Source: Rhizobium sp. CB3090
GTDB lineage: Bacteria; Pseudomonadota; Alphaproteobacteria; Rhizobiales; Rhizobiaceae
Length of the DNA stretch: 64,000 nt
Assembly (NCBI RefSeq): GCF_029714285.1
Contig: NZ_CP121662.1
Span: 1,860,001 to 1,924,000 of the forward strand
Direction of reading: 5' to 3'
The position numbers were made by a program, and so were the translations under genes. Positions 1 through 64,000 of the stretch are shown here, in pieces; positions within the stretch are counted from its first letter, which is position 1, and each line of letters opens with the position of its first letter. Under the pieces are notes generated by a model. That model saw only the letters and a list, made by a program, of their open reading frames with translations. It was not told the origin of the DNA and did no database searches.

Positions 1-30
1 TTCGTCATCGATATTGCCTCGTTGGCGTAA
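1..30 (+). CDS. 3' end of an unidentified plus-strand gene (partial)
   Basis: The first ten codons in frame 1 read FVIDIASLA followed by TAA at 28-30, and a good plus-strand intrinsic terminator begins ten bases later. That arrangement is what the tail of a gene entering from the left would look like. Nine residues are too few to name a product, and the reading frame could be fortuitous. Confidence 0.35.
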   Translation, partial: FVIDIASLA

Positions 31-39
31 ACCCGCGAA

Positions 40-70
40 GGGCGGCGTCCTCCCGGATGCCGCCCTTTTT
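40..70 (+). terminator. Intrinsic terminator
   Basis: GGGCGGC (40-46) pairs with GCCGCCC (59-65) and is followed directly by TTTTT (66-70). It would end a transcript coming from the left edge. The T run touches the stop codon of the convergent NADH dehydrogenase gene. Confidence 0.75.
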
Positions 71-1347
71 CAGTCGTCGCGCATGGTTTCCCTCTGCGTG
101 ATCAGTCGTGCGCTATGCTGGCGGCTGAAATAGATCCATAGCCAGCTCCAAGCGACGGCAATACGCCAGCGCGTCCCGATCAGGAAGTAGATGTGGGCGA
201 GGCCCCAGACCCACCAGGCGATCCAGCCCCTGAGCTTGATCCAGCCGAAATCGATAATTGCTGCACTTTTGCCGATGGTGGCAAGACTTCCCTGGTGACG
301 ATAGCGAAACGGCCCCGGCGCCGGCTGGCCCGATAGCCTTGCCCGTATGACTTTGGCGACGTAAGCCCCCTGCTGCTTTGCAGCCGGCGCGATGCCCGGC
401 ACGGGGCTGCCATCGTCGCGCGCCACCGCCGCGGTGTCGCCGATAACGAAGATATCCGCCTCGCCGGGTGCTCTCAATTCCTTGTCGACCATGACGCGGC
501 CGGCGCGATCGGCCGGGACGCCGAGCCATTCAGCCGCGGGCGAAGCCTGCACGCCAGCGGCCCAGACGATCGTCCGGCTCGGCACGAAGGTCTCGCCGAT
601 CGTTACGCCCTCCGCTGTGCAGGATGTGACGGGTTTTCCAGTACGAACTTCGACGCCCAAGTTTTCCAGCGCCTTGTGGGCGTAGGAGGACAAGCCTTCG
701 TCAAAACTTGGGAGAACACGCGGCCCGGCTTCGACAAGAATGATCCTGGCCTTGGTCGTGTCTATGTTGCGGAACTCCTTCGGCAGCGTCGTTCTGGCCA
801 GCTCGGCGATAATGCCGGCAAGCTCGACGCCGGTCGGCCCGGCGCCGACGATGGTGAAAGTCAGCAGAGCATCACGGATGGCGGGATCGTTTTCCATTTC
901 GGCCCGTTCGAAGGCCAGCAGAACGCGGCGGCGGATCGTCGTCGCATCCTCCAGCGTCTTCAATCCTGGCGCCACCGGTTCCCATTCGTCATGTCCGAAA
1001 TAGGCATGCGTGGCGCCCGTTGCCAGCACGAGCGTGTCATATGCGATCGTAGCGCCGCCCTTCAGCGTCACCACATGCGCGTTACTGTCAACGCCGACGA
1101 CCTCCGCCAGCAGCGTCGTCACCTCCGGCCGATCGCGAAAAAGACTGCGGATCGGCCAGGCGATCTCGGCAGTGGAAAGCAAAGTGGTAGCGACTTGATA
1201 GAGCAGCGGCTGAAACAGGTGATGATTGCGCCGGTCGATCAGCGTGACGCGGACCGGAGTTCCCTTGAGATCGTTGACGAGCTGCAAGCCGCCAAACCCA
1301 CCCCCAACGACGACAACGTGATGATCCTGCACGACGACACCCCGCAT
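70..1347 (-). CDS. ndh: Type II NADH:quinone dehydrogenase
   Basis: A single-subunit, non-proton-pumping NADH dehydrogenase that passes electrons from NADH through FAD to the quinone pool at the inner membrane. Two Rossmann dinucleotide motifs are visible, VVVGGGFGGLQ at the N-terminus for FAD and FTIVGAGPTGVELAG in the middle for NADH. The motif VIGDTAA near the C-terminus contacts FAD. A Trp-rich stretch (WIAWWVWGLAHIYFLIG) near the end is the usual amphipathic membrane anchor. The frame is open to 1431, but the extra 28 residues lack family character, so the Met at 1347 is preferred, giving about 425 residues, the normal length. It stands alone. Confidence 0.92.
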   Translation of the reverse strand: MRGVVVQDHHVVVVGGGFGGLQLVNDLKGTPVRVTLIDRRNHHLFQPLLYQVATTLLSTAEIAWPIRSLFRDRPEVTTLLAEVVGVDSNAHVVTLKGGATIAYDTLVLATGATHAYFGHDEWEPVAPGLKTLEDATTIRRRVLLAFERAEMENDPAIRDALLTFTIVGAGPTGVELAGIIAELARTTLPKEFRNIDTTKARIILVEAGPRVLPSFDEGLSSYAHKALENLGVEVRTGKPVTSCTAEGVTIGETFVPSRTIVWAAGVQASPAAEWLGVPADRAGRVMVDKELRAPGEADIFVIGDTAAVARDDGSPVPGIAPAAKQQGAYVAKVIRARLSGQPAPGPFRYRHQGSLATIGKSAAIIDFGWIKLRGWIAWWVWGLAHIYFLIGTRWRIAVAWSWLWIYFSRQHSARLITQRETMRDD

Positions 1348-1512
1348 CTGTTTCTCTTCGCAAACGTAGGGTTGAGAACCATAGCCGGCAACCATCTTTT
1401 GTGCATGGCACCTGTGCGGGGGCGCAAGCAAATGACCGGAATTTGATGGCAGATGTTACCAGCGGCAGCTTTCGGTCCGAAGCGGACGCGAGAGATGCCG
1501 GGCGCTTATCGT

Positions 1513-2160
1513 TCAAGCCAGCCTGAGTGTGGCCATGTCGCCGCTGCTGAGTGCCGTTAGGTTTGCTTCGATTTTATCTATAGGCCAGTCCCACCAGGCA
1601 AGACGAAGAAGCTCGCTGATAACTTCGCTGGAATAGCGCATTCGGATGATAGATGCCGGATTTCCTCCGACAACTGCGTAGGGTGGTACGTCGCGAGCAA
1701 CGACCGAGGCGGCAGCGACAATTGCACCCGCACCTATGTGGACACCCGGCATAATTGCCGCGTTTTGGCCAATCCATACATCGTGGTCCACAATCGTGTC
1801 CTTCACGGGCAGGTCTTTGTAGCCAAAGGTCTCTGGTTTGAAGATGCGAAACGGATAGGTGGTGAAGCCAGTCATCGGATGGTTAGCCGAACTGGTAATG
1901 AAATAGCTTCCTCTGGCAATCTGGACAAACTTGCCGATCACCAGCCGTTCGCGAACGCTATGACCAAGATAAGGGGCCAGAATCCCGGCTGTGTCTTCGG
2001 GCCTTCCAGAATGTGTGTAATAGCTGAAATCGCCGATCTCCATGCGCGGATGGTCTATGACGTTCTTCAGATACACCGTGTCCCTATATACAGTCCCATC
2101 GGGCAGGGTAATTGGATTAACGGCATTTGCGTCGAGAAGCGCCATCGAGAACCTGTTCAA
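1513..2160 (-). CDS. CatB-like hexapeptide-repeat O-acetyltransferase
   Basis: A 215-residue left-handed beta-helix acetyltransferase of the CatB/Vat (xenobiotic acyltransferase) family, which moves acetyl from acetyl-CoA to a hydroxyl of a small molecule. Hexapeptide repeats are clear in VWIGQNAAIMPGVHIGAGAI and the following AAASVVARDVPPYAVVGGNP. The SANHPMTG segment carries the catalytic-type histidine, and the loop-rich middle is typical of trimeric Vat enzymes. Members include streptogramin and chloramphenicol acetyltransferases, but many rhizobial relatives act on unknown substrates, so resistance is not inferred. A second Met six residues in (2145) is an alternative start. The gene and its 260-base upstream gap are noticeably less GC-rich than their neighbours, which suggests acquisition. 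Confidence 0.85.
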   Translation of the reverse strand: MNRFSMALLDANAVNPITLPDGTVYRDTVYLKNVIDHPRMEIGDFSYYTHSGRPEDTAGILAPYLGHSVRERLVIGKFVQIARGSYFITSSANHPMTGFTTYPFRIFKPETFGYKDLPVKDTIVDHDVWIGQNAAIMPGVHIGAGAIVAAASVVARDVPPYAVVGGNPASIIRMRYSSEVISELLRLAWWDWPIDKIEANLTALSSGDMATLRLA

Positions 2161-2419
2161 ACATACTGACAGCCAGCCATGCCGAAGTGGCGTCCTGTTG
2201 AAATCTTGCGGCTGACTTTATTGCGATTAGGCTATTGCCTCTGAACCGTGAAATCCATCGTGGACCGTGTATCGCTCTAATGAATAATTTTGATACCGAA
2301 ATTCTTGATGCAGAGACATCCATCCGCCTACGATGTCCGCAAATGGCGCCAAGTTGCCGTCAATGATACTTCGCAAAACCTAGGGGCACTCGCTACATCG
2401 TTCCGCAAACGACATCGCT

Positions 2420-2884
2420 TCACTCGGCATAGCTGACCGGGATCGTCACGCCGCTTTTCAACACTTCCATCGAGATTGATGCCGAAACGTCGAAGAGTTC
2501 CACCCGGCGCACGATCTTCTTGTAGATGACATCGTAATGCTCGACACGCGGCAGCACGATTTTCAGGATGTAGTCGTGATTGCCGGTCAGCCGGTGCGCC
2601 TCGACGATCTCGGGAATATCGCTGATCGCCTTGCGAAAAGTTTCGATCCACTCGTCGGCATGATGCGCTGTCTTGATCAGCGCATAGAGCGTAGTCGGCA
2701 CACCCATCTTCTCGCGGTCGAGCACGACAATGCGTCTGGCGATATGGCCGCTTTCCTCCAGCCGCTGGATGCGCCGGGAACAGGCCGACACAGACAGCGC
2801 CACGCGGTCGGCAAGATCGGTCACCGAAATGCCGGCATCGGCCTGCAAAAGATCGAGAATCTTTCGGTCGCGTTCGTCAAGCAT
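2420..2884 (-). CDS. Lrp/AsnC-family transcriptional regulator
   Basis: About 154 residues with the family layout: an N-terminal helix-turn-helix (LDERDRKILDLLQADAGISV, then VALSVSACSRRIQRLEESG) and a C-terminal RAM/ACT-like ligand domain around HRLTGNHDYILKIV. Such proteins sense amino acids and act as octamers. The frame is open to 2941, but MLDERDRKIL is the classical Lrp start and gives the normal length. It is divergent from an Asp/Glu racemase gene at 3045, and the 160-base AT-rich gap between them, with runs of A and T, is the likely binding region. Control of the racemase by this regulator is inferred from that arrangement. Confidence 0.93.
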   Translation of the reverse strand: MLDERDRKILDLLQADAGISVTDLADRVALSVSACSRRIQRLEESGHIARRIVVLDREKMGVPTTLYALIKTAHHADEWIETFRKAISDIPEIVEAHRLTGNHDYILKIVLPRVEHYDVIYKKIVRRVELFDVSASISMEVLKSGVTIPVSYAE

Positions 2885-3044
2885 GTGCAGCCATCTCCGC
2901 AATGACGCTGTGTTTTTGTGCATAATACGGTATCGACGCAAAATTTTTCGTAAAAAACCGCAGATACGACAAAAATTGCAAACACGAGGCGCGTAAAATG
3001 CCTCAATATTCTGCTATTCATAATCGAGAACGGAGAGCAGCAGT

Positions 3045-3764
3045 ATGCGCACAATCGGCCTGATCGGCGGCATGAGTTTCGAGAGTTCCGCGGTTTATTA
3101 TCGTCTTATCAATGAGATGGTGCGCGACAGACGGGGCGGCCTCGCCTCGGCTGAGGTGCTGATGTACTCTGTCAATTTCGAAGACATCGTCGCCTTGCAG
3201 AAGGCCGGACGTTGGGAGGATGCCGCTGCCCGTCTTGGTGATGCCGCGCAGCGTCTGCAGACCGCCGGCGCCGAATGCGTGTTGATCTGCACCAACACCA
3301 TGCACCTGATCGCACCGGAAGTTGCCGCGCGCGTCTCCATTCCGCTGATCCACATCATCGACGAAACGGCGGCTGCGTTGAAGGATGCCGGTCGCGTCAA
3401 GCCGCTGCTGCTGGCCACCCGCTACACGATGGAGCATGGCTTCTACACCGATCGCATGGCCCGCAACGGTGTCTCCGTCATGGTACCGGACGCTGAAGAC
3501 CGTACGATTACCCACGACATCATCTTCAACGAACTCTGCGCCGGCATCGTCAAGGACGAGTCGCGCCGGAAGCTGATGGCAATCATCGAACGCGCCAAGG
3601 CCAAGGGCGCCGACAGCGTCATCCTCGGCTGCACCGAGATCTGCCTGATCCTTGATCCGAATGCACTTGTTTTGCCGGGCTTCGACACCACGACGATCCA
3701 CGCGGAGAAGGCTGTCGATTTCGCTCTCGAAGGTGAAAAGGCAGGCGCTAGCAAGGCCGCATAA
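3045..3764 (+). CDS. Aspartate/glutamate racemase family protein
   Basis: A 239-residue cofactor-independent amino-acid racemase of the Asp/Glu/hydantoin racemase superfamily. The two catalytic cysteines sit in the expected motifs, ICTNTMH (Cys82) and ILGCTEIC (Cys196). The N-terminus MRTIGLIGGMSFESS is typical of the YgeA/RacX aspartate-racemase branch rather than cell-wall MurI. The true substrate (Asp, Glu or a broad-range D-amino acid) cannot be told from sequence. A good GAGAGCAGCAGT leader precedes the ATG. The divergent Lrp-type gene suggests amino-acid-responsive control. Confidence 0.9.
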   Translation: MRTIGLIGGMSFESSAVYYRLINEMVRDRRGGLASAEVLMYSVNFEDIVALQKAGRWEDAAARLGDAAQRLQTAGAECVLICTNTMHLIAPEVAARVSIPLIHIIDETAAALKDAGRVKPLLLATRYTMEHGFYTDRMARNGVSVMVPDAEDRTITHDIIFNELCAGIVKDESRRKLMAIIERAKAKGADSVILGCTEICLILDPNALVLPGFDTTTIHAEKAVDFALEGEKAGASKAA

Positions 3765-3807
3765 TCAAGTCGAATTTACTTGACTGAGTCCAATAAATGA
3801 TGGACAT

Positions 3808-3837
3808 CGTCTCCTATATTGTGAGGAGACGATCTCC
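3808..3837 (+). promoter_or_regulatory. Nested inverted repeats over -10-like box and Shine-Dalgarno of the MarR-GNAT gene
   Basis: CGTCTCC (3808-3814) is the exact reverse complement of GGAGACG (3825-3831), enclosing TATATT, which could be a -10 box. The right arm also forms a second, shorter hairpin, GGAGA-CGA-TCTCC (3825-3837), ending at the base before the start ATG and containing the GAGGAG ribosome-binding site. It could be a self-operator, a site that hides the SD, or both. Confidence 0.5.
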
Positions 3838-4767
3838 ATGCTTGTTACGACGGAACTTGCGACCATCGATGCAGTCCGCGACTTCAATCGCTTCTATACC
3901 AATTTCCTCGGCGTTCTGAATAAAGCCTATCTCGACAGCCCATACGCTTTGACCGATGTCCGTGTGCTGTTCGAAATCGGCTCGCGCGGCGGCGTCGCCG
4001 CTTCGACATTGACGCGTGACCTGCATCTCGATCCCGCCTATCTCAGCCGCATTCTGAAGCGCTTTCGCGAAGACGGATTGATCGAAACCAAGCCCGATCC
4101 GGATGATCTACGCAGCCAGATTATCACGGTCACCGATAAGGGACAGCAGCAATTCCATGAATTCGTGCGCCGCTCGCGCGCCGAAATCGCCGGGCATTTC
4201 GACGCGCTAGCGATCGGTGAGCCCGAACGCGTCGTCGATGCGATGCGAACGATCCAGAACGTCCTCAACCCCAGCGCCAATGCCATGCCGCCCGCCATCA
4301 TCCGCGCTCATCGCCCCGGCGATATCGGTTGGATCGTCCAGAGCCAGGCGCGCTTCTATTGCGAGGAATTCGGTTGGGATCTGCGTTTCGAAGGCTTGGT
4401 CGCCGAGGTAGCAGGGAAATTCCTCTCCAACTTCAATCCGCAGAAGGACCGATGCTGGATTGTCGAGCGGGGCGGACTGAATGTAGGTTCCGTCATGGTC
4501 GCCGATAGCGACGACGGCATCGCAAAGCTCCGGCTGCTTTATGTCGACAAAACAGCGAGAGGCCTCGGCCTCGGCAAACTGCTGGTCGGCGAATGCATCC
4601 GTTTTGCCCGCAGCGCCGGCTACCGTCAGCTTTCTCTCTGGACCAACGATATCCTCGATGCCGCACGCGGCATCTATATCCAATCTGGATTCCGGCTCGT
4701 CTCGGAAGAAAAACACCGCATGTTCGGTCCGGAATTGAACGGCCAGACGTGGGTGCTGGATCTCTAA
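3838..4767 (+). CDS. MarR-type DNA-binding domain fused to a GNAT acetyltransferase
   Basis: A 309-residue two-domain protein. Residues 1-145 or so form a MarR winged helix-turn-helix (AASTLTRDLHLDPAYLSRILKRF, then a wing around KPDPDDLRSQIITVTDKG). Residues from about 155 to the end form a GNAT acetyltransferase with a visible acetyl-CoA loop at TARGLGLGKLLVGECIRFAR and the late strand RLVSEEKHRMFG. This architecture is a known MarR/GNAT fusion class; its acetylation substrate is generally unknown. It likely binds its own promoter, where an inverted repeat covers the -10-like region. It is followed by a TetR gene with its own promoter. Confidence 0.9.
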   Translation: MLVTTELATIDAVRDFNRFYTNFLGVLNKAYLDSPYALTDVRVLFEIGSRGGVAASTLTRDLHLDPAYLSRILKRFREDGLIETKPDPDDLRSQIITVTDKGQQQFHEFVRRSRAEIAGHFDALAIGEPERVVDAMRTIQNVLNPSANAMPPAIIRAHRPGDIGWIVQSQARFYCEEFGWDLRFEGLVAEVAGKFLSNFNPQKDRCWIVERGGLNVGSVMVADSDDGIAKLRLLYVDKTARGLGLGKLLVGECIRFARSAGYRQLSLWTNDILDAARGIYIQSGFRLVSEEKHRMFGPELNGQTWVLDL

Positions 4768-4813
4768 AGCAGATAATCCCGCATCACAATTATGTTGCGC
4801 CGCAAAATTTCGC

Positions 4814-4842
4814 TTGATTTGGAAACGACCATTTCCTAAATA
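4814..4842 (+). promoter_or_regulatory. Promoter with TetR operator in the spacer; probably leaderless
   Basis: TTGATT (4814-4819) and TAAATA (4837-4842) are -35 and -10 elements with exactly 17 bases between them. The spacer TGGAAACGACCATTTCC is an imperfect palindrome (GGAAA/TTTCC), a typical TetR-family autorepression site. The ATG of the TetR gene lies 7 bases beyond the -10 box, at the expected transcription start, so the mRNA may be leaderless. Confidence 0.65.
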
Positions 4843-4848
4843 GTCTGC

Positions 4849-5466
4849 ATGACGACAGACGCACTGGATATTTCCCCGAAACTTCGGGGCCGCCCGCGGG
4901 AATTCGATATGGATGCAGCGCTCGATCAGGCGCTGCGGGTCTTTTCCGAGCGCGGCTATTACGCCGCTTCGATCAGCGAACTCACCGAGGCCATGGGGCT
5001 GACCGCGGGCAGTGTCTACAAGGCGTTCAAGGATAAGCGCGGCATCTTCCTTGCCGCCTTCGATCGCTACCGGAATGTGCGCTGCAGGCTCAGGGACGAG
5101 CGCCTCGCTGCTGCACCCAACGCCTACGAAAAGCTGCGCACATTCCTGATCATCTTTGCGGAATCGTCCAGCGGAGCGGTTGGCCGCCAGGGTTGCCTTG
5201 TTGTCGGCAGCGCCACCGAGCTCGCTTTGTTTGACGCAGAAGTCGCCAACCGCGTAGCCTTCGCCTTCGATGTCGACGAGCAGTTGCTCGTCGATCTGAT
5301 CCGCCTCGGACAGAAGGACGGCTCGGTATCGGACCGGCTCGATGTGGAAGACACGGCTCGCATGCTGCTCAGCCTGACGAAAGGCATGCGCGTGATCGGC
5401 AAAACCGGCCGCACCCGAGAACAGATGATCGCCGTCGCCGAAACTGCCCTGACACTACTGAACTGA
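4849..5466 (+). CDS. TetR/AcrR-family transcriptional repressor
   Basis: A 205-residue TetR-type repressor. The N-terminal helix-turn-helix reads ALRVFSERGYYAASISELTEAMGLTAGSVYKAFKDK, the family signature; the rest is the helical ligand-binding and dimer domain. It is followed after 57 bases by an MFS transporter on the same strand, the standard regulator-efflux arrangement, so the transporter is the probable target. The start codon sits too close to the -10 box for a ribosome-binding site, and none is seen. Confidence 0.93.
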   Translation: MTTDALDISPKLRGRPREFDMDAALDQALRVFSERGYYAASISELTEAMGLTAGSVYKAFKDKRGIFLAAFDRYRNVRCRLRDERLAAAPNAYEKLRTFLIIFAESSSGAVGRQGCLVVGSATELALFDAEVANRVAFAFDVDEQLLVDLIRLGQKDGSVSDRLDVEDTARMLLSLTKGMRVIGKTGRTREQMIAVAETALTLLN

Positions 5467-5523
5467 CTTTTTCACACGAATTTTCGGGGGACACGTTCCC
5501 CTGCCCGCATCAAGGATCAAGAT

Positions 5524-6738
5524 ATGTCTGCAACCGCCGCAGCGAGACGCGAGAGCGCTCCGCTTCCCGAAAAGACCATTTCACCCCTGCTGACATTCAT
5601 GTTTGCCGCCGCCTGCGGGCTGGTGGCCGCCAATCTCTATTACGGCCAGCCGCTGGCCGGCCCGATCAGCCAGGCGCTCGGCTTCACGCCGGCAGCGACC
5701 GGTCTGATCGTGACGCTGACGCAGATCGGTTATGGTCTCGGCCTGCTGCTGATCGTGCCGCTCGGTGACCTCCTGGAAAACCGCAGACTGGTGCTGACGC
5801 TGATCGGCCTTTCGGCCGTGGCGCTCGTCGGCGCCGCATTCGCCTGGTCACCGTCGCTCTTCCTGCTTGCGTCGCTTTGCATCGGCCTCGCCTCAGTCGC
5901 GGTACAGGTGCTGGTGCCTTTCGCCGCCCACATGGCGCCGGATGCCAGCCGCGGCGCGGTTGTCGGCAATGTCATGAGCGGCCTGCTTTGCGGCATCATG
6001 CTGGCCCGGCCAGCGGCGAGCTTCCTATCGGAACTCTCCTCCTGGCACGCAGTCTATATCCTCTCAGCCTGTGTCATGATCGCGCTTGCCATCATCCTTC
6101 GCATCGCTCTGCCGACCCGCGTTCCACACACCAGGCTGCACTATGGCCAACTGCTCTCTTCAATGGGCCATCTCGCGCTGCATACGCCGGTGCTGCAGCG
6201 CCGAGCGCTCTATCAGGCCTGCATGTTCGGTGCCTTCAGCCTGTTTTGGACAACGACGCCGCTGCTGCTGGCAAGTCCTGCCTTCGGCCTCACGCAGAAC
6301 GGCATTGCCCTCTTCGCGCTGGCTGGTGCTGCGGGCGCGGTCGCTTCGCCGATTGCCGGTCGTGTCGCCGATCGCGGCTGGACGAAGCTTGCCACGACCT
6401 TCGCCCTCGTGCTCGCCATCGTCGCCTTCCTCATCGGTCACGCTTCCGGCAGCGGTTCGCTGCTGGCGCTCGTAACGTTGACGCTCTCCGGCATTCTGCT
6501 CGATTTCGGCGTGCAGACCAATCTCGTGCTCGGCCAGCGCGCCATCTTTGCGCTGAGCGCCGAACATCGCAGCCGCCTGAACGGTCTCTACATGGCGACA
6601 TTCTTTGCGGGCGGCGCGTTCGGCTCTGCGATCGGCGGCTGGGCCTATGCCACCGGCGGCTGGAATCTCGCCTCGTGGATCGGCGTCTGCTTCCCGGTGG
6701 TGGCGCTGCTCATCTTCCTGACCGAACGACAGAAATGA
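5524..6738 (+). CDS. MFS transporter, drug/sugar efflux type
   Basis: A 404-residue major facilitator with about 12 hydrophobic segments. The loop after helix 2 (QIGYGLGLLLIVPLGDLLENRRLV) matches the MFS motif GxLaDrxGrr in relaxed form, and AGRVADRG repeats it in the second half. The N-terminus ANLYYGQPLAGPIS is characteristic of YnfM/arabinose-efflux-permease-like proteins. Substrate is unknown. It is downstream of and probably repressed by the TetR protein. Its stop codon abuts the stop of the convergent monooxygenase with no spare base. Confidence 0.9.
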   Translation: MSATAAARRESAPLPEKTISPLLTFMFAAACGLVAANLYYGQPLAGPISQALGFTPAATGLIVTLTQIGYGLGLLLIVPLGDLLENRRLVLTLIGLSAVALVGAAFAWSPSLFLLASLCIGLASVAVQVLVPFAAHMAPDASRGAVVGNVMSGLLCGIMLARPAASFLSELSSWHAVYILSACVMIALAIILRIALPTRVPHTRLHYGQLLSSMGHLALHTPVLQRRALYQACMFGAFSLFWTTTPLLLASPAFGLTQNGIALFALAGAAGAVASPIAGRVADRGWTKLATTFALVLAIVAFLIGHASGSGSLLALVTLTLSGILLDFGVQTNLVLGQRAIFALSAEHRSRLNGLYMATFFAGGAFGSAIGGWAYATGGWNLASWIGVCFPVVALLIFLTERQK

Positions 6739-7989
6739 TCAGGACGGCTGCGGAACGACGACACTCTGCAGCCAGTCGCATTCGCTGAGGCCGGCCGAGG
6801 CAAAGGGATCGATCAAGGTGCCGGAGACAATCGACGCCAAGATCTGCGGCCCCGGCGGCACCTTGGCAATGGTGGCAACCAGTCGATCCCGGATCCATGC
6901 CAGTGCTACCGAATCCGACTGGTAGAAGGGCGTAAACGCCAGCGACAGCAACTGAAACAGCCGCACATGCATCCGCCGCGCTTTTGCATAGGCGGCAAGC
7001 GCAGCGCCAATATCCTCGCTGCCCGCCAGCGCATGTGCAAGGGCCGCCACATCCAGCAGCGCCATATTGGCGCCCTGCCCGAGTTGCGGGCTGGTCGAAT
7101 GTGCGGAGTCGCCGACGAAGACTGTGCGGCCGCTATAGGGCATGGCCGCGGTTCGATGAGCATAGCGTGCCAGCGTCAATTGCTCCCAATCAACAATCTG
7201 ATCGAGCAGTGGCTGGCATTCCGGCCAATAGCCGCGAACCGCCGACTTCCAGCGATCGAGCCCCAGCCTTCGCACCTCATCGGCATGTGCTATTTTCAAG
7301 CTCCAGAAAAATGCCGCCTGCTTCGGCAGCTCCGGCTTCCGCCGTCCGATCGGCAACACGCCGATCATCACTTTCGCCCGGTCGTAGCGTTGCGTCAGCG
7401 CCCTCTCGTCCACCAGTCCATCGGGACAATCCAGCGTCGCCCAGAAAGCGCCATAGGCGAGATTACGCGTCCGTGGTGCGACCGGCAAAGCAGCGATCAA
7501 TTCAGATCGCGCGCCGCTCGCGTCGATGACAAGATCATACGGCCCCAGCCGCTCGCCGCCCTCAATTATAAGATAGGTGTGACCGCCCTCTTCCAGGGTC
7601 CCGGTCACTCGCCGTCCGGTGAAGACAAGGTGTCTCCGTGCGGAGACCTCATCGTAAAGCGTATCGAACAGCGCGGCGCGATGAACCGCCAGCCCATAGC
7701 GCCCGCCCGCCAGAGTATCATAGCGCACGTCAAGAACCATGCGGCCACGCTTCGTCTCGGTGCCGAACAGCCGGTCGATGCGATTGCCGGCAGCGTGGAT
7801 GGCAGGACCGAGGCCGAGCGATTCCAGCACCGTCAGGCCGGTGGGCTGCAGCATCAGCGCGGATCCGACTGGCGCCGGATTATCGAACCGCTCGATAATC
7901 TCCGTCGTATGGCCAGCGCGCGAGAGAAACAAAGCAGCAGCAAGGCCCGCAGGTCCCGCGCCAATGATCGCAATTTTCAGGGATTTCAC
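6739..7989 (-). CDS. FAD-dependent aromatic-ring-type monooxygenase
   Basis: A 416-residue class A flavoprotein hydroxylase. The N-terminal FAD fold (IAIIGAGPAGLAAALFLSRAG) starts the protein, DLVIDASGARS is the mid-protein dinucleotide motif, and VFVGDSAHSTSPQLGQGANMAL is the C-terminal FAD/ribityl motif (GD-box). The family hydroxylates phenols or heterocycles using NAD(P)H and O2. It lies 9 bases behind an HxlR-type regulator and probably shares its transcript. Together with the divergent quinone-reductase-like gene this suggests a response to aromatic or quinone compounds (inference). Confidence 0.88.
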   Translation of the reverse strand: MKSLKIAIIGAGPAGLAAALFLSRAGHTTEIIERFDNPAPVGSALMLQPTGLTVLESLGLGPAIHAAGNRIDRLFGTETKRGRMVLDVRYDTLAGGRYGLAVHRAALFDTLYDEVSARRHLVFTGRRVTGTLEEGGHTYLIIEGGERLGPYDLVIDASGARSELIAALPVAPRTRNLAYGAFWATLDCPDGLVDERALTQRYDRAKVMIGVLPIGRRKPELPKQAAFFWSLKIAHADEVRRLGLDRWKSAVRGYWPECQPLLDQIVDWEQLTLARYAHRTAAMPYSGRTVFVGDSAHSTSPQLGQGANMALLDVAALAHALAGSEDIGAALAAYAKARRMHVRLFQLLSLAFTPFYQSDSVALAWIRDRLVATIAKVPPGPQILASIVSGTLIDPFASAGLSECDWLQSVVVPQPS

Positions 7990-7998
7990 CGGCCGCGC

Positions 7999-8415
7999 TC
8001 AGTCCTGCGGTTGATCGAAACGGACGCGTGCAGCGCGTACGGCATCATGATTGGCCTCGGCCCAATTCAAGAGCTGCGCCAAAGGCACATAGAGCGAGCG
8101 GCCGAGATCGGTCATGCGGTATTCGACGCTCGGCGGCTTGGTCGGAAACACCTCGCGGTCGACATAGCCGTCGCGCTGGAGGTCCCGCAGCGTCTGGGTC
8201 AACATGCGCTGGGAAATGTCGGGCACTATACGCCGCAACTCGCCAAAACGATATGGCCGCTGTGCCAGGGCTTCCAGCAGCAACACCGACCACTTGCCGC
8301 CGATCTGCGAGATCAGATCCCGCACCGGGCAATTGGTGGCATCGAATTTGCTAAGATCAAAGACGCGCAACGGAGCCTCCGTGCTGCGCAGATTAACGAC
8401 GGTGTTGGCGCCCAT
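7999..8415 (-). CDS. HxlR-family transcriptional regulator
   Basis: A 138-residue winged-helix protein. The HxlR signature is clear: [22 protein letters not shown], then [53 protein letters not shown] reading through the recognition helix and wing. The cysteine at the head of the signature is the residue used as a thiol/quinone/aldehyde sensor in relatives such as HypR, QorR and YodB. It is divergent from a QorB-like reductase and co-directional with a monooxygenase, the usual setting for electrophile-responsive HxlR proteins. Confidence 0.93.
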
Positions 8416-8490
8416 GTGGGTCGGTTCCCTTTTGGTAACGTAGAGCGGAAAAACTGCCTTCTTTACAGACCGAAGTCAATTCCTATTCTA

Positions 8491-8518
8491 GCGCTAGTCT
8501 CTTTTTGAGAGCGCTAAA
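8491..8518. promoter_or_regulatory. Inverted repeat in the HxlR/QorB intergenic region (putative operator)
   Basis: TAGCGCT (8491-8497) and AGCGCTA (8512-8518) are perfect inverted arms with a 14-base spacer, in the gap between divergent starts at 8415 and 8557. Position and symmetry suit a dimeric HxlR repressor site controlling both directions. Confidence 0.5.
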
Positions 8519-8556
8519 ACCGCCGCAAATCCGCAGCGGTAGAACAAGGGAAAAAC

Positions 8557-9447
8557 ATGAGCAGCAGCACTCTTCTCGTCACCGGCGCCGCGGGTCAGCT
8601 TGGCCAGCGCGTCATCCATCACCTGCTGGAGACATACAAGGTCGCCCCTGGCCGCATCATTGCCGCGACCCGCAGCCCTGAGAAGCTTGCCGACCTCGCC
8701 GCGAAGGGCGTCGTCACCCGCAAGGCTGATTTTGATGACGCCGCTACCCTGTCCGCCGCCTTCGCCGGTGTCGATCGCCTGCTGATCATCAGCACCGACG
8801 CGCTCGGCGTCCCCGGCCTGCGCCTCAAGCAGCACACGGCTGCCGTGGATGCCGCGAAGAAGGCTGGCGTGAAGCATATTCTCTACACCTCCATGCCTGC
8901 CCCGGAAGGTTCGCTCGTCAGCTTCGCGCCAGACCACCTCGGCACCGAAAACGCCATCAAGGCAAGCGGTATCAGCTACACGATCCTGCAGGATGCCTGG
9001 TATTTCGACAATTATCTGATGGGTCTGCCGCACAGCCTAGAAGCCGGCAAGTGGTACACCGCGACCGCCGGCGGCCGAGTCAGCAACATCAGCCGCGAAG
9101 ACTGCGCGCTGGCCATTGCCGCCGCTTTGGCTTCCGACACGACGGAAAACGCCACTTACACGCTGACGGGCTCGACCGCCGTCACCGTAGAGGACGTCGC
9201 GAGCGTCGTCAGCAAGATCACCGGCCATCCGCTGGACGTCGTGCATGTCAATGACGAACAGCTCGCCGGCGGCCTGACCGGCGCCGGCCTGCCGAAATTC
9301 GTCGTCGACATGCTGGTCTCCTTCGATGCCAACATCCGCGCCGGCAATTTCAATATCCTCACGAATGACTTCAACAAGCTGACCGGCAAGGAGCCGCAGA
9401 CGCTGCGCAGCTTCGTCGAGGAACACAAGGCCGCGTTGGCAGGCTGA
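8557..9447 (+). CDS. NmrA-like/QorB-type NAD(P)H:quinone oxidoreductase
   Basis: A 296-residue atypical short-chain dehydrogenase. The N-terminus SSTLLVTGAAGQLGQRVIHHLL is the Rossmann motif, and ATRSPEKLADLAAKGVVTRKADFDD is the loop that selects NADP in NmrA/QorB proteins. QorB (YtfG) reduces quinones with NADPH and typically sits next to an HxlR-type regulator, as here. A classical Tyr-x-x-x-Lys triad is not evident, which is normal for the NmrA branch. An AAGGGAAAAAC leader precedes the ATG. Confidence 0.88.
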   Translation: MSSSTLLVTGAAGQLGQRVIHHLLETYKVAPGRIIAATRSPEKLADLAAKGVVTRKADFDDAATLSAAFAGVDRLLIISTDALGVPGLRLKQHTAAVDAAKKAGVKHILYTSMPAPEGSLVSFAPDHLGTENAIKASGISYTILQDAWYFDNYLMGLPHSLEAGKWYTATAGGRVSNISREDCALAIAAALASDTTENATYTLTGSTAVTVEDVASVVSKITGHPLDVVHVNDEQLAGGLTGAGLPKFVVDMLVSFDANIRAGNFNILTNDFNKLTGKEPQTLRSFVEEHKAALAG

Positions 9448-9538
9448 GTTTATGGGATGGTCAGGCGAGATTATCGTTGCCGCACCCTCGTGCCTCGCCT
9501 CAAACACAGCTCGTCCGGGCCAATTGTTTGCTCCATCG

Positions 9539-9581
9539 CCCCTTCTCCCCGCAATGCGGGGAGAAGGCTAGGATGAGGGGC
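9539..9581. repeat. Rhizobial palindromic intergenic repeat / bidirectional hairpin
   Basis: A perfect 12-base stem, CCTTCTCCCCGC (9541-9552) with GCGGGGAGAAGG (9556-9567), is followed by a GGATGAGGGG tail. This is the look of the abundant RIME-type repeats of Rhizobiaceae. It lies between two convergent genes and could also stop transcription from both sides. Confidence 0.7.
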
Positions 9582-9636
9582 CTGGCACTACAGCGCGCCA
9601 ACCGCGTCCTCGCCTGACCAGCCCAAAACCTGCCCG

Positions 9637-10389
9637 TTAAACCGCCTGACCGCAAGCCCGGCAAAACCGCCGCACCGTCTCGGCCATGCCGTATTCCAGC
9701 GCATCGGCGGTCAGTCCATGACCGATCGACGCTTCGGCAAGCTTCGGAATGCGCTTGAGGAGCGCCGGCAGGTTGGCGACCGTTAGATCATGACCGGCAT
9801 TGACGGCAAGTCCGTTGGCAAATGCCGCATCCGCAGTCTTGCCGAGGCCCTCGAGAATGACGGCAGCCCGCTCCGGTGCGTCATAGCAGCCGCCATAGGG
9901 ACCGGTGTAAAGCTCGATGCGGTCGGCACCAACGTCCTTGGCGATCTTCACAGCCTCGCCATCGCCGTCGCCGTCGGCAAACAATGAAACACGGCAGCCG
10001 ATCTTCTTATATTTGGCGACAACCTCGGCCAGCAGATCGCGATTTTTACGGAAATCCCAGCCATGGTCGGATGTCGCCTGCGAGGGATCGTCAGGCACCA
10101 GCGTCACCTGCTCCGGCTCCACGGATGCGCAGAGATCAAAGAACTCGTCGGTCGGATAGCCTTCGATATTGAACTCCGCCTCTGGAAATTCATCATCGAT
10201 CAATGCCCGGATATCGGGCAGATCCGAGAAGCGGATATGCCGCTGATCGGGCCGCGGATGCACCGTCAAGCCGCTGGCACCGGCGGCAAGAGCGATCCGC
10301 CCCAACCCGGTGACGCTCGGCCAGGGAAGATCGCGCCGGTTACGCAACATGGCGATAGCGTTGAGGTTCACGGAGAGCTTGGCGGGCAT
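9637..10389 (-). CDS. pdxJ: Pyridoxine 5'-phosphate synthase
   Basis: PdxJ condenses 3-amino-1-hydroxyacetone phosphate with 1-deoxyxylulose 5-phosphate to give pyridoxine 5'-phosphate, the last ring-forming step of DXP-dependent vitamin B6 synthesis. Family motifs: [16 protein letters not shown] at the N-terminus, [12 protein letters not shown] with the phosphate-binding region, [18 protein letters not shown], and [12 protein letters not shown] and [16 protein letters not shown] near the end. The frame is open to 10623, but the extension is not family-like; the Met at 10389 gives 250 residues, the normal size. The gene is monocistronic here. Confidence 0.96.
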
Positions 10390-10813
10390 GATCGAAATCC
10401 ATGATTTATAAAGAGGATAATACATCCGTTTTATGCGATTGCACGCTGTAAGACCAACGAGATTCGAACATCGACTCATGCAAAAGATTGATGGTCTTCC
10501 CCACTTTTGCCGTCCCGTCCGTCCGACGATACCCCATTCGGGCAACTTATAATTTCGGCGAAACCCGATAGCGTCATTGTATCGGACGCCTAATTTGATT
10601 CGTCCGGGAATGAGGGGGCTCAAAGCTCGCCCACGGTAAATTTGTCCTTATGAAACCTAAGAATTTTCATCGGCGACATCTGCGTTTGTTGGTCGCGTTT
10701 TTGTAAAATCGAGTTGGGCGTAACTGCGACCTCCTCCGTCGACAAAAAAATAGGGCACTCGATCGTGGCGTGGGGCGCCGCGACAAAAAGGGGATGGAAA
10801 TATGGAGGGACTC
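10390..10813. other. Intergenic region between divergent pdxJ and MerR genes; no gene seen
   Basis: About 420 bases of lower GC than the flanks. ORFs crossing it are upstream extensions of pdxJ or shadows of the MerR gene and show no protein character. It must hold the promoters of both flanking genes. I did not find a convincing hairpin terminator, repeat or riboswitch in it. The Shine-Dalgarno GGAGGGA at 10804-10810 belongs to the MerR gene. Confidence 0.6.
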
Positions 10814-11308
10814 ATGTCCGACGGTTCCAAACGTCCGTTTGCTGCCGCCAATCTCATTTCGCAAGCACGTGCTAAGTACCGGTTCCTGCCTGAGACAGCA
10901 CTTCCTTCTGACCTGCCGGAGGGAGCGGTTGCCATTGCCGATATGGCCAATGCTTTCGGGGTGACGCACAGGACGCTGCACTTCTATGAGGAAAAGCGGC
11001 TGATCTCAGCCGATCGCCATGGGCTGATGCGCATCTACGGCACAGACGATGTGCTGCGCATGGCCGTCATTACCGCCTGCCGCGAAATCGGCATGTCGAT
11101 CGCCGTCATTCAGGAAATCATGGAAAAGCTTGACGATGCGGAAACGCCGGACGATGCCGAGGCGATCTTCCGCACGGCCCTCAACCATCGCAAGCGCGAA
11201 CTCATCCTTGAGATGTCCGAATTGAACCGGCAGATGCAGAAAGTCGCCGATCTCCTTGAGTATGACAGCACCGCAGAGCTCACTCGTTCTCATGGCGAAG
11301 ACATCTGA
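10814..11308 (+). CDS. MerR-family transcriptional regulator
   Basis: A 164-residue protein. After a 30-residue N-terminal extension comes the MerR winged helix (IADMANAFGVTHRTLHFYEEKRLISADRHGLMRIYGTDDVLRM), then a long dimerisation helix (ELILEMSELNRQMQKVADLLEYD). No cysteine or metal-binding C-terminal motif is present, so it is not a metal sensor of the classical type. The frame also opens at 10802, but GGAGGGA ideally spaced before the second Met (10814) decides the start. No obvious target lies beside it. Confidence 0.9.
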   Translation: MSDGSKRPFAAANLISQARAKYRFLPETALPSDLPEGAVAIADMANAFGVTHRTLHFYEEKRLISADRHGLMRIYGTDDVLRMAVITACREIGMSIAVIQEIMEKLDDAETPDDAEAIFRTALNHRKRELILEMSELNRQMQKVADLLEYDSTAELTRSHGEDI

Positions 11309-11380
11309 TCTCTTTCCGGCGCAGCATTGACCGTCTTTATATGACGCCGCCATCGGCGTCACGACCTGAATAGCTAAGCT

Positions 11381-12508
11381 TTACCGGACGATCGTCAGCG
11401 TCTCGGCGGCGCGCGTGATCGCCGTATAGAGCCAGCGCTCGCGCGTATCGCGAAACGCCCAGCTTTCATCGAACAACACCACATTGTTCCATTGCGAACC
11501 CTGCGCTTTATGCACGGTCAGCGCATAGCCGTAATCGAATTCATCATAGCGCTTGCGGGTCGACCAGGGGATTTCGCCCTCGACATCCTCGAAGGCCTGC
11601 TTCAGCAGCTTGATCTTCGCCGCACCCCGATCCATGTCGTCATCTTCCGGCCGGACAAGCAGATTGATGCCGGGCTTCGTCGTTTCCCTGGACGATGTCA
11701 TCACCTGCCAGAGCGAACCGTTGAGCAGGCCTTTGGCGGGATCGTTGCGCAGACAGACCAGCTTGTCGCCGGACTGCGGATATTCGGCTGTAAAACCCTT
11801 GAGCTCGCGCAGTCGCTGATTGTAGCGCCGGCGCGTACGGTTGGTGCCGACCAACACCTGATCCGCCTCGAGCACCAGCGGCTGCGTCACCTCGTTCTTC
11901 GAAATCACCTTCGCCGTGCCGTAGTCGCCGTGCATGATCTCCTTGCCCTCACGTACATGCATGGCGAGCTGGATGATCGGATTGTCGCGGGCCTGACGGT
12001 GAATGTCCGTCAGCAGATAGTCCGGCTCGTCATTGGTGAAGAAACCACCGCCCGAGACCGGCGGCAACTGTCCGGGATCGCCGAGGACGAGAATCGGCGT
12101 GCCGAAACTCATCAGGTCCTTGCCGAGTGCTTCGTCCACCATCGAACATTCGTCGACGATGATCAGCGCCGCCTTGGCGACTGGACTCTGCCGGTTGATG
12201 GTGAACATCGGAGCGATCGACGTCTTGCCGGTTTCCTCGTCTTCAACGGCCTCCTCGCCGCGCGGGCGATAGATCAGCGAATGGATGGTCTTGGCATTGC
12301 TGGCGCCACGCGAGCGCAGCACCTGCGCCGCCTTGCCGGTGAAGGCGGCAAACAGCACCTCACCGTCTACATCCTCGGCAAAATGCCGCGCAAGCGTCGT
12401 CTTGCCCGTCCCGGCATAGCCGAACAGGCGAAACAGCGGCGAGCGCCGTTCCTTCAGCCATTTGGCAACGGCCTTGAGCGCTTCGTCTTGTTGTGGTGCG
12501 AATTGCAT
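11381..12508 (-). CDS. RecD-like AAA ATPase/helicase (UvrD-like fold)
   Basis: About 375 residues of a superfamily 1 DNA helicase/ATPase related to RecD and phage Dda. Walker A is LFGYAGTGKTTLARHF, Walker B region LIIVDECSMVDEAL, motif III LVLGDPGQLPP, and the C-terminal UvrD_C_2 box YALTVHKAQGSQWNNVVLFDES. No RecB/RecC partner is nearby; stand-alone proteins of this kind occur in many alphaproteobacteria and presumably act in repair or replication. The reading frame runs up to 12934, but MQFAPQQDEALKAV at 12508 is the family-like start. Confidence 0.9.
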   Translation of the reverse strand: MQFAPQQDEALKAVAKWLKERRSPLFRLFGYAGTGKTTLARHFAEDVDGEVLFAAFTGKAAQVLRSRGASNAKTIHSLIYRPRGEEAVEDEETGKTSIAPMFTINRQSPVAKAALIIVDECSMVDEALGKDLMSFGTPILVLGDPGQLPPVSGGGFFTNDEPDYLLTDIHRQARDNPIIQLAMHVREGKEIMHGDYGTAKVISKNEVTQPLVLEADQVLVGTNRTRRRYNQRLRELKGFTAEYPQSGDKLVCLRNDPAKGLLNGSLWQVMTSSRETTKPGINLLVRPEDDDMDRGAAKIKLLKQAFEDVEGEIPWSTRKRYDEFDYGYALTVHKAQGSQWNNVVLFDESWAFRDTRERWLYTAITRAAETLTIVR

Positions 12509-12567
12509 GCGCCGACTTGGCAGGATTCGGCCAGCAGAAGCAAGCAGTAAAAAAACGCGGAATTTTC

Positions 12568-12593
12568 GGAATAAAATTGGGGCAATTCGTGTC
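12568..12593 (+). promoter_or_regulatory. Possible ECF-type promoter of the secreted protein/sigma operon
   Basis: GGAATA (12568-12573) and CGTGTC (12588-12593), with 15 bases between the GGAAT core and CGTG, resemble an ECF -35/-10 pair. An autoregulated ECF operon is expected to have one here, upstream of the gene at 12659. The match is by eye only. Confidence 0.35.
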
Positions 12594-12658
12594 TCATGTC
12601 CGGCAACGCAAAACGTGGGGCCTAGACCATTAGGTTTACCATTCCGAGGAGAAACATC

Positions 12659-13039
12659 ATGAAAGCCGCGAAATTCTTGCCGATCCTGGTCATGGCGTCG
12701 GTCGTAGCAACGTCGGCCTTTGCCGCCGCCCCAATAAAAACCGCCGAAAGCGCCAAGGGCAAGGTTCTCACAGGCGAAAACGGCATGACGCTCTACACCT
12801 TCAAGAATGACAAGAAGGGTGTCTCCAATTGCAATGACGATTGCGCCAAGGCATGGCCGCCGCTGATGGCCGATAGCAAAGCCAAGGGGGAAGGCGCATA
12901 CTCGATCATCACCCGCAAGGACGGGAAAAAGCAATGGGCGAAGGACGGCATGCCGCTTTATTACTACGTCAAGGATACCAAGGCTGGTGATGTTGCCGGC
13001 GATGGCTTCAAGGGTGTGTGGGATGTCGCACGGCCCTGA
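12659..13039 (+). CDS. Secreted protein with YxFxxD repeats (PF03640 / COG4315 type)
   Basis: A 126-residue exported protein. Residues 1-24 form a signal peptide (KFLPILVMASVVATSAFAAA). The mature part has the family repeat, with MTLYTFKNDKKGVSNCNDDCAKAWPPL and then MPLYYYVKDTKAGDVAGDGFKGVWDV; two cysteines in the first repeat could form a disulphide. The biochemical role of this family is unknown. The gene overlaps the ECF sigma gene by 17 bases, and the anti-sigma gene follows, so it is probably part of the stress regulon these two control. A GAGGAGA ribosome-binding site precedes the ATG. Confidence 0.88.
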   Translation: MKAAKFLPILVMASVVATSAFAAAPIKTAESAKGKVLTGENGMTLYTFKNDKKGVSNCNDDCAKAWPPLMADSKAKGEGAYSIITRKDGKKQWAKDGMPLYYYVKDTKAGDVAGDGFKGVWDVARP

Positions 13040-13577
13040 TCGGACCGGCGGGGACGCGGGGGAAGCCTCCCTCGCGCCCGACAGCTTCGAGGCGCAGGTG
13101 CTGGCGCTCCTGCCCTCGTTGAGGCGCTATTCGCGCAGCCTCACCCGCTCCGACGCCGATGGCGAGGATCTTCTTCAGGATTGCGTGGAAAAGGTGCTGG
13201 CGCGGCGCAGCCAGTGGCGCGGACTGAACCTGCGCGGCTGGGTGCTCACCATCATGACCAATCTCTACCGCAACGGCCTGCGCCAGCAAGGTCGCCGCAG
13301 CTTCGTCGATCTCGATGACAGCGCGGATCTGCCGACCACTGAGACCCCCAGCGATCCGTTGGAGCGCTCGCGATTGGAAGCGGCACTGAACAGCCTCGGG
13401 GAGGATTATCGCGCCGTGCTGATGCTGGTCGTGGTCGAAGGCTACAGCTATCGGGATGTCGCCACCACACTGGATATTCCGATCGGCACCGTGATGTCGC
13501 GCCTGTCGCGGGCGCGCCGGAAAATGACCAATCTGATGAGCGCCGAGAATGTCATTACGCTTCGGAGACCGAAATGA
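13023..13577 (+). CDS. ECF-type RNA polymerase sigma factor
   Basis: A 184-residue extracytoplasmic-function sigma factor. Sigma region 2 is visible at RRYSRSLTRSDADGEDLLQDCVEKVLARR and WRGLNLRGWVLTIMTNLYRN; region 4 at LNSLGEDYRAVLMLVVVEGYSYRDVATTLDIPIGTVMSRLSRARRKM. The start at 13023 lies inside the end of the secreted-protein gene; the frame opens slightly further upstream at 12987. The stop overlaps the anti-sigma start by ATGA, showing tight coupling. The cue is not evident from sequence. Confidence 0.93.
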   Translation: MSHGPDRTGGDAGEASLAPDSFEAQVLALLPSLRRYSRSLTRSDADGEDLLQDCVEKVLARRSQWRGLNLRGWVLTIMTNLYRNGLRQQGRRSFVDLDDSADLPTTETPSDPLERSRLEAALNSLGEDYRAVLMLVVVEGYSYRDVATTLDIPIGTVMSRLSRARRKMTNLMSAENVITLRRPK

Positions 13578-14374
13578 ACGAACGTAACCCGACCGTGACC
13601 GAAGCGGATCTCCACGCCTTTGCAGACGGACTGCTGCCGCCGGATGACCACGTCCGGCTGGAAGCCTGGCTTACCGAAAATCCTGAACAAGCGGATCTGA
13701 TCTTCACCTGGCAGGCGCAAAACGCCGACATCAAGGCATTGTTTGCGCCATACGCAATCTCGAAGGAAGGTGACCGTAAGATGGTCTCGCCGCCCCTCGC
13801 GACGCATGTGCCTGCCGCAACGTCACCACGGCTTCGCTGGCTGCCGATGGCCGCGGCCTCCTTGGCGATCTTCCTGGTTGGCGCTGCCGCCGGCCATTTC
13901 GGCCCGCCGCTTCTGACGCAGCCGGACCTTCGCGTGACGGCTATCGAAGCCCTGCCGCGGCAGGCGCAATCGGCCTTCGTGGTCTACGCAAGCGATGTCC
14001 GCCACCCGGTCGAGGTCGGCGCGGATCAGGAAGCGCATCTCGCCACCTGGCTCGGCAAGCGCATGAATGTCGCCGCTCTCAAGGTGCCGAGCCTGCAGAC
14101 GCTCGGCTTCCAGCTCGTCGGCGGCCGGTTGCTGCCCGTCAATGGCACCCCCGGCGCACTCTTCATGTATGAGAACGCCGCCGGCCAACGCCTGACCGTT
14201 CTCATCGGCAGCAACAAGGAAAACACCACGACCAGTTTCCGCTTTACCAGCGTCGGCGCAGTCGAGACCTTCTATTGGATCGACGGCAAGCTCGGCTATG
14301 CCGTCACCGGCGAAATTTCGCGCGACATGCTGAGGCAGGTGGCGGACGAATGCTACAAGCAGTTTTCGTCCTAA
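13574..14374 (+). CDS. Membrane-anchored anti-sigma factor
   Basis: A 266-residue protein translated from an ATGA overlap with the sigma gene. The N-terminal cytoplasmic part (VTEADLHAFADGLLPPDDHVRLEAWLTENPE) is the anti-sigma domain, without the HxxxCxxC zinc motif of ZAS proteins. One membrane helix follows around residues 90-112 (WLPMAAASLAIFLVGAAAGHF), then a periplasmic domain of about 150 residues rich in beta-strand-like sequence. It should hold the sigma factor at the membrane until released by an envelope signal. It converges on the nitrile hydratase operon. Confidence 0.87.
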   Translation: MNERNPTVTEADLHAFADGLLPPDDHVRLEAWLTENPEQADLIFTWQAQNADIKALFAPYAISKEGDRKMVSPPLATHVPAATSPRLRWLPMAAASLAIFLVGAAAGHFGPPLLTQPDLRVTAIEALPRQAQSAFVVYASDVRHPVEVGADQEAHLATWLGKRMNVAALKVPSLQTLGFQLVGGRLLPVNGTPGALFMYENAAGQRLTVLIGSNKENTTTSFRFTSVGAVETFYWIDGKLGYAVTGEISRDMLRQVADECYKQFSS

Positions 14375-14378
14375 CCCC

Positions 14379-14750
14379 TCAGCGTTCCGGATCGTTCTCC
14401 AGCAGGATCGGCTTGCCGTGCGGCGTCGCTTCCGCCGCGCGCTGCCAGCTCCTTTGCAGGTCGAGGATCGCACCGGCATCGGCGATGCCGCGGCTGATCA
14501 GCAGGTTGGATAATGCCGCCACCCAGCAGTCGAAATAATCGCTGCCGTCTTCGGCGCGGCCTGGCTTGTGCAATTCGGCAGAAAGCTGCTCCGCCCATTC
14601 GCCCCAACTGAACAAGCCCTTTTCGTGCAGATGCACGGTCATCGCGAAAGCCTCCGCCGCCCAAGGTTCGGGGAAGACCGGCTCGCCATCTTCGGATTTC
14701 GGCAGTTGCGGCGATTGCGCTAGGACCGACGAAGTCTCAGACGCGCTCAA
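14379..14750 (-). CDS. Nitrile hydratase accessory (activator) protein, TTG start
   Basis: About 123 residues related to the small activator (P14K/NhhG-type) that loads cobalt into the alpha subunit by subunit exchange. The sequence PVFPEPWAAEAFAMTVHLHEKGLFSWGEWAEQL resembles the beta-subunit N-terminal fold, as expected for these activators, and the C-terminus carries DYFDCWVAALSNLLISRG. It is third in the operon and overlaps the beta gene by 14 bases. The best start is TTG at 14750 because GGGAGAG stands five bases before it; an ATG at 14768 is possible. The long upstream ORF in this frame runs through the beta gene and is not real. Confidence 0.85.
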   Translation of the reverse strand: MSASETSSVLAQSPQLPKSEDGEPVFPEPWAAEAFAMTVHLHEKGLFSWGEWAEQLSAELHKPGRAEDGSDYFDCWVAALSNLLISRGIADAGAILDLQRSWQRAAEATPHGKPILLENDPER

Positions 14751-15396
14751 GATAGCTCTCCCAGGCATCGATGGAGACGGTAAGCATTGGATCGGCGCCC
14801 TCGCCCCAGATTTCCGGGCCATCGAAGACAACCGTGTAGATCCACTGCGGATTCTCGCCCTTGCCATGAGCGTTGTCGTCGGGAAAAACGAACGAGCCCT
14901 GCACGGCTTCCACCACCCCCGCCTTGGCTCGGGCATAGCGCGGCAAACGCGTATGTCCCATCGGATTGATATTCTTCGTCCGCACGCGATCGCCGACCAC
15001 AAACAGCGGTGCCGCATCGACCGGCCGATCACAGGGGCCGCCCTTGGCGAGAGCACCGGCAACCATATCGGCCTTCAGAACGCGTTTCGGAACCGCTCCC
15101 TGTCCCGACGAATGGCCGGCTCGCAGCTCCTCGTGCGTTACGAAACCATGCCGTTCCAGCAGCGTCTCGAGCCCGCGCATCCAGATCTCATAATAGCTGG
15201 CGGCAAGATATTCGGCCGGAGGGATATTTTCGCGCGCATGCCGGCTTTCATCGATGCTCCAGGCGCCGAAGGCACCGCAGGAGAGTGTGATGCCGAGCGC
15301 CCGCTTTTCCCATTCCGCATGGAAGACCGGCTCGTTCGGTTCCGGCGCCACCGGCCCGAAGCCCATCTGCCCGCCGAGATCGTGCGGCCCGCTCAT
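14737..15396 (-). CDS. Nitrile hydratase beta subunit
   Basis: A 219-residue structural partner of the alpha subunit; the heterodimer hydrates nitriles to amides in the cytoplasm. The N-terminus [34 protein letters not shown] is the family hallmark, and the C-terminal SH3-like domain is visible in [29 protein letters not shown] followed by [19 protein letters not shown]. It starts inside the alpha stop codon (ATGA overlap). Order alpha-beta-activator is the usual one for the cobalt enzymes of rhizobia. Confidence 0.95.
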
Positions 15397-16022
15397 AGCG
15401 TCACCTCCGGAGCCTTGGCGATCGCGGTGCCGATCATGGCGTCACGGCTGACGAGATCGGCAAGCGCCGCCTCATTCATACCCTGGGTGCCATCAGGACG
15501 TTCCGGAATGACGAGATGGCGAAGCTCCGCCGTCGAATCCCAGACGCGAATCGTCTTGCCCTCAGGCAGCGTCAGACCGAATTCGGCCAATACGCCGCGT
15601 GGATCGATGACCGCACGAGAGCGATAGGCTGGCGCCTTGTACCAGACCGGCGGCAGGCCGAGCACCGACCACGGATAGCAGGAGCAGAGCGTGCAAACGA
15701 TGAGATTATGTGTTTCCGTCGTATTGAACACCGCGCGCATATGCTCGCCCTGGCGCCCCGTGAAACCGAGGCTGGCAATCGCCGCCGTCGCGTCGCGCTT
15801 CAACCATTCGGCAAACTCCGGATCGCTCCAGGCCTTCGCCACCACCTGCGCCCCATTGCGCGGCCCGACCTTGGTCTCATAGGTCTCGACGATGACATCG
15901 ATCGCCGCCGGATCGATCAGCCCCTTTTCCGTCAGCAGCGTCTCCAGCGCCCTCACGCGCGCCTGCATGTCAGAATAGTGGTTGTCATGATCATGGTGAT
16001 GATGGTCGTCATGATCGTGCAT
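15393..16022 (-). CDS. Nitrile hydratase alpha subunit, cobalt type
   Basis: A 209-residue catalytic subunit. The metal-binding motif [10 protein letters not shown] (Cys110, Cys113, Ser114, Cys115) has Thr in the second position, which in this family marks non-corrin cobalt enzymes rather than iron (CSLCSC); the first Cys and Ser backbone complete the claw setting after two cysteines are oxidised. The N-terminus [15 protein letters not shown] is unusually rich in His and Asp and may bind cobalt or nickel. The Met at 16022 is chosen over an in-frame start at 16079. No aliphatic amidase or cobalt transporter is adjacent. Confidence 0.95.
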
Positions 16023-16160
16023 GATGTATCTCCCCGCCGAATAAGCCGCAAATCTAAGCCTTAGCCATCGAGCCGCCAAGCGCCTTCTTCATCGGTTGTA
16101 ACCGCGATCAGATGCCGCAACCCCCTGCCATTGTCAGTGCTTTTAGCTAGTCTGCCCAGC

Positions 16161-17450
16161 ATGAAGATTTTGATTCTTGGCGCAACTGGTTTCATCGGCT
16201 CTGTGATCGCGGCGCGATTGCGCAGGGATGGGCATATGGTCACCGGCCTTGCCCGCAATCCTGACCGCGCGCGCGTCAAACATCCGTCGATCGGCTGGAT
16301 CAAAGCTGATCTGGCCGAAATGACCGATCCATCGGACTGGCATGCTGTGCTAAGTAGCCACCAAATCGTCATCAACTGCGCCGGTGCCCTTCAAGACGGG
16401 CTTTCCGACGATCTCGCCGCCACGCAGGAAAAAGCAATGCTGGCGCTCTATGCCGCAGCCGCGCGGTCGGCGATCGAACTCGTCGTGCAGATTTCCGCGC
16501 GCACGGAAGGCGCGGGCCAAGGCCAGCCGTTCCTGGCGACAAAGCGCAGTGCTGACAAGGCGCTGGCGGCAAGCGGTCTCAACCATATCATCCTGCGACC
16601 GGCGCTCGTCCTCGGCCGCAATGCCCATGGCGGCACGGCATTGCTACGTGCGCTTGCTGCCATGCCTTATCTCCTGCCTCTCATCCATGCACAAAGCCCT
16701 GTCGAAACGGTCTCGGTCGATGATGTTGCCGCAGTCGTTTCGGCAGCGGTTGCCGGCGACTTCCAATCCGGCACCGATATCGATCTTGCCGCCAGCGAGA
16801 TGCTGACACTCCGCGAACTGGTCATACTTCACCGAAGCTGGCTCGGCTTACCACCGGCGCGGGTCGTGCCGATACCGACCGGCTTGGCAAGGCCGATGAC
16901 CTGGGCGGCTGACATCGCCGGCACGCTCGGATGGCGCTCGCCACTCCGATCAACTGCGATGGCGGTGATGTCCGAGGGCGTTCTCAGCCGAAGGGACGGG
17001 CAACACCTCCCAAGTCAACGCCTGGCGACGGCCGTCGAAACACTGGATGCCAGTCCTTCCGGCATCCAGGATTTGTGGTTTGCCCGCCTCTATTTGTTAA
17101 AGCCGGTGATGGTCTTTGGCCTCGCGCTCTTCTGGATGCTGTCGGGCATCATCCCTTTACTGGCACCGACAGGCGCAAGCCGGCACTTCCTGCCCTTTAT
17201 GCCGGAGGGAGTGGCGATGGCTTTGACCCTGATTACCTGCTTTCTCGATATAGCCCTTGGCGCCTTTGTTCTTGTGCGGCCTTTCGCACGTTCGGCATTG
17301 TTCGGAATGCTTGCCGTCACGCTCGGCTATCTTGCCGGCGGCACCCTGCTCGAACCATCGCTTTGGCTCGATCCCGTCGGGCCATTCGTCAAAGTACTGC
17401 CGTCGATCCTGCTGACATTTGCCACCCTTGCGATATTGGAGGAGCGCTGA
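16161..17450 (+). CDS. NAD(P)-binding SDR/NmrA-type protein fused to a DoxX-like membrane domain
   Basis: A 429-residue protein. Residues 1-270 form an extended SDR Rossmann fold (MKILILGATGFIGSVIAARL, later ISARTEGAGQGQPFLATKRSADKAL). From about residue 305 four hydrophobic segments (VMVFGLALFWMLSGIIPLL, VAMALTLITCFLDIALGAFVL, LFGMLAVTLGYLAGGTLL, ILLTFATLAIL) form a DoxX-like integral domain. It overlaps the next gene by one base (TGATG). Substrate unknown; possibly a membrane-tethered oxidoreductase. The Met at 16161 is the natural start. Confidence 0.85.
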   Translation: MKILILGATGFIGSVIAARLRRDGHMVTGLARNPDRARVKHPSIGWIKADLAEMTDPSDWHAVLSSHQIVINCAGALQDGLSDDLAATQEKAMLALYAAAARSAIELVVQISARTEGAGQGQPFLATKRSADKALAASGLNHIILRPALVLGRNAHGGTALLRALAAMPYLLPLIHAQSPVETVSVDDVAAVVSAAVAGDFQSGTDIDLAASEMLTLRELVILHRSWLGLPPARVVPIPTGLARPMTWAADIAGTLGWRSPLRSTAMAVMSEGVLSRRDGQHLPSQRLATAVETLDASPSGIQDLWFARLYLLKPVMVFGLALFWMLSGIIPLLAPTGASRHFLPFMPEGVAMALTLITCFLDIALGAFVLVRPFARSALFGMLAVTLGYLAGGTLLEPSLWLDPVGPFVKVLPSILLTFATLAILEER

Positions 17451-17929
17451 TGCTGGGAGAGGAACTTCTTCGCCTCGTGCATGTCATCGGCGCTACGGTG
17501 CTGTTCGGCACCGGCGCAGGCATCGCCTTCTTCATGGTCATGGCGCATCGCACGGGCGATCCCAAGGTGATTGCACATGTTGCCGGCACAGTCGTCATCG
17601 CTGATACCATCTTTACGGCAACCGCCGTCATCCTTCAGCCGGTGACCGGCTATCTGCTCGCACAATCGATCGGCTGGTCGCTCGAAGAAGGATGGATCGC
17701 TCTGTCCTTGCTGCTGTATGTGTTGACCGGCATTTTCTGGCTGCCGGTCGTCTGGATACAACTCCGCCTGCGCGATCTCGCCCGAGCGGCATCCGAGACC
17801 GAAGCGCCGTTGCCGGAAGCCTACCACCATCTCTATCGTATCTGGTTTGCTTGCGGCTTCCCCGCCTTTTTCTTTGTCATCGGCATCCTCTGGCTGATGC
17901 TCAACAAGCCATCCATACCGCTATTTTAA
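17450..17929 (+). CDS. DUF2269-family integral membrane protein
   Basis: A 159-residue protein with four hydrophobic helices; the start LLRLVHVIGATVLFGTGAGIAFFM and the His in the first helix match the DUF2269 family, whose role is unknown but which often pairs with DoxX-like/SDR fusions, as it does here. The ATG overlaps the stop of that gene, so the two are translationally coupled and probably function together. Longer frames through this region belong to the upstream gene's other frames. It converges on, and overlaps by 9 bases, the LysE gene. Confidence 0.85.
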   Translation: MLGEELLRLVHVIGATVLFGTGAGIAFFMVMAHRTGDPKVIAHVAGTVVIADTIFTATAVILQPVTGYLLAQSIGWSLEEGWIALSLLLYVLTGIFWLPVVWIQLRLRDLARAASETEAPLPEAYHHLYRIWFACGFPAFFFVIGILWLMLNKPSIPLF

Positions 17930-18514
17930 CATCGGCCAGAGGCTGAGCACCAACAGGACCGCCATGGTAATGTTGAACCGCTTGAGGCGAACGGGGTCGG
18001 AAAGCCAGTTGCGCAGGGCCGAGCCGAAGCCGGCCCAGGTCGAAACGCTGGGAATGTTGACCGCCGCGAAGGCAAGGCCGACAAGCAGCACGCTGATCAG
18101 GTAGAGCTGGGGATTGGTGTAGGTCGCCATGGCAGTGACCGCCATGACCCAGGCCTTGGGATTGACCCATTGAAAGGCGGCAGCACTCAGGAAGCTCATC
18201 GGCTCGACACCGCTTTCCTTCTCGCTGAGGCTGCGCGACGTCGCAATCTTCCATGCGATCCAGACGAGATAGGCTCCGCCGGCGAATTTCAGGCCCGTAT
18301 AGAGCACCGGAACGGTGTGCAGCAATGCCCCGAGCCCAAGCCCGACGCCCAGCAACAGCGACAGAAAACCGACGCCGATGCCGAGCATATGCGGAATCGT
18401 GCGGCGGAAACCGAAATTCACGCCCGATGCGAACAGCATCATATTGTTCGGCCCGGGCGTAATCGATGTCGTGAATGCAAACAACAGAAGAGCCAGAAAT
18501 GAATCCAGTGCCAT
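17921..18514 (-). CDS. LysE/RhtB-family amino-acid exporter
   Basis: A 197-residue membrane protein with about six hydrophobic segments. The N-terminal FTTSITPGPNNMMLFASGVNFG is the LysE/RhtB signature, and GGAYLVWIAWKIA is the conserved third-helix region. The family exports amino acids or homoserine lactones; the substrate here is unknown. GGGAGGC is ideally placed before the Met at 18514, which is preferred to an in-frame start at 18556. The last codons overlap the DUF2269 stop from the other strand. Confidence 0.92.
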   Translation of the reverse strand: MALDSFLALLLFAFTTSITPGPNNMMLFASGVNFGFRRTIPHMLGIGVGFLSLLLGVGLGLGALLHTVPVLYTGLKFAGGAYLVWIAWKIATSRSLSEKESGVEPMSFLSAAAFQWVNPKAWVMAVTAMATYTNPQLYLISVLLVGLAFAAVNIPSVSTWAGFGSALRNWLSDPVRLKRFNITMAVLLVLSLWPMLK

Positions 18515-18717
18515 AAAGCCTCCCAGACGCCGCTCTTTAGTCAGCCGAAGCGTCAATTCGCGCGATGCGCATCTCTCACAGCTGCGCCTATGCCGAGCAA
18601 CCTAATTTGCCTCGGAATCGAATGCCATGGAGGGATTGTCACTGTGACATGAATGGCCTCGATTGAAATCCCGATGAATGCCCTTATCCTTCGCCTCTGA
18701 AGCAGCGAGGACATGCC

Positions 18718-19563
18718 ATGCACGACCCTATTCCTACCGTCACTCTCCCCTCCGGAATTGCGGTTCCCGCACTCGGCCAAGGGACGTGGAACATGGGCGA
18801 AACAGCCGCCCAGGCTAGGGAAGAGATCGCCAGCTTGGGAGCCGGGCTCGATCTCGGCATGACACTAATCGATACCGCCGAAATGTATGGCGAAGGCGGC
18901 GCGGAAGAAATCGTCGGCAAGGCGATCGAGGGGCGGCGCGATGAGGTGTTCGTCGTCAGCAAGGTCTATCCTCACAACGCAAGCAGCAAGGGGACTATCC
19001 AAGCTTGCGACCGCAGCTTGAAACGAATGAAAATCGACCGCATTGACCTTTATCTGCTGCATTGGCGCGGCGAGTATCCGTTGTCCGAAACGGTGGCCGC
19101 GTTCGAAGCCCTGAAAGCCGCAGGCAAGATCGGCGCCTGGGGCGTTTCGAATTTCGATGTCGACGATATGGAGGAACTGCTCGCAGTTCCCGACGGCGGC
19201 AATGTCGCCACCAATCAGGTGCTCTACAATCTCGGCCGACGCGGCGTCGAATACGATCTGCTGCCGTGGTGCCAGGAGCGCAACATCCCGATCATGGCCT
19301 ATTCACCGATCGAACAGGGCCGGCTCGCGCATCATCCGGACCTGATCCACATCGCCAAGACCTATCAGGCAACGCCGGCCCAGGTTGCGCTTGCCTTTCT
19401 GCTGGAGCGCGACGGCGTGATCGCCATTCCCAAAACCTCCAATCCGCAACGCGTTGCAGAAAACCGCGATGCCGTCTCGCTCGACATCACCGAGGAGGAT
19501 TGGGCAACCCTTGACGCCGTCTTCCCGCCGCCGGCGCGAAAGAAGCCGTTGGAGATGCTTTAA
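18718..19563 (+). CDS. Aldo/keto reductase
   Basis: A 281-residue NADPH-dependent reductase with a TIM-barrel fold. Motifs: [23 protein letters not shown] (catalytic Asp and Tyr region), [11 protein letters not shown] (catalytic Lys), [10 protein letters not shown] (catalytic His), [11 protein letters not shown] and the late [16 protein letters not shown] coenzyme-binding segment. It resembles the DkgA/YvgN-like or tagatose-reductase-like branch; physiological substrate is not predictable. It is alone on its strand, ending 4 bases into the convergent capsule gene. Confidence 0.93.
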
Positions 19564-20606
19564 CTGCCGACGTCTGCCTGCTGCTGCCCAACGATCAGCT
19601 CTATCGCCTGGAAAACATCGATCAATCGCCAGTCCGCCGGATCGCGATAGGTCGGATAAAGCGAAAAGGCGGCAGCGGCGATTTGATCGACAGTCCGCCG
19701 CCTGGTTCGTCTATCGGCGAGAATGGCCTTCGTGTAGACCCCGAATTGATCTTCCGTCACTCCCCACCCGGCATAAAACGGCGCCGCATAGCAACGGACC
19801 GGGATGCCGCGCAGCAGCGCATCGAAACCGAACTGGCTTGAAACGGTCCAGACCTCATCCACGACCTCAAGAATCGATGCGACCGATACGGCATCATCGA
19901 GAAATATTGCACCGCCTTTGCCCGCGGTTTCCGTGGTCAGATATCCCTTACGGTGGCCGGCCATGACATCCGGATGCGTCCGGATCAGACATTGGGCACC
20001 GCTTGCCAAAGCGTCTGCAAGCATCCGCTCGAACGAGGCGTGTGAACCGAGCGCCTTGCCGACCGAGATATCGCCGACAACCTGATCGACCAGCAGGATG
20101 CGACGCTTCGTTGTCCGCTCGATCGCGGGTTCCCTGTGCGGCAGATGATTGTATTTCGAGAGTCTGTTGCGGACGATCTGCTCGCGGATCGCCCTGCCCA
20201 GCTCTCCGGCATCTTCCGCACCGCCGATCAGGCGTTCAAGGCGCGAGGGCCGGCTTGCGTCGACGGGCAGACCGAGATCGTCGACGACGATCGAAAAAGG
20301 GATTGCACCGGCTTTGCCGAGGCCGACCGAACGTAAAAAACCGTCTTCAAGATTCCAGCATGGCAATCCACGCAACCGCGAGATCGCCGCCGCCGTCTTT
20401 GCGGGTGTGCGACCGCCCCAGGAAAGCACGCCGCCGATGCCGGGTGACAGTGTGGTCGCGATCTTCTGCAAACCGAAATATTGGCCTAGCCACGGAAAAG
20501 CATTGCGAACGTAGAATGTAGCGCCAAGACGCATCCCTGCCGGAGGATGCCAGCTCTTCTCGCCAATATCAGGCAAACTCTCCGCGGTAGAAAACGCCAC
20601 CGACAT
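19560..20606 (-). CDS. Capsule polysaccharide KpsC-like Kdo transferase, single module
   Basis: A 348-residue member of the Capsule_synth (PF05159) family. The segment [17 protein letters not shown], then [22 protein letters not shown], and later [12 protein letters not shown] and LIRTHPDV match the beta-Kdo transferase KpsC that starts capsule or lipid-linked Kdo chains. Full KpsC has two such modules; only one is present here, so it may add a single Kdo or do a related step. No other capsule genes lie beside it. It overlaps the aldo/keto reductase gene end by 4 bases. Confidence 0.85.
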
Positions 20607-20689
20607 GACCTCATTGATGACGCGACTTATCCGCCCCGAGCGCCGCGCAAGCTACGCGACGCCCGAAAGCCGTTCAACGACTGAGTTTC

Positions 20690-21262
20690 TCACATTCCTT
20701 GTGGGCCGCGGTTCATCGCGGCAATGCCCGTGCGGCAGACTTCGATCAGGCCGAGCGGCTTGATGATGGCGATGAACTGATCGATCTTCGATGACTTGCC
20801 GGTGATCTCGAGAATGAAATGCTCGACGGTAGCATCCACAACCTTGGCATGGAAGGCATCGGCCAGCCGCAGGGTTTCGGCGCGGGTCTCGCCGCTTCCT
20901 ACAACCTTCAGCAGCGCCACTTCGCGCTCGATCGGCCGTTCCTGGCCGAGATCGCGGGCGCGCACCGTCAGGTCGACGACGCGATGAACCGGCACAATGC
21001 GCTCAAGCTGCGCCTTGATCTGCTCCAGCACCTGTGGCGTGCCGCGCGTGACAACGGTGATGCGCGACAGATGGGCCTGATGCTCGGTCTCGGAAACGGT
21101 GAGGCTTTCGATATTATAGCCCCGGCCGGAGAAGAGGCCGATGACGCGGGCGAGAACGCCGGGCTCGTTGTCGACTAGCACCGAAAGCGTGTGGCTCTCG
21201 GCCGCCGCGGTCTCCGGCGAGATGAAATAGGCGGAGCCCGTGGGTTGAAGGTGTGCGGTCAT
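20690..21262 (-). CDS. ilvH: Acetolactate synthase small (regulatory) subunit
   Basis: A 190-residue regulatory subunit that activates and gives valine feedback inhibition to the IlvI catalytic subunit in branched-chain amino-acid synthesis. The ACT domain spans HTLSVLVDNEPGVLARVIGLFSGRGYNIESLTV, and the C-terminal domain ends LIEVCRTGIAAMNRG, both classical. The frame continues upstream to 21493 through the toxin gene; the family start is the Met at 21262. It is normally directly behind the large subunit gene, but here a toxin-antitoxin pair intervenes. Confidence 0.97.
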   Translation of the reverse strand: MTAHLQPTGSAYFISPETAAAESHTLSVLVDNEPGVLARVIGLFSGRGYNIESLTVSETEHQAHLSRITVVTRGTPQVLEQIKAQLERIVPVHRVVDLTVRARDLGQERPIEREVALLKVVGSGETRAETLRLADAFHAKVVDATVEHFILEITGKSSKIDQFIAIIKPLGLIEVCRTGIAAMNRGPQGM

Positions 21263-21293
21263 TGTCCTTGTTCCGTTTCCTCGGTTCTTATGG

Positions 21294-21695
21294 TCAGGAT
21301 GCCAGCTCGATGCTGACATGATCGATGTGTTGTTGCGCGAGCTTGACGAGATCGCGATCGAACGTGACGAAGGTTTCACCTGCGTCGAGACTGGAGACAT
21401 GAAAAGCATCCGCGAAATCGAGGCCAGCTTCAAAAGCATCCAGAGCTGAAACCACTCTCTCCTTTTCACGGAATACGATCGTATCCAATGCAAGCAGTGA
21501 TCGAAACAATCCGGCGATTTGCCGCGAGGTCATTCCAATACTCTTGCGAAGCACCCACTCCGTCTCCAGCAGAACGGTCGAGAGAATGACGACATTGGAG
21601 GTTCGCAAAATCTCTGCCGCGACCTGCCACTGCTTGCTGTCATCTCTGGCAAGGACACGGACAAGAATGTTGGTATCAATCGTTCTTGTCTTCAT
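21294..21695 (-). CDS. PIN-domain (VapC-type) toxin
   Basis: A 133-residue PIN-domain ribonuclease-like toxin. Acidic active-site residues are in place: Asp7 (TIDTNILVR), Glu44 or Glu46 (LLETEWVL), Asp93 and Asp96 (GLDFADAFH) and Asp113 (TFDRDL). VapC toxins cleave tRNA or rRNA when not bound by antitoxin. The ATG lies inside the antitoxin gene, a 20-base overlap that couples their synthesis. Base composition is lower in GC than the flanking ilv genes. The pair sits between ilvI and ilvH on the same strand, 31 bases from ilvH. Confidence 0.9.
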   Translation of the reverse strand: MKTRTIDTNILVRVLARDDSKQWQVAAEILRTSNVVILSTVLLETEWVLRKSIGMTSRQIAGLFRSLLALDTIVFREKERVVSALDAFEAGLDFADAFHVSSLDAGETFVTFDRDLVKLAQQHIDHVSIELAS

Positions 21696-21990
21696 CCCAC
21701 TGCCGATTCACTTTGTCCCACCTATGCTTTGCTTCCGATAAAATAGTCTCATCGATCATCTCATCAGTAATCGGCGGTCCGCTATACCGGGGGATAACCG
21801 ACAAGAACTCATCTATCGTCAGCTTTTTCCCAGCGGGCTTTGGTTCCTGCTTCACCGGCTCCAGCGTGATGACGTTGTCATGCTCGATAACTTCAAATTC
21901 GGTGCCAGCCTCATAACCGTGGGCATCGCGAACCGACTTGGGCAGTGTGAATGTAACCCTGCCGTTGTCGGACATCTTTGCTCTCGTCAT
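21676..21990 (-). CDS. AbrB/SpoVT-type antitoxin
   Basis: A 104-residue protein. The N-terminal swapped-hairpin DNA-binding domain reads VTFTLPKSVRDAHGYEAGTEFEVIEHDNVITLEP (AbrB/MazE-like), and the C-terminal half (IPRYSGPPITDEMIDETILSEAKHRWDK) is the disordered-to-helix toxin-binding tail. It should neutralise the PIN toxin encoded in the overlapping gene downstream and repress its own synthesis. It begins 57 bases after the ilvI stop; no strong promoter is evident in that short gap, so it may be read from the ilv transcript. Confidence 0.88.
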   Translation of the reverse strand: MTRAKMSDNGRVTFTLPKSVRDAHGYEAGTEFEVIEHDNVITLEPVKQEPKPAGKKLTIDEFLSVIPRYSGPPITDEMIDETILSEAKHRWDKVNRQWDEDKND

Positions 21991-22047
21991 ACTCCTGGCT
22001 CCTCAAGAAACGGAACACGGCAAGTCTACCGTGTCCCGGCGTTCCGA

Positions 22048-23841
22048 TCAAACGAGCTGCCGGCCCTTGGCGTCGATGGCGTTGGCGACGGCTTCGTCGG
22101 TGGCTTCATCCGGCAGCAGCATCTCGTTATGCGCCTTGCCCGAGGGGATCATCGGGAAGCAGTTGGCGAGATTGGCAACGCGGCAATCGAAAATGACCGG
22201 CTTCTTGACATCGATCATTTCCTGAATCGCGGCATCGAGATCGCCAGGCTTTTCACAGCGCAGCCCGACGGCGCCGTAGGCTTCCGCCAGCTTCACGAAA
22301 TCGGGCATCGCCTCGGTATAGGAGTGCGACAGACGGTTGCCGTGCAGCAACTGCTGCCATTGGCGCACCATGCCCATATACTGGTTGTTCAGGATGAAGA
22401 TCTTGATCGGCGCTTCGTGCTGGATCGCGGCCGACATTTCCTGAATGCACATCTGGATCGAGGCATCGCCGGCAATGTCGATGACCAGGCTTTCCGGATG
22501 GGCGATCTGCACGCCGAGAGCGGCCGGCAGGCCGTAACCCATGGTGCCGAGGCCGCCCGAGGTCATCCAGCGGTTCGGCTGCTCGAAGCCGTAGAACTGC
22601 GCCGCCCACATCTGATGCTGACCGACTTCGGTGGTGATGTAGGTGTCGCGGTCCTTGGTCAGCTCGTAGAGACGCTGGATTGCATATTGCGGCATGATGA
22701 CATCGTCATGCGGCTTGTAGGCGAAGGAATTGCGGGCACGCCAATGCGTGATATTCGTCCACCAATCGCCGAGCCGATCCGGTGCCGGCTTGTGCGGCAA
22801 CGCCCGCCATAGGCGGACCATATCTTCCAGAACATTGCCGACATCGCCGAGAATGCCGATATCGACATGAACGTTCTTGTTGATCGAGGACGGATCGATG
22901 TCGATGTGGATTTTCTTCGAATTCGGCGAAAAGGCATTCAGGCGGCCGGTAATGCGGTCGTCGAAGCGAGCGCCGATGCAGACCATGACATCGCAATCAT
23001 GCATCGCCATGTTGGCTTCGTAAGAACCGTGCATGCCGAGCATTCCGAGCCAGTTTTTGCCGGATGCCGGATAGGCGCCGAGGCCCATCAGCGTCGAGGT
23101 GATCGGGAAGCCCGTCAGTTCGACCAGCTCTCGCAACAGTTTCGAGGCTTCCGGACCGGAGTTTACGACGCCGCCACCGGAATAGATGATCGGTCGCCGC
23201 GCGTTTGCCATCAGCTCCACAGCCTGCGTGATCCTGGCGAGATCGCCCTGAACCTTCGGCTGATAGCTCTTCTGGACATCATGGGCTTCCGGCGGCGTGT
23301 AGGTGCCAGTGGCGAACTGAACATCCTTCGGAATGTCGACGACGACAGGACCCGGCCGGCCGGACTGGGCGATGCGGAAAGCCTCGTGAATGACCGCGGC
23401 GAGCTGGTTGACGTCCTTGACCAGCCAGTTGTGCTTGGTGCAAGGCCGCGTAATGCCGACCGTATCGCATTCCTGGAACGCGTCCGAGCCAATCAGCGTC
23501 GTCGGAACCTGGCCGCTCAGGCAGACCAGCGGGATGGAATCCATCAGCGCATCCTGCAGCGGCGTGACGGCATTCGTCGCGCCCGGACCAGAGGTGACCA
23601 GCATGACGCCGACCTTGCCGGTCGAGCGGGCATAGCCTTCCGCCGCATGGCCTGCGCCCTGTTCATGGCGCACGAGAATATGCTGGATATCGTCCTGTTG
23701 GAAAATTTCGTCGTAGATCGGAAGAACCGCGCCGCCCGGATAACCGAATACGTGCTTGACGCCATTGTCCCTGAGCGCCTGCAGCACGATCTCCGCGCCT
23801 GTCATCTGATTGCTGCTCGCCTGATTATCTGTGCCGGTCAT
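22048..23841 (-). CDS. ilvI: Acetolactate synthase large (catalytic) subunit
   Basis: A 597-residue thiamine-diphosphate enzyme that joins two pyruvates to acetolactate (valine/leucine) or pyruvate and 2-oxobutyrate (isoleucine). The N-terminal YPGGAVLPIYDEI with HEQGAGHAAEGYAR supplies the catalytic Glu; the ThDP/Mg site is GDASIQMCIQEMSAAIQH and NNQYMGMVRQWQQ. It starts with a 12-residue polar tail before MTGAEIVLQAL. Expression is probably attenuated by the upstream leader peptide and terminator. Downstream are the toxin-antitoxin genes and ilvH on the same strand. Confidence 0.97.
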   Translation of the reverse strand: MTGTDNQASSNQMTGAEIVLQALRDNGVKHVFGYPGGAVLPIYDEIFQQDDIQHILVRHEQGAGHAAEGYARSTGKVGVMLVTSGPGATNAVTPLQDALMDSIPLVCLSGQVPTTLIGSDAFQECDTVGITRPCTKHNWLVKDVNQLAAVIHEAFRIAQSGRPGPVVVDIPKDVQFATGTYTPPEAHDVQKSYQPKVQGDLARITQAVELMANARRPIIYSGGGVVNSGPEASKLLRELVELTGFPITSTLMGLGAYPASGKNWLGMLGMHGSYEANMAMHDCDVMVCIGARFDDRITGRLNAFSPNSKKIHIDIDPSSINKNVHVDIGILGDVGNVLEDMVRLWRALPHKPAPDRLGDWWTNITHWRARNSFAYKPHDDVIMPQYAIQRLYELTKDRDTYITTEVGQHQMWAAQFYGFEQPNRWMTSGGLGTMGYGLPAALGVQIAHPESLVIDIAGDASIQMCIQEMSAAIQHEAPIKIFILNNQYMGMVRQWQQLLHGNRLSHSYTEAMPDFVKLAEAYGAVGLRCEKPGDLDAAIQEMIDVKKPVIFDCRVANLANCFPMIPSGKAHNEMLLPDEATDEAVANAIDAKGRQLV

Positions 23842-23896
23842 ACGTTTGTTCCGCTATCTGCTGAGGTTTGGAAAATGAAAACTCGATTTCGGGCAT

Positions 23897-23920
23897 AAAA
23901 AAAGGCTCCTTCGGGAGCCT
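23897..23920 (-). terminator. Attenuator terminator of the ilvI operon
   Basis: On the minus strand the RNA reads AGGCTCC-CGAA-GGAGCCU followed by a run of U (A run at 23897-23903 on the plus strand). It lies between the leader peptide and the ilvI start, where a transcription attenuator should be. Confidence 0.85.
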
Positions 23921-23954
23921 GCTGTCTAGCGCATGGGTGGCTGTCGCCGGATGG

Positions 23955-24011
23955 TTACACCATCCTGCCCATGCGCTGTCCCACCACGATAAGAACCGTC
24001 AAGTTTTTCAT
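23955..24011 (-). CDS. ilv operon leader peptide
   Basis: An 18-codon ORF, MKNLTVLIVVGQRMGRMV, whose codons 4-10 encode Leu-Thr-Val-Leu-Ile-Val-Val, that is six of seven residues being products of the pathway it precedes. A hairpin formed by GCGCATGGG and CCCATGCGC, with GGATGGT/ACCATCC inside it, overlaps the ORF end, and an intrinsic terminator follows 35 bases after the stop. This is the classic layout for ribosome-mediated attenuation: stalling at Leu, Val or Ile codons during shortage should let transcription into ilvI continue. I could not identify the exact antiterminator pairing by eye. Confidence 0.85.
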   Translation of the reverse strand: MKNLTVLIVVGQRMGRMV

Positions 24012-24167
24012 GGGCGGAAGTGATAGACAGAAAATTTCTAGGCGTCAACGCATTCCGCAATAAAAAATCGCGGCCTTTCCCGATCCTCTTAAAATGTTTG
24101 GGGACTCGAAAGGGTTTTGTTAAGCCACCCTCCCTATGCTCCAGAGCTTAACGCTGGGAGTAACCGT

Positions 24168-26216
24168 TTGCTCAATAATGATTTGCAGACGTCCGGCAAG
24201 GCTGGGGACCTTGATCGTCGCGACAATCTGAAGCCGGGAAATCGCTTCCTCGGCCGCGTTGTCGCATGCAGTGGATCCAGGGCAACCATTGCAGCAATCG
24301 CCGAGGACGGCGGCACCGATCTGACCGAGCTTTGGTCCGTCGGCAAACTGATCTCGATCAGCGTAGGCGCCAATCGCGTTGCCGCCCTCGTCTACTCCAT
24401 GAACACCGGCAATACAGGCTGGGGCGAAGGACAGGACAATCTTTTCCGCATCGAAGTGGAATTGCTGGGCGAAGTCCGTGTCGGCGCAAACGGCCGCGAG
24501 GAATTTTCCAGCGGCATCTCCTCCTATCCCTACCTCGGCGCCATCGCCCATCGCATCCGCGCTGCCGATCTTATGCGCATTTTCGATGCCGGCAAGGATA
24601 GCAGTTGCGTCATCGGCAAGCTGACGCAGGACGAGAGCATCGACGCCGCCATCCATATTCCTTCGATGCTCGCCAAGCATTTCGCCGTGGTCGGCTCAAC
24701 CGGCGTCGGCAAATCGACCGCCGTCTCATTGCTGCTGCACAAGGCGATCGTCTCCGATCCCAAACTGCGCGTGCTGATCCTTGACCCGCACAATGAGTTC
24801 GCCGCCGCCTTTCCCAAGCATTCCGTCGTCGTCGATACCGATACGCTCGACCTGCCCTTCTGGCTGATGCGGCTCGATGAATTCGCCGAAGTCGTCTTCC
24901 GCGGCCGCACGCCAATCCCCGACGAACTGGACATGCTGCGTGACATTATTCCGGAGGCGAAACGGGCCTTTCGCGGCAGCGACTCGCCGCTGATGCGCCG
25001 TCAGACGGAAAAGAGCTCGGTGACGGCTGATACGCCGGTTCCCTACCGCATGGCCGATCTGCTGGCGCTGATCGATGAGCGCATCGGCCGGCTCGAAGGC
25101 AGGCAGGAAAAACCGCATCTGCGCTCCCTAAAAATGCGCGTCATCTCCGCCATCAACGATCCGCGCTATCATTTCATGTTCTCCAACAATACGATCAGCG
25201 ACACGATCATGGAGACGATCGCGCAGATCTTTCGTATTCCCGGCGATGACAAGCCGATCTGCACCTTCCAGCTCGCCGGGATTCCTTCCGAGGTCGTCAA
25301 CTCCGTTGCCTCCGTCCTCTGCCGTATGGCCTTCGAACTCGCACTTTGGAGCGAGGGCGCGATCCATATGCTTGTCGTCTGCGAGGAAGCGCACCGCTAT
25401 ATCCCCGCCGACCCGACGCTCGGCTTCTTCCCGACCCGACAGGCGATTGCCCGGATCGCCAAGGAGGGCCGCAAATATGGTGTGTCGCTAGGCATTATCA
25501 CCCAGCGTCCGGGTGAACTCGATCAGACGATCCTCTCGCAATGCTCGACGTTGTTCGCCATGCGCCTCGCAAACGACCGCGACCAAGAGATCATACGTTC
25601 GGCAATCCCCAATTCCTCGATTTCGACGACGAGCTTCCTGTCTTCGATCGGCAACGGCGAAGCCATCGCCTTCGGCGAAGCGATCGCAGTCCCCATGCGC
25701 ATGCGCTTTTCCCGGGTCGAAGAACACCTGCTGCCGAAGGCCAGCGGCAGCATCGCAAGAACGACCGAGGAATCACCCGATACGGTCGATTTGCGCACCA
25801 TTATCAGCCGTATGCGCTCGATCTCCGGCCCCGATATCTCCGCCTTCCAGCATAGCTATAGGGCCTCGAGCGATCCGGTTAGAGATATCGACGAAGATAT
25901 AGGCGATGACGATGTCGATCAGACTGTCCCGGCGCCCGAGCCGCAACCGATGCGAATTGCCGCGCCGCCGATAGAGCCCTATCGACCCGACATGCTGCCA
26001 CGCACGACGGCCGCCTCTGCATTTGGCGCAGCTCCCCAGACCTCGATCGACAGCCGGCTTGCCGAACTGCGCCGCGAATTTCGAGGCAGCGACAATGCAA
26101 GCGGTCAGTCCCTAGCGGCGAACGAGCTCTCGCCGTCTGCGCGGCGCGAAGGTGGCCTGTCCTTGCGCGACAGTATCCTGAAGAAGCCGCTGAGCAGCCT
26201 CTATAATAAGGACTGA
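24168..26216 (+). CDS. HerA-like/DUF87 ATPase (DNA translocase type)
   Basis: About 682 residues. An N-terminal beta-barrel HAS-like domain (RFLGRVVACSGSRATIAAI) precedes a FtsK/HerA ATPase with Walker A VVGSTGVGKSTAVSLLL and Walker B region HMLVVCEEAHRYIPADP, then an arginine-finger-like TQRPGELDQTILSQCSTLFAMRLAN, and a 100-residue low-complexity C-terminal tail. HerA proteins form hexameric DNA translocases, often with a nuclease partner such as NurA; none is adjacent. No ATG starts the frame; TTG at 24168 has GGGAG seven bases before it, while the frame is open to 24117. It is divergent from the ilv leader. Confidence 0.85.
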   Translation: MLNNDLQTSGKAGDLDRRDNLKPGNRFLGRVVACSGSRATIAAIAEDGGTDLTELWSVGKLISISVGANRVAALVYSMNTGNTGWGEGQDNLFRIEVELLGEVRVGANGREEFSSGISSYPYLGAIAHRIRAADLMRIFDAGKDSSCVIGKLTQDESIDAAIHIPSMLAKHFAVVGSTGVGKSTAVSLLLHKAIVSDPKLRVLILDPHNEFAAAFPKHSVVVDTDTLDLPFWLMRLDEFAEVVFRGRTPIPDELDMLRDIIPEAKRAFRGSDSPLMRRQTEKSSVTADTPVPYRMADLLALIDERIGRLEGRQEKPHLRSLKMRVISAINDPRYHFMFSNNTISDTIMETIAQIFRIPGDDKPICTFQLAGIPSEVVNSVASVLCRMAFELALWSEGAIHMLVVCEEAHRYIPADPTLGFFPTRQAIARIAKEGRKYGVSLGIITQRPGELDQTILSQCSTLFAMRLANDRDQEIIRSAIPNSSISTTSFLSSIGNGEAIAFGEAIAVPMRMRFSRVEEHLLPKASGSIARTTEESPDTVDLRTIISRMRSISGPDISAFQHSYRASSDPVRDIDEDIGDDDVDQTVPAPEPQPMRIAAPPIEPYRPDMLPRTTAASAFGAAPQTSIDSRLAELRREFRGSDNASGQSLAANELSPSARREGGLSLRDSILKKPLSSLYNKD

Positions 26217-26222
26217 CGCAGA

Positions 26223-27104
26223 CTAAGGACTGATGCGCTCCCAGCTTGCGTCCATCTGATTGCGAAACCAGGTCATCTGCCGCTTTGCATATTGCCGCGT
26301 TGCGGCAGCGCCGGTCTCGAGAACCTCCTCACGCGTCATCTCGCCTCGCAGCATCGCAGCGATTTGCGATACGCCGATCGCCTTCATGACGGGCATCTCT
26401 TCCGGCAGTTTCAACTTTAGCAAGGCCCGCACTTCATCTTCAGCGCCCATGGCGAGCATCTTCTCGAAACGGCCGTTGATGCGCTGATGCAATACGGCGC
26501 GATCCGGCAGCACGACGATCTTTCGCGCACGGTCGGCATTGACAATCACAGGACCGGTCTTGCCCTGAAACGTGGCGATGGATTGTCCCGTCGCCTCGAT
26601 CACTTCCAGCGCCCGGACAATACGCTGACCATCCTGAGGATTGAGGCTTTCCGCCACGGCCGGATCGCAAATGACGAGCACCCGATGCAGCGCCTCTGGT
26701 CCCTCCATCAACAGCCGCTCACGCAGGCGGCTGCGAATATCGGCGGGAATATCGGGCATGTCGGAAAGCCCGCCGGTCAAAGCCTTGAAGTAGAGCCCGG
26801 TGCCACCGACAAAAACGGGCATCCGTTTCTCACCGCACAAGTGCGCCACCAACGCAGCAGCCTCACGCATCCAGGTGCCGGTGGAATAGGCCTGCCCCGC
26901 CGGTATATGGCCATAGAGATGGTGCGGAATGCCCTGCATATCCTCTTCGGATGGACGGGCCGTCAGCACGCGCAACGTGTCATAGACCTGCATGCTGTCG
27001 GCATTGACGACCACACCGTCATGCTCACGGGCCAATTCCACCGCAAGCGCGGACTTGCCGCTGGCGGTCGGCCCGGTTATCAGGATCGCGTCGATATCGC
27101 TCAT
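26223..27104 (-). CDS. miaA: tRNA dimethylallyltransferase
   Basis: MiaA adds a dimethylallyl group to A37 of tRNAs reading UNN codons. The P-loop ILITGPTASGKSALAVELA opens the protein, and VVNADSMQVYDTLRVLTARPSEED, PHHLYGHI and GTGLYFKAL follow as in the family; ATRQYAKRQMTWFRNQ ends it. The frame opens at 27146; Mets at 27119 and 27104 are in frame and the latter gives the family-like MSDIDAILI start (293 residues). The start region lies next to the divergent serB start (27118), leaving 13 bases between them. Confidence 0.96.
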   Translation of the reverse strand: MSDIDAILITGPTASGKSALAVELAREHDGVVVNADSMQVYDTLRVLTARPSEEDMQGIPHHLYGHIPAGQAYSTGTWMREAAALVAHLCGEKRMPVFVGGTGLYFKALTGGLSDMPDIPADIRSRLRERLLMEGPEALHRVLVICDPAVAESLNPQDGQRIVRALEVIEATGQSIATFQGKTGPVIVNADRARKIVVLPDRAVLHQRINGRFEKMLAMGAEDEVRALLKLKLPEEMPVMKAIGVSQIAAMLRGEMTREEVLETGAAATRQYAKRQMTWFRNQMDASWERISP

Positions 27105-27117
27105 AAGGTTTCTGCTC

Positions 27118-28008
27118 ATGGCCTTCGTTGCCACGCTTATTGCCAATCCGTCAAACCCCGTTCTCGTTCCGGCACTCGCCGAGCAAGCGGCAGACGCCGT
27201 CCAGGCATCGGGACTCTATTGGCTGGCCGACGGTATCGCCTGCGATATTGCACTGTGCGACGGCGCCGATCTGCGGGCGGCAGAAGCCAATATTCTTGCC
27301 GTCATCGCCGGTGCGCCGATCGATCTGGTCATCCAGGAAGCCGAGACGCGCCGGAAGAAACTGCTGATCGCCGATATGGATTCCACGATGATCGGCCAGG
27401 AATGCATCGACGAACTGGCGGCCGAGGTCGGACTGAAGGAGAAGGTCGCTGACATCACCGCTCGCGCCATGAACGGCGAGATCGCCTTCGAACCGGCGCT
27501 GCGAGAGCGCGTGGCGCTGCTGAAGGGCCTGCCGATCTCCGTCGTCGATGACGTCATTGCCAAACGCATCACCCTCACCCCCGGCGGAGCGGAACTGATC
27601 GCCACCATGAAAGCCAAGGGCTACTACGCCGCCCTCGTCTCCGGTGGCTTCACCCTCTTCACGAGCCGCATCGCGGCAGCCTTGGATTTCGACGAGAACC
27701 ACGCCAACATCCTGCTGGAAGACAATGGCGTGCTGACCGGCCTTGTCGCCGAACCCATTCTCGGCATGCAAGCCAAGGTCGACGCGCTTAAAACCATTGC
27801 CGAAAAACTTGGTATCTCCACCGATGAGGCGATTGCCGTCGGCGACGGCGCCAACGATCTCGGCATGCTGCAACTCGCCGGCTCCGGCGTCGCCCTGCAC
27901 GCCAAACCAACGGTCGCTGCCCAAGCCAAGATGCGGATCGACCACGGCGACCTGACCGCCCTGCTCTATATCCAGGGTTACCGGAAAACCGATTTCGTCA
28001 AGGCGTAG
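27118..28008 (+). CDS. serB: Phosphoserine phosphatase
   Basis: A 296-residue HAD-family phosphatase, last step of serine synthesis. The nucleophile motif IADMDSTMIGQECIDELA is at about residue 85, motif II in LVSGGFTLFTSRIA, motif III Lys in the following block, and the GDGANDLGMLQLAGSGVALHAK segment supplies the last acidic residues. The first 80 residues form an ACT-like region (VLVPALAEQAADAVQASGLYWLADG), as in longer SerB proteins. The Met at 27118 is the natural start; the frame extends to 26992 inside miaA antisense. Confidence 0.96.
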   Translation: MAFVATLIANPSNPVLVPALAEQAADAVQASGLYWLADGIACDIALCDGADLRAAEANILAVIAGAPIDLVIQEAETRRKKLLIADMDSTMIGQECIDELAAEVGLKEKVADITARAMNGEIAFEPALRERVALLKGLPISVVDDVIAKRITLTPGGAELIATMKAKGYYAALVSGGFTLFTSRIAAALDFDENHANILLEDNGVLTGLVAEPILGMQAKVDALKTIAEKLGISTDEAIAVGDGANDLGMLQLAGSGVALHAKPTVAAQAKMRIDHGDLTALLYIQGYRKTDFVKA

Positions 28009-28036
28009 CAAAAACGCTGACGATTGGAGGCGATCT

Positions 28037-28600
28037 ATGATCATTGCCGAAACCGAGCGCCTTATCATCCGCAACTGGCGCGATGAAGACCGCGATCTCG
28101 CCTTCGAGATCAATTCCGATGAGACGGTCATGGAGTTCTTTCCTTTTCGGCGCAATCGGGCGGAAGCGGATGCATTTTTAGAGCGGGCCCAATCCATGAT
28201 CGCCGAGACGGGGTTTGGCTTCTACGCCCTGGAGCTCAAGGCCAGTGGCGACGCGATTGGCTTTTGCGGGCTGGCACAGACGAACCATTTGGAACCGTTC
28301 GTGCCTGTGGGTACCGTCGAGATCGGCTGGCGGCTGGCAGCGCGGTATTGGGGCAAGGGGCTGGTCAGCGAAGCGGCGAGGGCATTGCTTGCCTATGGCT
28401 TCGACACGCTTGCTCTCGATCAGATCGTTTCCTTCGCGGTTCACAACAATATCCGCTCGACATCGGTAATGGAGCGGATCGGCATGCATCGAGTCGAAGG
28501 CGGTGATTTCGATCACCCCGGCGTTCCTGATACCTTCCCTCATCTGCAGCGTCACGTGCTTTATCGCCTGACCGCAGCCGAGTGGCGCGCCCGGCAATGA
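28037..28600 (+). CDS. GNAT-family N-acetyltransferase (RimJ/RimL type), first of a pair
   Basis: A 187-residue RimJ/RimL-like acetyltransferase. It starts ETERLIIRNWRDEDRDLAFEINSD, has the acetyl-CoA turn VEIGWRLAARYWGKGLVSEAARALLAYGFDTL and the late FAVHNNIRSTSVMERIGM motif. The next gene is clearly a paralogue, overlapping by ATGA. Substrate unknown; could be a ribosomal protein or a small amine. A TTGGAGGCGATCT leader precedes the ATG. It lies 28 bases after serB on the same strand and may be cotranscribed. Confidence 0.92.
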   Translation: MIIAETERLIIRNWRDEDRDLAFEINSDETVMEFFPFRRNRAEADAFLERAQSMIAETGFGFYALELKASGDAIGFCGLAQTNHLEPFVPVGTVEIGWRLAARYWGKGLVSEAARALLAYGFDTLALDQIVSFAVHNNIRSTSVMERIGMHRVEGGDFDHPGVPDTFPHLQRHVLYRLTAAEWRARQ

Positions 28601-29187
28601 CGATCATCGAGACGCCACGGCTCATCCTGCGCCCATGCCGGGAGAGCGATCGCGATCTCTTTTATGAACTGAGCTCCGATCCCGACGTCCTCGAATTCTT
28701 TCCCTTCCGCCGCAGCCGGGAAGACGCCGATGCCGTCTTTGACATCATTGGCGCACTGATATCGGAAGCCGACTTCGATCTCCTCGTACTGACATTGAAA
28801 CAGAACGGCGAGCCGATCGGCTTCTCCGGACTTTCGAAGCCGAAGCTTGAACCAATCTTGCCTGAAAATGCCGTCGAAATCGGCTGGCGACTTTCGGCTC
28901 GGCACTGGCATCAGGGCTATGCCAGTGAGGCCGGAACCGCTTTGCTGCGTCACGGTTTCGAGACGCTGGAACTCGGCGAAATCATATCCATCGCCGTGCA
29001 CAACAATCACCGCGCCTTGGCAGTCATGCAACGGATCGGCATGCGTCGCGATCCGGCCGGCGATTTCGATCACCCGGATATTCCCGATACCCATCCGCAG
29101 CTAAGGCGTCATGTGCTCTATCGCCTGAGCGCAGCAGAATGGCGCCGCCAAAGATTGAAGCAGCCTATTCCAGCGCTACCGCAATGA
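28597..29187 (+). CDS. GNAT-family N-acetyltransferase, second of a pair
   Basis: A 196-residue RimJ/RimL-like enzyme, similar over its whole length to the preceding protein (shared EFFPFRR, VEIGWRLSARHW, AVHNN, ERIGM/QRIGM and FDHPD motifs), so the two arose by tandem duplication and have diverged. ATGA overlap implies coupled translation. The start used is the Met at 28597; the frame is open five codons upstream. Its last 23 bases overlap the end of the convergent degP gene. Confidence 0.92.
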   Translation: MTIIETPRLILRPCRESDRDLFYELSSDPDVLEFFPFRRSREDADAVFDIIGALISEADFDLLVLTLKQNGEPIGFSGLSKPKLEPILPENAVEIGWRLSARHWHQGYASEAGTALLRHGFETLELGEIISIAVHNNHRALAVMQRIGMRRDPAGDFDHPDIPDTHPQLRRHVLYRLSAAEWRRQRLKQPIPALPQ

Positions 29188-31246
29188 AGCGCAGATCGCC
29201 ATTCGGAGAAGCGATCATCATCTGCGCGTTGCGGCGGCCTTCCCGCTTGAGCGATGCAACTTTTTCCGAGGCAGCGGTCGGCGTCTGCACGAATTCCTGA
29301 GCCACTTCGACGACGACTTCGCCGGGCTTCAGCCCCTTGTCGGCGGCGGCCGAACCCGGTGCGACCTCCGTAATCACCACGCCGTCGACACTGTCGGCAA
29401 TGCCGAAACTCTTGCGGTTTTCGGCATTCAGCGTCGCGAGTTTCATGCCAAGCACGTCCTGGGAGGCTTGCGGCTGTGGCGCCTGCTGCTGATCATTGTC
29501 CTGGTCCTGCCCGTCCGTTCCGTCATCGCCTTCATCTCCCTCGTCGGGATTGATGACGCCGTCGCGGCCGCCATTGCCGTTATCGTTGGGCGCGAGCTGG
29601 GGTGCCCTATCGCCGCCCCCCTTGTCGCTGCCGCCCTTATCACCCTGATTGTTGCTATCGCCGCTGCTTACTGCGGCTGCCTGGTCGCTGTCCTCGAGCC
29701 GGCCGAGCGTGACCTTGACAGTCTGCTGCTTGCCATCGCGCAAGATGACGACATCGACCTCCTTGCCGACGGGGCTTTCGGCGACAACGCGCGGCAGATC
29801 GCGCATCTCGTCGACGTTCTTGCCATCGAATTTCAGAATGACGTCGCCGGCCTTGATCGAGCCGTTGTCAACCGGCCCGCCCTTGATCACGCCTGCGACG
29901 AGCGCGCCTTTGGCGCTGTCGAGGCCGAGGCTGTTGGCAACATCGTCGGTTACCGGCTGAATGCGCACGCCGAGCCAGCCGCGACGGGTCTCGCCGAAAT
30001 CCATGAGCTGCTTGACGACACCCTCGGCCAATTCGGACGGCACGGCGAAGCCGATGCCGATGGAGCCGCCGCTCGGCGAAATAATCGCCGTGTTGATGCC
30101 GATCACCTCGCCCTTCATGTTGAAGAGCGGCCCGCCGGAATTGCCCTTGTTGATCGCCGCATCCGTCTGGATGAAATTGTCATAAGGACCGGCGTTGATA
30201 TTGCGGCCACGGGCAGAGACGATGCCAACAGTCACCGAGCCCCCGAGACCGAAGGGATTGCCGATCGCCATGACCCAGTCGCCGATGCGCATCTTACTGG
30301 AATCGCCGAATTTCACCGCTATCAGCGGGCGCTTCGGTTCCACCTTGAGCACGGAAAGATCGGTCTTCGTGTCCGTGCCGATCAACCGAGCCTTCAGCTT
30401 CGTACCGTTCGGGAAGATCGCCTCGATATCGTCCGCGCCTTCGATGACGTGGTTGTTGGTGACGATATAGCCGGATGGATCGATGACAAAACCGGAACCG
30501 AGCGAGCTGACCTTGCGATTGCTGTTCTCGTTGTTCCGGTTCTTGAAGAAGTCGTTGAAGAACTCCTGGAACGGCGAATTGTCCGGCACTTTGGGGGTCG
30601 CCGGGCCATCGCCCTCATCCTTGACCTTTTGGGAGGTGGAAATATTGACCACGGCGTCCAGCAGACCGGATGCCAGATCAGCAACCGAGGCCGGACCGGC
30701 ATTCATTGCCGGATTGCCCGTGACCGGCGGCATCGTGCTGTTGGGCGCAACGGTCGGGTTCTCAGTCGTCGTTGCGGTCGAGCCGCCCATTGGAGCCTGG
30801 GCCGGGTTGGTCGCCGTGGCCGGTGTCTGGCTATTGGAGGTCGCGGGCGGCTGGGTGCCTGACGCCGTATTGCCGGCGGGTGCGCCGGCAGAGCCGGTGG
30901 CTTGAGCCTGGCCCGTTTCGCCGGTGGTTGCCGGCGCTGTCGTCCCGGAATTGGCTGGGGCTTGTGCCTCGGTCTTCCCCTCGCCGCCTGACGCAGCAGT
31001 CGAGCCGCTCGGCGCAGGTGCGCCAGCCGAACCTGAGACAGGCGCGTCCGTGGTGGTTGCCGAATTGGCTGGAGCCTGCGCGCCAGCAGCGGCGCCGCTA
31101 TTCGGCGTCGTCGTATCGGTCGAAGGCGTCTGCGTCGTCTGCGCATAGACCCGATCGACCCCTGCCAGGGTGGGACCGGCAAGAAGCGCCACACTGGCCA
31201 GGAGCGCGAACGAACGTCTGAAAGGCAGGCGATTGGTCGAGGCCAT
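29165..31246 (-). CDS. degP: Do-type periplasmic serine endoprotease (DegP/DegQ) with long linker
   Basis: A 693-residue HtrA protease. Signal peptide at 1-35 (FALLASVALLAGPTLAG). Residues 40-180 are an Ala/Thr/Pro/Gly-rich spacer far longer than in E. coli DegP. Trypsin-like domain about 190-415 with catalytic His266 (TNNHVIEG), Asp296 (TKTDLSVL) and Ser370 (KGNSGGPL). PDZ1 follows (about 420-515), then an acidic Gly/Asp linker (about 525-590) and PDZ2 from about 600 to the end. It degrades misfolded envelope proteins. It is next to hflKC, but a hairpin separates them. Confidence 0.95.
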   Translation of the reverse strand: MASTNRLPFRRSFALLASVALLAGPTLAGVDRVYAQTTQTPSTDTTTPNSGAAAGAQAPANSATTTDAPVSGSAGAPAPSGSTAASGGEGKTEAQAPANSGTTAPATTGETGQAQATGSAGAPAGNTASGTQPPATSNSQTPATATNPAQAPMGGSTATTTENPTVAPNSTMPPVTGNPAMNAGPASVADLASGLLDAVVNISTSQKVKDEGDGPATPKVPDNSPFQEFFNDFFKNRNNENSNRKVSSLGSGFVIDPSGYIVTNNHVIEGADDIEAIFPNGTKLKARLIGTDTKTDLSVLKVEPKRPLIAVKFGDSSKMRIGDWVMAIGNPFGLGGSVTVGIVSARGRNINAGPYDNFIQTDAAINKGNSGGPLFNMKGEVIGINTAIISPSGGSIGIGFAVPSELAEGVVKQLMDFGETRRGWLGVRIQPVTDDVANSLGLDSAKGALVAGVIKGGPVDNGSIKAGDVILKFDGKNVDEMRDLPRVVAESPVGKEVDVVILRDGKQQTVKVTLGRLEDSDQAAAVSSGDSNNQGDKGGSDKGGGDRAPQLAPNDNGNGGRDGVINPDEGDEGDDGTDGQDQDNDQQQAPQPQASQDVLGMKLATLNAENRKSFGIADSVDGVVITEVAPGSAAADKGLKPGEVVVEVAQEFVQTPTAASEKVASLKREGRRNAQMMIASPNGDLRFIAVALE

Positions 31247-31392
31247 CAGGCATCCTCATCGAGAAAGGGAAGTCTTGTATAAGCATCAACATAAGGCGGA
31301 ATGATGAAGCGGGAAATCACCTTTTTGCGATATCCCCGCACGTCCATCCGGCCCTGCGATTCATGGTAAGATTGATGCCCTCAGACACAAAG

Positions 31393-31420
31393 ACAAGGGG
31401 CCGCCGACAGGCAGCCCCTT
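31393..31420 (-). terminator. Hairpin between hflC and degP
   Basis: CAAGGGGC (31393-31400) is an inverted copy of GCCCCTTG (31413-31420). On the minus strand the hairpin is followed by only a short mixed TCTTTGT tract, so it is at best a moderate terminator for hflC, or a processing stem. Confidence 0.5.
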
Positions 31421-31443
31421 GGATTTCAGCAGGTCGTCGCACA

Positions 31444-32388
31444 CTATTTCGCGGGCGGTGTCGTCGACGGCGCAGCCAGCGCCGGCGCACCTGCCGCAGG
31501 AGCAGAACCAACGGAGCTGTCGAAATACTTGAAGAATTCCGACTGGTTCGGCGGCAGGACCAGCGTCTTGCCGCCTGAAGCGAGCGCCGTGCGATAGGCG
31601 GCCAACGAGCGATAGAATTCGTAGAAGCTCGGATCGCGCGCGGAGGCGTCGGCAAAGATGCCGTTGCGCTCGGCTTCGCCCTGACCGCGCAGGACCTCCG
31701 AGTCCTTCTGTGCATCCGCCACGATCTCGACGACCTGACGATCGGCAACGGCGCGGCGGCGCTGACCTTCTGTGTTACCTCGGGCGCGGATCAGCTCGGC
31801 TTCCGCCAGACGCTCGGCCTTCATACGGTCATAGGTCTGCTGCGACACTTCCTGGGTTAGGTCGGTGCGGCGGATACGAACATCCTCGATATTCAGGCCG
31901 AGGGTCTCGGCATCGCGGTGCAGATCGTCACGCACTTCCGTCATCATCGAAGCGCGCTCGTTGGATAGCGCAGCTTCGAAACCACGCAGACCGTAGACTC
32001 GACGCAGCGACGCATCGAGGCGGGTCCTGAGGCGCGATTCTGCCGCATCGCGATCACCTGACACCGTCTCCCGGAATTTCCGCGCGTCGGTGATCCGGTA
32101 GACGACAAAAGCATCGACCTCATAGAACTTGCCGCCCGAGACCTGGACACGGATATTGTCGAGATCGAAGCGCAGCTCTTGATCCTGGATATATTGCACC
32201 CGATCGGCATCCATGAAGGCAAAGGGCAGCTTGAAGTAGAGACCCGGCTCCGTCTTCACGGCACGGATCTGGCCGAAGCGCAGAACGATTGCCTGTTCGC
32301 GGGCATTGACCACGAAAATGGAGGAATAAACGATCAGCAGCAGCACCGCTATCGCGATGAGAATGGTTGGCAAACGGCTGGACGTCAT
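31444..32388 (-). CDS. hflC: HflC, SPFH-domain modulator of FtsH protease
   Basis: A 314-residue inner-membrane protein with one N-terminal helix (ILIAIAVLLLIVYSSIFVVNARE) and a periplasmic SPFH/band-7 domain (VQVSGGKFYEVDAFVVYRITDARKFRETV). With HflK it forms a large cage around the FtsH protease and modulates its activity. The C-terminus is a Pro/Ala-rich tail. Its start overlaps the last codon of hflK by one base, as typical for hflKC pairs. Confidence 0.96.
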   Translation of the reverse strand: MTSSRLPTILIAIAVLLLIVYSSIFVVNAREQAIVLRFGQIRAVKTEPGLYFKLPFAFMDADRVQYIQDQELRFDLDNIRVQVSGGKFYEVDAFVVYRITDARKFRETVSGDRDAAESRLRTRLDASLRRVYGLRGFEAALSNERASMMTEVRDDLHRDAETLGLNIEDVRIRRTDLTQEVSQQTYDRMKAERLAEAELIRARGNTEGQRRRAVADRQVVEIVADAQKDSEVLRGQGEAERNGIFADASARDPSFYEFYRSLAAYRTALASGGKTLVLPPNQSEFFKYFDSSVGSAPAAGAPALAAPSTTPPAK

Positions 32389-33515
32389 TATTTGGCCTCC
32401 GGCTGAGGTGCGGCCGCGGGCTTGGCCGGCGGGGTCGTCGTGGACTGCTTGCCGAGGTCGTTCAGCGGCAGGTAGGGCACGACGCCCTGCTTGTCGTCGA
32501 TGATAATGCTGTTCGAATTGCCGATAACCGACTCCATGGTTTCGAGGAACAGCCGCTTGCGGGTCACTTCCGGCGCCTTCACGTATTCGTCATAGATGGA
32601 GATGAAGCGCTGCGCCTCGCCCTGGGCTTCCTTGACGACACGGCTCTTGTAGGCAGCCGCCTCTTCGCGGATCTGGGCCGCGCGGCCGCGAGCCTGACCG
32701 AGCCGCTGGTTGGCGTATTGATTGGCCTCCTGCACCTGCTGATCTTCGTTCTGCTCGGCGCGCTGCACTTCATCGAACGCATCGGCCACTTCACGCGGCG
32801 GCGACGCATCTTCGATCGGCACGGCATTGATGGAAATGCCCGAACCGTAACGATCCATCGTGTCCTGAATGATGTTTCTCACCTCGATCGCAATTTCCTG
32901 ACGATTGTCGCGATAGATATCCTGGGCTGGACGGCGGCCCACCACCTCGCGCATGGCGCTTTCGGCAACCTGCTGCAGCGTCTCGTCGGGAGTTTCGAGA
33001 TTGAAGAGATAAGATTGCGGATTGGTGATGGTGTAGAGCACCGAGAACTGCACGTTGACGATGTTCTGATCGCCCGTCAGCATCAGGCCGGCATTCGAAC
33101 CCGAGCTCGAACGGCCGCCGATATTGCGCTGCTGTTCGGTCACCTTGACGATCTCGACACGATCCATCGGCCAGAAATGGAAATGCAGGCCAGGCATGGA
33201 CACTTCGGCGCGCGGCCGGCCGAAACGCAATTCGACGCCGCGCTCGTCCGGCTGAACCGTATAGACGCACTGGATGAGCCAGAAAATGACGATGATCGCC
33301 GCAACGATGACGAAGGCGCCGCCATTGAAGCCGCCGGGCACAAGCCCCTTCAACCGGTCCTGACCACGGCGAATGATGTCTTCAAGATCGGGCGGCCCAC
33401 CGCTGCCGCTTCCCCGCGGCCGGTTCGGTCCCTGCCCCCAAGGCCCCTGATTATTTCCGCCGCCGCCACCGCCGCCCCACGGGCCGCCGCCGCCATTCTG
33501 ATTGCTCCAGGGCAT
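32388..33515 (-). CDS. hflK: HflK, SPFH-domain modulator of FtsH protease
   Basis: A 375-residue partner of HflC. The N-terminus is the usual Gly/Pro/Asn-rich cytoplasmic tail (PWSNQNGGGGPWGGGG), followed by a membrane helix (GGAFVIVAAIIVIFWLIQCVYTV) and an SPFH domain (DERGVELRFGRPRAEVSMPGLHFH, MLTGDQNIVNVQFSVLYTI). The in-frame ORF continues to 33617, but the Met at 33515 is right before the HflK N-terminus. It follows folA with a 160-base gap on the same strand. Confidence 0.96.
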   Translation of the reverse strand: MPWSNQNGGGGPWGGGGGGGNNQGPWGQGPNRPRGSGSGGPPDLEDIIRRGQDRLKGLVPGGFNGGAFVIVAAIIVIFWLIQCVYTVQPDERGVELRFGRPRAEVSMPGLHFHFWPMDRVEIVKVTEQQRNIGGRSSSGSNAGLMLTGDQNIVNVQFSVLYTITNPQSYLFNLETPDETLQQVAESAMREVVGRRPAQDIYRDNRQEIAIEVRNIIQDTMDRYGSGISINAVPIEDASPPREVADAFDEVQRAEQNEDQQVQEANQYANQRLGQARGRAAQIREEAAAYKSRVVKEAQGEAQRFISIYDEYVKAPEVTRKRLFLETMESVIGNSNSIIIDDKQGVVPYLPLNDLGKQSTTTPPAKPAAAPQPEAK

Positions 33516-33676
33516 CAAAACCTCTTTGTCTATGGACTCCCAGTATCGCGCAGACTTTGAAATTCGCAGGCAGCGGCGATTGTCTCCCGTTATAGGTATC
33601 GGCGCATCTGCTTTCAACGCAACTTCAGGAAGTTCGTCGGATTTATTGGAAAATAGTTGATTTTTGCGGACAGCTT

Positions 33677-34222
33677 TTATGCTTTGCGCCTGAAATAACT
33701 GACAAAGCGCGTCGGATATGTGTCCTTTTCGCCAGCCGGTACGGCAAGCTCGCTTTCGACCTGCCAGAGAGCCGGATCGACGGTGGGAAAGGATGTGTCG
33801 CCCTCCACATCGGCCTCAACATGGGTGATCAACAAGCGGTCCGACAGGTTGATCGCCTGCCGGTAGATCTCACCGCCACCAATGACACAGATCTCATCGA
33901 CGCCACTCTCCGCAGCAAGACGGCGCGCGACATCGATGGCTTCGCTGAGCGAATGCACCGTCTTTACAGCCTCAGCGGAAAAGGCGGGATCGCGACTGAT
34001 GACGACATTTGGCCGGCCCGGCAATGGCTTGCCGATCGACTGGAACGTCTTGCGCCCCATGATGACCGGTTTGCCGAGCGTCATCGCCTTGAACCGCTTG
34101 AGATCGGACGACAGCCGCCACGGCATATCCCCGTCGCGGCCGATGATACCGTTACGCGAGACGGCAACGATGATAACGACATCTTCCGCAGGAAAAGAAT
34201 CTGCGCGTTCGCGGCGGATCAT
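33677..34222 (-). CDS. folA: Dihydrofolate reductase
   Basis: A 181-residue DHFR that keeps the tetrahydrofolate pool reduced after thymidylate synthesis. Motifs: VIIVAVSRNGIIGRDGDMPWRLSSDLKRFK (substrate and NADPH sites, catalytic Asp in DMPWRL), VIMGRKTFQSIGKPLPGRPNVVISR, and ICVIGGGEIYRQAI. The Met at 34222 is the family start; upstream in-frame sequence to 34381 is antisense to nothing and looks like read-through of the TIR gene in another frame. The ATG forms ATGA with a TGA in the alternative frame of the TIR gene. Confidence 0.96.
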   Translation of the reverse strand: MIRRERADSFPAEDVVIIVAVSRNGIIGRDGDMPWRLSSDLKRFKAMTLGKPVIMGRKTFQSIGKPLPGRPNVVISRDPAFSAEAVKTVHSLSEAIDVARRLAAESGVDEICVIGGGEIYRQAINLSDRLLITHVEADVEGDTSFPTVDPALWQVESELAVPAGEKDTYPTRFVSYFRRKA

Positions 34223-34226
34223 CGTA

Positions 34227-35087
34227 CTACGTCCTTCCACCTGGAATACAAAACTCCGAGCTTTGGTAACTCCTCCCAGGCATCGTCCGCATCGGCCGAG
34301 CCCGAAGGAATGACGAAATCGCATAAAAAGGCCAAAAAGAACGGACCGCATCTCCGAAAATAGCGCGAACCTTCGTCTCATCCAAGGTTCCAGCTAAAAT
34401 ACGATCCGATAAACTCTCAAGAAACGCGTAGATCTTTGTGATCGCGGGCACAGCCGCCTGAAATTCATCGCTCCGCGGATCGCTATCAATGTTGCGAACT
34501 TTCGCTCTTGCGGCGCTCATCTCCGGTGCTTCCCAAAGCTGAAGATAATCGTTCAATGTCGCCTGCGAAAAAATACCATCGTGGCCCGCACCCGATGTTG
34601 GCCGCAATTTTTCCTCGGCCTCAGCCGAACGCATGGCGGCGCGTATCTTGTTACTGGCGGCACCCACCGCGGCAACCAGGAGGCCGTCACTTCGATTGCT
34701 GTTATAAGTCAGGGGCGTAACGCCAAGCAAATCGGTGGGCAGACGAAAATTTTCGGCATGTCGAGGCAGAATGAAGAAACATCTGCTAAGGCCAAGTTTT
34801 CCAATGAAAAGCCCTAGCTCAAAAATAACATTGTCACGGACGGCTGAAAATTTTTGCCCTCGCATCTCCAGGAGGTCGTCTGCCGTGAAGACGAAAATCG
34901 CGAAATCATATTCGCTCAAAGATGACATCAACCGCGACAAGGTGAGACTGCTTGGCGCAAAGATACCTTGGTTCCAGACGGTAACCTCCGCCTCATAATC
35001 AAGATTTTCTTGAAGGGCATATGCGACTGGGAGCCCTTCGGTAGACGAACCTATAAATATCCTCGGCTGAGCCGCGATGGGCGTCAT
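34227..35087 (-). CDS. TIR-domain (CAP12/Pycsar-type) NADase-like protein with helical C-terminal domain; 3' end probably frameshifted
   Basis: A 286-residue gene wedged between thyA and folA. Residues 8-130 match the TIR-like nucleotide-hydrolase family of CAP12/Pycsar effectors (PF10137): [39 protein letters not shown], and [16 protein letters not shown] with the likely catalytic Glu90. Residues 173-250 form a helical region ([33 protein letters not shown]) resembling DUF4760-type domains. The ATG overlaps the thyA stop (ATGA). After residue 250 the frame turns unconvincing ([14 protein letters not shown]), while the frame reached by a -1 shift in one of two T5 runs (34325-34329, 34334-34338) reads [20 protein letters not shown] and stops at 34219, again ATGA with folA. 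Lower GC than its neighbours; likely acquired. In known systems such domains deplete NAD+ on phage infection; this one has no cyclase partner in the window. Confidence 0.85.
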
Positions 35088-35878
35088 TTCGCCACCGGCG
35101 CCTTGATATGCGCATCCGCCTCATAGCCTTCCAACGTGAAATCCTCGAACTTGAAATCGAAGATGTTCTTCACCCCCGGATTAAGGCGCATGGTCGGCAG
35201 TTTTTTCGGACTGCGGGTCAGTTGCAGCCTGGCCTGCTCGAAATGGTCGGAATAAATGTGCGTGTCACCCAGCGTATGCACGAAGTCGCCGGGCTTCAGC
35301 CCCGTCACCTGCGCCACCATCAACGTCAGCAGCGCGTAGGAGGCGATGTTGAAGGGCACGCCGAGGAAAGTATCGCCCGAGCGCTGGTAGAGCTGGCAGG
35401 AAAGCCTGCCGTCGGCGACGTAGAACTGGAAGAGGCAATGGCACGGCGGCAGCGCCATCTCGTCCACCTCAGCCGGATTCCAGGCCGAAACGATATGGCG
35501 GCGGGAATTCGGATTGGTCTTCAGCCCTTCGATCAGATTGGCGATCTGGTCGATATGGCCGCCGTCCGGAGCCGGCCAGGAACGCCATTGATGGCCGTAA
35601 ACCGGGCCGAGGTCGCCGTTTTCATCGGCCCACTCATCCCAGATCGAAACGCCGTTTTCCTTAAGATAGCGAATATTCGTCTCGCCCTTCAGGAACCACA
35701 GCAGTTCATGGATGATCGAGCGCAGATGCAGCTTCTTGGTGGTGAGCACCGGAAAACCCTCGGAAAGGTCAAAGCGCATCTGGTAGCCGAACACCGAGCG
35801 CGTGCCTTTGCCGGTGCGGTCGCCACGGTCGATGCCGGTGTCCATCACATGCTTCAAGAGATCGAGATATTGCTTCAT
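35084..35878 (-). CDS. thyA: Thymidylate synthase
   Basis: ThyA methylates dUMP to dTMP using methylene-tetrahydrofolate, producing dihydrofolate that FolA reduces, hence the operon. 264 residues, the E. coli length. Motifs: [23 protein letters not shown] at the start, VYGHQWRSW, the catalytic cysteine in [12 protein letters not shown], and [21 protein letters not shown]. The ORF runs upstream to 36160 but the family start is the Met at 35878. Its stop overlaps the TIR gene start by ATGA. Confidence 0.97.
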
Positions 35879-36063
35879 CGCACCCGCCGCCGATTCCATT
35901 CCGCTCCAATTTAATGGCAAGTTGGCACGAAACCAACTGCGGGCAAGCATAATCCCTGGAATTCTCGCATTCGGCGGTCGTGTATCGCGGCAAACCTGTG
36001 GTTCCGCGAAGCATTTATGACAAATCCCCTTCCATTCGCCAAAGGAAAACACTATATCAGCCA

Positions 36064-36400
36064 TGCCGGTCTTCGGGCCGGCTATGGCGATAAATGAGCG
36101 GTGTAATAAACCTATTGGACCCGGGGGCGGTACCCGGCGCCTCCACCAAAAACCGGCCAAGCCAGCATGGCTTCAGACCGGCTTTTGATGGGGGCGAAAC
36201 AGGATCGACAAGGGTGTAAAGATCGACTTTTCGCTCGGCATTGTACCACCGTTATCGGGCTAAAATTGTAGTTGCAAACGACAACTATGCGGAAGCTCGT
36301 CTCGCTGCTTAATCGCAGTGTGGCACTTCAAATAAAGCCCTAAGGGGTCGCACTCTTAGGCGGGGTTCGAAGGCACCTGGCAACAGAAGCCTTCACCTTC
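36064..36400 (+). ncRNA. ssrA: tmRNA (ssrA), circularly permuted two-piece type
   Basis: The acceptor part comes first: a T-arm-like GGCGGTACC and the end CGCCTCCACCA (CCA at 36146-36148). The coding part starts at GGGGGCG (36190-36196), which pairs with CGCCTCC, and continues with the canonical GAAACAGGATCGAC. The tag codons GCA to TAA (36274-36312) encode ANDNYAEARLAA. This order is the permuted form of alphaproteobacteria. Outer ends are approximate: a stable hairpin opens at 36060-36087, and a GAAGGC/GCCTTC hairpin lies near the 3' end. It rescues stalled ribosomes; the tag is delivered to ClpXP by SspB, encoded next door. Confidence 0.92.
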
Positions 36401-36519
36401 TCCCTCTCTTCGATATTATGTATGATCAGGCTGATGACTCGCGCACGGGGGTTTCCCGTCAGCGCTGGGCGTGGCATAAGCCTTAAAAAAACATGGCCAA
36501 CGAAAGACAGGAAAGTATG

Positions 36520-37023
36520 GGGCAGGATCATATCCGCTATGATATTTTGGCACAGGACGCCCTGCGTGGGGTCATCCGTAAGGTGTTGACCGAGGTCGGC
36601 ACCACCGGCCGTCTGCCCGGTGACCATCATTTCTTCATCACCTTTCTGACCGGTGCGGCCGGCGTGCGCATTTCGCAGCACCTGAAGTCGAAATATCCTG
36701 AACAGATGACCATCGTCATCCAGCATCAGTTCTGGGATCTGAAGGTGACAGAAAGCCAGTTCGAGATCGGCCTTTCCTTCTCCGATGTCCCGGAAAAGCT
36801 GGTCATCCCGTTCAATGCGATCCGCGGCTTTTACGATCCGTCCGTGAATTTCGAGCTGGAATTCGACGTGCCACTCACAGATGACGAGGAAGTGACCTCC
36901 GGCGAGATTACCGCCTATCCGGTATCGGCCGAGGGCAGCGAGGAGCCTGCGGCCGCCAAGGACGGCGAGGAGAAGAAGCCGGGATCGGTCGTCTCCCTCG
37001 ACGCATTCCGCAAGAAGCAATAG
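36520..37023 (+). CDS. sspB: SspB-family ClpXP adaptor
   Basis: A 167-residue protein (MGQDHIRYDILAQDALRGVIRKVLTEV...) matching the alphaproteobacterial SspB (SspB-alpha), which tethers ssrA-tagged proteins to ClpXP. The core beta-sandwich (HHFFITFLTGAAGVRISQHLKSKY, IVIQHQFWDLKV, SFSDVPEKLVIPFNAI) is followed by a flexible acidic/Lys linker and a short ClpX-docking tail ending VVSLDAFRKKQ. The frame starts at 36493, but the known start MGQDHIRYD is at 36520. It lies 120 bases after ssrA; a terminator follows. Confidence 0.95.
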   Translation, partial: GQDHIRYDILAQDALRGVIRKVLTEVGTTGRLPGDHHFFITFLTGAAGVRISQHLKSKYPEQMTIVIQHQFWDLKVTESQFEIGLSFSDVPEKLVIPFNAIRGFYDPSVNFELEFDVPLTDDEEVTSGEITAYPVSAEGSEEPAAAKDGEEKKPGSVVSLDAFRKKQ

Positions 37024-37028
37024 CATCC

Positions 37029-37052
37029 GGGGAAGCAGGCGCTTCCCCTTTT
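37029..37052 (+). terminator. Intrinsic terminator after sspB
   Basis: GGGGAAGC (37029-37036) and GCTTCCCC (37041-37048) form a perfect stem followed by TTTT. It ends the sspB transcript before the small downstream gene. Confidence 0.8.
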
Positions 37053-37076
37053 CACATCGACAGTTGGGGGACATCG

Positions 37077-37271
37077 ATGAGTGCCGAAATCGTCAATCTG
37101 CGCCAGTTCCGCAAGAAACAGACACGCTTGGAAAAAGAAAAGCAGGCGGAGCAGAATCGCGTTACCTTCGGCCGCACCAAGGCGGAGAAGAACCTGACCA
37201 AGGCGCTCAACGACAAAGCGACAAAAGCGCATGAGGCCGGCCACATCAAGCCGCCTAAAACAGACGACTGA
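37077..37271 (+). CDS. DUF4169-family small protein
   Basis: A 64-residue Lys/Arg/Glu-rich, mostly helical polypeptide (MSAEIVNLRQFRKKQTRLEKEK..., then RVTFGRTKAEK and KALNDKATKAHEAG) matching DUF4169, a short family of unknown function in alphaproteobacteria. It commonly sits by sspB or the RHH gene, as here. Start at 37077 is the first Met after the sspB terminator. Confidence 0.85.
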   Translation: MSAEIVNLRQFRKKQTRLEKEKQAEQNRVTFGRTKAEKNLTKALNDKATKAHEAGHIKPPKTDD

Positions 37272-37381
37272 AGCGCCAAACCGAAAGTCGAAATCCTTCC
37301 GAAATCATTCGCTTACGCTAGCATTTTGAATCATTTTTAGAATTACCTCTTCCGTTTCCGACCTTTTTGATCGACCCGCCG

Positions 37382-37594
37382 ATGATCCGCAAACATTCCG
37401 CCACGCTGCATGGCCATCGCACGAGCTTTTCCCTTGAAGATGCCTTCTGGGCCGAACTGAAGACGATCGCCAATGCGCGCGGCACTTCGCTTGCGGCGCT
37501 GATCTCCGAAATCGACGACGGGCGCGACCCGGAGAGCAACCTTTCTTCGGCGCTTCGGCTCTATGTTCTGAAATGGCTGAAGGACCGCACCTGA
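37382..37594 (+). CDS. Ribbon-helix-helix small protein
   Basis: A 70-residue ribbon-helix-helix domain protein (MIRKHSATLHGHRTSFSLEDAFWAELKTIANARGTSLAALISEID, then SSALRLYVLKWLK). The beta-strand followed by two helices is the RHH_4 pattern of DNA-binding proteins seen in rhizobia. The frame opens five codons upstream at a TTG; the ATG at 37382 is chosen. No toxin partner is present, so a regulator of unknown target. Confidence 0.8.
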   Translation: MIRKHSATLHGHRTSFSLEDAFWAELKTIANARGTSLAALISEIDDGRDPESNLSSALRLYVLKWLKDRT

Positions 37595-37705
37595 GCGCCG
37601 TGCGTTAAAGAAGGCACTTCAACCACTTCATCTCTGCTCAACAGCGCCCCCCCGCGCTCCCAGCGACGAAAGCGGGCGGTTTTCGTTTGGTCGATTGGAG
37701 GGATG

Positions 37706-40700
37706 TTATCGGGCGATGCCGGGAAGGCTGTTAAAGTTCAGTGGCGCACCTGTCTGCGGCACCTGTCCATTAAGCGCAGGCAATTGCTGGGCCTCCGCCT
37801 TCGCTCGGGCTTCCGCATTGGCCTTTGCCTTGGCTGCATCTTCCGCCTGCTTTTCCGCGTCGGCTTGGCGCGCCAGTTCCCTCAAGCGCTGCTCCTCGGC
37901 GCGACGCTGCTGCTCGATGGCCGCATCGCGCTGACGCTGGGCTTCGCGTGCGGCGGCAGTGTATTTGTAGAGCGACACCTCACGTCGAAGCCGCTGCTTT
38001 TCCAACACGCTTGCCTGAAGCCGCTCGACGCGCTGGCGCTCGCGTTCGAAGGCGCGCAGCGACAGGAAGCTTGTGACATCGGTCACATCCATCGTCCGTC
38101 CCGGCGTCGCCAACGGACCGGCAAAATCGAGGCGCAGTGCCGGTTCGGCGCCGGTGAGCGCCTCGTTGCCGGCTTTGAAATCGATGCCGAGCGAGCCACG
38201 GATGCGCTCGTCCGCCAAGCTGATCTCGGCATTGCCCGAAAGCTTCGCCAAATCATTACCTGTGCTGATATTGGCGGCACGAATGACGCCGCTCGAAATA
38301 TTGAACGGTATGCTCATGGCCGGCAGCGCCGCCTCGCCGTTGTTGAGCAATGTCTGCACGATCGGCAGCACTTTGTCGGCCGTGATCTCACCCTGGATCT
38401 GGTCGGTGGCCGACAACAGCGGCGGCAAGACCGAGAGATTGAGGCCGCGGACATGCGTATCGCCAAGCTTGATCTCGCCCGAGCCGCTGGCGTTGGCGGC
38501 TAGTTCCCCCAGGCTCTTGCCGCTGGCTTCCATGCTCAGTCCCAAGCCGAAGCGGCCACTGGCGAGCGGCGCGCCATCACGTTGCCAGGCGACAGCGGCA
38601 AGATCGCCGTTGGCAAGGTTGAGTTTCGTCTGCATCAGCCCGGTACCGTCGGAATTCGCAAACATCAGATTGCCGCTAAGCGTGCCGCCGTTCCAGGCGC
38701 CGGCAATATCGTTCAGCCGCAGTTCTTCGCCCCTATAGGCGGCGTTCGTGCTGAAATTCGAGATCGGGCCGAAGATACCCGGCCACAACTGCTTGGCCGA
38801 AAGCTTGACGTTGAGATCAAGTCCGCTGAACATCGGCAGCCCAAGCTTGGCCTTGGCGAGGTTGCCTGTCGCGGCATCCGTAATCGGCCCGTAGATCGCT
38901 TCGCCCAACCAGCCGAGATCCGCCTTGTCGAGCGCCAGCTCGCCGGTCGCCTTGGTATTCTGGGCCTTGCGGTCGAAGGTGAGCGTGCCCGAAACATTGT
39001 TGTCGGCAAGCTGGCCCTTCATATCGGAGAATACCATCTTGCCGGCATCGAGTGCAGCATTTGCCTGAAATTTGACCGGCAAGCCCGTACCCATCTGCGG
39101 TATGCCGATGCCGTTCATAACGAAATAGGGATCAATATCGGCACTCTCGAGCGATAGCGCGATCTTGCCGTTGAGAAAGGTCGCAGGACGCACGTCGACC
39201 TTGCCAGTGGCGGTGAACGAGGTCTTGTCGGTGGCAAAGGTCAGTGCCGCATCCGCCGGATCAGTGCCGTTTGCCATCACCTTCAGCGTCAGGCGGCCAT
39301 TGGCATCGGCTTCGACAGGCAGCGGATCGAGACCCGCCTGGCCGAACAGGATCGACGTCACCGAATTCTCAAGCGTCGCCTCCAGCGTCGTCGTCCCTTT
39401 TCCGGTCAGTGCCAAAAGGTCGGACATGCGGTAATCGAGATTGACGCGGCTGCCGTTCGAAACACCGGCAAGCGTTACCGCCAGCCCATCGCCCTGATCG
39501 CCTCCAAGTGTCAGCGCGCCGCGAAGGGCCGTATTTCCATACCAGGCGGCGTTTCGTACCAGCCGGTCCATCGCCGGGTGATGCGGCAGATGCTGGCTCA
39601 GCATATCGAAGAAGGGCCCGGGATCGGCCGCCTTGAAGGTGATTTCGCCCGACCCCTTATAGTCCAGCAGCGAACCGTTGGCACGGCCGGTTGCGGTAAT
39701 CTCGGCACCGGCGACATCGCGCACCGCAAGCTTGTCGAGCGTCAGCGCACCATCGGCGATCGAAAACGATGTCTCGACGTTATCGGCCTGCACGCCGAAA
39801 GCGGTGAATTGATCCGCTTTCAGGTGCGCCGTAATCCGGTGATCAAGCAAGGTCTCGCCGGCATCCTGGCCGGTGAATAGACCCGTCAACGCCCTCAGCG
39901 CATCGAGATCGAGCGCATCGCCGCTGAGATCGACGGCAAGCCTCGGCGCCTTGTTGTCGGCCGGCGCCTGCCTGTCGAGCTGGCCCTTGAGGGTTGCCGA
40001 GCCGATGGCGATTTCAAGATTTTCGAAGCGCTGCTCATCATGGCGCAGGCTGACATCGGCAGAAAAGCCGGCCTGCCGCAACTGCCGGATCGCAGGATCG
40101 ACCGAACCCACCAGCCAGGATGCCAGGCCCGATGGCTGATTGGAGGCGACCACCAGATTGCCGATGAAATTCGGATCGCCCTGCAGCATCAAATTGCCCC
40201 TGGCTTCGACCTGGGTACGGCCCGGCAGCGTGCCGATCGCATGGTCGATCTTCCAGCCGGTTCCGGCAGGCTCCAGGTCGAGCTGTACGTCGCGCACGGT
40301 CGTATCGCCGGCAACGATCGCCGGCAGGCGGAACGTCGCCTTGCCGGGCACTTGCGGTATCGGGATTTCGGCGGCGATGGCAATGAGGCTGTTCAGTCGC
40401 TGGCGTGCGGAAATCGAAGGATTGCGGTTGGTCTTGCCGTTGGTGCCCTGCGTGTTGCCGAGGCGGTTGACATCGATCTGTTGGCCGTCGGCCGTCAGCA
40501 GGAATTCCGGCTTGGTGCCGGTATCCAGCGTCGCCTCCCCCGTCACGACATAGGGATCGTCCGCTGCACCCACTTCGAGGCGATATTCCGGAATCCGGAT
40601 GCGCTCGTTGGTAAGCTCGAAACGACCCTTGACGCGAGGCTGAACCTGTTCGTCGGCGGGCTTATGGGTCTGCTTGTCTTCGATCCCCGCCGTGAACATG

Positions 40701-41413
40701 CCGATATAGTCCGGCTTGCTTTTGACCAGCTTCAACTCGCCGTCGAGATCGACATTGAGGGGATGGCGGTCCGGCAGCAATCGAGTGTGGACGCGCAATA
40801 CGCCGTTGTCGTCAGGCTGGCTGCTGGCAATGCTGAAATTGCCGTGCTCGCCGTCGAGCGCCGCATCCCCGTCGATTCGCCAGGGGCCTGCCAGCGACCG
40901 GGCGGACATTTCCGCGTTGAGGTCGGTGATGTGTCGCGTGCGGCCGGATTGCTCGTCGATGAACTGGATATCGCCACCGTCGACATGCACGCCTTCGAGC
41001 ACCACCGACTTGGCGGGGATTTCCGGCTGACTGCCGCGCATCCAGTCGAGCGTCCCATCCTTCAATAGCCGCAGACGTACCTTGGGCTCGGAAACACGCA
41101 TATCGAAAATCAGAGCTTCGCCGGACAGGAACGGCGCCAATTCGGCATCCATCGAGAATTGGGCGATCTGCACCAACGGCGTTCCGTCGGCTTCCTGGCC
41201 GACACGGACATCATGCAACGTCACGGAAGGAAAAGGCAGAAGGCGAGCGTCGACGGTGCCATGAACGGTCACCTTCTTGCCGATGATCCGACTCGCCTGA
41301 TCCTCGAAATTCTTGCGAAAATCGGTCCAGTCTATGAAGAGCGGAGCAAGCAGCGCCGCGAACAGCACTACTACGAGCACTCCCCCCAGAAAAACCAGGA
41401 CCCTACCTAACAA
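37706..41413 (-). CDS. AsmA-family protein (very large)
   Basis: A 1235-residue inner-membrane-anchored, mostly periplasmic protein. One membrane helix (VFLGGVLVVVLFAALLAPLFIDW, residues about 6-28) precedes the AsmA domain (DFRKNFEDQASRIIGKKVTVHGTVDARLLPFPSVTLHDVRVG) and long repeat-like AsmA/chorein beta-rich regions. AsmA-like proteins help lipid or outer-membrane protein homeostasis. The last 100 residues form a highly charged coiled coil (FERERQRVERLQASVLEKQRLRREV, then QRRAEEQRLRELARQAD). Almost twice the length of E. coli AsmA, normal for the longer rhizobial members. Monocistronic; no function for the tail can be assigned. Confidence 0.9.
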   Translation of the reverse strand: MLGRVLVFLGGVLVVVLFAALLAPLFIDWTDFRKNFEDQASRIIGKKVTVHGTVDARLLPFPSVTLHDVRVGQEADGTPLVQIAQFSMDAELAPFLSGEALIFDMRVSEPKVRLRLLKDGTLDWMRGSQPEIPAKSVVLEGVHVDGGDIQFIDEQSGRTRHITDLNAEMSARSLAGPWRIDGDAALDGEHGNFSIASSQPDDNGVLRVHTRLLPDRHPLNVDLDGELKLVKSKPDYIGMFTAGIEDKQTHKPADEQVQPRVKGRFELTNERIRIPEYRLEVGAADDPYVVTGEATLDTGTKPEFLLTADGQQIDVNRLGNTQGTNGKTNRNPSISARQRLNSLIAIAAEIPIPQVPGKATFRLPAIVAGDTTVRDVQLDLEPAGTGWKIDHAIGTLPGRTQVEARGNLMLQGDPNFIGNLVVASNQPSGLASWLVGSVDPAIRQLRQAGFSADVSLRHDEQRFENLEIAIGSATLKGQLDRQAPADNKAPRLAVDLSGDALDLDALRALTGLFTGQDAGETLLDHRITAHLKADQFTAFGVQADNVETSFSIADGALTLDKLAVRDVAGAEITATGRANGSLLDYKGSGEITFKAADPGPFFDMLSQHLPHHPAMDRLVRNAAWYGNTALRGALTLGGDQGDGLAVTLAGVSNGSRVNLDYRMSDLLALTGKGTTTLEATLENSVTSILFGQAGLDPLPVEADANGRLTLKVMANGTDPADAALTFATDKTSFTATGKVDVRPATFLNGKIALSLESADIDPYFVMNGIGIPQMGTGLPVKFQANAALDAGKMVFSDMKGQLADNNVSGTLTFDRKAQNTKATGELALDKADLGWLGEAIYGPITDAATGNLAKAKLGLPMFSGLDLNVKLSAKQLWPGIFGPISNFSTNAAYRGEELRLNDIAGAWNGGTLSGNLMFANSDGTGLMQTKLNLANGDLAAVAWQRDGAPLASGRFGLGLSMEASGKSLGELAANASGSGEIKLGDTHVRGLNLSVLPPLLSATDQIQGEITADKVLPIVQTLLNNGEAALPAMSIPFNISSGVIRAANISTGNDLAKLSGNAEISLADERIRGSLGIDFKAGNEALTGAEPALRLDFAGPLATPGRTMDVTDVTSFLSLRAFERERQRVERLQASVLEKQRLRREVSLYKYTAAAREAQRQRDAAIEQQRRAEEQRLRELARQADAEKQAEDAAKAKANAEARAKAEAQQLPALNGQVPQTGAPLNFNSLPGIAR

Positions 41414-41644
41414 TGCACACCGTCTCCATTCTGCATTCCAATTACGATATCCAGGCGCCGCAGTGCCGAGCGGACATGCAAAAGACGCTCCAGATCTTCA
41501 GCCTAACCCTGCTTCCTTATCCGGATCATGCTGCAAATCTAGGGCATCTTCACCGCTTTCCATGACGCCATATGAAAACGGGATGATCTAGCCTAACGTC
41601 ATTCACGCCGGGGGCAAGCCAAGATCTTGGCAATATTCCATTTT

Positions 41645-43057
41645 TCAATACGCGTGGAATATCTTGCCGGGGTTGAAAATCGCGTCGGGATCGAGCGCCT
41701 GTTTGACCTGACGCATCAGATCGACGGTGCCGCCGAGTTCCTGTTCGAGAAACGACATCTTGCCCTGACCGATACCATGTTCGCCGGTGCACGTACCATC
41801 CATTGCCAGTGCACGCGCATTCAGCCGTGCAACGAAGGCCTCCACGGCGGCGATACCTTCCGGCGTCTTGTCATCGAACAACACCAGGACATGGAAATTG
41901 CCATCGCCGGCGTGCCCGACGATCGGCGCCAACAATCCATGCTCCTCGATATCGGCCTGGGTCGCTGCAACGCATTCGGCAAGTTTCGAGATCGGCACGC
42001 AGACATCCGTCGACAACGCAGCCAGTTCCGGCGCCAAAGCCCGCGACGCCCAGTAAGCGTCGTGCCGCGCCTTCCAGAGCTTGTTGCGCTCTTCGAGATT
42101 GCTGGTCCAGACGAATTCCCCACCGCCGCATTCGCCGGCGATCTCGGCAAATTGGGCTGATTGCAGCGCGACAGTCTCGTCCGTACCGTGAAACTCCAGG
42201 AACAAGGTCGGCTGTTCGTCGTAAGTCAAACCGGAATAGCGATTGCAGGCTTGCATCTGAACGGCGTCCAGGAGTTCGATGCGAGCGACCGGAAGGCCCA
42301 TCTGGATGGTCATGATGACCGCATCGCAAGCTGCTTTCACGCTCGGAAAAGCGCAGGCGCCGCCGGCGATCTTCTGCGGAATGCCCTGCAGGCGCAACGT
42401 CACCGACGTCAGGACGCCAAGCGTTCCCTCGGCACCGACGAAGAGCCGGGTCAGATCATAGCCGGCAGAAGATTTCCTGGCGCGTCGGGCGGTGCGGATC
42501 TCCTCGCCATTGGCAGTCACCGCGGTTACGGAGAGTACATTGTCCTTCATCGTCCCGTAGCGCACAGCGTTGGTGCCCGAAGCGCGCGTCGAGGCCATGC
42601 CGCCGATCGAAGCATTGGCGCCGGGATCGATCGGGAAGAACAGGCCGGTATCGCGCAGATAATTGTTGAGCTGCTCGCGAGTGACGCCAGGCTCGACCGT
42701 GCAGTCGAGATCTTCGGCATTCACTTCAAGCACACGGTTCATCCGGCTGAAATCGATCGAAATCCCGCCTTGCGGCGCGTTCACCTGCCCTTCCAGCGAA
42801 GACCCCGTGCCGAAGGCGATGACCGGCACCTTATGCTCGGCGCAGGCCCTGACGACCGCCTGCACGTCCTGGCTTGTCTCAGCGAAAACCACCCCATCGG
42901 GTAGCTGGGCCGGAATATAGGTGGTCGTGTGGGCATGCTGAGCCCGAAAGCTCTCGCCGGTCTGAAAACGCTCGCCGAAGGTTTGTTTCAGGATACCGAG
43001 AACTGCAGCGATGCCCGCCTCGTTTCGCGTTCCCGCCTTTGCATCAGCCAGCACCAT
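41645..43057 (-). CDS. FAD-linked D-lactate dehydrogenase / glycolate-oxidase type
   Basis: A 470-residue FAD_binding_4 oxidoreductase. The N-terminal AIGGMASTRASGTNAVRYGTMKDNVL segment is the diagnostic FAD-binding loop of D-lactate dehydrogenase (cytochrome), and the C-terminal half ends in GDGNFHVLVLFDD, TCTGEHGIGQGK and DPDAIFNPGKIF, the family signature. Substrate could be D-lactate, glycolate or another 2-hydroxy acid. Start at the Met 43057 is preferred over the frame opening at 43084. It stands alone. Confidence 0.9.
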   Translation of the reverse strand: MVLADAKAGTRNEAGIAAVLGILKQTFGERFQTGESFRAQHAHTTTYIPAQLPDGVVFAETSQDVQAVVRACAEHKVPVIAFGTGSSLEGQVNAPQGGISIDFSRMNRVLEVNAEDLDCTVEPGVTREQLNNYLRDTGLFFPIDPGANASIGGMASTRASGTNAVRYGTMKDNVLSVTAVTANGEEIRTARRARKSSAGYDLTRLFVGAEGTLGVLTSVTLRLQGIPQKIAGGACAFPSVKAACDAVIMTIQMGLPVARIELLDAVQMQACNRYSGLTYDEQPTLFLEFHGTDETVALQSAQFAEIAGECGGGEFVWTSNLEERNKLWKARHDAYWASRALAPELAALSTDVCVPISKLAECVAATQADIEEHGLLAPIVGHAGDGNFHVLVLFDDKTPEGIAAVEAFVARLNARALAMDGTCTGEHGIGQGKMSFLEQELGGTVDLMRQVKQALDPDAIFNPGKIFHAY

Positions 43058-43200
43058 CTTTCCGATCTCCCATCGCAAATACAAAAAGGAATATTAACCC
43101 TTTTTCGCGGTTCTATGAGGCATCAGCGACGCTGTCCAGTCAGGAAAACAGCTTGGGTTTCCGTGCGGCGGCCGTATCGGCGACTTCAAATCGCTCCGCT

Positions 43201-43980
43201 TCAATTGCTCCCGGCAAGTGGCCGCATCTGCAGGTCGAAACTCGACTTCACCACATTGTTGGAAACGATCGCGAGCGTGCTTTTCCCCTGCGTACAAAGG
43301 TCGCTTGCAAGCCGATATTCGTAGCCGTTGTTGAGAAAAGAAAATTGTCCGGCCATCACGCCGGCCTTGCAGAAATCGGCACCTCCCGCCGGCGCTGCAG
43401 CCAAAGGCATATAGTGGCCGCCGATCTGGATGGCGTTCGACGTCTTCTTGTCGACGCCGATATAGTTCAGATCGCAGGAGGTCGTGATCCCGGCGACACT
43501 GGTCGCTCCGTCAACATTGCAGGTGCTGTAGATATAGACGTAGTTTTTGTCCGATTCGAACGCGACGCCATTGTTGAATTTGACTTCGGTCGCCTTGCCA
43601 TTGAGCTGCGACGGAGTGCCGTCCTGCGATATGCTGAGATTGCCGCCATTGTATTTGAACGCATAGCCGAAAACATGGCTCGGCGAGCCGTCAGCCTCAT
43701 GGCCGTTGACCTCGTTGCCGCTATAGACATCCGCCTTGTCGTGCTTGTCGTTGAGCACCACCAGCTTCACATCCCTGCAATCATAATCACCGCCGCAGCG
43801 GTCGACGATGAAGGCTTCGTGCCCTTCGACCTGCAGGGAAAAGGCGGGACTGCCTGCAAGGAAAACTGCGGACGATATTGCAACGGCGAGCACATGGCAC
43901 GGCCTTAAACCAGCACGAAAATTCACCAGTGCGATATCGGCCTCGCAACGTATGCCCGCCATCATACTCGTTAAAGCCAT
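43201..43980 (-). CDS. Secreted protein of unknown function
   Basis: About 259 residues. A hydrophobic signal-like helix (CHVLAVAISSAVFLAGSPAFS) is followed by a beta-strand-rich mature domain with several cysteines (VDRCGGDYDCRDVKLVVLNDKHDKADVYSG, then STCNVDG, SCDLNY, FCKAGVM, LCTQGKS), probably disulphide-bonded in the periplasm. I do not recognise the family. The frame opens at 44019; the Met at 43980 is chosen because GGGAG stands nine bases before it, but a GTG at 43926 would give a tidier signal peptide. It is divergent from the ABC operon. Confidence 0.7.
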   Translation of the reverse strand: MALTSMMAGIRCEADIALVNFRAGLRPCHVLAVAISSAVFLAGSPAFSLQVEGHEAFIVDRCGGDYDCRDVKLVVLNDKHDKADVYSGNEVNGHEADGSPSHVFGYAFKYNGGNLSISQDGTPSQLNGKATEVKFNNGVAFESDKNYVYIYSTCNVDGATSVAGITTSCDLNYIGVDKKTSNAIQIGGHYMPLAAAPAGGADFCKAGVMAGQFSFLNNGYEYRLASDLCTQGKSTLAIVSNNVVKSSFDLQMRPLAGSN

Positions 43981-44205
43981 CGCGCCCATCTCCCTTGCCT
44001 TCATGGGTTGTATGAGCAACAGAATTAGCCTGTACAGTCAAGAACATCCAAGGGAAACAAAACACCGCCGAACACTCTCATCGATAGGCGTTGGCAGCCT
44101 AGGTAAGTGTAAGATCTGCAATTTTTTTAGGCAGAATTCAATTTTCGCGGCACAAAACTTTCGCAAAAAGCACGCCCACGATGGGAAACCATACTCTCCC
44201 GCGAC

Positions 44206-44220
44206 TGGCATGGGTCTTGC
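44206..44220 (+). promoter_or_regulatory. Sigma-54 (RpoN) promoter of the amino-acid ABC operon
   Basis: TGGCATG (44206-44212) and TTGC (44217-44220) have GG and GC ten bases apart, the required -24/-12 spacing, matching the RpoN consensus TGGCAYG-N4-TTGC. The ATG of the substrate-binding protein lies about 35 bases beyond the predicted start. An upstream activator site was not sought beyond the AT-rich stretch. Confidence 0.75.
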
Positions 44221-44266
44221 GTTTTGCCCCGCAGTTTTGACATAGCCACGATTGGAAGGACATTCG

Positions 44267-45061
44267 ATGAAGCGCAGACAATTGCTTATGGCACTCGGTA
44301 TGGCGATGCTGACAATGGGGTCGCTTTCGAGCCCGCGTGCAGCCCGGGCAGACGCCTTGAGCGATATTACGTCGAGGGGCACGCTCCGAGTCGCCGTTCC
44401 CCAGGACTTTCCTCCTTTCGGCAGTGTCGGGGCGGACATGGCGCCCATGGGCTATGATATCGACATGGCAAACCTGATCGGCGAAAAGCTCGGCGTCAAA
44501 ACCGAACTTGTGCCGGTCACCAGCGCCAATCGTATCCCCTACCTTCAGACGAACAAGGTCGACCTCGTGATTTCGAGCCTCGGCAAGAATGCCGAGCGCC
44601 AGGCCGTCATCGACTTCACCGACGCCTACGCCCCCTTCTTCAACGGTATCTTCGGTCCCGCCGACGTGACGGCTGCCAAGCCTGAAGACCTTTCCGGCAA
44701 GACGATCGGCGTGACCCGTGGCGCCATCGAGGATCTGGCGCTGACGAAGGTCGCGCCGCAGGATGCGACGATCAAGCGCTACGAGGACAACAACGGAACG
44801 ATCTCCGCCTTCCTCTCGGGCCAAGTGGATCTCATCGCTACCGGAAACGTTGTCGCCGCGGCTATTCTCGCCAAGAACCCGCCAAAGAAGCCAGAGATGA
44901 AATTCCTCATCACCAACTCGCCCTGCTTCGTCGGCCTGAACAAAAACGAGCCCGCACTGCAGAAAAAGATCAATGACATCATCGCCGCTGCCAAGGCCGA
45001 TGGAACATTGGCCAAGATATCGCAGAAATGGCTGGGCGCCGACCTGCCCGCCGGCTTCTGA
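44267..45061 (+). CDS. ABC transporter substrate-binding protein, amino-acid type
   Basis: A 264-residue periplasmic binding protein. A twin-basic signal peptide (MKRRQLLMALGMAMLTMGSLSSPRAARA) is followed by the SBP_bac_3 fold (LRVAVPQDFPPFGSVGADMAPMGYDIDMANLIGEKLG, then DLVISSLGKNAERQAVIDFTDAYAPFF). It feeds the two permeases and ATPase downstream. GGAAGGAC precedes the Met at 44267. Controlled by a sigma-54 promoter, suggesting nitrogen-regulated uptake. Substrate cannot be named. Confidence 0.93.
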   Translation: MKRRQLLMALGMAMLTMGSLSSPRAARADALSDITSRGTLRVAVPQDFPPFGSVGADMAPMGYDIDMANLIGEKLGVKTELVPVTSANRIPYLQTNKVDLVISSLGKNAERQAVIDFTDAYAPFFNGIFGPADVTAAKPEDLSGKTIGVTRGAIEDLALTKVAPQDATIKRYEDNNGTISAFLSGQVDLIATGNVVAAAILAKNPPKKPEMKFLITNSPCFVGLNKNEPALQKKINDIIAAAKADGTLAKISQKWLGADLPAGF

Positions 45062-45124
45062 TCAACGAAATACCGGCCTTGCCATCTCCCGACGGCAAGG
45101 CCGGGCCGAGCGAGGCACTCTCTC

Positions 45125-45796
45125 ATGCGCTATCACTTCGATTTCGGCTGGCTCGCCGAATACTATCCCGTTCTGATAAAGGGAATTCTCATCACCATAG
45201 AGCTGACTTTCGTCGGCGCGGTCGTCGGCATCGCTGTTGGCATCACCTGTGCCTGGGCGCGTGCGCTGGGTCCGCGCTGGCTCAAGCCGTTCGTCGCGGC
45301 CTATGTCGAGTTGATTCGCAATACGCCGTTCCTGATCCAGCTTTTTTTCATCTTCTTCGGACTGCCCGCCGCCGGCATCCATATGAACGAGATCGCCGCC
45401 GCCAACCTCGCCATGATCATCAATCTCGGTGCCTATAGTTGCGAGATCATTCGCGCCGGCATTCAGGCAACGCCACGCGGCCAGTTCGAGGCGGGAGCCA
45501 GCCTCGCCATGACGCCGTTCGAGACCTTCCGCCATGTCATCCTCGTCCCCTCGCTCCAGCGCATCTGGCCGGCGCTGTCGTCACAGGTCGTCATCGTCAT
45601 GCTCGGCTCCTCGGTCGTCTCGCAGATTGCTGCCGAAGACCTTACGTTCGCGGCAAATTTCATCCAGTCGCGCTCCTTCCGCGCCTTCGAAGCCTATTTC
45701 GTTTCCACGGCAATTTATCTGGTTCTGGCGATCATCCTTCGGCAGTTGCTTGCCGCGGCCGGTAGCCTGATCTTCCCGCGCAAGGTTCGCCAATGA
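45125..45796 (+). CDS. Amino-acid ABC transporter permease, first
   Basis: A 223-residue His/Glu/Gln/Arg-opine (HEAT) family permease with five or so hydrophobic segments. The EAA-loop is in EIIRAGIQATPRGQFEAGASLAMTPFETFRHVILPS-like sequence, and the N-terminal region LIRNTPFLIQLFFIFFGLP is typical. It pairs with the next permease, whose ATG overlaps this stop codon by four bases. RBS not strong. Confidence 0.93.
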   Translation: MRYHFDFGWLAEYYPVLIKGILITIELTFVGAVVGIAVGITCAWARALGPRWLKPFVAAYVELIRNTPFLIQLFFIFFGLPAAGIHMNEIAAANLAMIINLGAYSCEIIRAGIQATPRGQFEAGASLAMTPFETFRHVILVPSLQRIWPALSSQVVIVMLGSSVVSQIAAEDLTFAANFIQSRSFRAFEAYFVSTAIYLVLAIILRQLLAAAGSLIFPRKVRQ

Positions 45797-46452
45797 TCCA
45801 GTTCACAACTTGGGACGTTCTGCGCGGCCTGCTTCTCGCCACACGCTGGACCATTCTGCTTTCGCTCGTTTCTTTCATCGGCGGCGGCGCCGTCGGTGCG
45901 ATCCTGCTATTCCTGCGCATCGGCAAAAGCCGAGCCGCGCGTATCGCCGTCAAGTATTTCGTCGAACTCTTTCAAGGCACGCCGCTGCTGATGCAGCTCT
46001 TTTTGGCCTTCTTCGGCCTCGGCCTCTTCGGCATCGATGTACCGGCATGGCTGGCGGCCGGCGTTGCTCTGATCCTCTGGTCGGCAGCCTTTCTCACCGA
46101 GATCTGGCGTGGCTGCGTCGAGGCCGTGGCGAAAGGCCAGTGGGAAGCCTCCGCCAGCCTCGGCATGGGCTACCTCCAGCAGATGCGCCACGTCATCCTG
46201 CCGCAGGCGCTTCGCATTGCCGTGCCGCCGACGGTCGGTTTCTCCGTGCAGGTCGTCAAGGGAACAGCCCTGACCTCGATCATCGGCTTCGTCGAACTTT
46301 CGAAAGCCGGCACAGTCATCACCAACGCGACGTTCCAACCGTTTACCGTCTACGGCTTCGTCGCCCTCATCTATTTCGCCCTATGCTGGCCGCTATCGAA
46401 GAGCAGCCAAATCCTGGAAAGGAAACTCAATGTCGCTCATCGAGGTCACTGA
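45793..46452 (+). CDS. Amino-acid ABC transporter permease, second
   Basis: A 219-residue paralogous HEAT-type permease. ELFQGTPLLMQLFLAFFGLGLFG resembles the first permease and TEIWRGCVEAVAKGQWEASASLGMGYLQQMRHVILPQALR is the EAA loop contacting the ATPase. ATGA overlap with the preceding gene; its own stop lies 23 bases inside the ATPase gene. Together they form the heterodimeric membrane part of the importer. Confidence 0.94.
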   Translation: MIQFTTWDVLRGLLLATRWTILLSLVSFIGGGAVGAILLFLRIGKSRAARIAVKYFVELFQGTPLLMQLFLAFFGLGLFGIDVPAWLAAGVALILWSAAFLTEIWRGCVEAVAKGQWEASASLGMGYLQQMRHVILPQALRIAVPPTVGFSVQVVKGTALTSIIGFVELSKAGTVITNATFQPFTVYGFVALIYFALCWPLSKSSQILERKLNVAHRGH

Positions 46453-47155
46453 AGTCCGCAAGAGCTTTGGTGCGAACGAGGTCCTGAAAGGCATCAACCT
46501 CGATGTCGAGCCCGGCGAGGTGATCGCCATCATCGGCAAAAGCGGCTCGGGTAAATCGACGCTGCTGCGCTGCCTCAATGGGCTGGAAACGATCGACGAC
46601 GGCGCAATCTCGGTGGCCGGCGCACAGCTCCTGCCCGATGATGTGCACCTGAAGGCACTGCGGCTGAAGGTCGGCATGATCTTCCAACAGTTCAATCTCT
46701 TTCCGCATCTGAGCGCCGGCCGCAACGTCATGCTGTCGCAAATGGTCGTCAAGAAGGCCACCAAGAACGACGCCGAGGCGATGGCGCGGCGCATGCTCGA
46801 TCGCGTCGGGCTCGGACACAAGTTCGACGCCTATCCCGACGAACTCTCGGGCGGTCAGCAGCAACGAGTCGCCATTGCCAGGGCGCTCGCCATGCAGCCG
46901 ATCGCGCTGCTTTGTGACGAGATCACCTCAGCGCTCGATCCCGAACTGGTGGCCGAAGTTCTCGCGGTCGTCCGCGAACTTGCCGGTGAAGGGATGACGC
47001 TGTTGATGGTGACACACGAAATGAAGTTCGCCCGCGACGTCTGCTCGCGCGTCGTCTTCATGCACCAGGGCCGCGTCCATGAAATCGGCCCGCCGGCCGA
47101 TGTTTTCGCCAATCCGCAAACGCCTGAGCTCAAGCAATTCCTCGGCATGCATTGA
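46430..47155 (+). CDS. Amino-acid ABC transporter ATP-binding protein
   Basis: A 241-residue ABC ATPase. Walker A is IIGKSGSGKSTLLRCLNGLE, Q-loop FQQFNLFPHLSAGRNV, signature ELSGGQQQRVAIARALA, Walker B LLCDEITSALDPELV (a Ile replaces the usual Pro of the DEPTSALDP box), and H-loop MLVTHEM-like MVTHEMKFA. This is the polar-amino-acid GlnQ/HisP type. It is the last gene of the operon; a convergent AraC gene follows 20 bases on. Confidence 0.96.
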   Translation: MSLIEVTEVRKSFGANEVLKGINLDVEPGEVIAIIGKSGSGKSTLLRCLNGLETIDDGAISVAGAQLLPDDVHLKALRLKVGMIFQQFNLFPHLSAGRNVMLSQMVVKKATKNDAEAMARRMLDRVGLGHKFDAYPDELSGGQQQRVAIARALAMQPIALLCDEITSALDPELVAEVLAVVRELAGEGMTLLMVTHEMKFARDVCSRVVFMHQGRVHEIGPPADVFANPQTPELKQFLGMH

Positions 47156-47174
47156 GACCCGCGAAAGGCCCCGG

Positions 47175-48077
47175 TCAATCTCGCATCGGCGCGCGTGCGG
47201 TTCCCAGCATTCCAATCCAAGCGCCGGGCGCCATGCCGAACGCCTTCTTGAAATGCCGCGTCAAATGGCTCTGGTCCGCAAATCCGGTGGCGGCTGCGAC
47301 TTCGGCGATCGGCTCGCCATCGGCGATCATCGCCTTAGCCCGCTGCAGCCGCCGCATCAGCAGGAAGCGATGCGGGCTGGTGGCAAAGGCGGCGCGGAAA
47401 TGACGGGAAAGCGCAAAGCGGTCGAGGCCGGTGATGCGCTCCAGCTCCTCGGAACGGACACCGCGCATGGCATGTGCTTCCAGATAATCGCGCGCCGTCT
47501 TCACTTGGCTCCAGGCAAGGTTTCCCAACGGCTTTTGCGGCAGGCGCGCATGTGAGGCGAGGCCTGCAGCTACCCGTGAGACAAAATCGTTGACGAAGAG
47601 TTCATCCAGTTCGCGGTCGAGTTCGCCAAGCGCTGCCAGCAGTAGGCCGGCGAGACGGTCGTCCTCGACCACGGGATCATCGACAAAAGGCAGGCCGACG
47701 CGCGCCGCTTCCAAACACTGCATCAGCATCGACGGTTCGAGATAGAGCATGCGGTAGAGCAATCCGTCGTCGGTCGCGGCACCGCCATCATGGAGCTCGT
47801 CCGGATGCAGGACGATCACCCGGCCCGGCAGGCTGTAGCGCCGCTGGCCGCGATAGCTGAAGGCCTGCACGCCGCGGATGGTGACCCCGAGCGCATAGGT
47901 ATCGTGCCGGTGCGGCTCGAACGCATCACCATGAAATTGCGCCTGAATGCGCTCGATACCGGGATAAGCGGGTGCGGATACGATGCGGTTTGCTTCCGGC
48001 ATCGTGCACGAACGTTCAAGACCTTCGAAGATATGGCCGGCAACATCCTCGCGCAAAGGCTCATTCCCAGACGGCAT
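47175..48077 (-). CDS. AraC-family transcriptional regulator
   Basis: A 300-residue regulator. The N-terminal half is a cupin-type sensor domain (FEPHRHDTYALGVTIRGVQAFSYRGQRRYSLPGRVIVLHPDELHDGG), and the C-terminal half the double helix-turn-helix (RSEELERITGLDRFALSRHFRAAFATSPHRFLLMRRLQRAKAMI, ADQSHLTRHFKKAFGMAPG). It is divergent from a DUF2000 gene with about 14 bases between starts, so shared control is likely. The frame opens to 48092; a second possible Met is at 48002. Confidence 0.92.
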   Translation of the reverse strand: MPSGNEPLREDVAGHIFEGLERSCTMPEANRIVSAPAYPGIERIQAQFHGDAFEPHRHDTYALGVTIRGVQAFSYRGQRRYSLPGRVIVLHPDELHDGGAATDDGLLYRMLYLEPSMLMQCLEAARVGLPFVDDPVVEDDRLAGLLLAALGELDRELDELFVNDFVSRVAAGLASHARLPQKPLGNLAWSQVKTARDYLEAHAMRGVRSEELERITGLDRFALSRHFRAAFATSPHRFLLMRRLQRAKAMIADGEPIAEVAAATGFADQSHLTRHFKKAFGMAPGAWIGMLGTARAPMRD

Positions 48078-48091
48078 AAGAGAGATCACCA

Positions 48092-48499
48092 ATGTTCAAT
48101 ACCAAAATCGCGATCGTTCTGCGAAGCAATCTTGCATCCTGGCAAAAACTAAACGTGACCGCCTTCCTGTCGAGCGGTATTGTCGGTCAGTTTCCTGATG
48201 TCATCGGCGAACCCTATCGAGACCGCGCCGGCAATCTCTACAATGCGCTGTCGATCCAACCGATGATTGTGCTGTCCGCCGACGAAGAAACGATGAGCAC
48301 CATTCATTGCCGATCGCTGGAGCGAAACGTCACCTCCTCGATCTTCATCGAGGAAATGTTTTCGACCGGCCATGATGTCGCCAATCGCGCCGTTTTCTCC
48401 GAATTTGCGCCCGAGGATGCCAAGGTGGTCGGCATCGCATTGCGCGCGGACAAGAAGATCGTCGACAAGATCACCAAGGGCGCGACGATGCATTCGTGA
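48092..48499 (+). CDS. DUF2000-family protein
   Basis: A 135-residue protein (KIAIVLRSNLASWQKLNVTAFLSSGIVG, then NALSIQPMIVLSADEETM and FIEEMFSTGHDVANR) matching the DUF2000/PTH2-like fold (COG4954), whose activity is unknown. It is a common partner of AraC-type regulators in the divergent arrangement seen here. A terminator follows. Confidence 0.88.
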   Translation: MFNTKIAIVLRSNLASWQKLNVTAFLSSGIVGQFPDVIGEPYRDRAGNLYNALSIQPMIVLSADEETMSTIHCRSLERNVTSSIFIEEMFSTGHDVANRAVFSEFAPEDAKVVGIALRADKKIVDKITKGATMHS

Positions 48500-48519
48500 A
48501 TGGCTGCAATCAAAACAAA

Positions 48520-48545
48520 ACGGCCGGGTCGCAAAACCCGGCCGT
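48520..48545. terminator. Bidirectional intrinsic terminator
   Basis: ACGGCCGGGT (48520-48529) and ACCCGGCCGT (48536-48545) form a 10-base stem. T-rich sequence follows on both sides (minus-strand TTTTGTTTTG is best), so it ends the OmpA transcript from the right and perhaps the DUF2000 transcript from the left. Confidence 0.8.
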
Positions 48546-48570
48546 CCTTGTTGGAATAACCAATGTCAGA

Positions 48571-49239
48571 TCAGCCGTTCTGGGTGATCGGCGCGATCTG
48601 GATTTCGACGCGGCGGTTCTGCGCACGGCCAGCCTCGCTGGCGTTCGTGGCAACCGGCTGGCTCGGGCCGAAGCCGACGGCGGACATGCGGCGCTGGTCG
48701 ATGCCCTGGCTGCCGAGATAGCTCGCAACCGAATCGGCGCGGCGTTCGGACAGATCCTGGTTATGCTGCAGGCTGCCGGTCGAATCCGTATGGCCGTTGA
48801 CGTCGATCAGCGTGCGGTTGAACTTGCGAAGCACGATCGCGACCGAATTCAGCGTCGGGTAGAATTCCGGCTTGATCGCATCCTGGTCGATGTCGAAGGT
48901 GATGGCGGAAGGCATATTTAGGATGATGCGATCGCCGACGCGCGTGACCGAGACGCCGGTGCCCTGCAACTGCGCACGCAGCTCGGATTCCTGCTGGTCC
49001 ATGTAATTGCCGATGCCGGCACCCGCGAGCGCGCCCACGCCCGCACCGATCAGCGCCGCATTGCGGCGCGATGCCGGCGAGTGGCCGATGAGAAGGCCGG
49101 CAACTGCGCCGACGCCGGCGCCAATCGCAGCCCCGCCCGCCGTGTTGGATACTTTCTGCTCGCCCGTATAGGGGTCGGTTGTCGTACATGCATTGAGAAA
49201 GGCTGCCGAGACGGCAAGGATGGCAAATTTCTTGATCAT
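48571..49239 (-). CDS. OmpA-family peptidoglycan-binding lipoprotein
   Basis: A 222-residue outer-membrane lipoprotein. Lipobox LNAC with Cys18 after a short hydrophobic signal. Two glycine-zipper stretches (GGAAIGAGVGAVAGLLIG, GAGVGALAGAGIG) precede a C-terminal OmpA-like domain (ALSERRADSVASYL-like DLSERRADSVASYLGSQGI, NGHTDSTGS, NRRVEIQI), which binds diaminopimelate of peptidoglycan. It matches the YiaD-type rhizobial lipoproteins. Monocistronic. Confidence 0.94.
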   Translation of the reverse strand: MIKKFAILAVSAAFLNACTTTDPYTGEQKVSNTAGGAAIGAGVGAVAGLLIGHSPASRRNAALIGAGVGALAGAGIGNYMDQQESELRAQLQGTGVSVTRVGDRIILNMPSAITFDIDQDAIKPEFYPTLNSVAIVLRKFNRTLIDVNGHTDSTGSLQHNQDLSERRADSVASYLGSQGIDQRRMSAVGFGPSQPVATNASEAGRAQNRRVEIQIAPITQNG

Positions 49240-49442
49240 AGAATCGTCGCTCTCCGGTTCGATGGTCCGCAGGAGATATGAAGCATTGCGGCAATATGAT
49301 GAAGCGGAATCTTCGCCTACCCACTGCCGACGTGCCCGGTCCTTGTTCTGGAGTGTTTTCTCCCAAACTTTCGGCTTGCAGGAAACAGAATCCGCCTTGC
49401 CGATCTCTGCATATTTCGCTTTGAATTCAAAGCGTTATGCGA

Positions 49443-50456
49443 TCAGAGATTTTGGAAAAGCTGCCTCACCGTATCGTAGCTGGCATTGGCAATCGACAGC
49501 GACTGCAGCCCCAATTGCTGCTGCGTCTGCAGCGCCAATACCCTGCTTGATTGCTTCTCCATGTCGGCATCGACCAGCTTGCCGACGCCGCTGGTGAGCG
49601 AATCACTGAGATTGCTTGCGAATTGGTTTTGCAAGCTGACACGCGATTCCAATGAACCGAAGGCCGATCCTATGGTGTTCAATTGATGCAGCATGGCGGT
49701 GACGGTGTTGATCATATCGGTCAAGGCGCCCTGTGTGGTGTTGGCGTCGAGCGAGATTTCCACCTGCCCGCTCGTGTCGCCGTTTTGGCTGCTGATCAGC
49801 ACATAGTTTTGCGCCGCTCCCGCTTCCGTCGCAAAAGCGGTGGAAGTCAGCACGCCATAGCCGCCGGTGCCGCTTGACTGATCGTCGATCAGATATCGTG
49901 CATCCGTCGATACGATCGGGCCGCTCGTCGAGCTGACGCCCTCATAGTTCAGCATGCCGATCGAAACCCTGCCGTCGGTATGGCGGATGAGGGAGCCCGG
50001 GATTTCGTGCGGCTCGGTCGGATCTTCACCGTCCTGGAGCATGACCCAGTTGACGCCGTTGAAGCTCGTCGACTGGCCGACGCTGCGAAGCTGGTCCTTG
50101 AGCTCGCTGATTTCGTCGTTGAGTTTGGTCTTGTCGACGCTGCCCTCATAGGCGGTCACCAATTTCGACCTGATCTGCGTTACGATGTCGATGGCACTGG
50201 TAATGCCGGTGGAGGCGGTACTGACCGTGGCAGCAGCAAGCCCCAGCGCATCCTGCACTGCCGAGACGGCGCCGATATCGGTGCGCGTCAATGTCGAGAT
50301 CGTCCAGTAGGTGGCGTTGTCCTTCGCGGTCTGCACACGAAGGCCGGACGACATCTGACGCTGTGCGACATTCAGATTCGCCTGCGTGTTTCGAAGGACT
50401 TCAAGGGCTGTATTGACGGGGGAACTGACCCTTATGAAGGTCGAAAAAATACTCAC
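49443..50456 (-). CDS. Flagellin, stand-alone
   Basis: A 337-residue flagellin. The N-terminal D0/D1 region (FSTFIRVSSPVNTALEVLRNTQANLNVAQRQMSSGLRVQTAKDNATYWTIST) and C-terminal helix (DADMEKQSSRVLALQTQQQLGLQSLSIANASYDTVRQLFQNL) are intact, with the variable middle. No hook, cap or chemotaxis gene is near; isolated flagellins occur in rhizobia, which build complex filaments from several. The start appears to be GTG at 50456 (no in-frame ATG nearby); GGAG is 10 bases ahead. Confidence 0.92.
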   Translation of the reverse strand: MSIFSTFIRVSSPVNTALEVLRNTQANLNVAQRQMSSGLRVQTAKDNATYWTISTLTRTDIGAVSAVQDALGLAAATVSTASTGITSAIDIVTQIRSKLVTAYEGSVDKTKLNDEISELKDQLRSVGQSTSFNGVNWVMLQDGEDPTEPHEIPGSLIRHTDGRVSIGMLNYEGVSSTSGPIVSTDARYLIDDQSSGTGGYGVLTSTAFATEAGAAQNYVLISSQNGDTSGQVEISLDANTTQGALTDMINTVTAMLHQLNTIGSAFGSLESRVSLQNQFASNLSDSLTSGVGKLVDADMEKQSSRVLALQTQQQLGLQSLSIANASYDTVRQLFQNL

Positions 50457-50865
50457 GGCACATGAACTCCGGACACAACGATACGCAACAAATACAAGGA
50501 GACATTGGAACCATGCCGCGGGCACTCATGCGCGCGGGCCGACTGAAGTCGGCGAAGGTTGAGCCCGGCAAAAAACAGCGCCTGAACTCGAGCGGTTACA
50601 GGCACCTATGATTAGCAATCATGCTTAAAAAAGCGATAATCGAAACTGCCGATTTACCATAAATCGCCCCTCGCCCGAAAATTGGGCATCGCGTTCAGGT
50701 TGCGACTATTCTGCTGTTCTGAACGTAGCCGCCGCTTTCATGTGTTCGCGCTTGGGGATGCCAAACGGTTATTGAAAGGCTCGATTATCAGGAAATGTGC
50801 ACTTTTTGTTCTATTTATCGGCTGTTTCTTTTGCCTTTCAGGGCAGAATCATTACATTGAGCCGC
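50457..50865. other. Divergent intergenic region between flagellin and uvrD; no gene seen
   Basis: About 410 bases, GC-poor in the middle, with no convincing ORF. It contains the upstream regions of both genes; a short hairpin CCGACTGAAGTCGG lies near 50546. I found no repeat, tRNA or riboswitch. The frame of uvrD is open back to 50797 but not protein-like. Confidence 0.6.
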
Positions 50866-53328
50866 ATGACTATCGGACATGACGACATTCCCTTCTTTGA
50901 CGAGGAGCCGGAGCACGTGGCCCCGCGTCGGCCCAGCCCTGCCCCCAGCGCCGGCGGCGGCATTGCGGCCCGCGCCATGGCCGCACGCGACAGCGGCCGT
51001 CGGCCCGACTATCTCGCCGGGCTCAACGCGGAACAGGCGGAAGCGGTCGAGACGCTGGATGGGCCGGTTCTCGTGCTCGCTGGCGCCGGCACCGGCAAGA
51101 CGCGAGTGCTGACGACCCGCATCGCTCATATTCTCTCCACCAATCGCGCTTTTCCCTCGCAGATCCTCGCCGTCACCTTCACCAACAAGGCCGCGCGCGA
51201 GATGAAGGAGCGCATTGCGCTGCTCGTCGGCGGCGCGGTCGAGGGCATGCCCTGGCTCGGCACTTTCCATTCAATCGGCGTCAAGCTGCTGCGCCGTCAC
51301 TCCGAACTGGTCGGCCTCTCCTCGAGCTTCACCATTCTCGACACCGACGATGTCGTGCGCCTGCTCAAGCAATTGATCCAGGCCGAGGGCCTGGACGACA
51401 AGCGTTGGCCCGCCAAACAATTCGCGGGGATGATCGACACCTGGAAGAACAAGGGTCTCGGCCCGGCCGATATTCCGGAAGGCGATGCACGCGCCTTTGC
51501 CAACGGCAAGGGCCGCGAGCTCTATGCTGCCTACCAAAACCGCCTGAAGACGTTGAACGCCTGCGACTTCGGCGATCTTTTGCTGCATCCGATCAATATG
51601 TTCCGGCAGAATCCTGATATATTGAAGGATTATCACAAACGTTTCCGCTACATCCTGGTCGACGAATATCAGGACACCAACACCGCGCAATACATGTGGC
51701 TTCGCCTTCTGGCACAGCGTCAGAAGGGCGAACCGCAGAATGTTTGCTGCGTCGGCGACGACGACCAGTCGATCTACGGCTGGCGCGGAGCGGAAGTGGA
51801 TAACATCCTGCGCTTCGAAAAAGATTTTCCCGGCGCCAAGGTCATCAAGCTCGAGCGCAACTACCGCTCGACCGAACACATTCTCGGCGCCGCCGCGCAT
51901 CTGATCGCCCATAACGAGGGACGGCTCGGCAAGACGCTGTTCACCGATCGCTCCGATCCCGATGACATCAAGGTGCAGGTGCATGCTTCTTGGGATTCCG
52001 AGGAGGAAGCACGCGCGATCGGTGAAGAGATCGAGCAGCTTCAGCGCAACAAGCACAATCTCAATGACATGGCCATCCTCGTGCGCGCCTCCTTCCAGAT
52101 GCGCGAATTCGAAGATCGCTTCGTCACGCTCGGCCTGAACTATCGCGTCATCGGCGGCCCGCGCTTCTATGAGCGCCTCGAAATCCGCGATGCCATGGCC
52201 TATTTCCGCCTCATCTGCCAGCCGGCCGACGATCTTGCCTTCGAGCGCATCATCAATACGCCGAAGCGCGGCCTCGGCGACACGACCGTGCGCGCATTGC
52301 ATGATTATGCTCGCGTCCGCGACATTCCGATGCTGGCGGCGGCGGCCGATATCATCGAGACGGACGAGATGAAGCCGAAAGCGCGCAAGGCACTTTTCGA
52401 CGTCGTGCAATCCTTCCGCCGCTGGCAGGGACTGCTTGAAAACACGCCGCATACCGAGCTTGCCGAGCAGATTCTCGAAGAGTCCGGCTATACCGACATG
52501 TGGAAGAACGACAAATCGGCAGAAGCGCCCGGACGGCTGGAAAACCTGAAGGAACTCATCCGCTCGATGGAAAGCTTTGAATCCATGCGCGGCTTCCTCG
52601 AACACGTCGCCCTCGTCATGGACGCCGAGCAGAACGAGGATCTGGACGCCGTCTCGATCATGACGCTGCACTCCGCCAAGGGCTTGGAATTCGACACCGT
52701 CTTCCTGCCCGGCTGGGAGGAAGGCCTGTTCCCGCACCAGCGCTCGCTTGATGAAAGTGGCCGCGCCGGTCTGGAGGAAGAACGCCGCCTCGCCTATGTC
52801 GGCCTCACCCGCGCCAAGCGTCGCTGCCACATCTGGTTCGTCTCCAACCGCCGCATCCACGGCCTCTGGCAATCGACCATCCCGTCGCGCTTCCTCGACG
52901 AGCTGCCGGAAACCCATGTCGAAGTTGCCGAGGTGGAGCAGTCCTATGGCGGGTACGGCCGCGGAGGCTACGGCCAGTCTCGCTTCGACAAGGCCGATCC
53001 CTTCGCCAACTCCTATTCCACCCCCGGCTGGAAACGGGCCCAGGCCAACAAGACCGACGCCACTCGCGACAACTGGGGCTCCCGCTCCGGCCACGCCGTC
53101 GAACGCATCGGCTACGGCGAAAGCGGCCCCAAAACCCGCACCATCGACGGCGAACTCGTCGCCAAATCCACCTCCTCCGAACCCTCCCGCTTCTCGGTCG
53201 GCGACCGCGTCTTCCACATCAAGTTCGGCAACGGCAATGTCTCGGAGATCGAGGGCAACAAGCTGACGATCGATTTCGATCGGGCCGGGCAAAAGCGGGT
53301 GTTAGATGGGTTTGTGGAGCGGGTTTAG
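50866..53328 (+). CDS. uvrD: UvrD/PcrA-type DNA helicase
   Basis: An 820-residue superfamily 1A helicase for mismatch and excision repair. Motif I LVLAGAGTGKTRVLTTRIAHIL, Q motif LNAEQAEAVETLDGPV, motif II VDEYQDTN, motif III GDDDQSIYGWRGAE, motif IV-like RNYRST, motifs V and VI MTLHSAKGLEF and YVGLTRAKRR are all present. A long Gly/Arg/Ser-rich linker (GGYGRGGYGQSRFDK) precedes a C-terminal tudor-like RNA-polymerase-binding region ending KRVLDGFVERV, as in PcrA. The Met at 50866 is preferred. Similar but degenerate sequence recurs at 53760. Confidence 0.96.
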   Translation: MTIGHDDIPFFDEEPEHVAPRRPSPAPSAGGGIAARAMAARDSGRRPDYLAGLNAEQAEAVETLDGPVLVLAGAGTGKTRVLTTRIAHILSTNRAFPSQILAVTFTNKAAREMKERIALLVGGAVEGMPWLGTFHSIGVKLLRRHSELVGLSSSFTILDTDDVVRLLKQLIQAEGLDDKRWPAKQFAGMIDTWKNKGLGPADIPEGDARAFANGKGRELYAAYQNRLKTLNACDFGDLLLHPINMFRQNPDILKDYHKRFRYILVDEYQDTNTAQYMWLRLLAQRQKGEPQNVCCVGDDDQSIYGWRGAEVDNILRFEKDFPGAKVIKLERNYRSTEHILGAAAHLIAHNEGRLGKTLFTDRSDPDDIKVQVHASWDSEEEARAIGEEIEQLQRNKHNLNDMAILVRASFQMREFEDRFVTLGLNYRVIGGPRFYERLEIRDAMAYFRLICQPADDLAFERIINTPKRGLGDTTVRALHDYARVRDIPMLAAAADIIETDEMKPKARKALFDVVQSFRRWQGLLENTPHTELAEQILEESGYTDMWKNDKSAEAPGRLENLKELIRSMESFESMRGFLEHVALVMDAEQNEDLDAVSIMTLHSAKGLEFDTVFLPGWEEGLFPHQRSLDESGRAGLEEERRLAYVGLTRAKRRCHIWFVSNRRIHGLWQSTIPSRFLDELPETHVEVAEVEQSYGGYGRGGYGQSRFDKADPFANSYSTPGWKRAQANKTDATRDNWGSRSGHAVERIGYGESGPKTRTIDGELVAKSTSSEPSRFSVGDRVFHIKFGNGNVSEIEGNKLTIDFDRAGQKRVLDGFVERV

Positions 53329-53366
53329 GCTCCTTTAGACGTGGTAGGCGGGCTTTTGAATGAGTC

Positions 53367-53693
53367 TCATCCGAATTGTTTCACTTGTTTCAACGCTTGA
53401 TCGATATTTGTTATCGCAAGCTCCAGAGCTGATTTTGCCTCTTCAAGTGCTCTGACCGCATGATGCGCAGCTCTACCGGAGGAATATGGGCCTGGTGGAG
53501 GTAGAGTATCCGTAGAAGCAACAGGCACCCACCCGAATTTACTGCCGCCAATTACTTCTGCTATGCGCCCTTGATTCACCCCGAACCAAGCGGCAATGTC
53601 ATGATGACGATCTCCTCTTGCATCCATGCCTTTGACCAAGGACGCATCAGCTTCTGAAAGCCGTCTTCCGCTAGGTCTTGCCCTGCTGCTCAT
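53367..53693 (-). CDS. Small HTH-like protein of unknown function
   Basis: About 108 residues. The centre reads SEADASLVKGMDARGDRHHDIAAWFGVNQGRIAEVIGG, which looks like a helix-turn-helix of the kind common on alphaproteobacterial chromosomes and phages; the C-terminus is one predicted helix (AHHAVRALEEAKSALELAITNIDQALKQVK). Function is unknown. The Met at 53693 is preferred to earlier ones (53747 frame opening). It sits between uvrD and an apparent copy of the uvrD 3' end, so it may have come in with an insertion. Confidence 0.65.
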   Translation of the reverse strand: MSSRARPSGRRLSEADASLVKGMDARGDRHHDIAAWFGVNQGRIAEVIGGSKFGWVPVASTDTLPPPGPYSSGRAAHHAVRALEEAKSALELAITNIDQALKQVKQFG

Positions 53694-53759
53694 TGGCATC
53701 TCCATCATAAATTGCAGACAGTATAGCAAAACTCGCGTTGATGCCAAGAACTACCCTAC

Positions 53760-53843
53760 AATGGCAACCTCGTGGAAATCGAACGCAGCAAACTGGTAAT
53801 CGAATTCAAACGCGGGGTGTTTAATGAATTTGTGGGGAGGGTG
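53760..53843 (+). pseudogene. Remnant resembling the C-terminus of UvrD
   Basis: Translated in one frame, the 84 bases read NGNLVEIERSKLVIEF and then KRGVFNEFVGRV. The last residues of the intact uvrD upstream read NGNVSEIEGNKLTIDF, then DRAGQKRVLDGFVERV. The two stretches align with few gaps over about 30 residues. There is no start or stop that would make it a gene, so it is best seen as a displaced or duplicated fragment. Confidence 0.6.
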
Positions 53844-53961
53844 TTGATCAGTCGGAAATTCTTTGGTTTGGGACCAGAGGGCGGCAGCAACCAAATGATG
53901 ACTTGATCCTCGGCGCAACGCTTGGCATCGTTGCAGTGCAACAACGACGGAAGGACAGGCC

Positions 53962-54585
53962 ATGAAAGCGCTGCTGCTGATCGACATCCAGAATGGTTTC
54001 TGCCCCGGTGGCAATCTGCCGGTGCCTGACGGGGATCAGGTGGTGCCCGTTGCCAACAGGCTGATCGACAGCGGCAAATACGATATGGTCCTTGCCTCGC
54101 AGGATTGGCATCCCGCCGGCCACGGCAGCTTCGCCTCTGCCCATCCTGGCAAGAAGCCCTTCGAAATGGGCATGCTTTCCGGCAAGCCCCAGATGATGTG
54201 GCCGGATCACTGCGTCCAGAACACTCAGGACGCCATGCTTCACCCTGACCTGAATGTCGACGGGATCGACTTCATCCAGCAGAAGGGCCAGAACCCGGCT
54301 GTCGACAGCTATTCCGCCTTCCGCGACAATGATCAAGCAGCGCTTACCGGCCTTGCCGCGCATCTCAGGGCCGAGGGCGTTACCCAGCTCGACATCTGCG
54401 GACTGGCCACGGATTACTGTGTGAAATTCTCGGCGCTGGACGCCATTGAGATGCTGCCGGGCGTGACCGTTCGCTTCATCGAGGATGCGAGCCGCGGCAT
54501 CGATCCTGCCGGTGTGAAGGCAGCGATCAACGAAATGCGCACCCGCGGCGTCGCCATTGTCGACAGCAAAGAAGCGCTTGCCTAA
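53962..54585 (+). CDS. pncA: Nicotinamidase
   Basis: A 207-residue isochorismatase-fold amidase that deamidates nicotinamide to nicotinate for NAD salvage. Catalytic triad candidates Asp8 (LLIDIQNGFCPGG), a Lys around position 108 and Cys153 (GLATDYCVKFSA); metal ligands fit QDWHPAGH and WPDHCVQ. GGAAGGACA precedes the ATG. A 13-base palindrome GTTGCAGTGCAAC (53930-53942) upstream could be an operator. Gene context is otherwise unrelated. Confidence 0.95.
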   Translation: MKALLLIDIQNGFCPGGNLPVPDGDQVVPVANRLIDSGKYDMVLASQDWHPAGHGSFASAHPGKKPFEMGMLSGKPQMMWPDHCVQNTQDAMLHPDLNVDGIDFIQQKGQNPAVDSYSAFRDNDQAALTGLAAHLRAEGVTQLDICGLATDYCVKFSALDAIEMLPGVTVRFIEDASRGIDPAGVKAAINEMRTRGVAIVDSKEALA

Positions 54586-54666
54586 AATTCCTTCTATCGA
54601 GCTAAACCTTCCCTAAAGAAAATAGCGCAAGCTGTTCCCGGTATTGCAGATATTGGGACATTTCGC

Positions 54667-55752
54667 GTGCAGTCGATCACCATCAACGGCCGTTTCCTCA
54701 GTCAGCCTTTGTCGGGCGTGCAACGTTTCGCCCGCGAGCTGACGCTGGCGCTCGACCGCAAGATCGCTGCCGGCGCCGTGCCCGCAGCGCTGAAGGGCAT
54801 CAACTGGCGGCTGGCCGTGCCGCGCGATACGCCCGTCGATATCGGACTTTCGGCCATATCGGTCGATGCCTTCAGCTCCGGTCCCGGCCATGTCTGGGAG
54901 CAGACGGCGCTGCTCGCCCGCTCCCGCGGCGGCCGGCTGATCGGCTTCGGCGGTAGCGGTCCGCTGCTGCATCGCCGCCAGGCCGTGGTCATCCATGACG
55001 TAACGATCTTCCGCCATCCTCAATCCTTCAAGCGCAGCTATCGCCTGCTGCACGGTGCGCTCGGCTCGGTGCTGACCCGCACCGCGAAGATCGGCACCGT
55101 ATCGGAATTCTCGCGCAAGGAATTGGCCTCCGTCTTCCATGTTCCTACCGACGGCATCGATGTCGTCTACAATGCCGTCGATCACTTCGCCGCCATCGAG
55201 CCGGATGAGACAATCATCAAGCGTCTGGGCCTGAAAACGAACGGCTTCTTCCTGCTGGTCGGCACGATGAAGCCGAACAAGAACCTCGATTTCGCCATCC
55301 GCGCCTTCGAAGCGCTCGGCGATCCCGATCAGAAGCTGGTGGTCGTCGGCGGCACCGCGCCGACCGTGTTCAAATCGGATGGCCCCGAATCGAACGATCA
55401 GATGCTATTCCCTGGACGATTAAGCGATGCGGAAGTCGCCGCCCTCGAGCGCCACGCCACAGCTTTTGTCTTCCCGAGCCTTTACGAGGGTTTCGGCATT
55501 CCGCCGCTGGAGGCGATGACGCAGGGCTGCCCGGTGCTCGCCGCCGATATCCCGGCGGTACGCGAAGCCTCCGGCACCGCCGCGCTCTATTTCGATCCGA
55601 CGCGGCAAGATGAATTGGTCGCAGCCATGCGCCGGATTGCCGGCGACGAAGCATTGCGTGGGGACCTGCGGCAAAGGGGCCGCGAGAATGTCGCCCGCTT
55701 CTCCTGGGACCGCAGCGCCGACCGCGTGCTAAGCATGCTGGAAGATCTCTAG
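54667..55752 (+). CDS. GT4-type glycosyltransferase
   Basis: A 361-residue family-4 glycosyltransferase. The C-terminal nucleotide-sugar site (FVFPSLYEGFGIPPLEAMTQGCPVLAADIPAVREASGTAALYFDP) has the EGFGIPPLEAM motif; VGTMKPNKNLDFAIRAFE is the linker. Donor and acceptor unknown; the nearby flippase suggests exopolysaccharide or O-antigen. The only start is GTG at 54667, with no strong ribosome-binding site. Confidence 0.9.
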   Translation: MQSITINGRFLSQPLSGVQRFARELTLALDRKIAAGAVPAALKGINWRLAVPRDTPVDIGLSAISVDAFSSGPGHVWEQTALLARSRGGRLIGFGGSGPLLHRRQAVVIHDVTIFRHPQSFKRSYRLLHGALGSVLTRTAKIGTVSEFSRKELASVFHVPTDGIDVVYNAVDHFAAIEPDETIIKRLGLKTNGFFLLVGTMKPNKNLDFAIRAFEALGDPDQKLVVVGGTAPTVFKSDGPESNDQMLFPGRLSDAEVAALERHATAFVFPSLYEGFGIPPLEAMTQGCPVLAADIPAVREASGTAALYFDPTRQDELVAAMRRIAGDEALRGDLRQRGRENVARFSWDRSADRVLSMLEDL

Positions 55753-57150
55753 TTAGGATACAGCCTGCCGGCGAAACATCTTGACGAAATAGCTGTAGAG
55801 ACCAAGCAGGCAGAAGGCCGCGCCGCCCGCCATTCCGGCACCGACTGAAATCCACAGCGAATAGTCGAATCCGGCCGTTGCCAGTACCGGCACCGCAAGC
55901 CCGGCAGCGGATAGCACGACCGGCTGCCAGACAAAATCGAAGGGCAGCGCCATCAGCACTTTCACGCCGATCACCATCGCAATCAGAGCCCCGACCATGG
56001 CTCCGGCCATCAGCGCACCATCGCTGAAGGAAACGAGATAGCCACCCGCCAAAGCTCCAGCGTTGAGCAGCGCGCAATCTATAACGGCCAGCAGGAAGAT
56101 CGCCAGCAGCCGATGCCGCAGATGCGCCGGCGTCGGCAGCATGTTCAGCGTCAACGCCCGGCAGACCGACAGGCAGGTGACGAACGGTGCCGCGCTCAGA
56201 AAACCATCGCGCAGTCCCTGTGCAATGACGAAATGACCGACCGGCTGCAGCAGCGCAAAAATCCCCGCCGCGGTCATCAAGGTAAAACCCGTGAGCAGCG
56301 AATAATAGCCGCCGAGCTGTCGCCGGAACCCCGCTGTCGCACCTTCGCGGTCGTAGGTTGCGACCACATCGGGATACTGGATAGCCTGCAGTGCCGAGAC
56401 GATGAGCACGAAAGGTCGTTGCAGCAGGTCGAGAGCCAGCAGCGCGCCCGCTGCCCCTCCCGGCCCCAATGCCGCCGTCAGGATCGATTTCAACCCAAGC
56501 GGCGCCAGCAGCCCAATGACCGACGCGCCGGCCGCGACGCTGCCATAGACAAAATGCTTGCGCACCAAAGGCAGTTGGAGCCCGGCCGCCTCCCTGAGAC
56601 TGTTGCGGGTCAAGAACATTGCTAACCCACTATAGGCAACGTAACCGGCAAGCACGCCGGCCACCGCATAGGAAAAATTCGGCATGATCGCCGCGCCCGC
56701 CAGCGTGCCGACCGCCAGAATGGTGGCCCGCGACCCCTGCAGCCGCGAGAAGGCACGAAACTCCTGGCGGAAGCGCAGCATGGTCAGATGCAGGTCGCTG
56801 CCACCCTGGAAAATCGCCACCAGACCGCCGAGCACCGCGGTCTCCTTCGGCACGGCGAAGAAGGTTGATGCTAGCGCAGCCAGGATGCAGATCACGGAGC
56901 AGGCGGCAAATTCGACGGTTAAAGTCGTACGCTCCGCTGCCTCGCTGCCTGGCGCCTGGCCTGGATAGAAGCGGCTGCAGGCAAAACGCACCCATTCGAA
57001 ACAGAAGATCGCCGCGAACTGGCTGATGGAAATGAACAGCGAATAGGCAGCATAATCCGCCGGCGACAGCAAATGCGCGACCGCGATCAGCAGCCCGAAG
57101 GCCACCGCCGCCTGATAAAAATATGCCGCCAGTGCTACGATCTTTGCCAT
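55753..57150 (-). CDS. Wzx-like polysaccharide flippase
   Basis: A 465-residue integral membrane protein with about 12 hydrophobic segments (YFYQAAVAFGLLIAVAHLLSPADYAAYSLFISISQFAAIF and onward), the MOP/Wzx polysaccharide-transport pattern. It probably moves lipid-linked sugar units across the inner membrane. Convergent with the glycosyltransferase, ending at the same base, so the pair is a functional guess rather than an operon. The ATG at 57150 is preferred; the frame starts at a TTG at 57168. Confidence 0.85.
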   Translation of the reverse strand: MAKIVALAAYFYQAAVAFGLLIAVAHLLSPADYAAYSLFISISQFAAIFCFEWVRFACSRFYPGQAPGSEAAERTTLTVEFAACSVICILAALASTFFAVPKETAVLGGLVAIFQGGSDLHLTMLRFRQEFRAFSRLQGSRATILAVGTLAGAAIMPNFSYAVAGVLAGYVAYSGLAMFLTRNSLREAAGLQLPLVRKHFVYGSVAAGASVIGLLAPLGLKSILTAALGPGGAAGALLALDLLQRPFVLIVSALQAIQYPDVVATYDREGATAGFRRQLGGYYSLLTGFTLMTAAGIFALLQPVGHFVIAQGLRDGFLSAAPFVTCLSVCRALTLNMLPTPAHLRHRLLAIFLLAVIDCALLNAGALAGGYLVSFSDGALMAGAMVGALIAMVIGVKVLMALPFDFVWQPVVLSAAGLAVPVLATAGFDYSLWISVGAGMAGGAAFCLLGLYSYFVKMFRRQAVS

Positions 57151-57215
57151 GGCGGCAGCTAACAGCAAAAAGCTGAGAAAAGCGCTAAGCTAAATGCGCA
57201 ACATATAATGAACTG

Positions 57216-57233
57216 GGACGGCAGGTGCCGTCC
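57216..57233 (+). other. Hairpin upstream of panC
   Basis: GGACGGCA (57216-57223) and TGCCGTCC (57226-57233) form a perfect stem with a two-base loop. It lies in the panC leader region, or marks the end of an unidentified transcript. Followed by TTGAATTGCCTTTTTG, too weak to be a firm terminator. Confidence 0.4.
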
Positions 57234-57332
57234 TTGAATTGCCTTTTTGCACTGCACACGTTAGAAGGACCCGCGAAATCAATGGGGAACGGAGGGGCGT
57301 TGGGCGGCGCCGGTCCGTGGAGGAGCGTCAGT

Positions 57333-58208
57333 ATGGAAACCATCAGCACGATAGCCGCATTGCGCGAACGTCTTTCCGTCTATCGCAAGGCCGGGAAACG
57401 CATCGGCCTGGTGCCGACCATGGGCTATCTGCATGCCGGCCACATGGAATTGGTTACACGCGCTCGGGCCGAAAACGACATCGTCGTCGTATCGATCTTC
57501 GTCAATCCGCTGCAATTCGGCGCCGATGAGGATCTTGCAAAATATCCGCGCGATCTCGAGCGCGACGGCGCCATGCTGCGTGATGCCAAGGTCGATTTCC
57601 TCTTCGCTCCAACTGTGGCTGACATGTATCCGCAGCCAATGGAAACGCTTGTCGATGTGCCGAAGCTCGGAATGGAGCTGGAGGGCGCGGTGCGCCCCGG
57701 CCATTTCTCCGGCGTTGCTACGGTCGTCACCAAGCTTTTCAACATCGTGCAGCCCGACAGCGCCTATTTCGGCGAGAAAGACTATCAGCAGGTGGCGATC
57801 ATCCGCCGCATGGTGGACGATCTGGCTCAGCCGGTCCGCGTCGTGCCGGTGCCGACGGTGCGCGGTGCCGATGGCCTGGCACTGTCTTCGCGGAACGTCT
57901 ATCTCTCCAAGGAAGAGCGCGCCGCCGCCGTCATCGTGCCGAAAGCGCTGGCCGAGGCTGAACGCCTCTACGCAGAAGGCGCCGACGATCCAGCCGCTTT
58001 CGAGGCGGTACTGCGCGCCTTCATCGCCAACGAGCCGCTGGCGACGCCCGAAGTCGCCGCTGTTCGCCATGCCGACACCCTGGAGCCGCTGACGAGACTG
58101 CAGGGACAGCCTATCCTCGTCGCCCTCTTCGTCCGCATCGGCAGCACCCGCCTGCTCGACAACCGCGTTATTGGCCTGAAGCAGGCCGCCAGCGACAAGG
58201 CCGCCTGA
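57333..58208 (+). CDS. panC: Pantothenate synthetase
   Basis: PanC joins pantoate and beta-alanine with ATP. 291 residues. Motifs: [22 protein letters not shown] (HIGH box), [23 protein letters not shown], and [17 protein letters not shown] with the KMSKS-like region [23 protein letters not shown] lies just before the Met at 57333; the ORF runs back to 57225. It is separated from panB by only one base. Confidence 0.97.
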
Positions 58209-58209
58209 G

Positions 58210-59031
58210 ATGAGCACGATCGGACAGACCAAGCGCACCACAACCGCCCAGATCGAGGCGATGAAGGGCACGCGCCCCATCGTCAGCCTGACGGCCTACA
58301 CGACACCGATCGCCCGCCTGCTCGATCCGCATTGCGACCTGCTTCTGGTCGGCGACTCGCTCGGCATGGTCCTCTATGGCATGGAATCGACGGTCGGCGT
58401 GACGCTGGACATGATGATCGCCCACGGTCAGGCGGTGATGCGCGGCGCCCAGAGCGCCTGCGTCATCGTCGATCTGCCTTTCGGCTCCTATCAGGAATCG
58501 AAGGAACAAGCTTTCCGCAATGCCGCCCGCGTGCTGAAGGAAACGGGCTGCAACGGCGTCAAGCTGGAGGGTGGTGAGGAGATGGCCGAGACCGTTGCCT
58601 TTCTTGCTAACCGTGGCGTGCCGGTCTTCGGCCATATCGGCCTCATGCCGCAACTGATCAACACCACAGGCGGCTATCGCTCGCTCGGTCGCTCCGACAA
58701 AGAAGCCGACAAGATCCGGCAGGATGCAAAAGCAATCGCCGAAGCCGGCGCCTTCGCCATCGTCGTCGAAGGTACGGTGGAGCCGCTTGCGCGCGAGATC
58801 ACCCAATCGATTGCCGTCCCCACCATCGGTATCGGTGCGTCATCGGCCTGCGATGGCCAGATTCTCGTTTCCGACGATATGCTCGGCCTCTTCAACGATT
58901 TCAAACCCCGCTTCGTAAAGCATTTTGCCGAGCTGGCACCGACCATTTCCAAGGCAGCGGAAGCCTATGCGGAGGAAGTGAAGGCAAGGACGTTTCCAGG
59001 CCCGGAACATACGTTCCAAGTGAAAAAGTAG
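58210..59031 (+). CDS. panB: 3-methyl-2-oxobutanoate hydroxymethyltransferase
   Basis: PanB makes ketopantoate from alpha-ketoisovalerate with methylene-tetrahydrofolate, first step of the pantothenate branch. 273 residues. Motifs: [69 protein letters not shown], and [11 protein letters not shown]. The start codon is one base after the panC stop, so the two are translationally linked. The product needs IlvIH-derived ketoisovalerate. Confidence 0.97.
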
Positions 59032-59113
59032 CGGGACACGCTACCTGTCGTCCATTGTTCCCAGCTCTTCCGGTGGAACGCCTGCGGGCGACAATCGAAA
59101 CGAGGCCGGTTCG

Positions 59114-59869
59114 ATGATTGGTATGGAACGTGGAAACCTCCTTGGTACTGGCAAAGAGGCGGAAGTCTACGAGAGCGGCGAGCTGGTTCTAAAGCTATAC
59201 AAGGCACCCTCATCCAAGGCTTCAGCATTTCGAGAAGCGGCAATCCTCGCAATCCTTGGAGATCTGGGCGTCAACGCCCCAAGGGTGCAGGAAGTCGGCG
59301 AAATTGAAGGCCGCTGGGGCTTGACCATGACACGAGCCGAAGGCGGGACATTTGGCGAAGCAATCGCCCTGCAGCCGCTGAAAACACCAGCCTATCTGGA
59401 TGCTCTGGCCGCTATGCATAGAAAAATTCACGAGCACAGCGGTGTCAGACTTCCAAGCCTCAAATCACGCTTGTCTCATAATATTGAGCGAGCGGGGCAA
59501 TTGCGGGAGATCCAGCGGCAGCATCTCTTGTCCGGGCTTCGTCGTCTGCCGGAGGGAGGCAGGCTTTGCCATGGCGATTTTCATCCCTGGAATGTGCTTG
59601 GATTTCTTGAGCGCGCAGTCACCGTCGATTGGCTTGACGCCTGCAGCGGAGACCCCTTTGCCGATGTCTGCCGAAGCTACGTTCTCATGCATCACTATGA
59701 CCGCGGCCTAGCCGCAGCCTATGTCGATGCCTATGCGGGTATAAACGGCAGGAGCCGTGCGGCCGTTCTTGCCTGGCTTCCCTATGTTGCAGCAGCTCGT
59801 TTGGCGGAGGACGTTCCCGACGAGGTCGAGGGTTTGATGGGGATAGTCGAGGGCAGCACACTGAGTTAA
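59114..59869 (+). CDS. Aminoglycoside-phosphotransferase-family kinase
   Basis: A 251-residue APH/choline-kinase fold protein. The N-lobe begins LLGTGKEAEVYESGELVLKLYK (nucleotide-binding Lys), and the catalytic HGDFHPWNVLGF with TVDWLDACSGDPFAD is the Brenner motif. Targets include small metabolites and antibiotics; real resistance is not claimed. GAGG eight bases before the Met at 59114. Confidence 0.9.
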   Translation: MIGMERGNLLGTGKEAEVYESGELVLKLYKAPSSKASAFREAAILAILGDLGVNAPRVQEVGEIEGRWGLTMTRAEGGTFGEAIALQPLKTPAYLDALAAMHRKIHEHSGVRLPSLKSRLSHNIERAGQLREIQRQHLLSGLRRLPEGGRLCHGDFHPWNVLGFLERAVTVDWLDACSGDPFADVCRSYVLMHHYDRGLAAAYVDAYAGINGRSRAAVLAWLPYVAAARLAEDVPDEVEGLMGIVEGSTLS

Positions 59870-59870
59870 G

Positions 59871-60140
59871 TCACCGCTTCCCCGACGGTGAATGGCTTAC
59901 CTCTTCCTTCTCCAGCAGATAGATCGCCTCGCCAAAATCCTCCATCTTGGCCATCAGCGCCGCATGGGCGTCGCGAAGGCCCTGATTGTAGAAATGCGGC
60001 CCGATTTCGGTCGTGAAGAAATCGAGCAGGAATTCCGCAGGCAGCGCGCCGATCGTCTGGTCGAGTTCGTCGGAGAAATATTGCTGAAGGCGGGCGACGA
60101 TCGCGGCTTTTTCCTCTTTCGGAAAGGCAATCTTTTTCAT
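59871..60140 (-). CDS. DUF2164-family small protein
   Basis: An 89-residue protein (KIAFPKEEKAAIVARLQQYFSDELDQTIGALPAEFLLDFFTTEIGPHFYNQGLRDAHAALMAKMEDF) matching DUF2164, a family of unknown function with helical sequence. Convergent with the kinase, one base apart. Confidence 0.9.
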   Translation of the reverse strand: MKKIAFPKEEKAAIVARLQQYFSDELDQTIGALPAEFLLDFFTTEIGPHFYNQGLRDAHAALMAKMEDFGEAIYLLEKEEVSHSPSGKR

Positions 60141-60280
60141 CTATGGTACCCCGGTGTTTTACGAGAAAATCCAATCGGCTAGATCAACAAAATCAATTGT
60201 CCTATCAAGGAAATTGAATTGCCGACACTCTGCCTACAGCTTACAGGTCCAAAAGTTTTCCATAAAGGACAGAGCGGGCC

Positions 60281-61003
60281 ATGAGTCGCGCGGATTTCTT
60301 TGAAGGCTTGAAGGGCGGCATCCCCATCGGCCTCGCGGCAGCGCCCTTCGGCGCATTGTTCGGGGCCCTGGCAAGCGACCAGGGCATGTCGCTCGGCGAA
60401 CTCACCCTGATGAGCGGCACGGTTTATGCGGGCGCCAGCCAGATGGTAGGCATCGATCTATTTGGCCATCACGTCGAGGCTTGGCTGATCGTTCTGTCGA
60501 TCCTGGCAGTCAATTTCCGCCATGTGCTCTATTCAGCCGCGATCGCCCGTTACATCAGGCGCTTCTCGCCCATCGAAAAATTCCTCACTTTCTTCCTGCT
60601 GGTCGATCCGCAATTTGCCGAAACGCTCAAACGCGCCGAGAGCGGCACGCCGGTCACCTTTGCCTGGTACTTCGGCGTCGCAACGATGATCTATGTTCCC
60701 TGGGTGGTGATCAGCCTCATCGGCGGCCTGCTTGGCAGTCTGGTCGGCGATCCCAAGACGATCGGCCTCGATATTTTGCTACCGATCTATTTCCTCGGCA
60801 TCGTCATCGGTTTCCGCAAACGCGACAATTTCCTGCCCGTGGTCATCGCCAGCACCGCCGCCTCCGCCATCGCCTATCGCTATGTCGGGTCCCCCTGGCA
60901 CGTCAGCATCGGCGCCTTTGCCGGCGTTGCCCTCGCCTCCTTGATGCCGCCGGTCAGATCGAACCGCAAGCCCGACCTCGTCACCGAAAATCACGAGATC
61001 TGA
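60281..61003 (+). CDS. azlC: AzlC-family branched-chain amino-acid exporter, large subunit
   Basis: A 240-residue integral membrane protein, the AzlC part of a two-component exporter for branched-chain or other hydrophobic amino acids. LKGGIPIGLAAAPFGALFGALASDQG and SGTVYAGASQMVGIDLFGHHVEAWLIVLSILAVNFRHVLYSA are diagnostic. Downstream AzlD completes the pair, separated by 2 bases. Confidence 0.94.
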   Translation: MSRADFFEGLKGGIPIGLAAAPFGALFGALASDQGMSLGELTLMSGTVYAGASQMVGIDLFGHHVEAWLIVLSILAVNFRHVLYSAAIARYIRRFSPIEKFLTFFLLVDPQFAETLKRAESGTPVTFAWYFGVATMIYVPWVVISLIGGLLGSLVGDPKTIGLDILLPIYFLGIVIGFRKRDNFLPVVIASTAASAIAYRYVGSPWHVSIGAFAGVALASLMPPVRSNRKPDLVTENHEI

Positions 61004-61005
61004 CC

Positions 61006-61317
61006 ATGACCGATTTTGATCCGCATATGGTCCTGTTGATCCTCGCCGCCGCCGTGGTCACCTTCCTCACGCGCATCGGCGGCTACATCCTCATTACCAG
61101 GATGACCCGCATTCCTCCGCGCGTCGAGGCTGCGCTGAACGCGGTGCCGGCTGCCGTCCTCACCACACTCGTCGCACCCGCCTTTTTCATTGGCGGTTGG
61201 GATACGAAGGTGGCAATGGCCGTCGCGTTACTGGTGGGCTTGCGCTTCTCGCCGACGTTAATGCTGATTGCCGGCTGGATGGTCGTGATGGTCTGGAGAC
61301 ATTTCCCCGGCCTTTAG
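61006..61317 (+). CDS. azlD: AzlD-family small exporter subunit
   Basis: A 103-residue partner of AzlC with four hydrophobic helices (HMVLLILAAAVVTFLTRIGGYILITRM, and VEAALNAVPAAVLTTLVAPAFFIGG). Starts 2 bases after azlC. A palindromic repeat starts just after its stop. Confidence 0.93.
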   Translation: MTDFDPHMVLLILAAAVVTFLTRIGGYILITRMTRIPPRVEAALNAVPAAVLTTLVAPAFFIGGWDTKVAMAVALLVGLRFSPTLMLIAGWMVVMVWRHFPGL

Positions 61318-61346
61318 TTACCTTCTCTCCGACGGAGAGAAGGTAA
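61318..61346. repeat. Perfect palindrome between convergent azlD and pepP; likely terminator
   Basis: TTACCTTCTCTCCG (61318-61331) and CGGAGAGAAGGTAA (61333-61346) are perfect inverted arms. It resembles the rhizobial intergenic repeat near 9540 and can act as a bidirectional terminator. Confidence 0.65.
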
Positions 61347-61351
61347 GACCC

Positions 61352-63187
61352 TCAATGACTCAATTCCAGGGTCGCATTTTCCAGCCAGGTGCGGACATCG
61401 TCGTCCTGGATCAGCGGCATCAGCGCTTCACGGGTTTTGACGTGATAGTCGTTCAGCCAGTGCAACTCCTCATGCGCCAGCAGTTCTGGAAGAACGAGGC
61501 TGCGGTCGATCGGGCAGAAGGTCAGCGTCTCAAAGCCGAGCATCGGCATGTCGCCGCCTTCGATCTCCTCGGGATCGCGAATATAGATCAGGTTCTCGAT
61601 GCGGATGCCGAAATGGCCGGGGCGGTAATAGCCCGGCTCGTTTGAGAGGATCATGCCGGGCAGCAACTCCTGCGTCGATAGCCGTGAGATGCGCTGCGGC
61701 CCCTCGTGCACGGAAAGATAGGAGCCGACACCGTGGCCGGTGCCGTGGGCGAAATCCACACCGGCTTTCCAGAGCGCGATGCGTGCCAGCGGATCGAGAT
61801 CGCAGCCGCGCGAGCCCTTGGGGAAACGCGCCGTGCTGATGGCGATCATGCCTTTCAACACCAGCGTGAACAGGCGCTTATGCTCCTCGGAAACAGCACC
61901 GATGCCCACCGTGCGGGTAATGTCGGTGGTGCCGTTGATATATTGAGCACCGGAATCGATCAGAAATAGTTCGCCGGCCTGGATCAGCCGATCGCTCGCC
62001 GTGGTGACGCGATAGTGCATGATGGCCGCATGTTCACCCGCACCGGCGATGGTGTCGAAGGAGATGTCCTTCAGCGGGTTCTGCATGCTCTGACCGACGC
62101 GCGCGCGGCATGCCTCCAGCCGTTCGGCAGCGGCAATTTCCGTGATCGTGCCCGGCTTGCTGGTGTCCAGCCAATAAAGGAATTCGACCATAGCGGCGCC
62201 GTCCTGCAGATGGGCAGCGGCCGAGCCGTTGATTTCGGCGGCATTCTTGCGCGCCCGCGGCAGCCGGGCCGGATCGGTTCCTTCCACCACCTCCCCACCC
62301 TCACGACGGATGAGGTCGGTCAGCGCGTAGGAAGCAAGATCGGGATCGACGAGAATGCGCCCGCCATTTGCAGAGGCGGCAGCCAGTTGCTTGGCGAGAT
62401 CGGAAGGCGGCAATTGTCTGCAGATCTGCGCCAGATAAGCTTCCGCCTCGACCTTGGTCTTCCGCTTGTCAAGGAAGACCTCCGCTTCGCCTTCGGCATG
62501 GATAATCGCGCGAGCCAGAGGATGCGGCGTATGTGGCACGTCGTTGCCGCGAATATTGAAGATCCAGGCGACTGAAGATGGATCGGTGATCAGTGCAGCT
62601 TTGAGCTTTTTGGCCTTCAGATCGGTCGCAATGGCTGCCAGCTTGTCCTTGGCGAGAACACCTGCCTGCGCAATATCCTGGATAACAACGGCGCCCAGCG
62701 GCTCGGCCGGCCGGTCGCTCCAGAGCTTGTCGAGCGGGTTATGCGGCAGGAAGACAAGCTTGCCTCCAATTTCCGCCAGTGCCTTTTCCAACCGCCGGAC
62801 TTCAGCGCCGGTGTGCAGCCACGGATCGATGCCGAGCCTGAATCCTTTGGGCGCATGGCGCGGCAGCCAGACATGCGGCGGCTCGTCGACAAGATCGCCG
62901 CCGGTAAAGACCGATCCGTCCACCTGCTCGGCAAGCTGCGTCACATAGCGGCCGTCGACGAAAACCACGGCCTGCGACTGTGTCACAAGCGCAACACCGG
63001 CAGAGCCAGTGAATCCGGTCAGCCAGGCCAGACGCTCCGAACACTTGGGCACATACTCGCCTTGATACTCATCGGCACGGGGTACGAGGAAGCCGTCAAT
63101 GCCCAGATCGCTGAAGGCGGCCCGCAGACCGGTGACGCGGTCCCGGCAGAATTGCGGAGTGGAAGTGACGTCGAAAGACTGGAACAT
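61352..63187 (-). CDS. Xaa-Pro aminopeptidase (aminopeptidase P type, long form)
   Basis: A 611-residue M24 metallopeptidase that removes N-terminal residues before proline. It has the creatinase-like N-terminal domains (DGFLVPRADEYQGEYVPKCSERLAWLTGFTGSAG) and a C-terminal pita-bread catalytic domain with LFLIDSGAQYINGTTDITRT (metal ligand Asp pair), HGTGHGVGSYLSVHEGP and LSNEPGYYRPGHFGIRIENL. Length matches the eukaryotic-like XPNPEP branch common in rhizobia. It converges on azlD and lies beside a repeat. Confidence 0.93.
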   Translation of the reverse strand: MFQSFDVTSTPQFCRDRVTGLRAAFSDLGIDGFLVPRADEYQGEYVPKCSERLAWLTGFTGSAGVALVTQSQAVVFVDGRYVTQLAEQVDGSVFTGGDLVDEPPHVWLPRHAPKGFRLGIDPWLHTGAEVRRLEKALAEIGGKLVFLPHNPLDKLWSDRPAEPLGAVVIQDIAQAGVLAKDKLAAIATDLKAKKLKAALITDPSSVAWIFNIRGNDVPHTPHPLARAIIHAEGEAEVFLDKRKTKVEAEAYLAQICRQLPPSDLAKQLAAASANGGRILVDPDLASYALTDLIRREGGEVVEGTDPARLPRARKNAAEINGSAAAHLQDGAAMVEFLYWLDTSKPGTITEIAAAERLEACRARVGQSMQNPLKDISFDTIAGAGEHAAIMHYRVTTASDRLIQAGELFLIDSGAQYINGTTDITRTVGIGAVSEEHKRLFTLVLKGMIAISTARFPKGSRGCDLDPLARIALWKAGVDFAHGTGHGVGSYLSVHEGPQRISRLSTQELLPGMILSNEPGYYRPGHFGIRIENLIYIRDPEEIEGGDMPMLGFETLTFCPIDRSLVLPELLAHEELHWLNDYHVKTREALMPLIQDDDVRTWLENATLELSH

Positions 63188-63526
63188 GACTTAATCCGAA
63201 TATGACCCAAGAATCCGCGAAACTGAGCGGCGACAGCATGTTAGAGCATGAGCCCGAGAAGTGTGAAACGATTTTCGGGCCAGATTGCACACTATTGATC
63301 CGACCACCAGCTCTGGCCGACGAACGCCCAGCAAGAGAATCGGGCATTAACGAATTCGCCCATTTCGTGAGCAGCCCGAATGAATTGTGACATCATCACG
63401 ACACGCAATATGCATCAACTGCATAGCTCCCATGAAGCATGCCCCCTGCCACGCAAAAAGGCGAGTCGCTATATGAGCCGCATCAAACGGGGTTCACGAA
63501 GAACCCACTCGAAAAGGACTATGAAA
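63188..63526. other. Intergenic region between pepP and the small ORF; one repeat, no gene
   Basis: About 340 bases. Only short open frames occur, none protein-like. It holds a degenerate rhizobial palindromic repeat at 63241-63290, and the likely promoter of the small ORF/sRNA region further right. Confidence 0.55.
63241..63290. repeat. Diverged rhizobial palindromic repeat
   Basis: TTAGAGCATGAGCCCGAGAA then GTGTGAAACGATTTTCGGG resembles the common Rhizobiales repeat with an AGAGCATGA start and a GTGTGA-N-TTTTCGG core. Here CCCGA and TCGGG form the stem. Function unknown. Confidence 0.5.
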
Positions 63527-63667
63527 ATGCCAATCTCTCGCTCCGTATATGTTAGCCCGGCGCTGGCAGGCGAGCGTCGTACTGTACGTCACTCCGTCGG
63601 CGCGCTTCGTCAGCTCGAAGTCGAAACGTCGAAGGCAATCGGCGCAAACCGCGGCGGCCGCCACTAA
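63527..63667 (+). CDS. Very small ORF (46 residues), unknown
   Basis: MPISRSVYVSPALAGERRTV then RHSVGALRQLEVETSKAIGAN; Arg/Val/Ser-rich. AAAAGGA stands eight bases before the Met at 63527, with another ATG two codons earlier. Homologues are not recalled. It ends about 25 bases before the small RNA; could be real or could be leader sequence. Confidence 0.5.
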   Translation: MPISRSVYVSPALAGERRTVRHSVGALRQLEVETSKAIGANRGGRH

Positions 63668-63689
63668 CAATTACAAGACTACGCGTTCG

Positions 63690-63832
63690 CATTTGATCGC
63701 GGTCCGGAACTCCTCCTCCCTCCCCGGATCGAGACCTGAACGGTAGAGCCTGCTTGAGCACTCCTCCACATGCTCGCGGGCAGGATCGGTCAAATACCGA
63801 TCTGCAAGGCGGTGCCTCGGCACCGCCTTTTG
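63690..63832 (+). ncRNA. Putative anti-Shine-Dalgarno small RNA (alpha-r14 / 'cuckoo' type)
   Basis: Two hairpins display CTCCTCC in their loops: TCCGG (63703-63707) with CCGGA (63724-63728) encloses CTCCTCCTCCC at 63710-63720; CCTGC and GAGCA (63749-63760) with TGCTC and GCAGG (63771-63784) enclose CTCCTCC at 63761-63767. A terminator, GGCGGTGCC/GGCACCGCC, follows. Two loops carrying the anti-Shine-Dalgarno motif plus terminator is the layout of the rhizobial alpha-r14/cuckoo family, thought to bind ribosome-binding sites of target mRNAs. The 5' end is estimated. Confidence 0.7.
63808..63831 (+). terminator. Terminator of the putative small RNA
   Basis: GGCGGTGC (63808-63815) with GCACCGCC (63820-63827) and loop CTCG, followed by TTTTGT. 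Good Rho-independent terminator for plus-strand RNA. Confidence 0.85.
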
Positions 63833-63875
63833 TATTTTAAGTCCTGGCAAACGCGACTGCTGGAAATGGACCGGC

Positions 63876-64000
63876 TCAAGGCCGGTCGAGATGGATCGTG
63901 ACCCAGCCATTACGCCAGATCGTGCGCACATGGCGCATCTTCGCGCCATTGTAGGCGCCCAACACCTTCCAGCGTTGCTCGGCGAGGATGCCGGAAAGAA
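63876..64000 (-). CDS. C-terminus of a gene entering from the right (partial)
   Basis: In the minus-strand frame ending in TGA at 63876-63878 the last residues read LSGILAEQRWKVLGAYNGAK and then MRHVRTIWRNGWVTIHLDRP. They look like a real protein end, but not enough for a family call. It runs off the right edge of the window. Confidence 0.55.
   Translation of the reverse strand, partial: LSGILAEQRWKVLGAYNGAKMRHVRTIWRNGWVTIHLDRP

Follow-up and report, generated by a model that had tools for sequence, protein, structure and literature searches.

The genome of Rhizobium sp. CB3090 carries, between thyA and folA, a gene for a TIR-domain protein, and on balance we lean towards the view that it belongs to a rare family of TIR effectors, each encoded by a single gene, that is tied to thymidylate synthesis and has to date been seen nowhere but at this position. 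Four genomes yielded this two-domain protein, in each case at the same junction and with its start codon overlapping the stop codon of thyA in the same way. Taken together, the evidence favours a TIR effector, which probably acts by abortive infection, over a random passenger.

Position and neighbours of the TIR gene

The window (the whole 64 000 nt stretch of DNA that was analysed) contains the following features, with the source of each assignment in parentheses.

31444..32388, minus strand: hflC (Pfam)
32388..33515, minus strand: hflK, next in the operon (Pfam)
33677..34225, minus strand: folA, dihydrofolate reductase (Pfam)
34227..35087, minus strand: TIR gene, ORF of 286 aa, stop codon included in the coordinates (ORF list, Pfam, translation)
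34230..34313, minus strand: last 28 codons of the TIR ORF, shifted out of the homologues' frame (frame comparison, profile)
34314..34565, minus strand: helical C-terminal domain, residues 175–258, in the TIR frame, four predicted helices (structure prediction, profile match)
34701..35063, minus strand: TIR domain, residues 9–129, PF10137 (Pfam)
34818–34820, minus strand: putative catalytic Glu90 (alignment with SfSTING)
35084..35087, minus strand: ATGA, TIR start codon overlapping the thyA stop codon (sequence)
35084..35878, minus strand: thyA, thymidylate synthase, 264 aa (ORF list, Pfam)
35087–35089, minus strand: Lys codon, last residue of ThyA (sequence)

A preliminary description of this locus had ended the TIR gene at 34219, which is 8 bases past its stop codon; the ORF in fact occupies 34227–35087. 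It had correctly placed the start inside the thyA stop codon, where the ATG of the TIR gene overlaps the thyA TGA, and the low GC content that it reported was likewise borne out (51.8 % vs 59.7 % for the whole window). With respect to the housekeeping neighbours that it had listed, thyA, folA, hflK and hflC were confirmed by Pfam, whilst degP, serB and miaA were judged from ORF translations only. As it had also stated, no cyclase was seen among the neighbours, five of which were assessed by Pfam and the others by eye from ORF translations, and by the same means no CD-NTase was found adjoining the gene. A search of the whole genome matched PF10137 to the TIR ORF alone. Elsewhere in this genome, contig C4 resembles repABC plasmids over its first 12 kb, mostly those from Rhizobium (251 of 489 records).

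The TIR domain and its putative active site

The TIR ORF matched PF10137 with an E-value of 4.6e-30 and a score of 104.5 bits, compared with a curated Pfam cut-off of 24.7, which puts its identity as a TIR well outside what chance would give. Its assignment to the CAP12/Pycsar type was further upheld by PADLOC models for a TIR effector (E-value 7.6e-47) and PycTIR (5e-35), as well as by solved Cap12 and PycTIR chains (E-values 6.7e-24, 1.1e-20, 5.1e-18 and 1.3e-7), with Cap12 as the best structure match. PF10137 was also matched by all four of the thyA-linked proteins considered below.

The active site of SfSTING, as given in the accessible part of its published account, consists of S10, R78, N80, E84 and D110 (PMC9402430). 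These residues align with S15, R84, N86, E90 and D119 of the TIR ORF, a correspondence for which we read the numbering of the solved chain as offset by 8, and R84, N86, E90 and D119 are invariant across nine aligned sequences. Glu90, previously put forward as the candidate catalytic residue, thus aligns with E84 of the SfSTING site so described. Judged by this homology, the domain is a TIR of the CAP12/Pycsar type with a conserved, putative NADase site.

A C-terminal helical domain, frame-shifted in this copy

From approximately residue 175 the protein continues into a small helical domain without a firm known family, modelled as four helices when folded alone from one sequence (pLDDT 82, moderate confidence). 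Two of the four family members matched DUF4760 (PF15956), at 15.6 and 13.7 bits against a cut-off of 25 and a best E-value of 0.018, and a profile comparison with three DUF4760 proteins returned a probability of 1.6 % (E-value 0.03); membership of DUF4760 was rejected on these grounds. A fold comparison against the PDB produced nothing that stood out, no STING family appeared among the Pfam and NCBIfam matches to a protein whose predicted C-terminal model is four helices of moderate confidence, and the open-access literature yielded nothing on DUF4760 together with a TIR domain.

A feature missed by the preliminary description is a frameshift towards the end of this copy. Relative to three homologues, the frame of the TIR ORF shifts near 34311–34320, and their conserved C-terminal tail is legible in another frame at 34234–34362. 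The C-terminal profile hits this genome in two pieces, model positions 1–88 in the ORF frame and 72–114 in the other. As the conserved tail sits in another frame, the last 28 residues of the ORF are unlike the family and, with the end of the helical domain so replaced, this genome's copy may be impaired, whether weakened, silenced or mis-assembled; either a mutation or a sequencing error may lie behind the shift. That we are looking at a dying pseudogene, a gene without present function in this genome, is a reading to which we give real but lesser credence. The displaced tail would agree with it, as would the lack of the TIR gene in the five nearest relatives by thyA. Nevertheless, the remaining frame is open and the active site intact, a sequencing error may account for the shift, and the family profile still recognises the displaced tail (E-value 8.4e-8), so that any damage would be recent.

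Distribution of the family and its fixed position

Within the genus, 13 of 148 genomes gave a match at an E-value of 1e-10, and the match was full length in three, namely this genome, G041 and G014. At the level of the family, 14 of 394 genomes matched at 1e-15, with a full-length match in this genome alone. Presence in all Rhizobiaceae as a housekeeping gene, which the preliminary description had named as evidence against its reading, is at odds with these counts. Profile searches found the C-terminal domain in none of the others of 247 family genomes and no other carrier of the full profile in 371 genomes of the class, absences that, like those behind the genus and family counts above, hold for searches of this kind, as only the best first-look candidates were scored. 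Among 397 genomes of the order, the C-terminal profile gave three other matches at an E-value of 0.01, of which one was real: G581 (3e-18), a member of another family whose genome is 84 % complete and whose protein is 42–43 % identical over its whole length. The sole other genome of that family examined, G617, was without the gene. Two candidate carriers of the C-terminal domain were rejected by eye, G602 (L129) as an antisense match of 27 residues beside membrane-protein-like ORFs and G809 (L130) as a coiled-coil-like stretch of a long ORF; weaker matches were seen at L019 (E-value 0.21) and L142 (0.81).

The two-domain protein is hence known from four genomes (this one, G041, G014 and G581), and each of them carries the gene between thyA and folA, joined to thyA by an identical AAATGA junction with its start/stop overlap. 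On the other side, the gene of G581 shares four bases with the likely folA start as well, the likely folA start of G041 follows 7 bases after the TIR gene, and that of G014 is ambiguous. The combination by which we propose to define the family (a TIR plus a helical domain, a place between thyA and folA, and an ATGA overlap) was found in all four carriers, with our own copy counted as a member though the end of its helical domain is out of frame. As a control, 63 other TIR places (88 loci) were inspected, including weak matches (10 loci, E-values 4.5e-9 to 3.9e-4), with 56 of the 63 flanked on each side by 1 kb or more; none had a thyA or folA match at an E-value of 1e-3 in its flanking DNA. 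The earlier suggestion that the gene is tied to the ThyA/FolA operon, rather than being a passive passenger, gains indirect support from this, because the same two-domain protein, junction and overlap recur in four of four carriers, down to 42 % identity and across two families, while the 63 other TIR places all lie elsewhere.

A home of the family on phages or plasmids was considered and rejected. No phage record matched the protein (E-value 1e-5) or its C-terminal domain (E-value 1), and none of the 33 plasmid records that matched the protein covered 80 % of it. Most of the best 20 of these 33 end near residue 170 or earlier and two, from Klebsiella, reach residue 215; in the one Klebsiella plasmid protein examined, neither Pfam nor the C-terminal profile found the C-terminal domain, which as a query of its own gave no plasmid match. 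Searches of viral contigs, one of which gave no match, brought up TIR relatives, none with the C-terminal domain at an E-value of 1. A scan of genome contigs with the whole protein, which reaches close relatives only and did not have the other carriers among its matches, returned one TIR relative, without the C-terminal domain.

The last residue of ThyA differs in carriers

ThyA ends in Val-Ala-Lys or Val-Ser-Lys in all four carriers, compared with Ile-Ala-Val in each of the 14 non-carriers read (18 loci in total, with four loci of split thyA left out). Among the 94 genus genomes with a full-length ThyA match, it was only in the three carriers that the match extended to residue 264. As the ATG overlap requires just an A as the last base of the codon, the overlap does not force the lysine. 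According to the accessible part of PMC6514825, residues 261–264 of Escherichia coli ThyA close over the active site. The change to lysine could matter for ThyA or for the effector.

Evolutionary history

In a TIR tree of 59 rows, from which ten short matches had been dropped beforehand, the four thyA-linked TIRs formed one clade, whose SH-aLRT support of 90 does not reach the 95 mark. Further PF10137-type TIR genes from the family (L031 in G187, L038 in G204, L042 in G293 and relatives) lay at sites other than thyA and branched in separate clades. An rpoB tree was made from 30 genus genomes (a quick tree of carriers, near relatives, genomes with odd junctions and others, hand-chosen from 148), and in it the three genus carriers occupied three separate clades; a single carrier clade was rejected (p-AU 1.5e-47), and three changes were required. 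Given these separate clades, independent gains of the gene at one and the same junction are probable. The two trees are alike in grouping G041 with G014, apart from this genome, a branching order with which vertical inheritance would also be compatible. All of this fits an old, diverse gene family acquired repeatedly at one junction, and the family is rare and probably horizontally spread. An ancestral gene lost many times over is less likely than repeated acquisition, since under vertical inheritance the Ile-Ala-Val tail seen in 14 of 14 non-carriers would need to return each time.

The composition of the gene sets it apart from its neighbours as foreign, with a GC3 of 0.53–0.60 vs 0.70–0.87 for thyA and folA, and between this genome and G041 third positions differ by 68 % in the TIR gene, 34 % in thyA and 54 % in folA. 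Over 255 aligned codons of the same pair, positions 1, 2 and 3 differ by 29, 16 and 68 %, and over the 86 codons of the C-terminal domain by 31, 16 and 70 %. Apart from its last 28 codons, the TIR gene, including its C-terminal domain, has been under purifying selection in the past, the strength of which is gauged only coarsely as synonymous divergence is saturated. When compared with the nearest relatives, homology stops in the last thyA codons and resumes at about codon 18 of folA, the first ∼17 codons of which are unlike those of near relatives.

Other contents of the thyA–folA junction

A survey of thyA–folA spacing, proposed in the preliminary description as a check, was carried out on 92 genus genomes, i.e. 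the 94 with this thyA type less G100 (no folA match) and G052 (folA on another contig); the other 54 had no full-length match to this thyA type. The gap was at most 60 bases in 73 genomes, 131–140 bases in 11 and more than 300 bases in eight, of which three are the TIR carriers and five hold unrelated inserts, named by eye from their translations. That the junction takes other inserts is a point that had previously been missed.

These other contents are varied. G167 (L051) and G016 (L049) share a similar 321 aa PAS-like protein just before folA, in G016 beside ∼8 kb of sugar-nucleotide-type genes; G166 has two unidentified ORFs at the junction; and a small lipoprotein-like ORF of 119–141 aa lies between thyA and folA in G030 (L052) and G035 (L053). 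The folA adjacent to thyA is replaced in G034 (L054), G159 (L055) and G100 (L067) by a divergent dihydrofolate reductase gene, whose 236–243 aa product is 34–41 % identical to the usual enzyme. Furthermore, inserted DNA splits thyA within codons 155–185 at L056 (G123), L064 (G149), L068 (G116) and L065 (G024), and likewise, by match coordinates, in G005, G022 and G186. A second thyA of 306–314 aa and 43–46 % identity directly follows the split gene at L056, L064 and L068, and L065 has the end of a second thyA-type gene (39 % identical). This looks like the work of mobile elements that target thyA and bring their own.

Because unrelated inserts occur at the junction, part of the recurrence could reflect a permissive site together with homologous recombination in thyA and folA. 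A TIR gene might thus have landed once at a permissive junction and moved since by recombination through its flanks, as a defence effector with an unrelated trigger that borrows the expression of the operon. The non-exclusive junction, with its other cargo, divergent folA genes and insertions inside thyA, supports such a history in part, as does the break in homology with near relatives in the last thyA and first folA codons. We nonetheless hold it to be rather unlikely, as the family was not found away from this junction, members as little as 42 % identical keep both the thyA overlap and the Lys tail, and the four TIRs form one clade whilst each of the 63 other TIR places lies elsewhere.

Possible function

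Returning to an effector wired to thymidylate synthesis, the protein is, by homology and context, most likely a TIR NADase that, once triggered, would bring growth to a stop; the helical domain would act as its regulator, and its synthesis would be tied to ThyA. The fixed place in the operon suggests a trigger linked to thymidylate or folate metabolism. Translation coupled to that of ThyA would ensure that effector and enzyme are made together, and the helical domain would keep the TIR off until a disturbance of thymidylate or folate metabolism, for which a phage would be the simplest cause; remodelling of thymidylate synthesis is common among phages. The freed TIR would then hydrolyse NAD+, and the loss of NAD+ would lead to a growth stop and abortive infection. 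Weighing against this reading are the number of members, only four and one of them (G581) from an 84 % complete genome, the unrelated cargo that the junction also takes, the fairly high divergence of folA itself between this genome and G041, and the frameshift in the present copy.

A more specific version, which we regard as doubtful, is that ThyA itself is guarded: the effector would share its message with a ThyA whose active-site lid ends in Lys, and its helical domain would bind that enzyme or sense the ThyA/FolA reaction, such that seizure, inhibition or replacement of the host's thymidylate synthesis by a phage would free the TIR to destroy NAD+. A deoxynucleotide N-glycosidase of the DNPH1/2'-deoxyribosyltransferase kind, cleaning the dUMP/dTMP pool beside ThyA rather than acting on NAD+, appears very improbable.

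Comparison with known systems

The thyA-linked protein resembles Cap12, the TIR-STING of CBASS, in its N-terminal PF10137 TIR, its best structure match and the active site as published in part for SfSTING, but differs in that no STING domain was found among its Pfam and NCBIfam matches and no cyclase among its neighbours. With PycTIR of Pycsar it shares a TIR of the same family; the domain order is reversed, however, and again no cyclase is among the neighbours. Its TIR, N-terminal and beginning at residue 6, matches positions 150–285 of the 288-position PADLOC PycTIR model and aligns with residues 156–284 of the solved PycTIR, in agreement with what we take to be the PycTIR order, an N-terminal cyclic-nucleotide part followed by the TIR. 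The NCBIfam Cap12 equivalogs, whose cut-off is 450 bits, scored 122 and 96 bits and covered no more than residues 7–134 and 9–137. As the equivalog cut-off is missed by far and the domain order is reversed, the protein is neither Cap12 nor PycTIR. DUF4760 proteins have a weak similarity to the C-terminal domain of two of the four members, under the cut-off.

No TIR effector linked to thymidylate synthesis is described in the open-access titles and abstract openings searched. The closest idea that we met is Clover (CloA/CloB), which, according to the accessible part of its description, defends the cell by monitoring its thymidine nucleotides and responds to dTTP (PMC12265719). The likeness lies in the concept of a defence tied to the thymidine nucleotide pool; Clover, as far as that part describes it, pairs a dGTPase with a nucleotidyltransferase and has neither a TIR nor a linkage to thyA (PMC12265719). 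It shows, within the same limits, that sensing of the dTTP pool is within the reach of bacteria (PMC12265719). An immune NADase so far found only in the thymidylate operon, together with an altered lid residue of ThyA, would, if true, be a direct and testable immune guard on a core metabolic enzyme.
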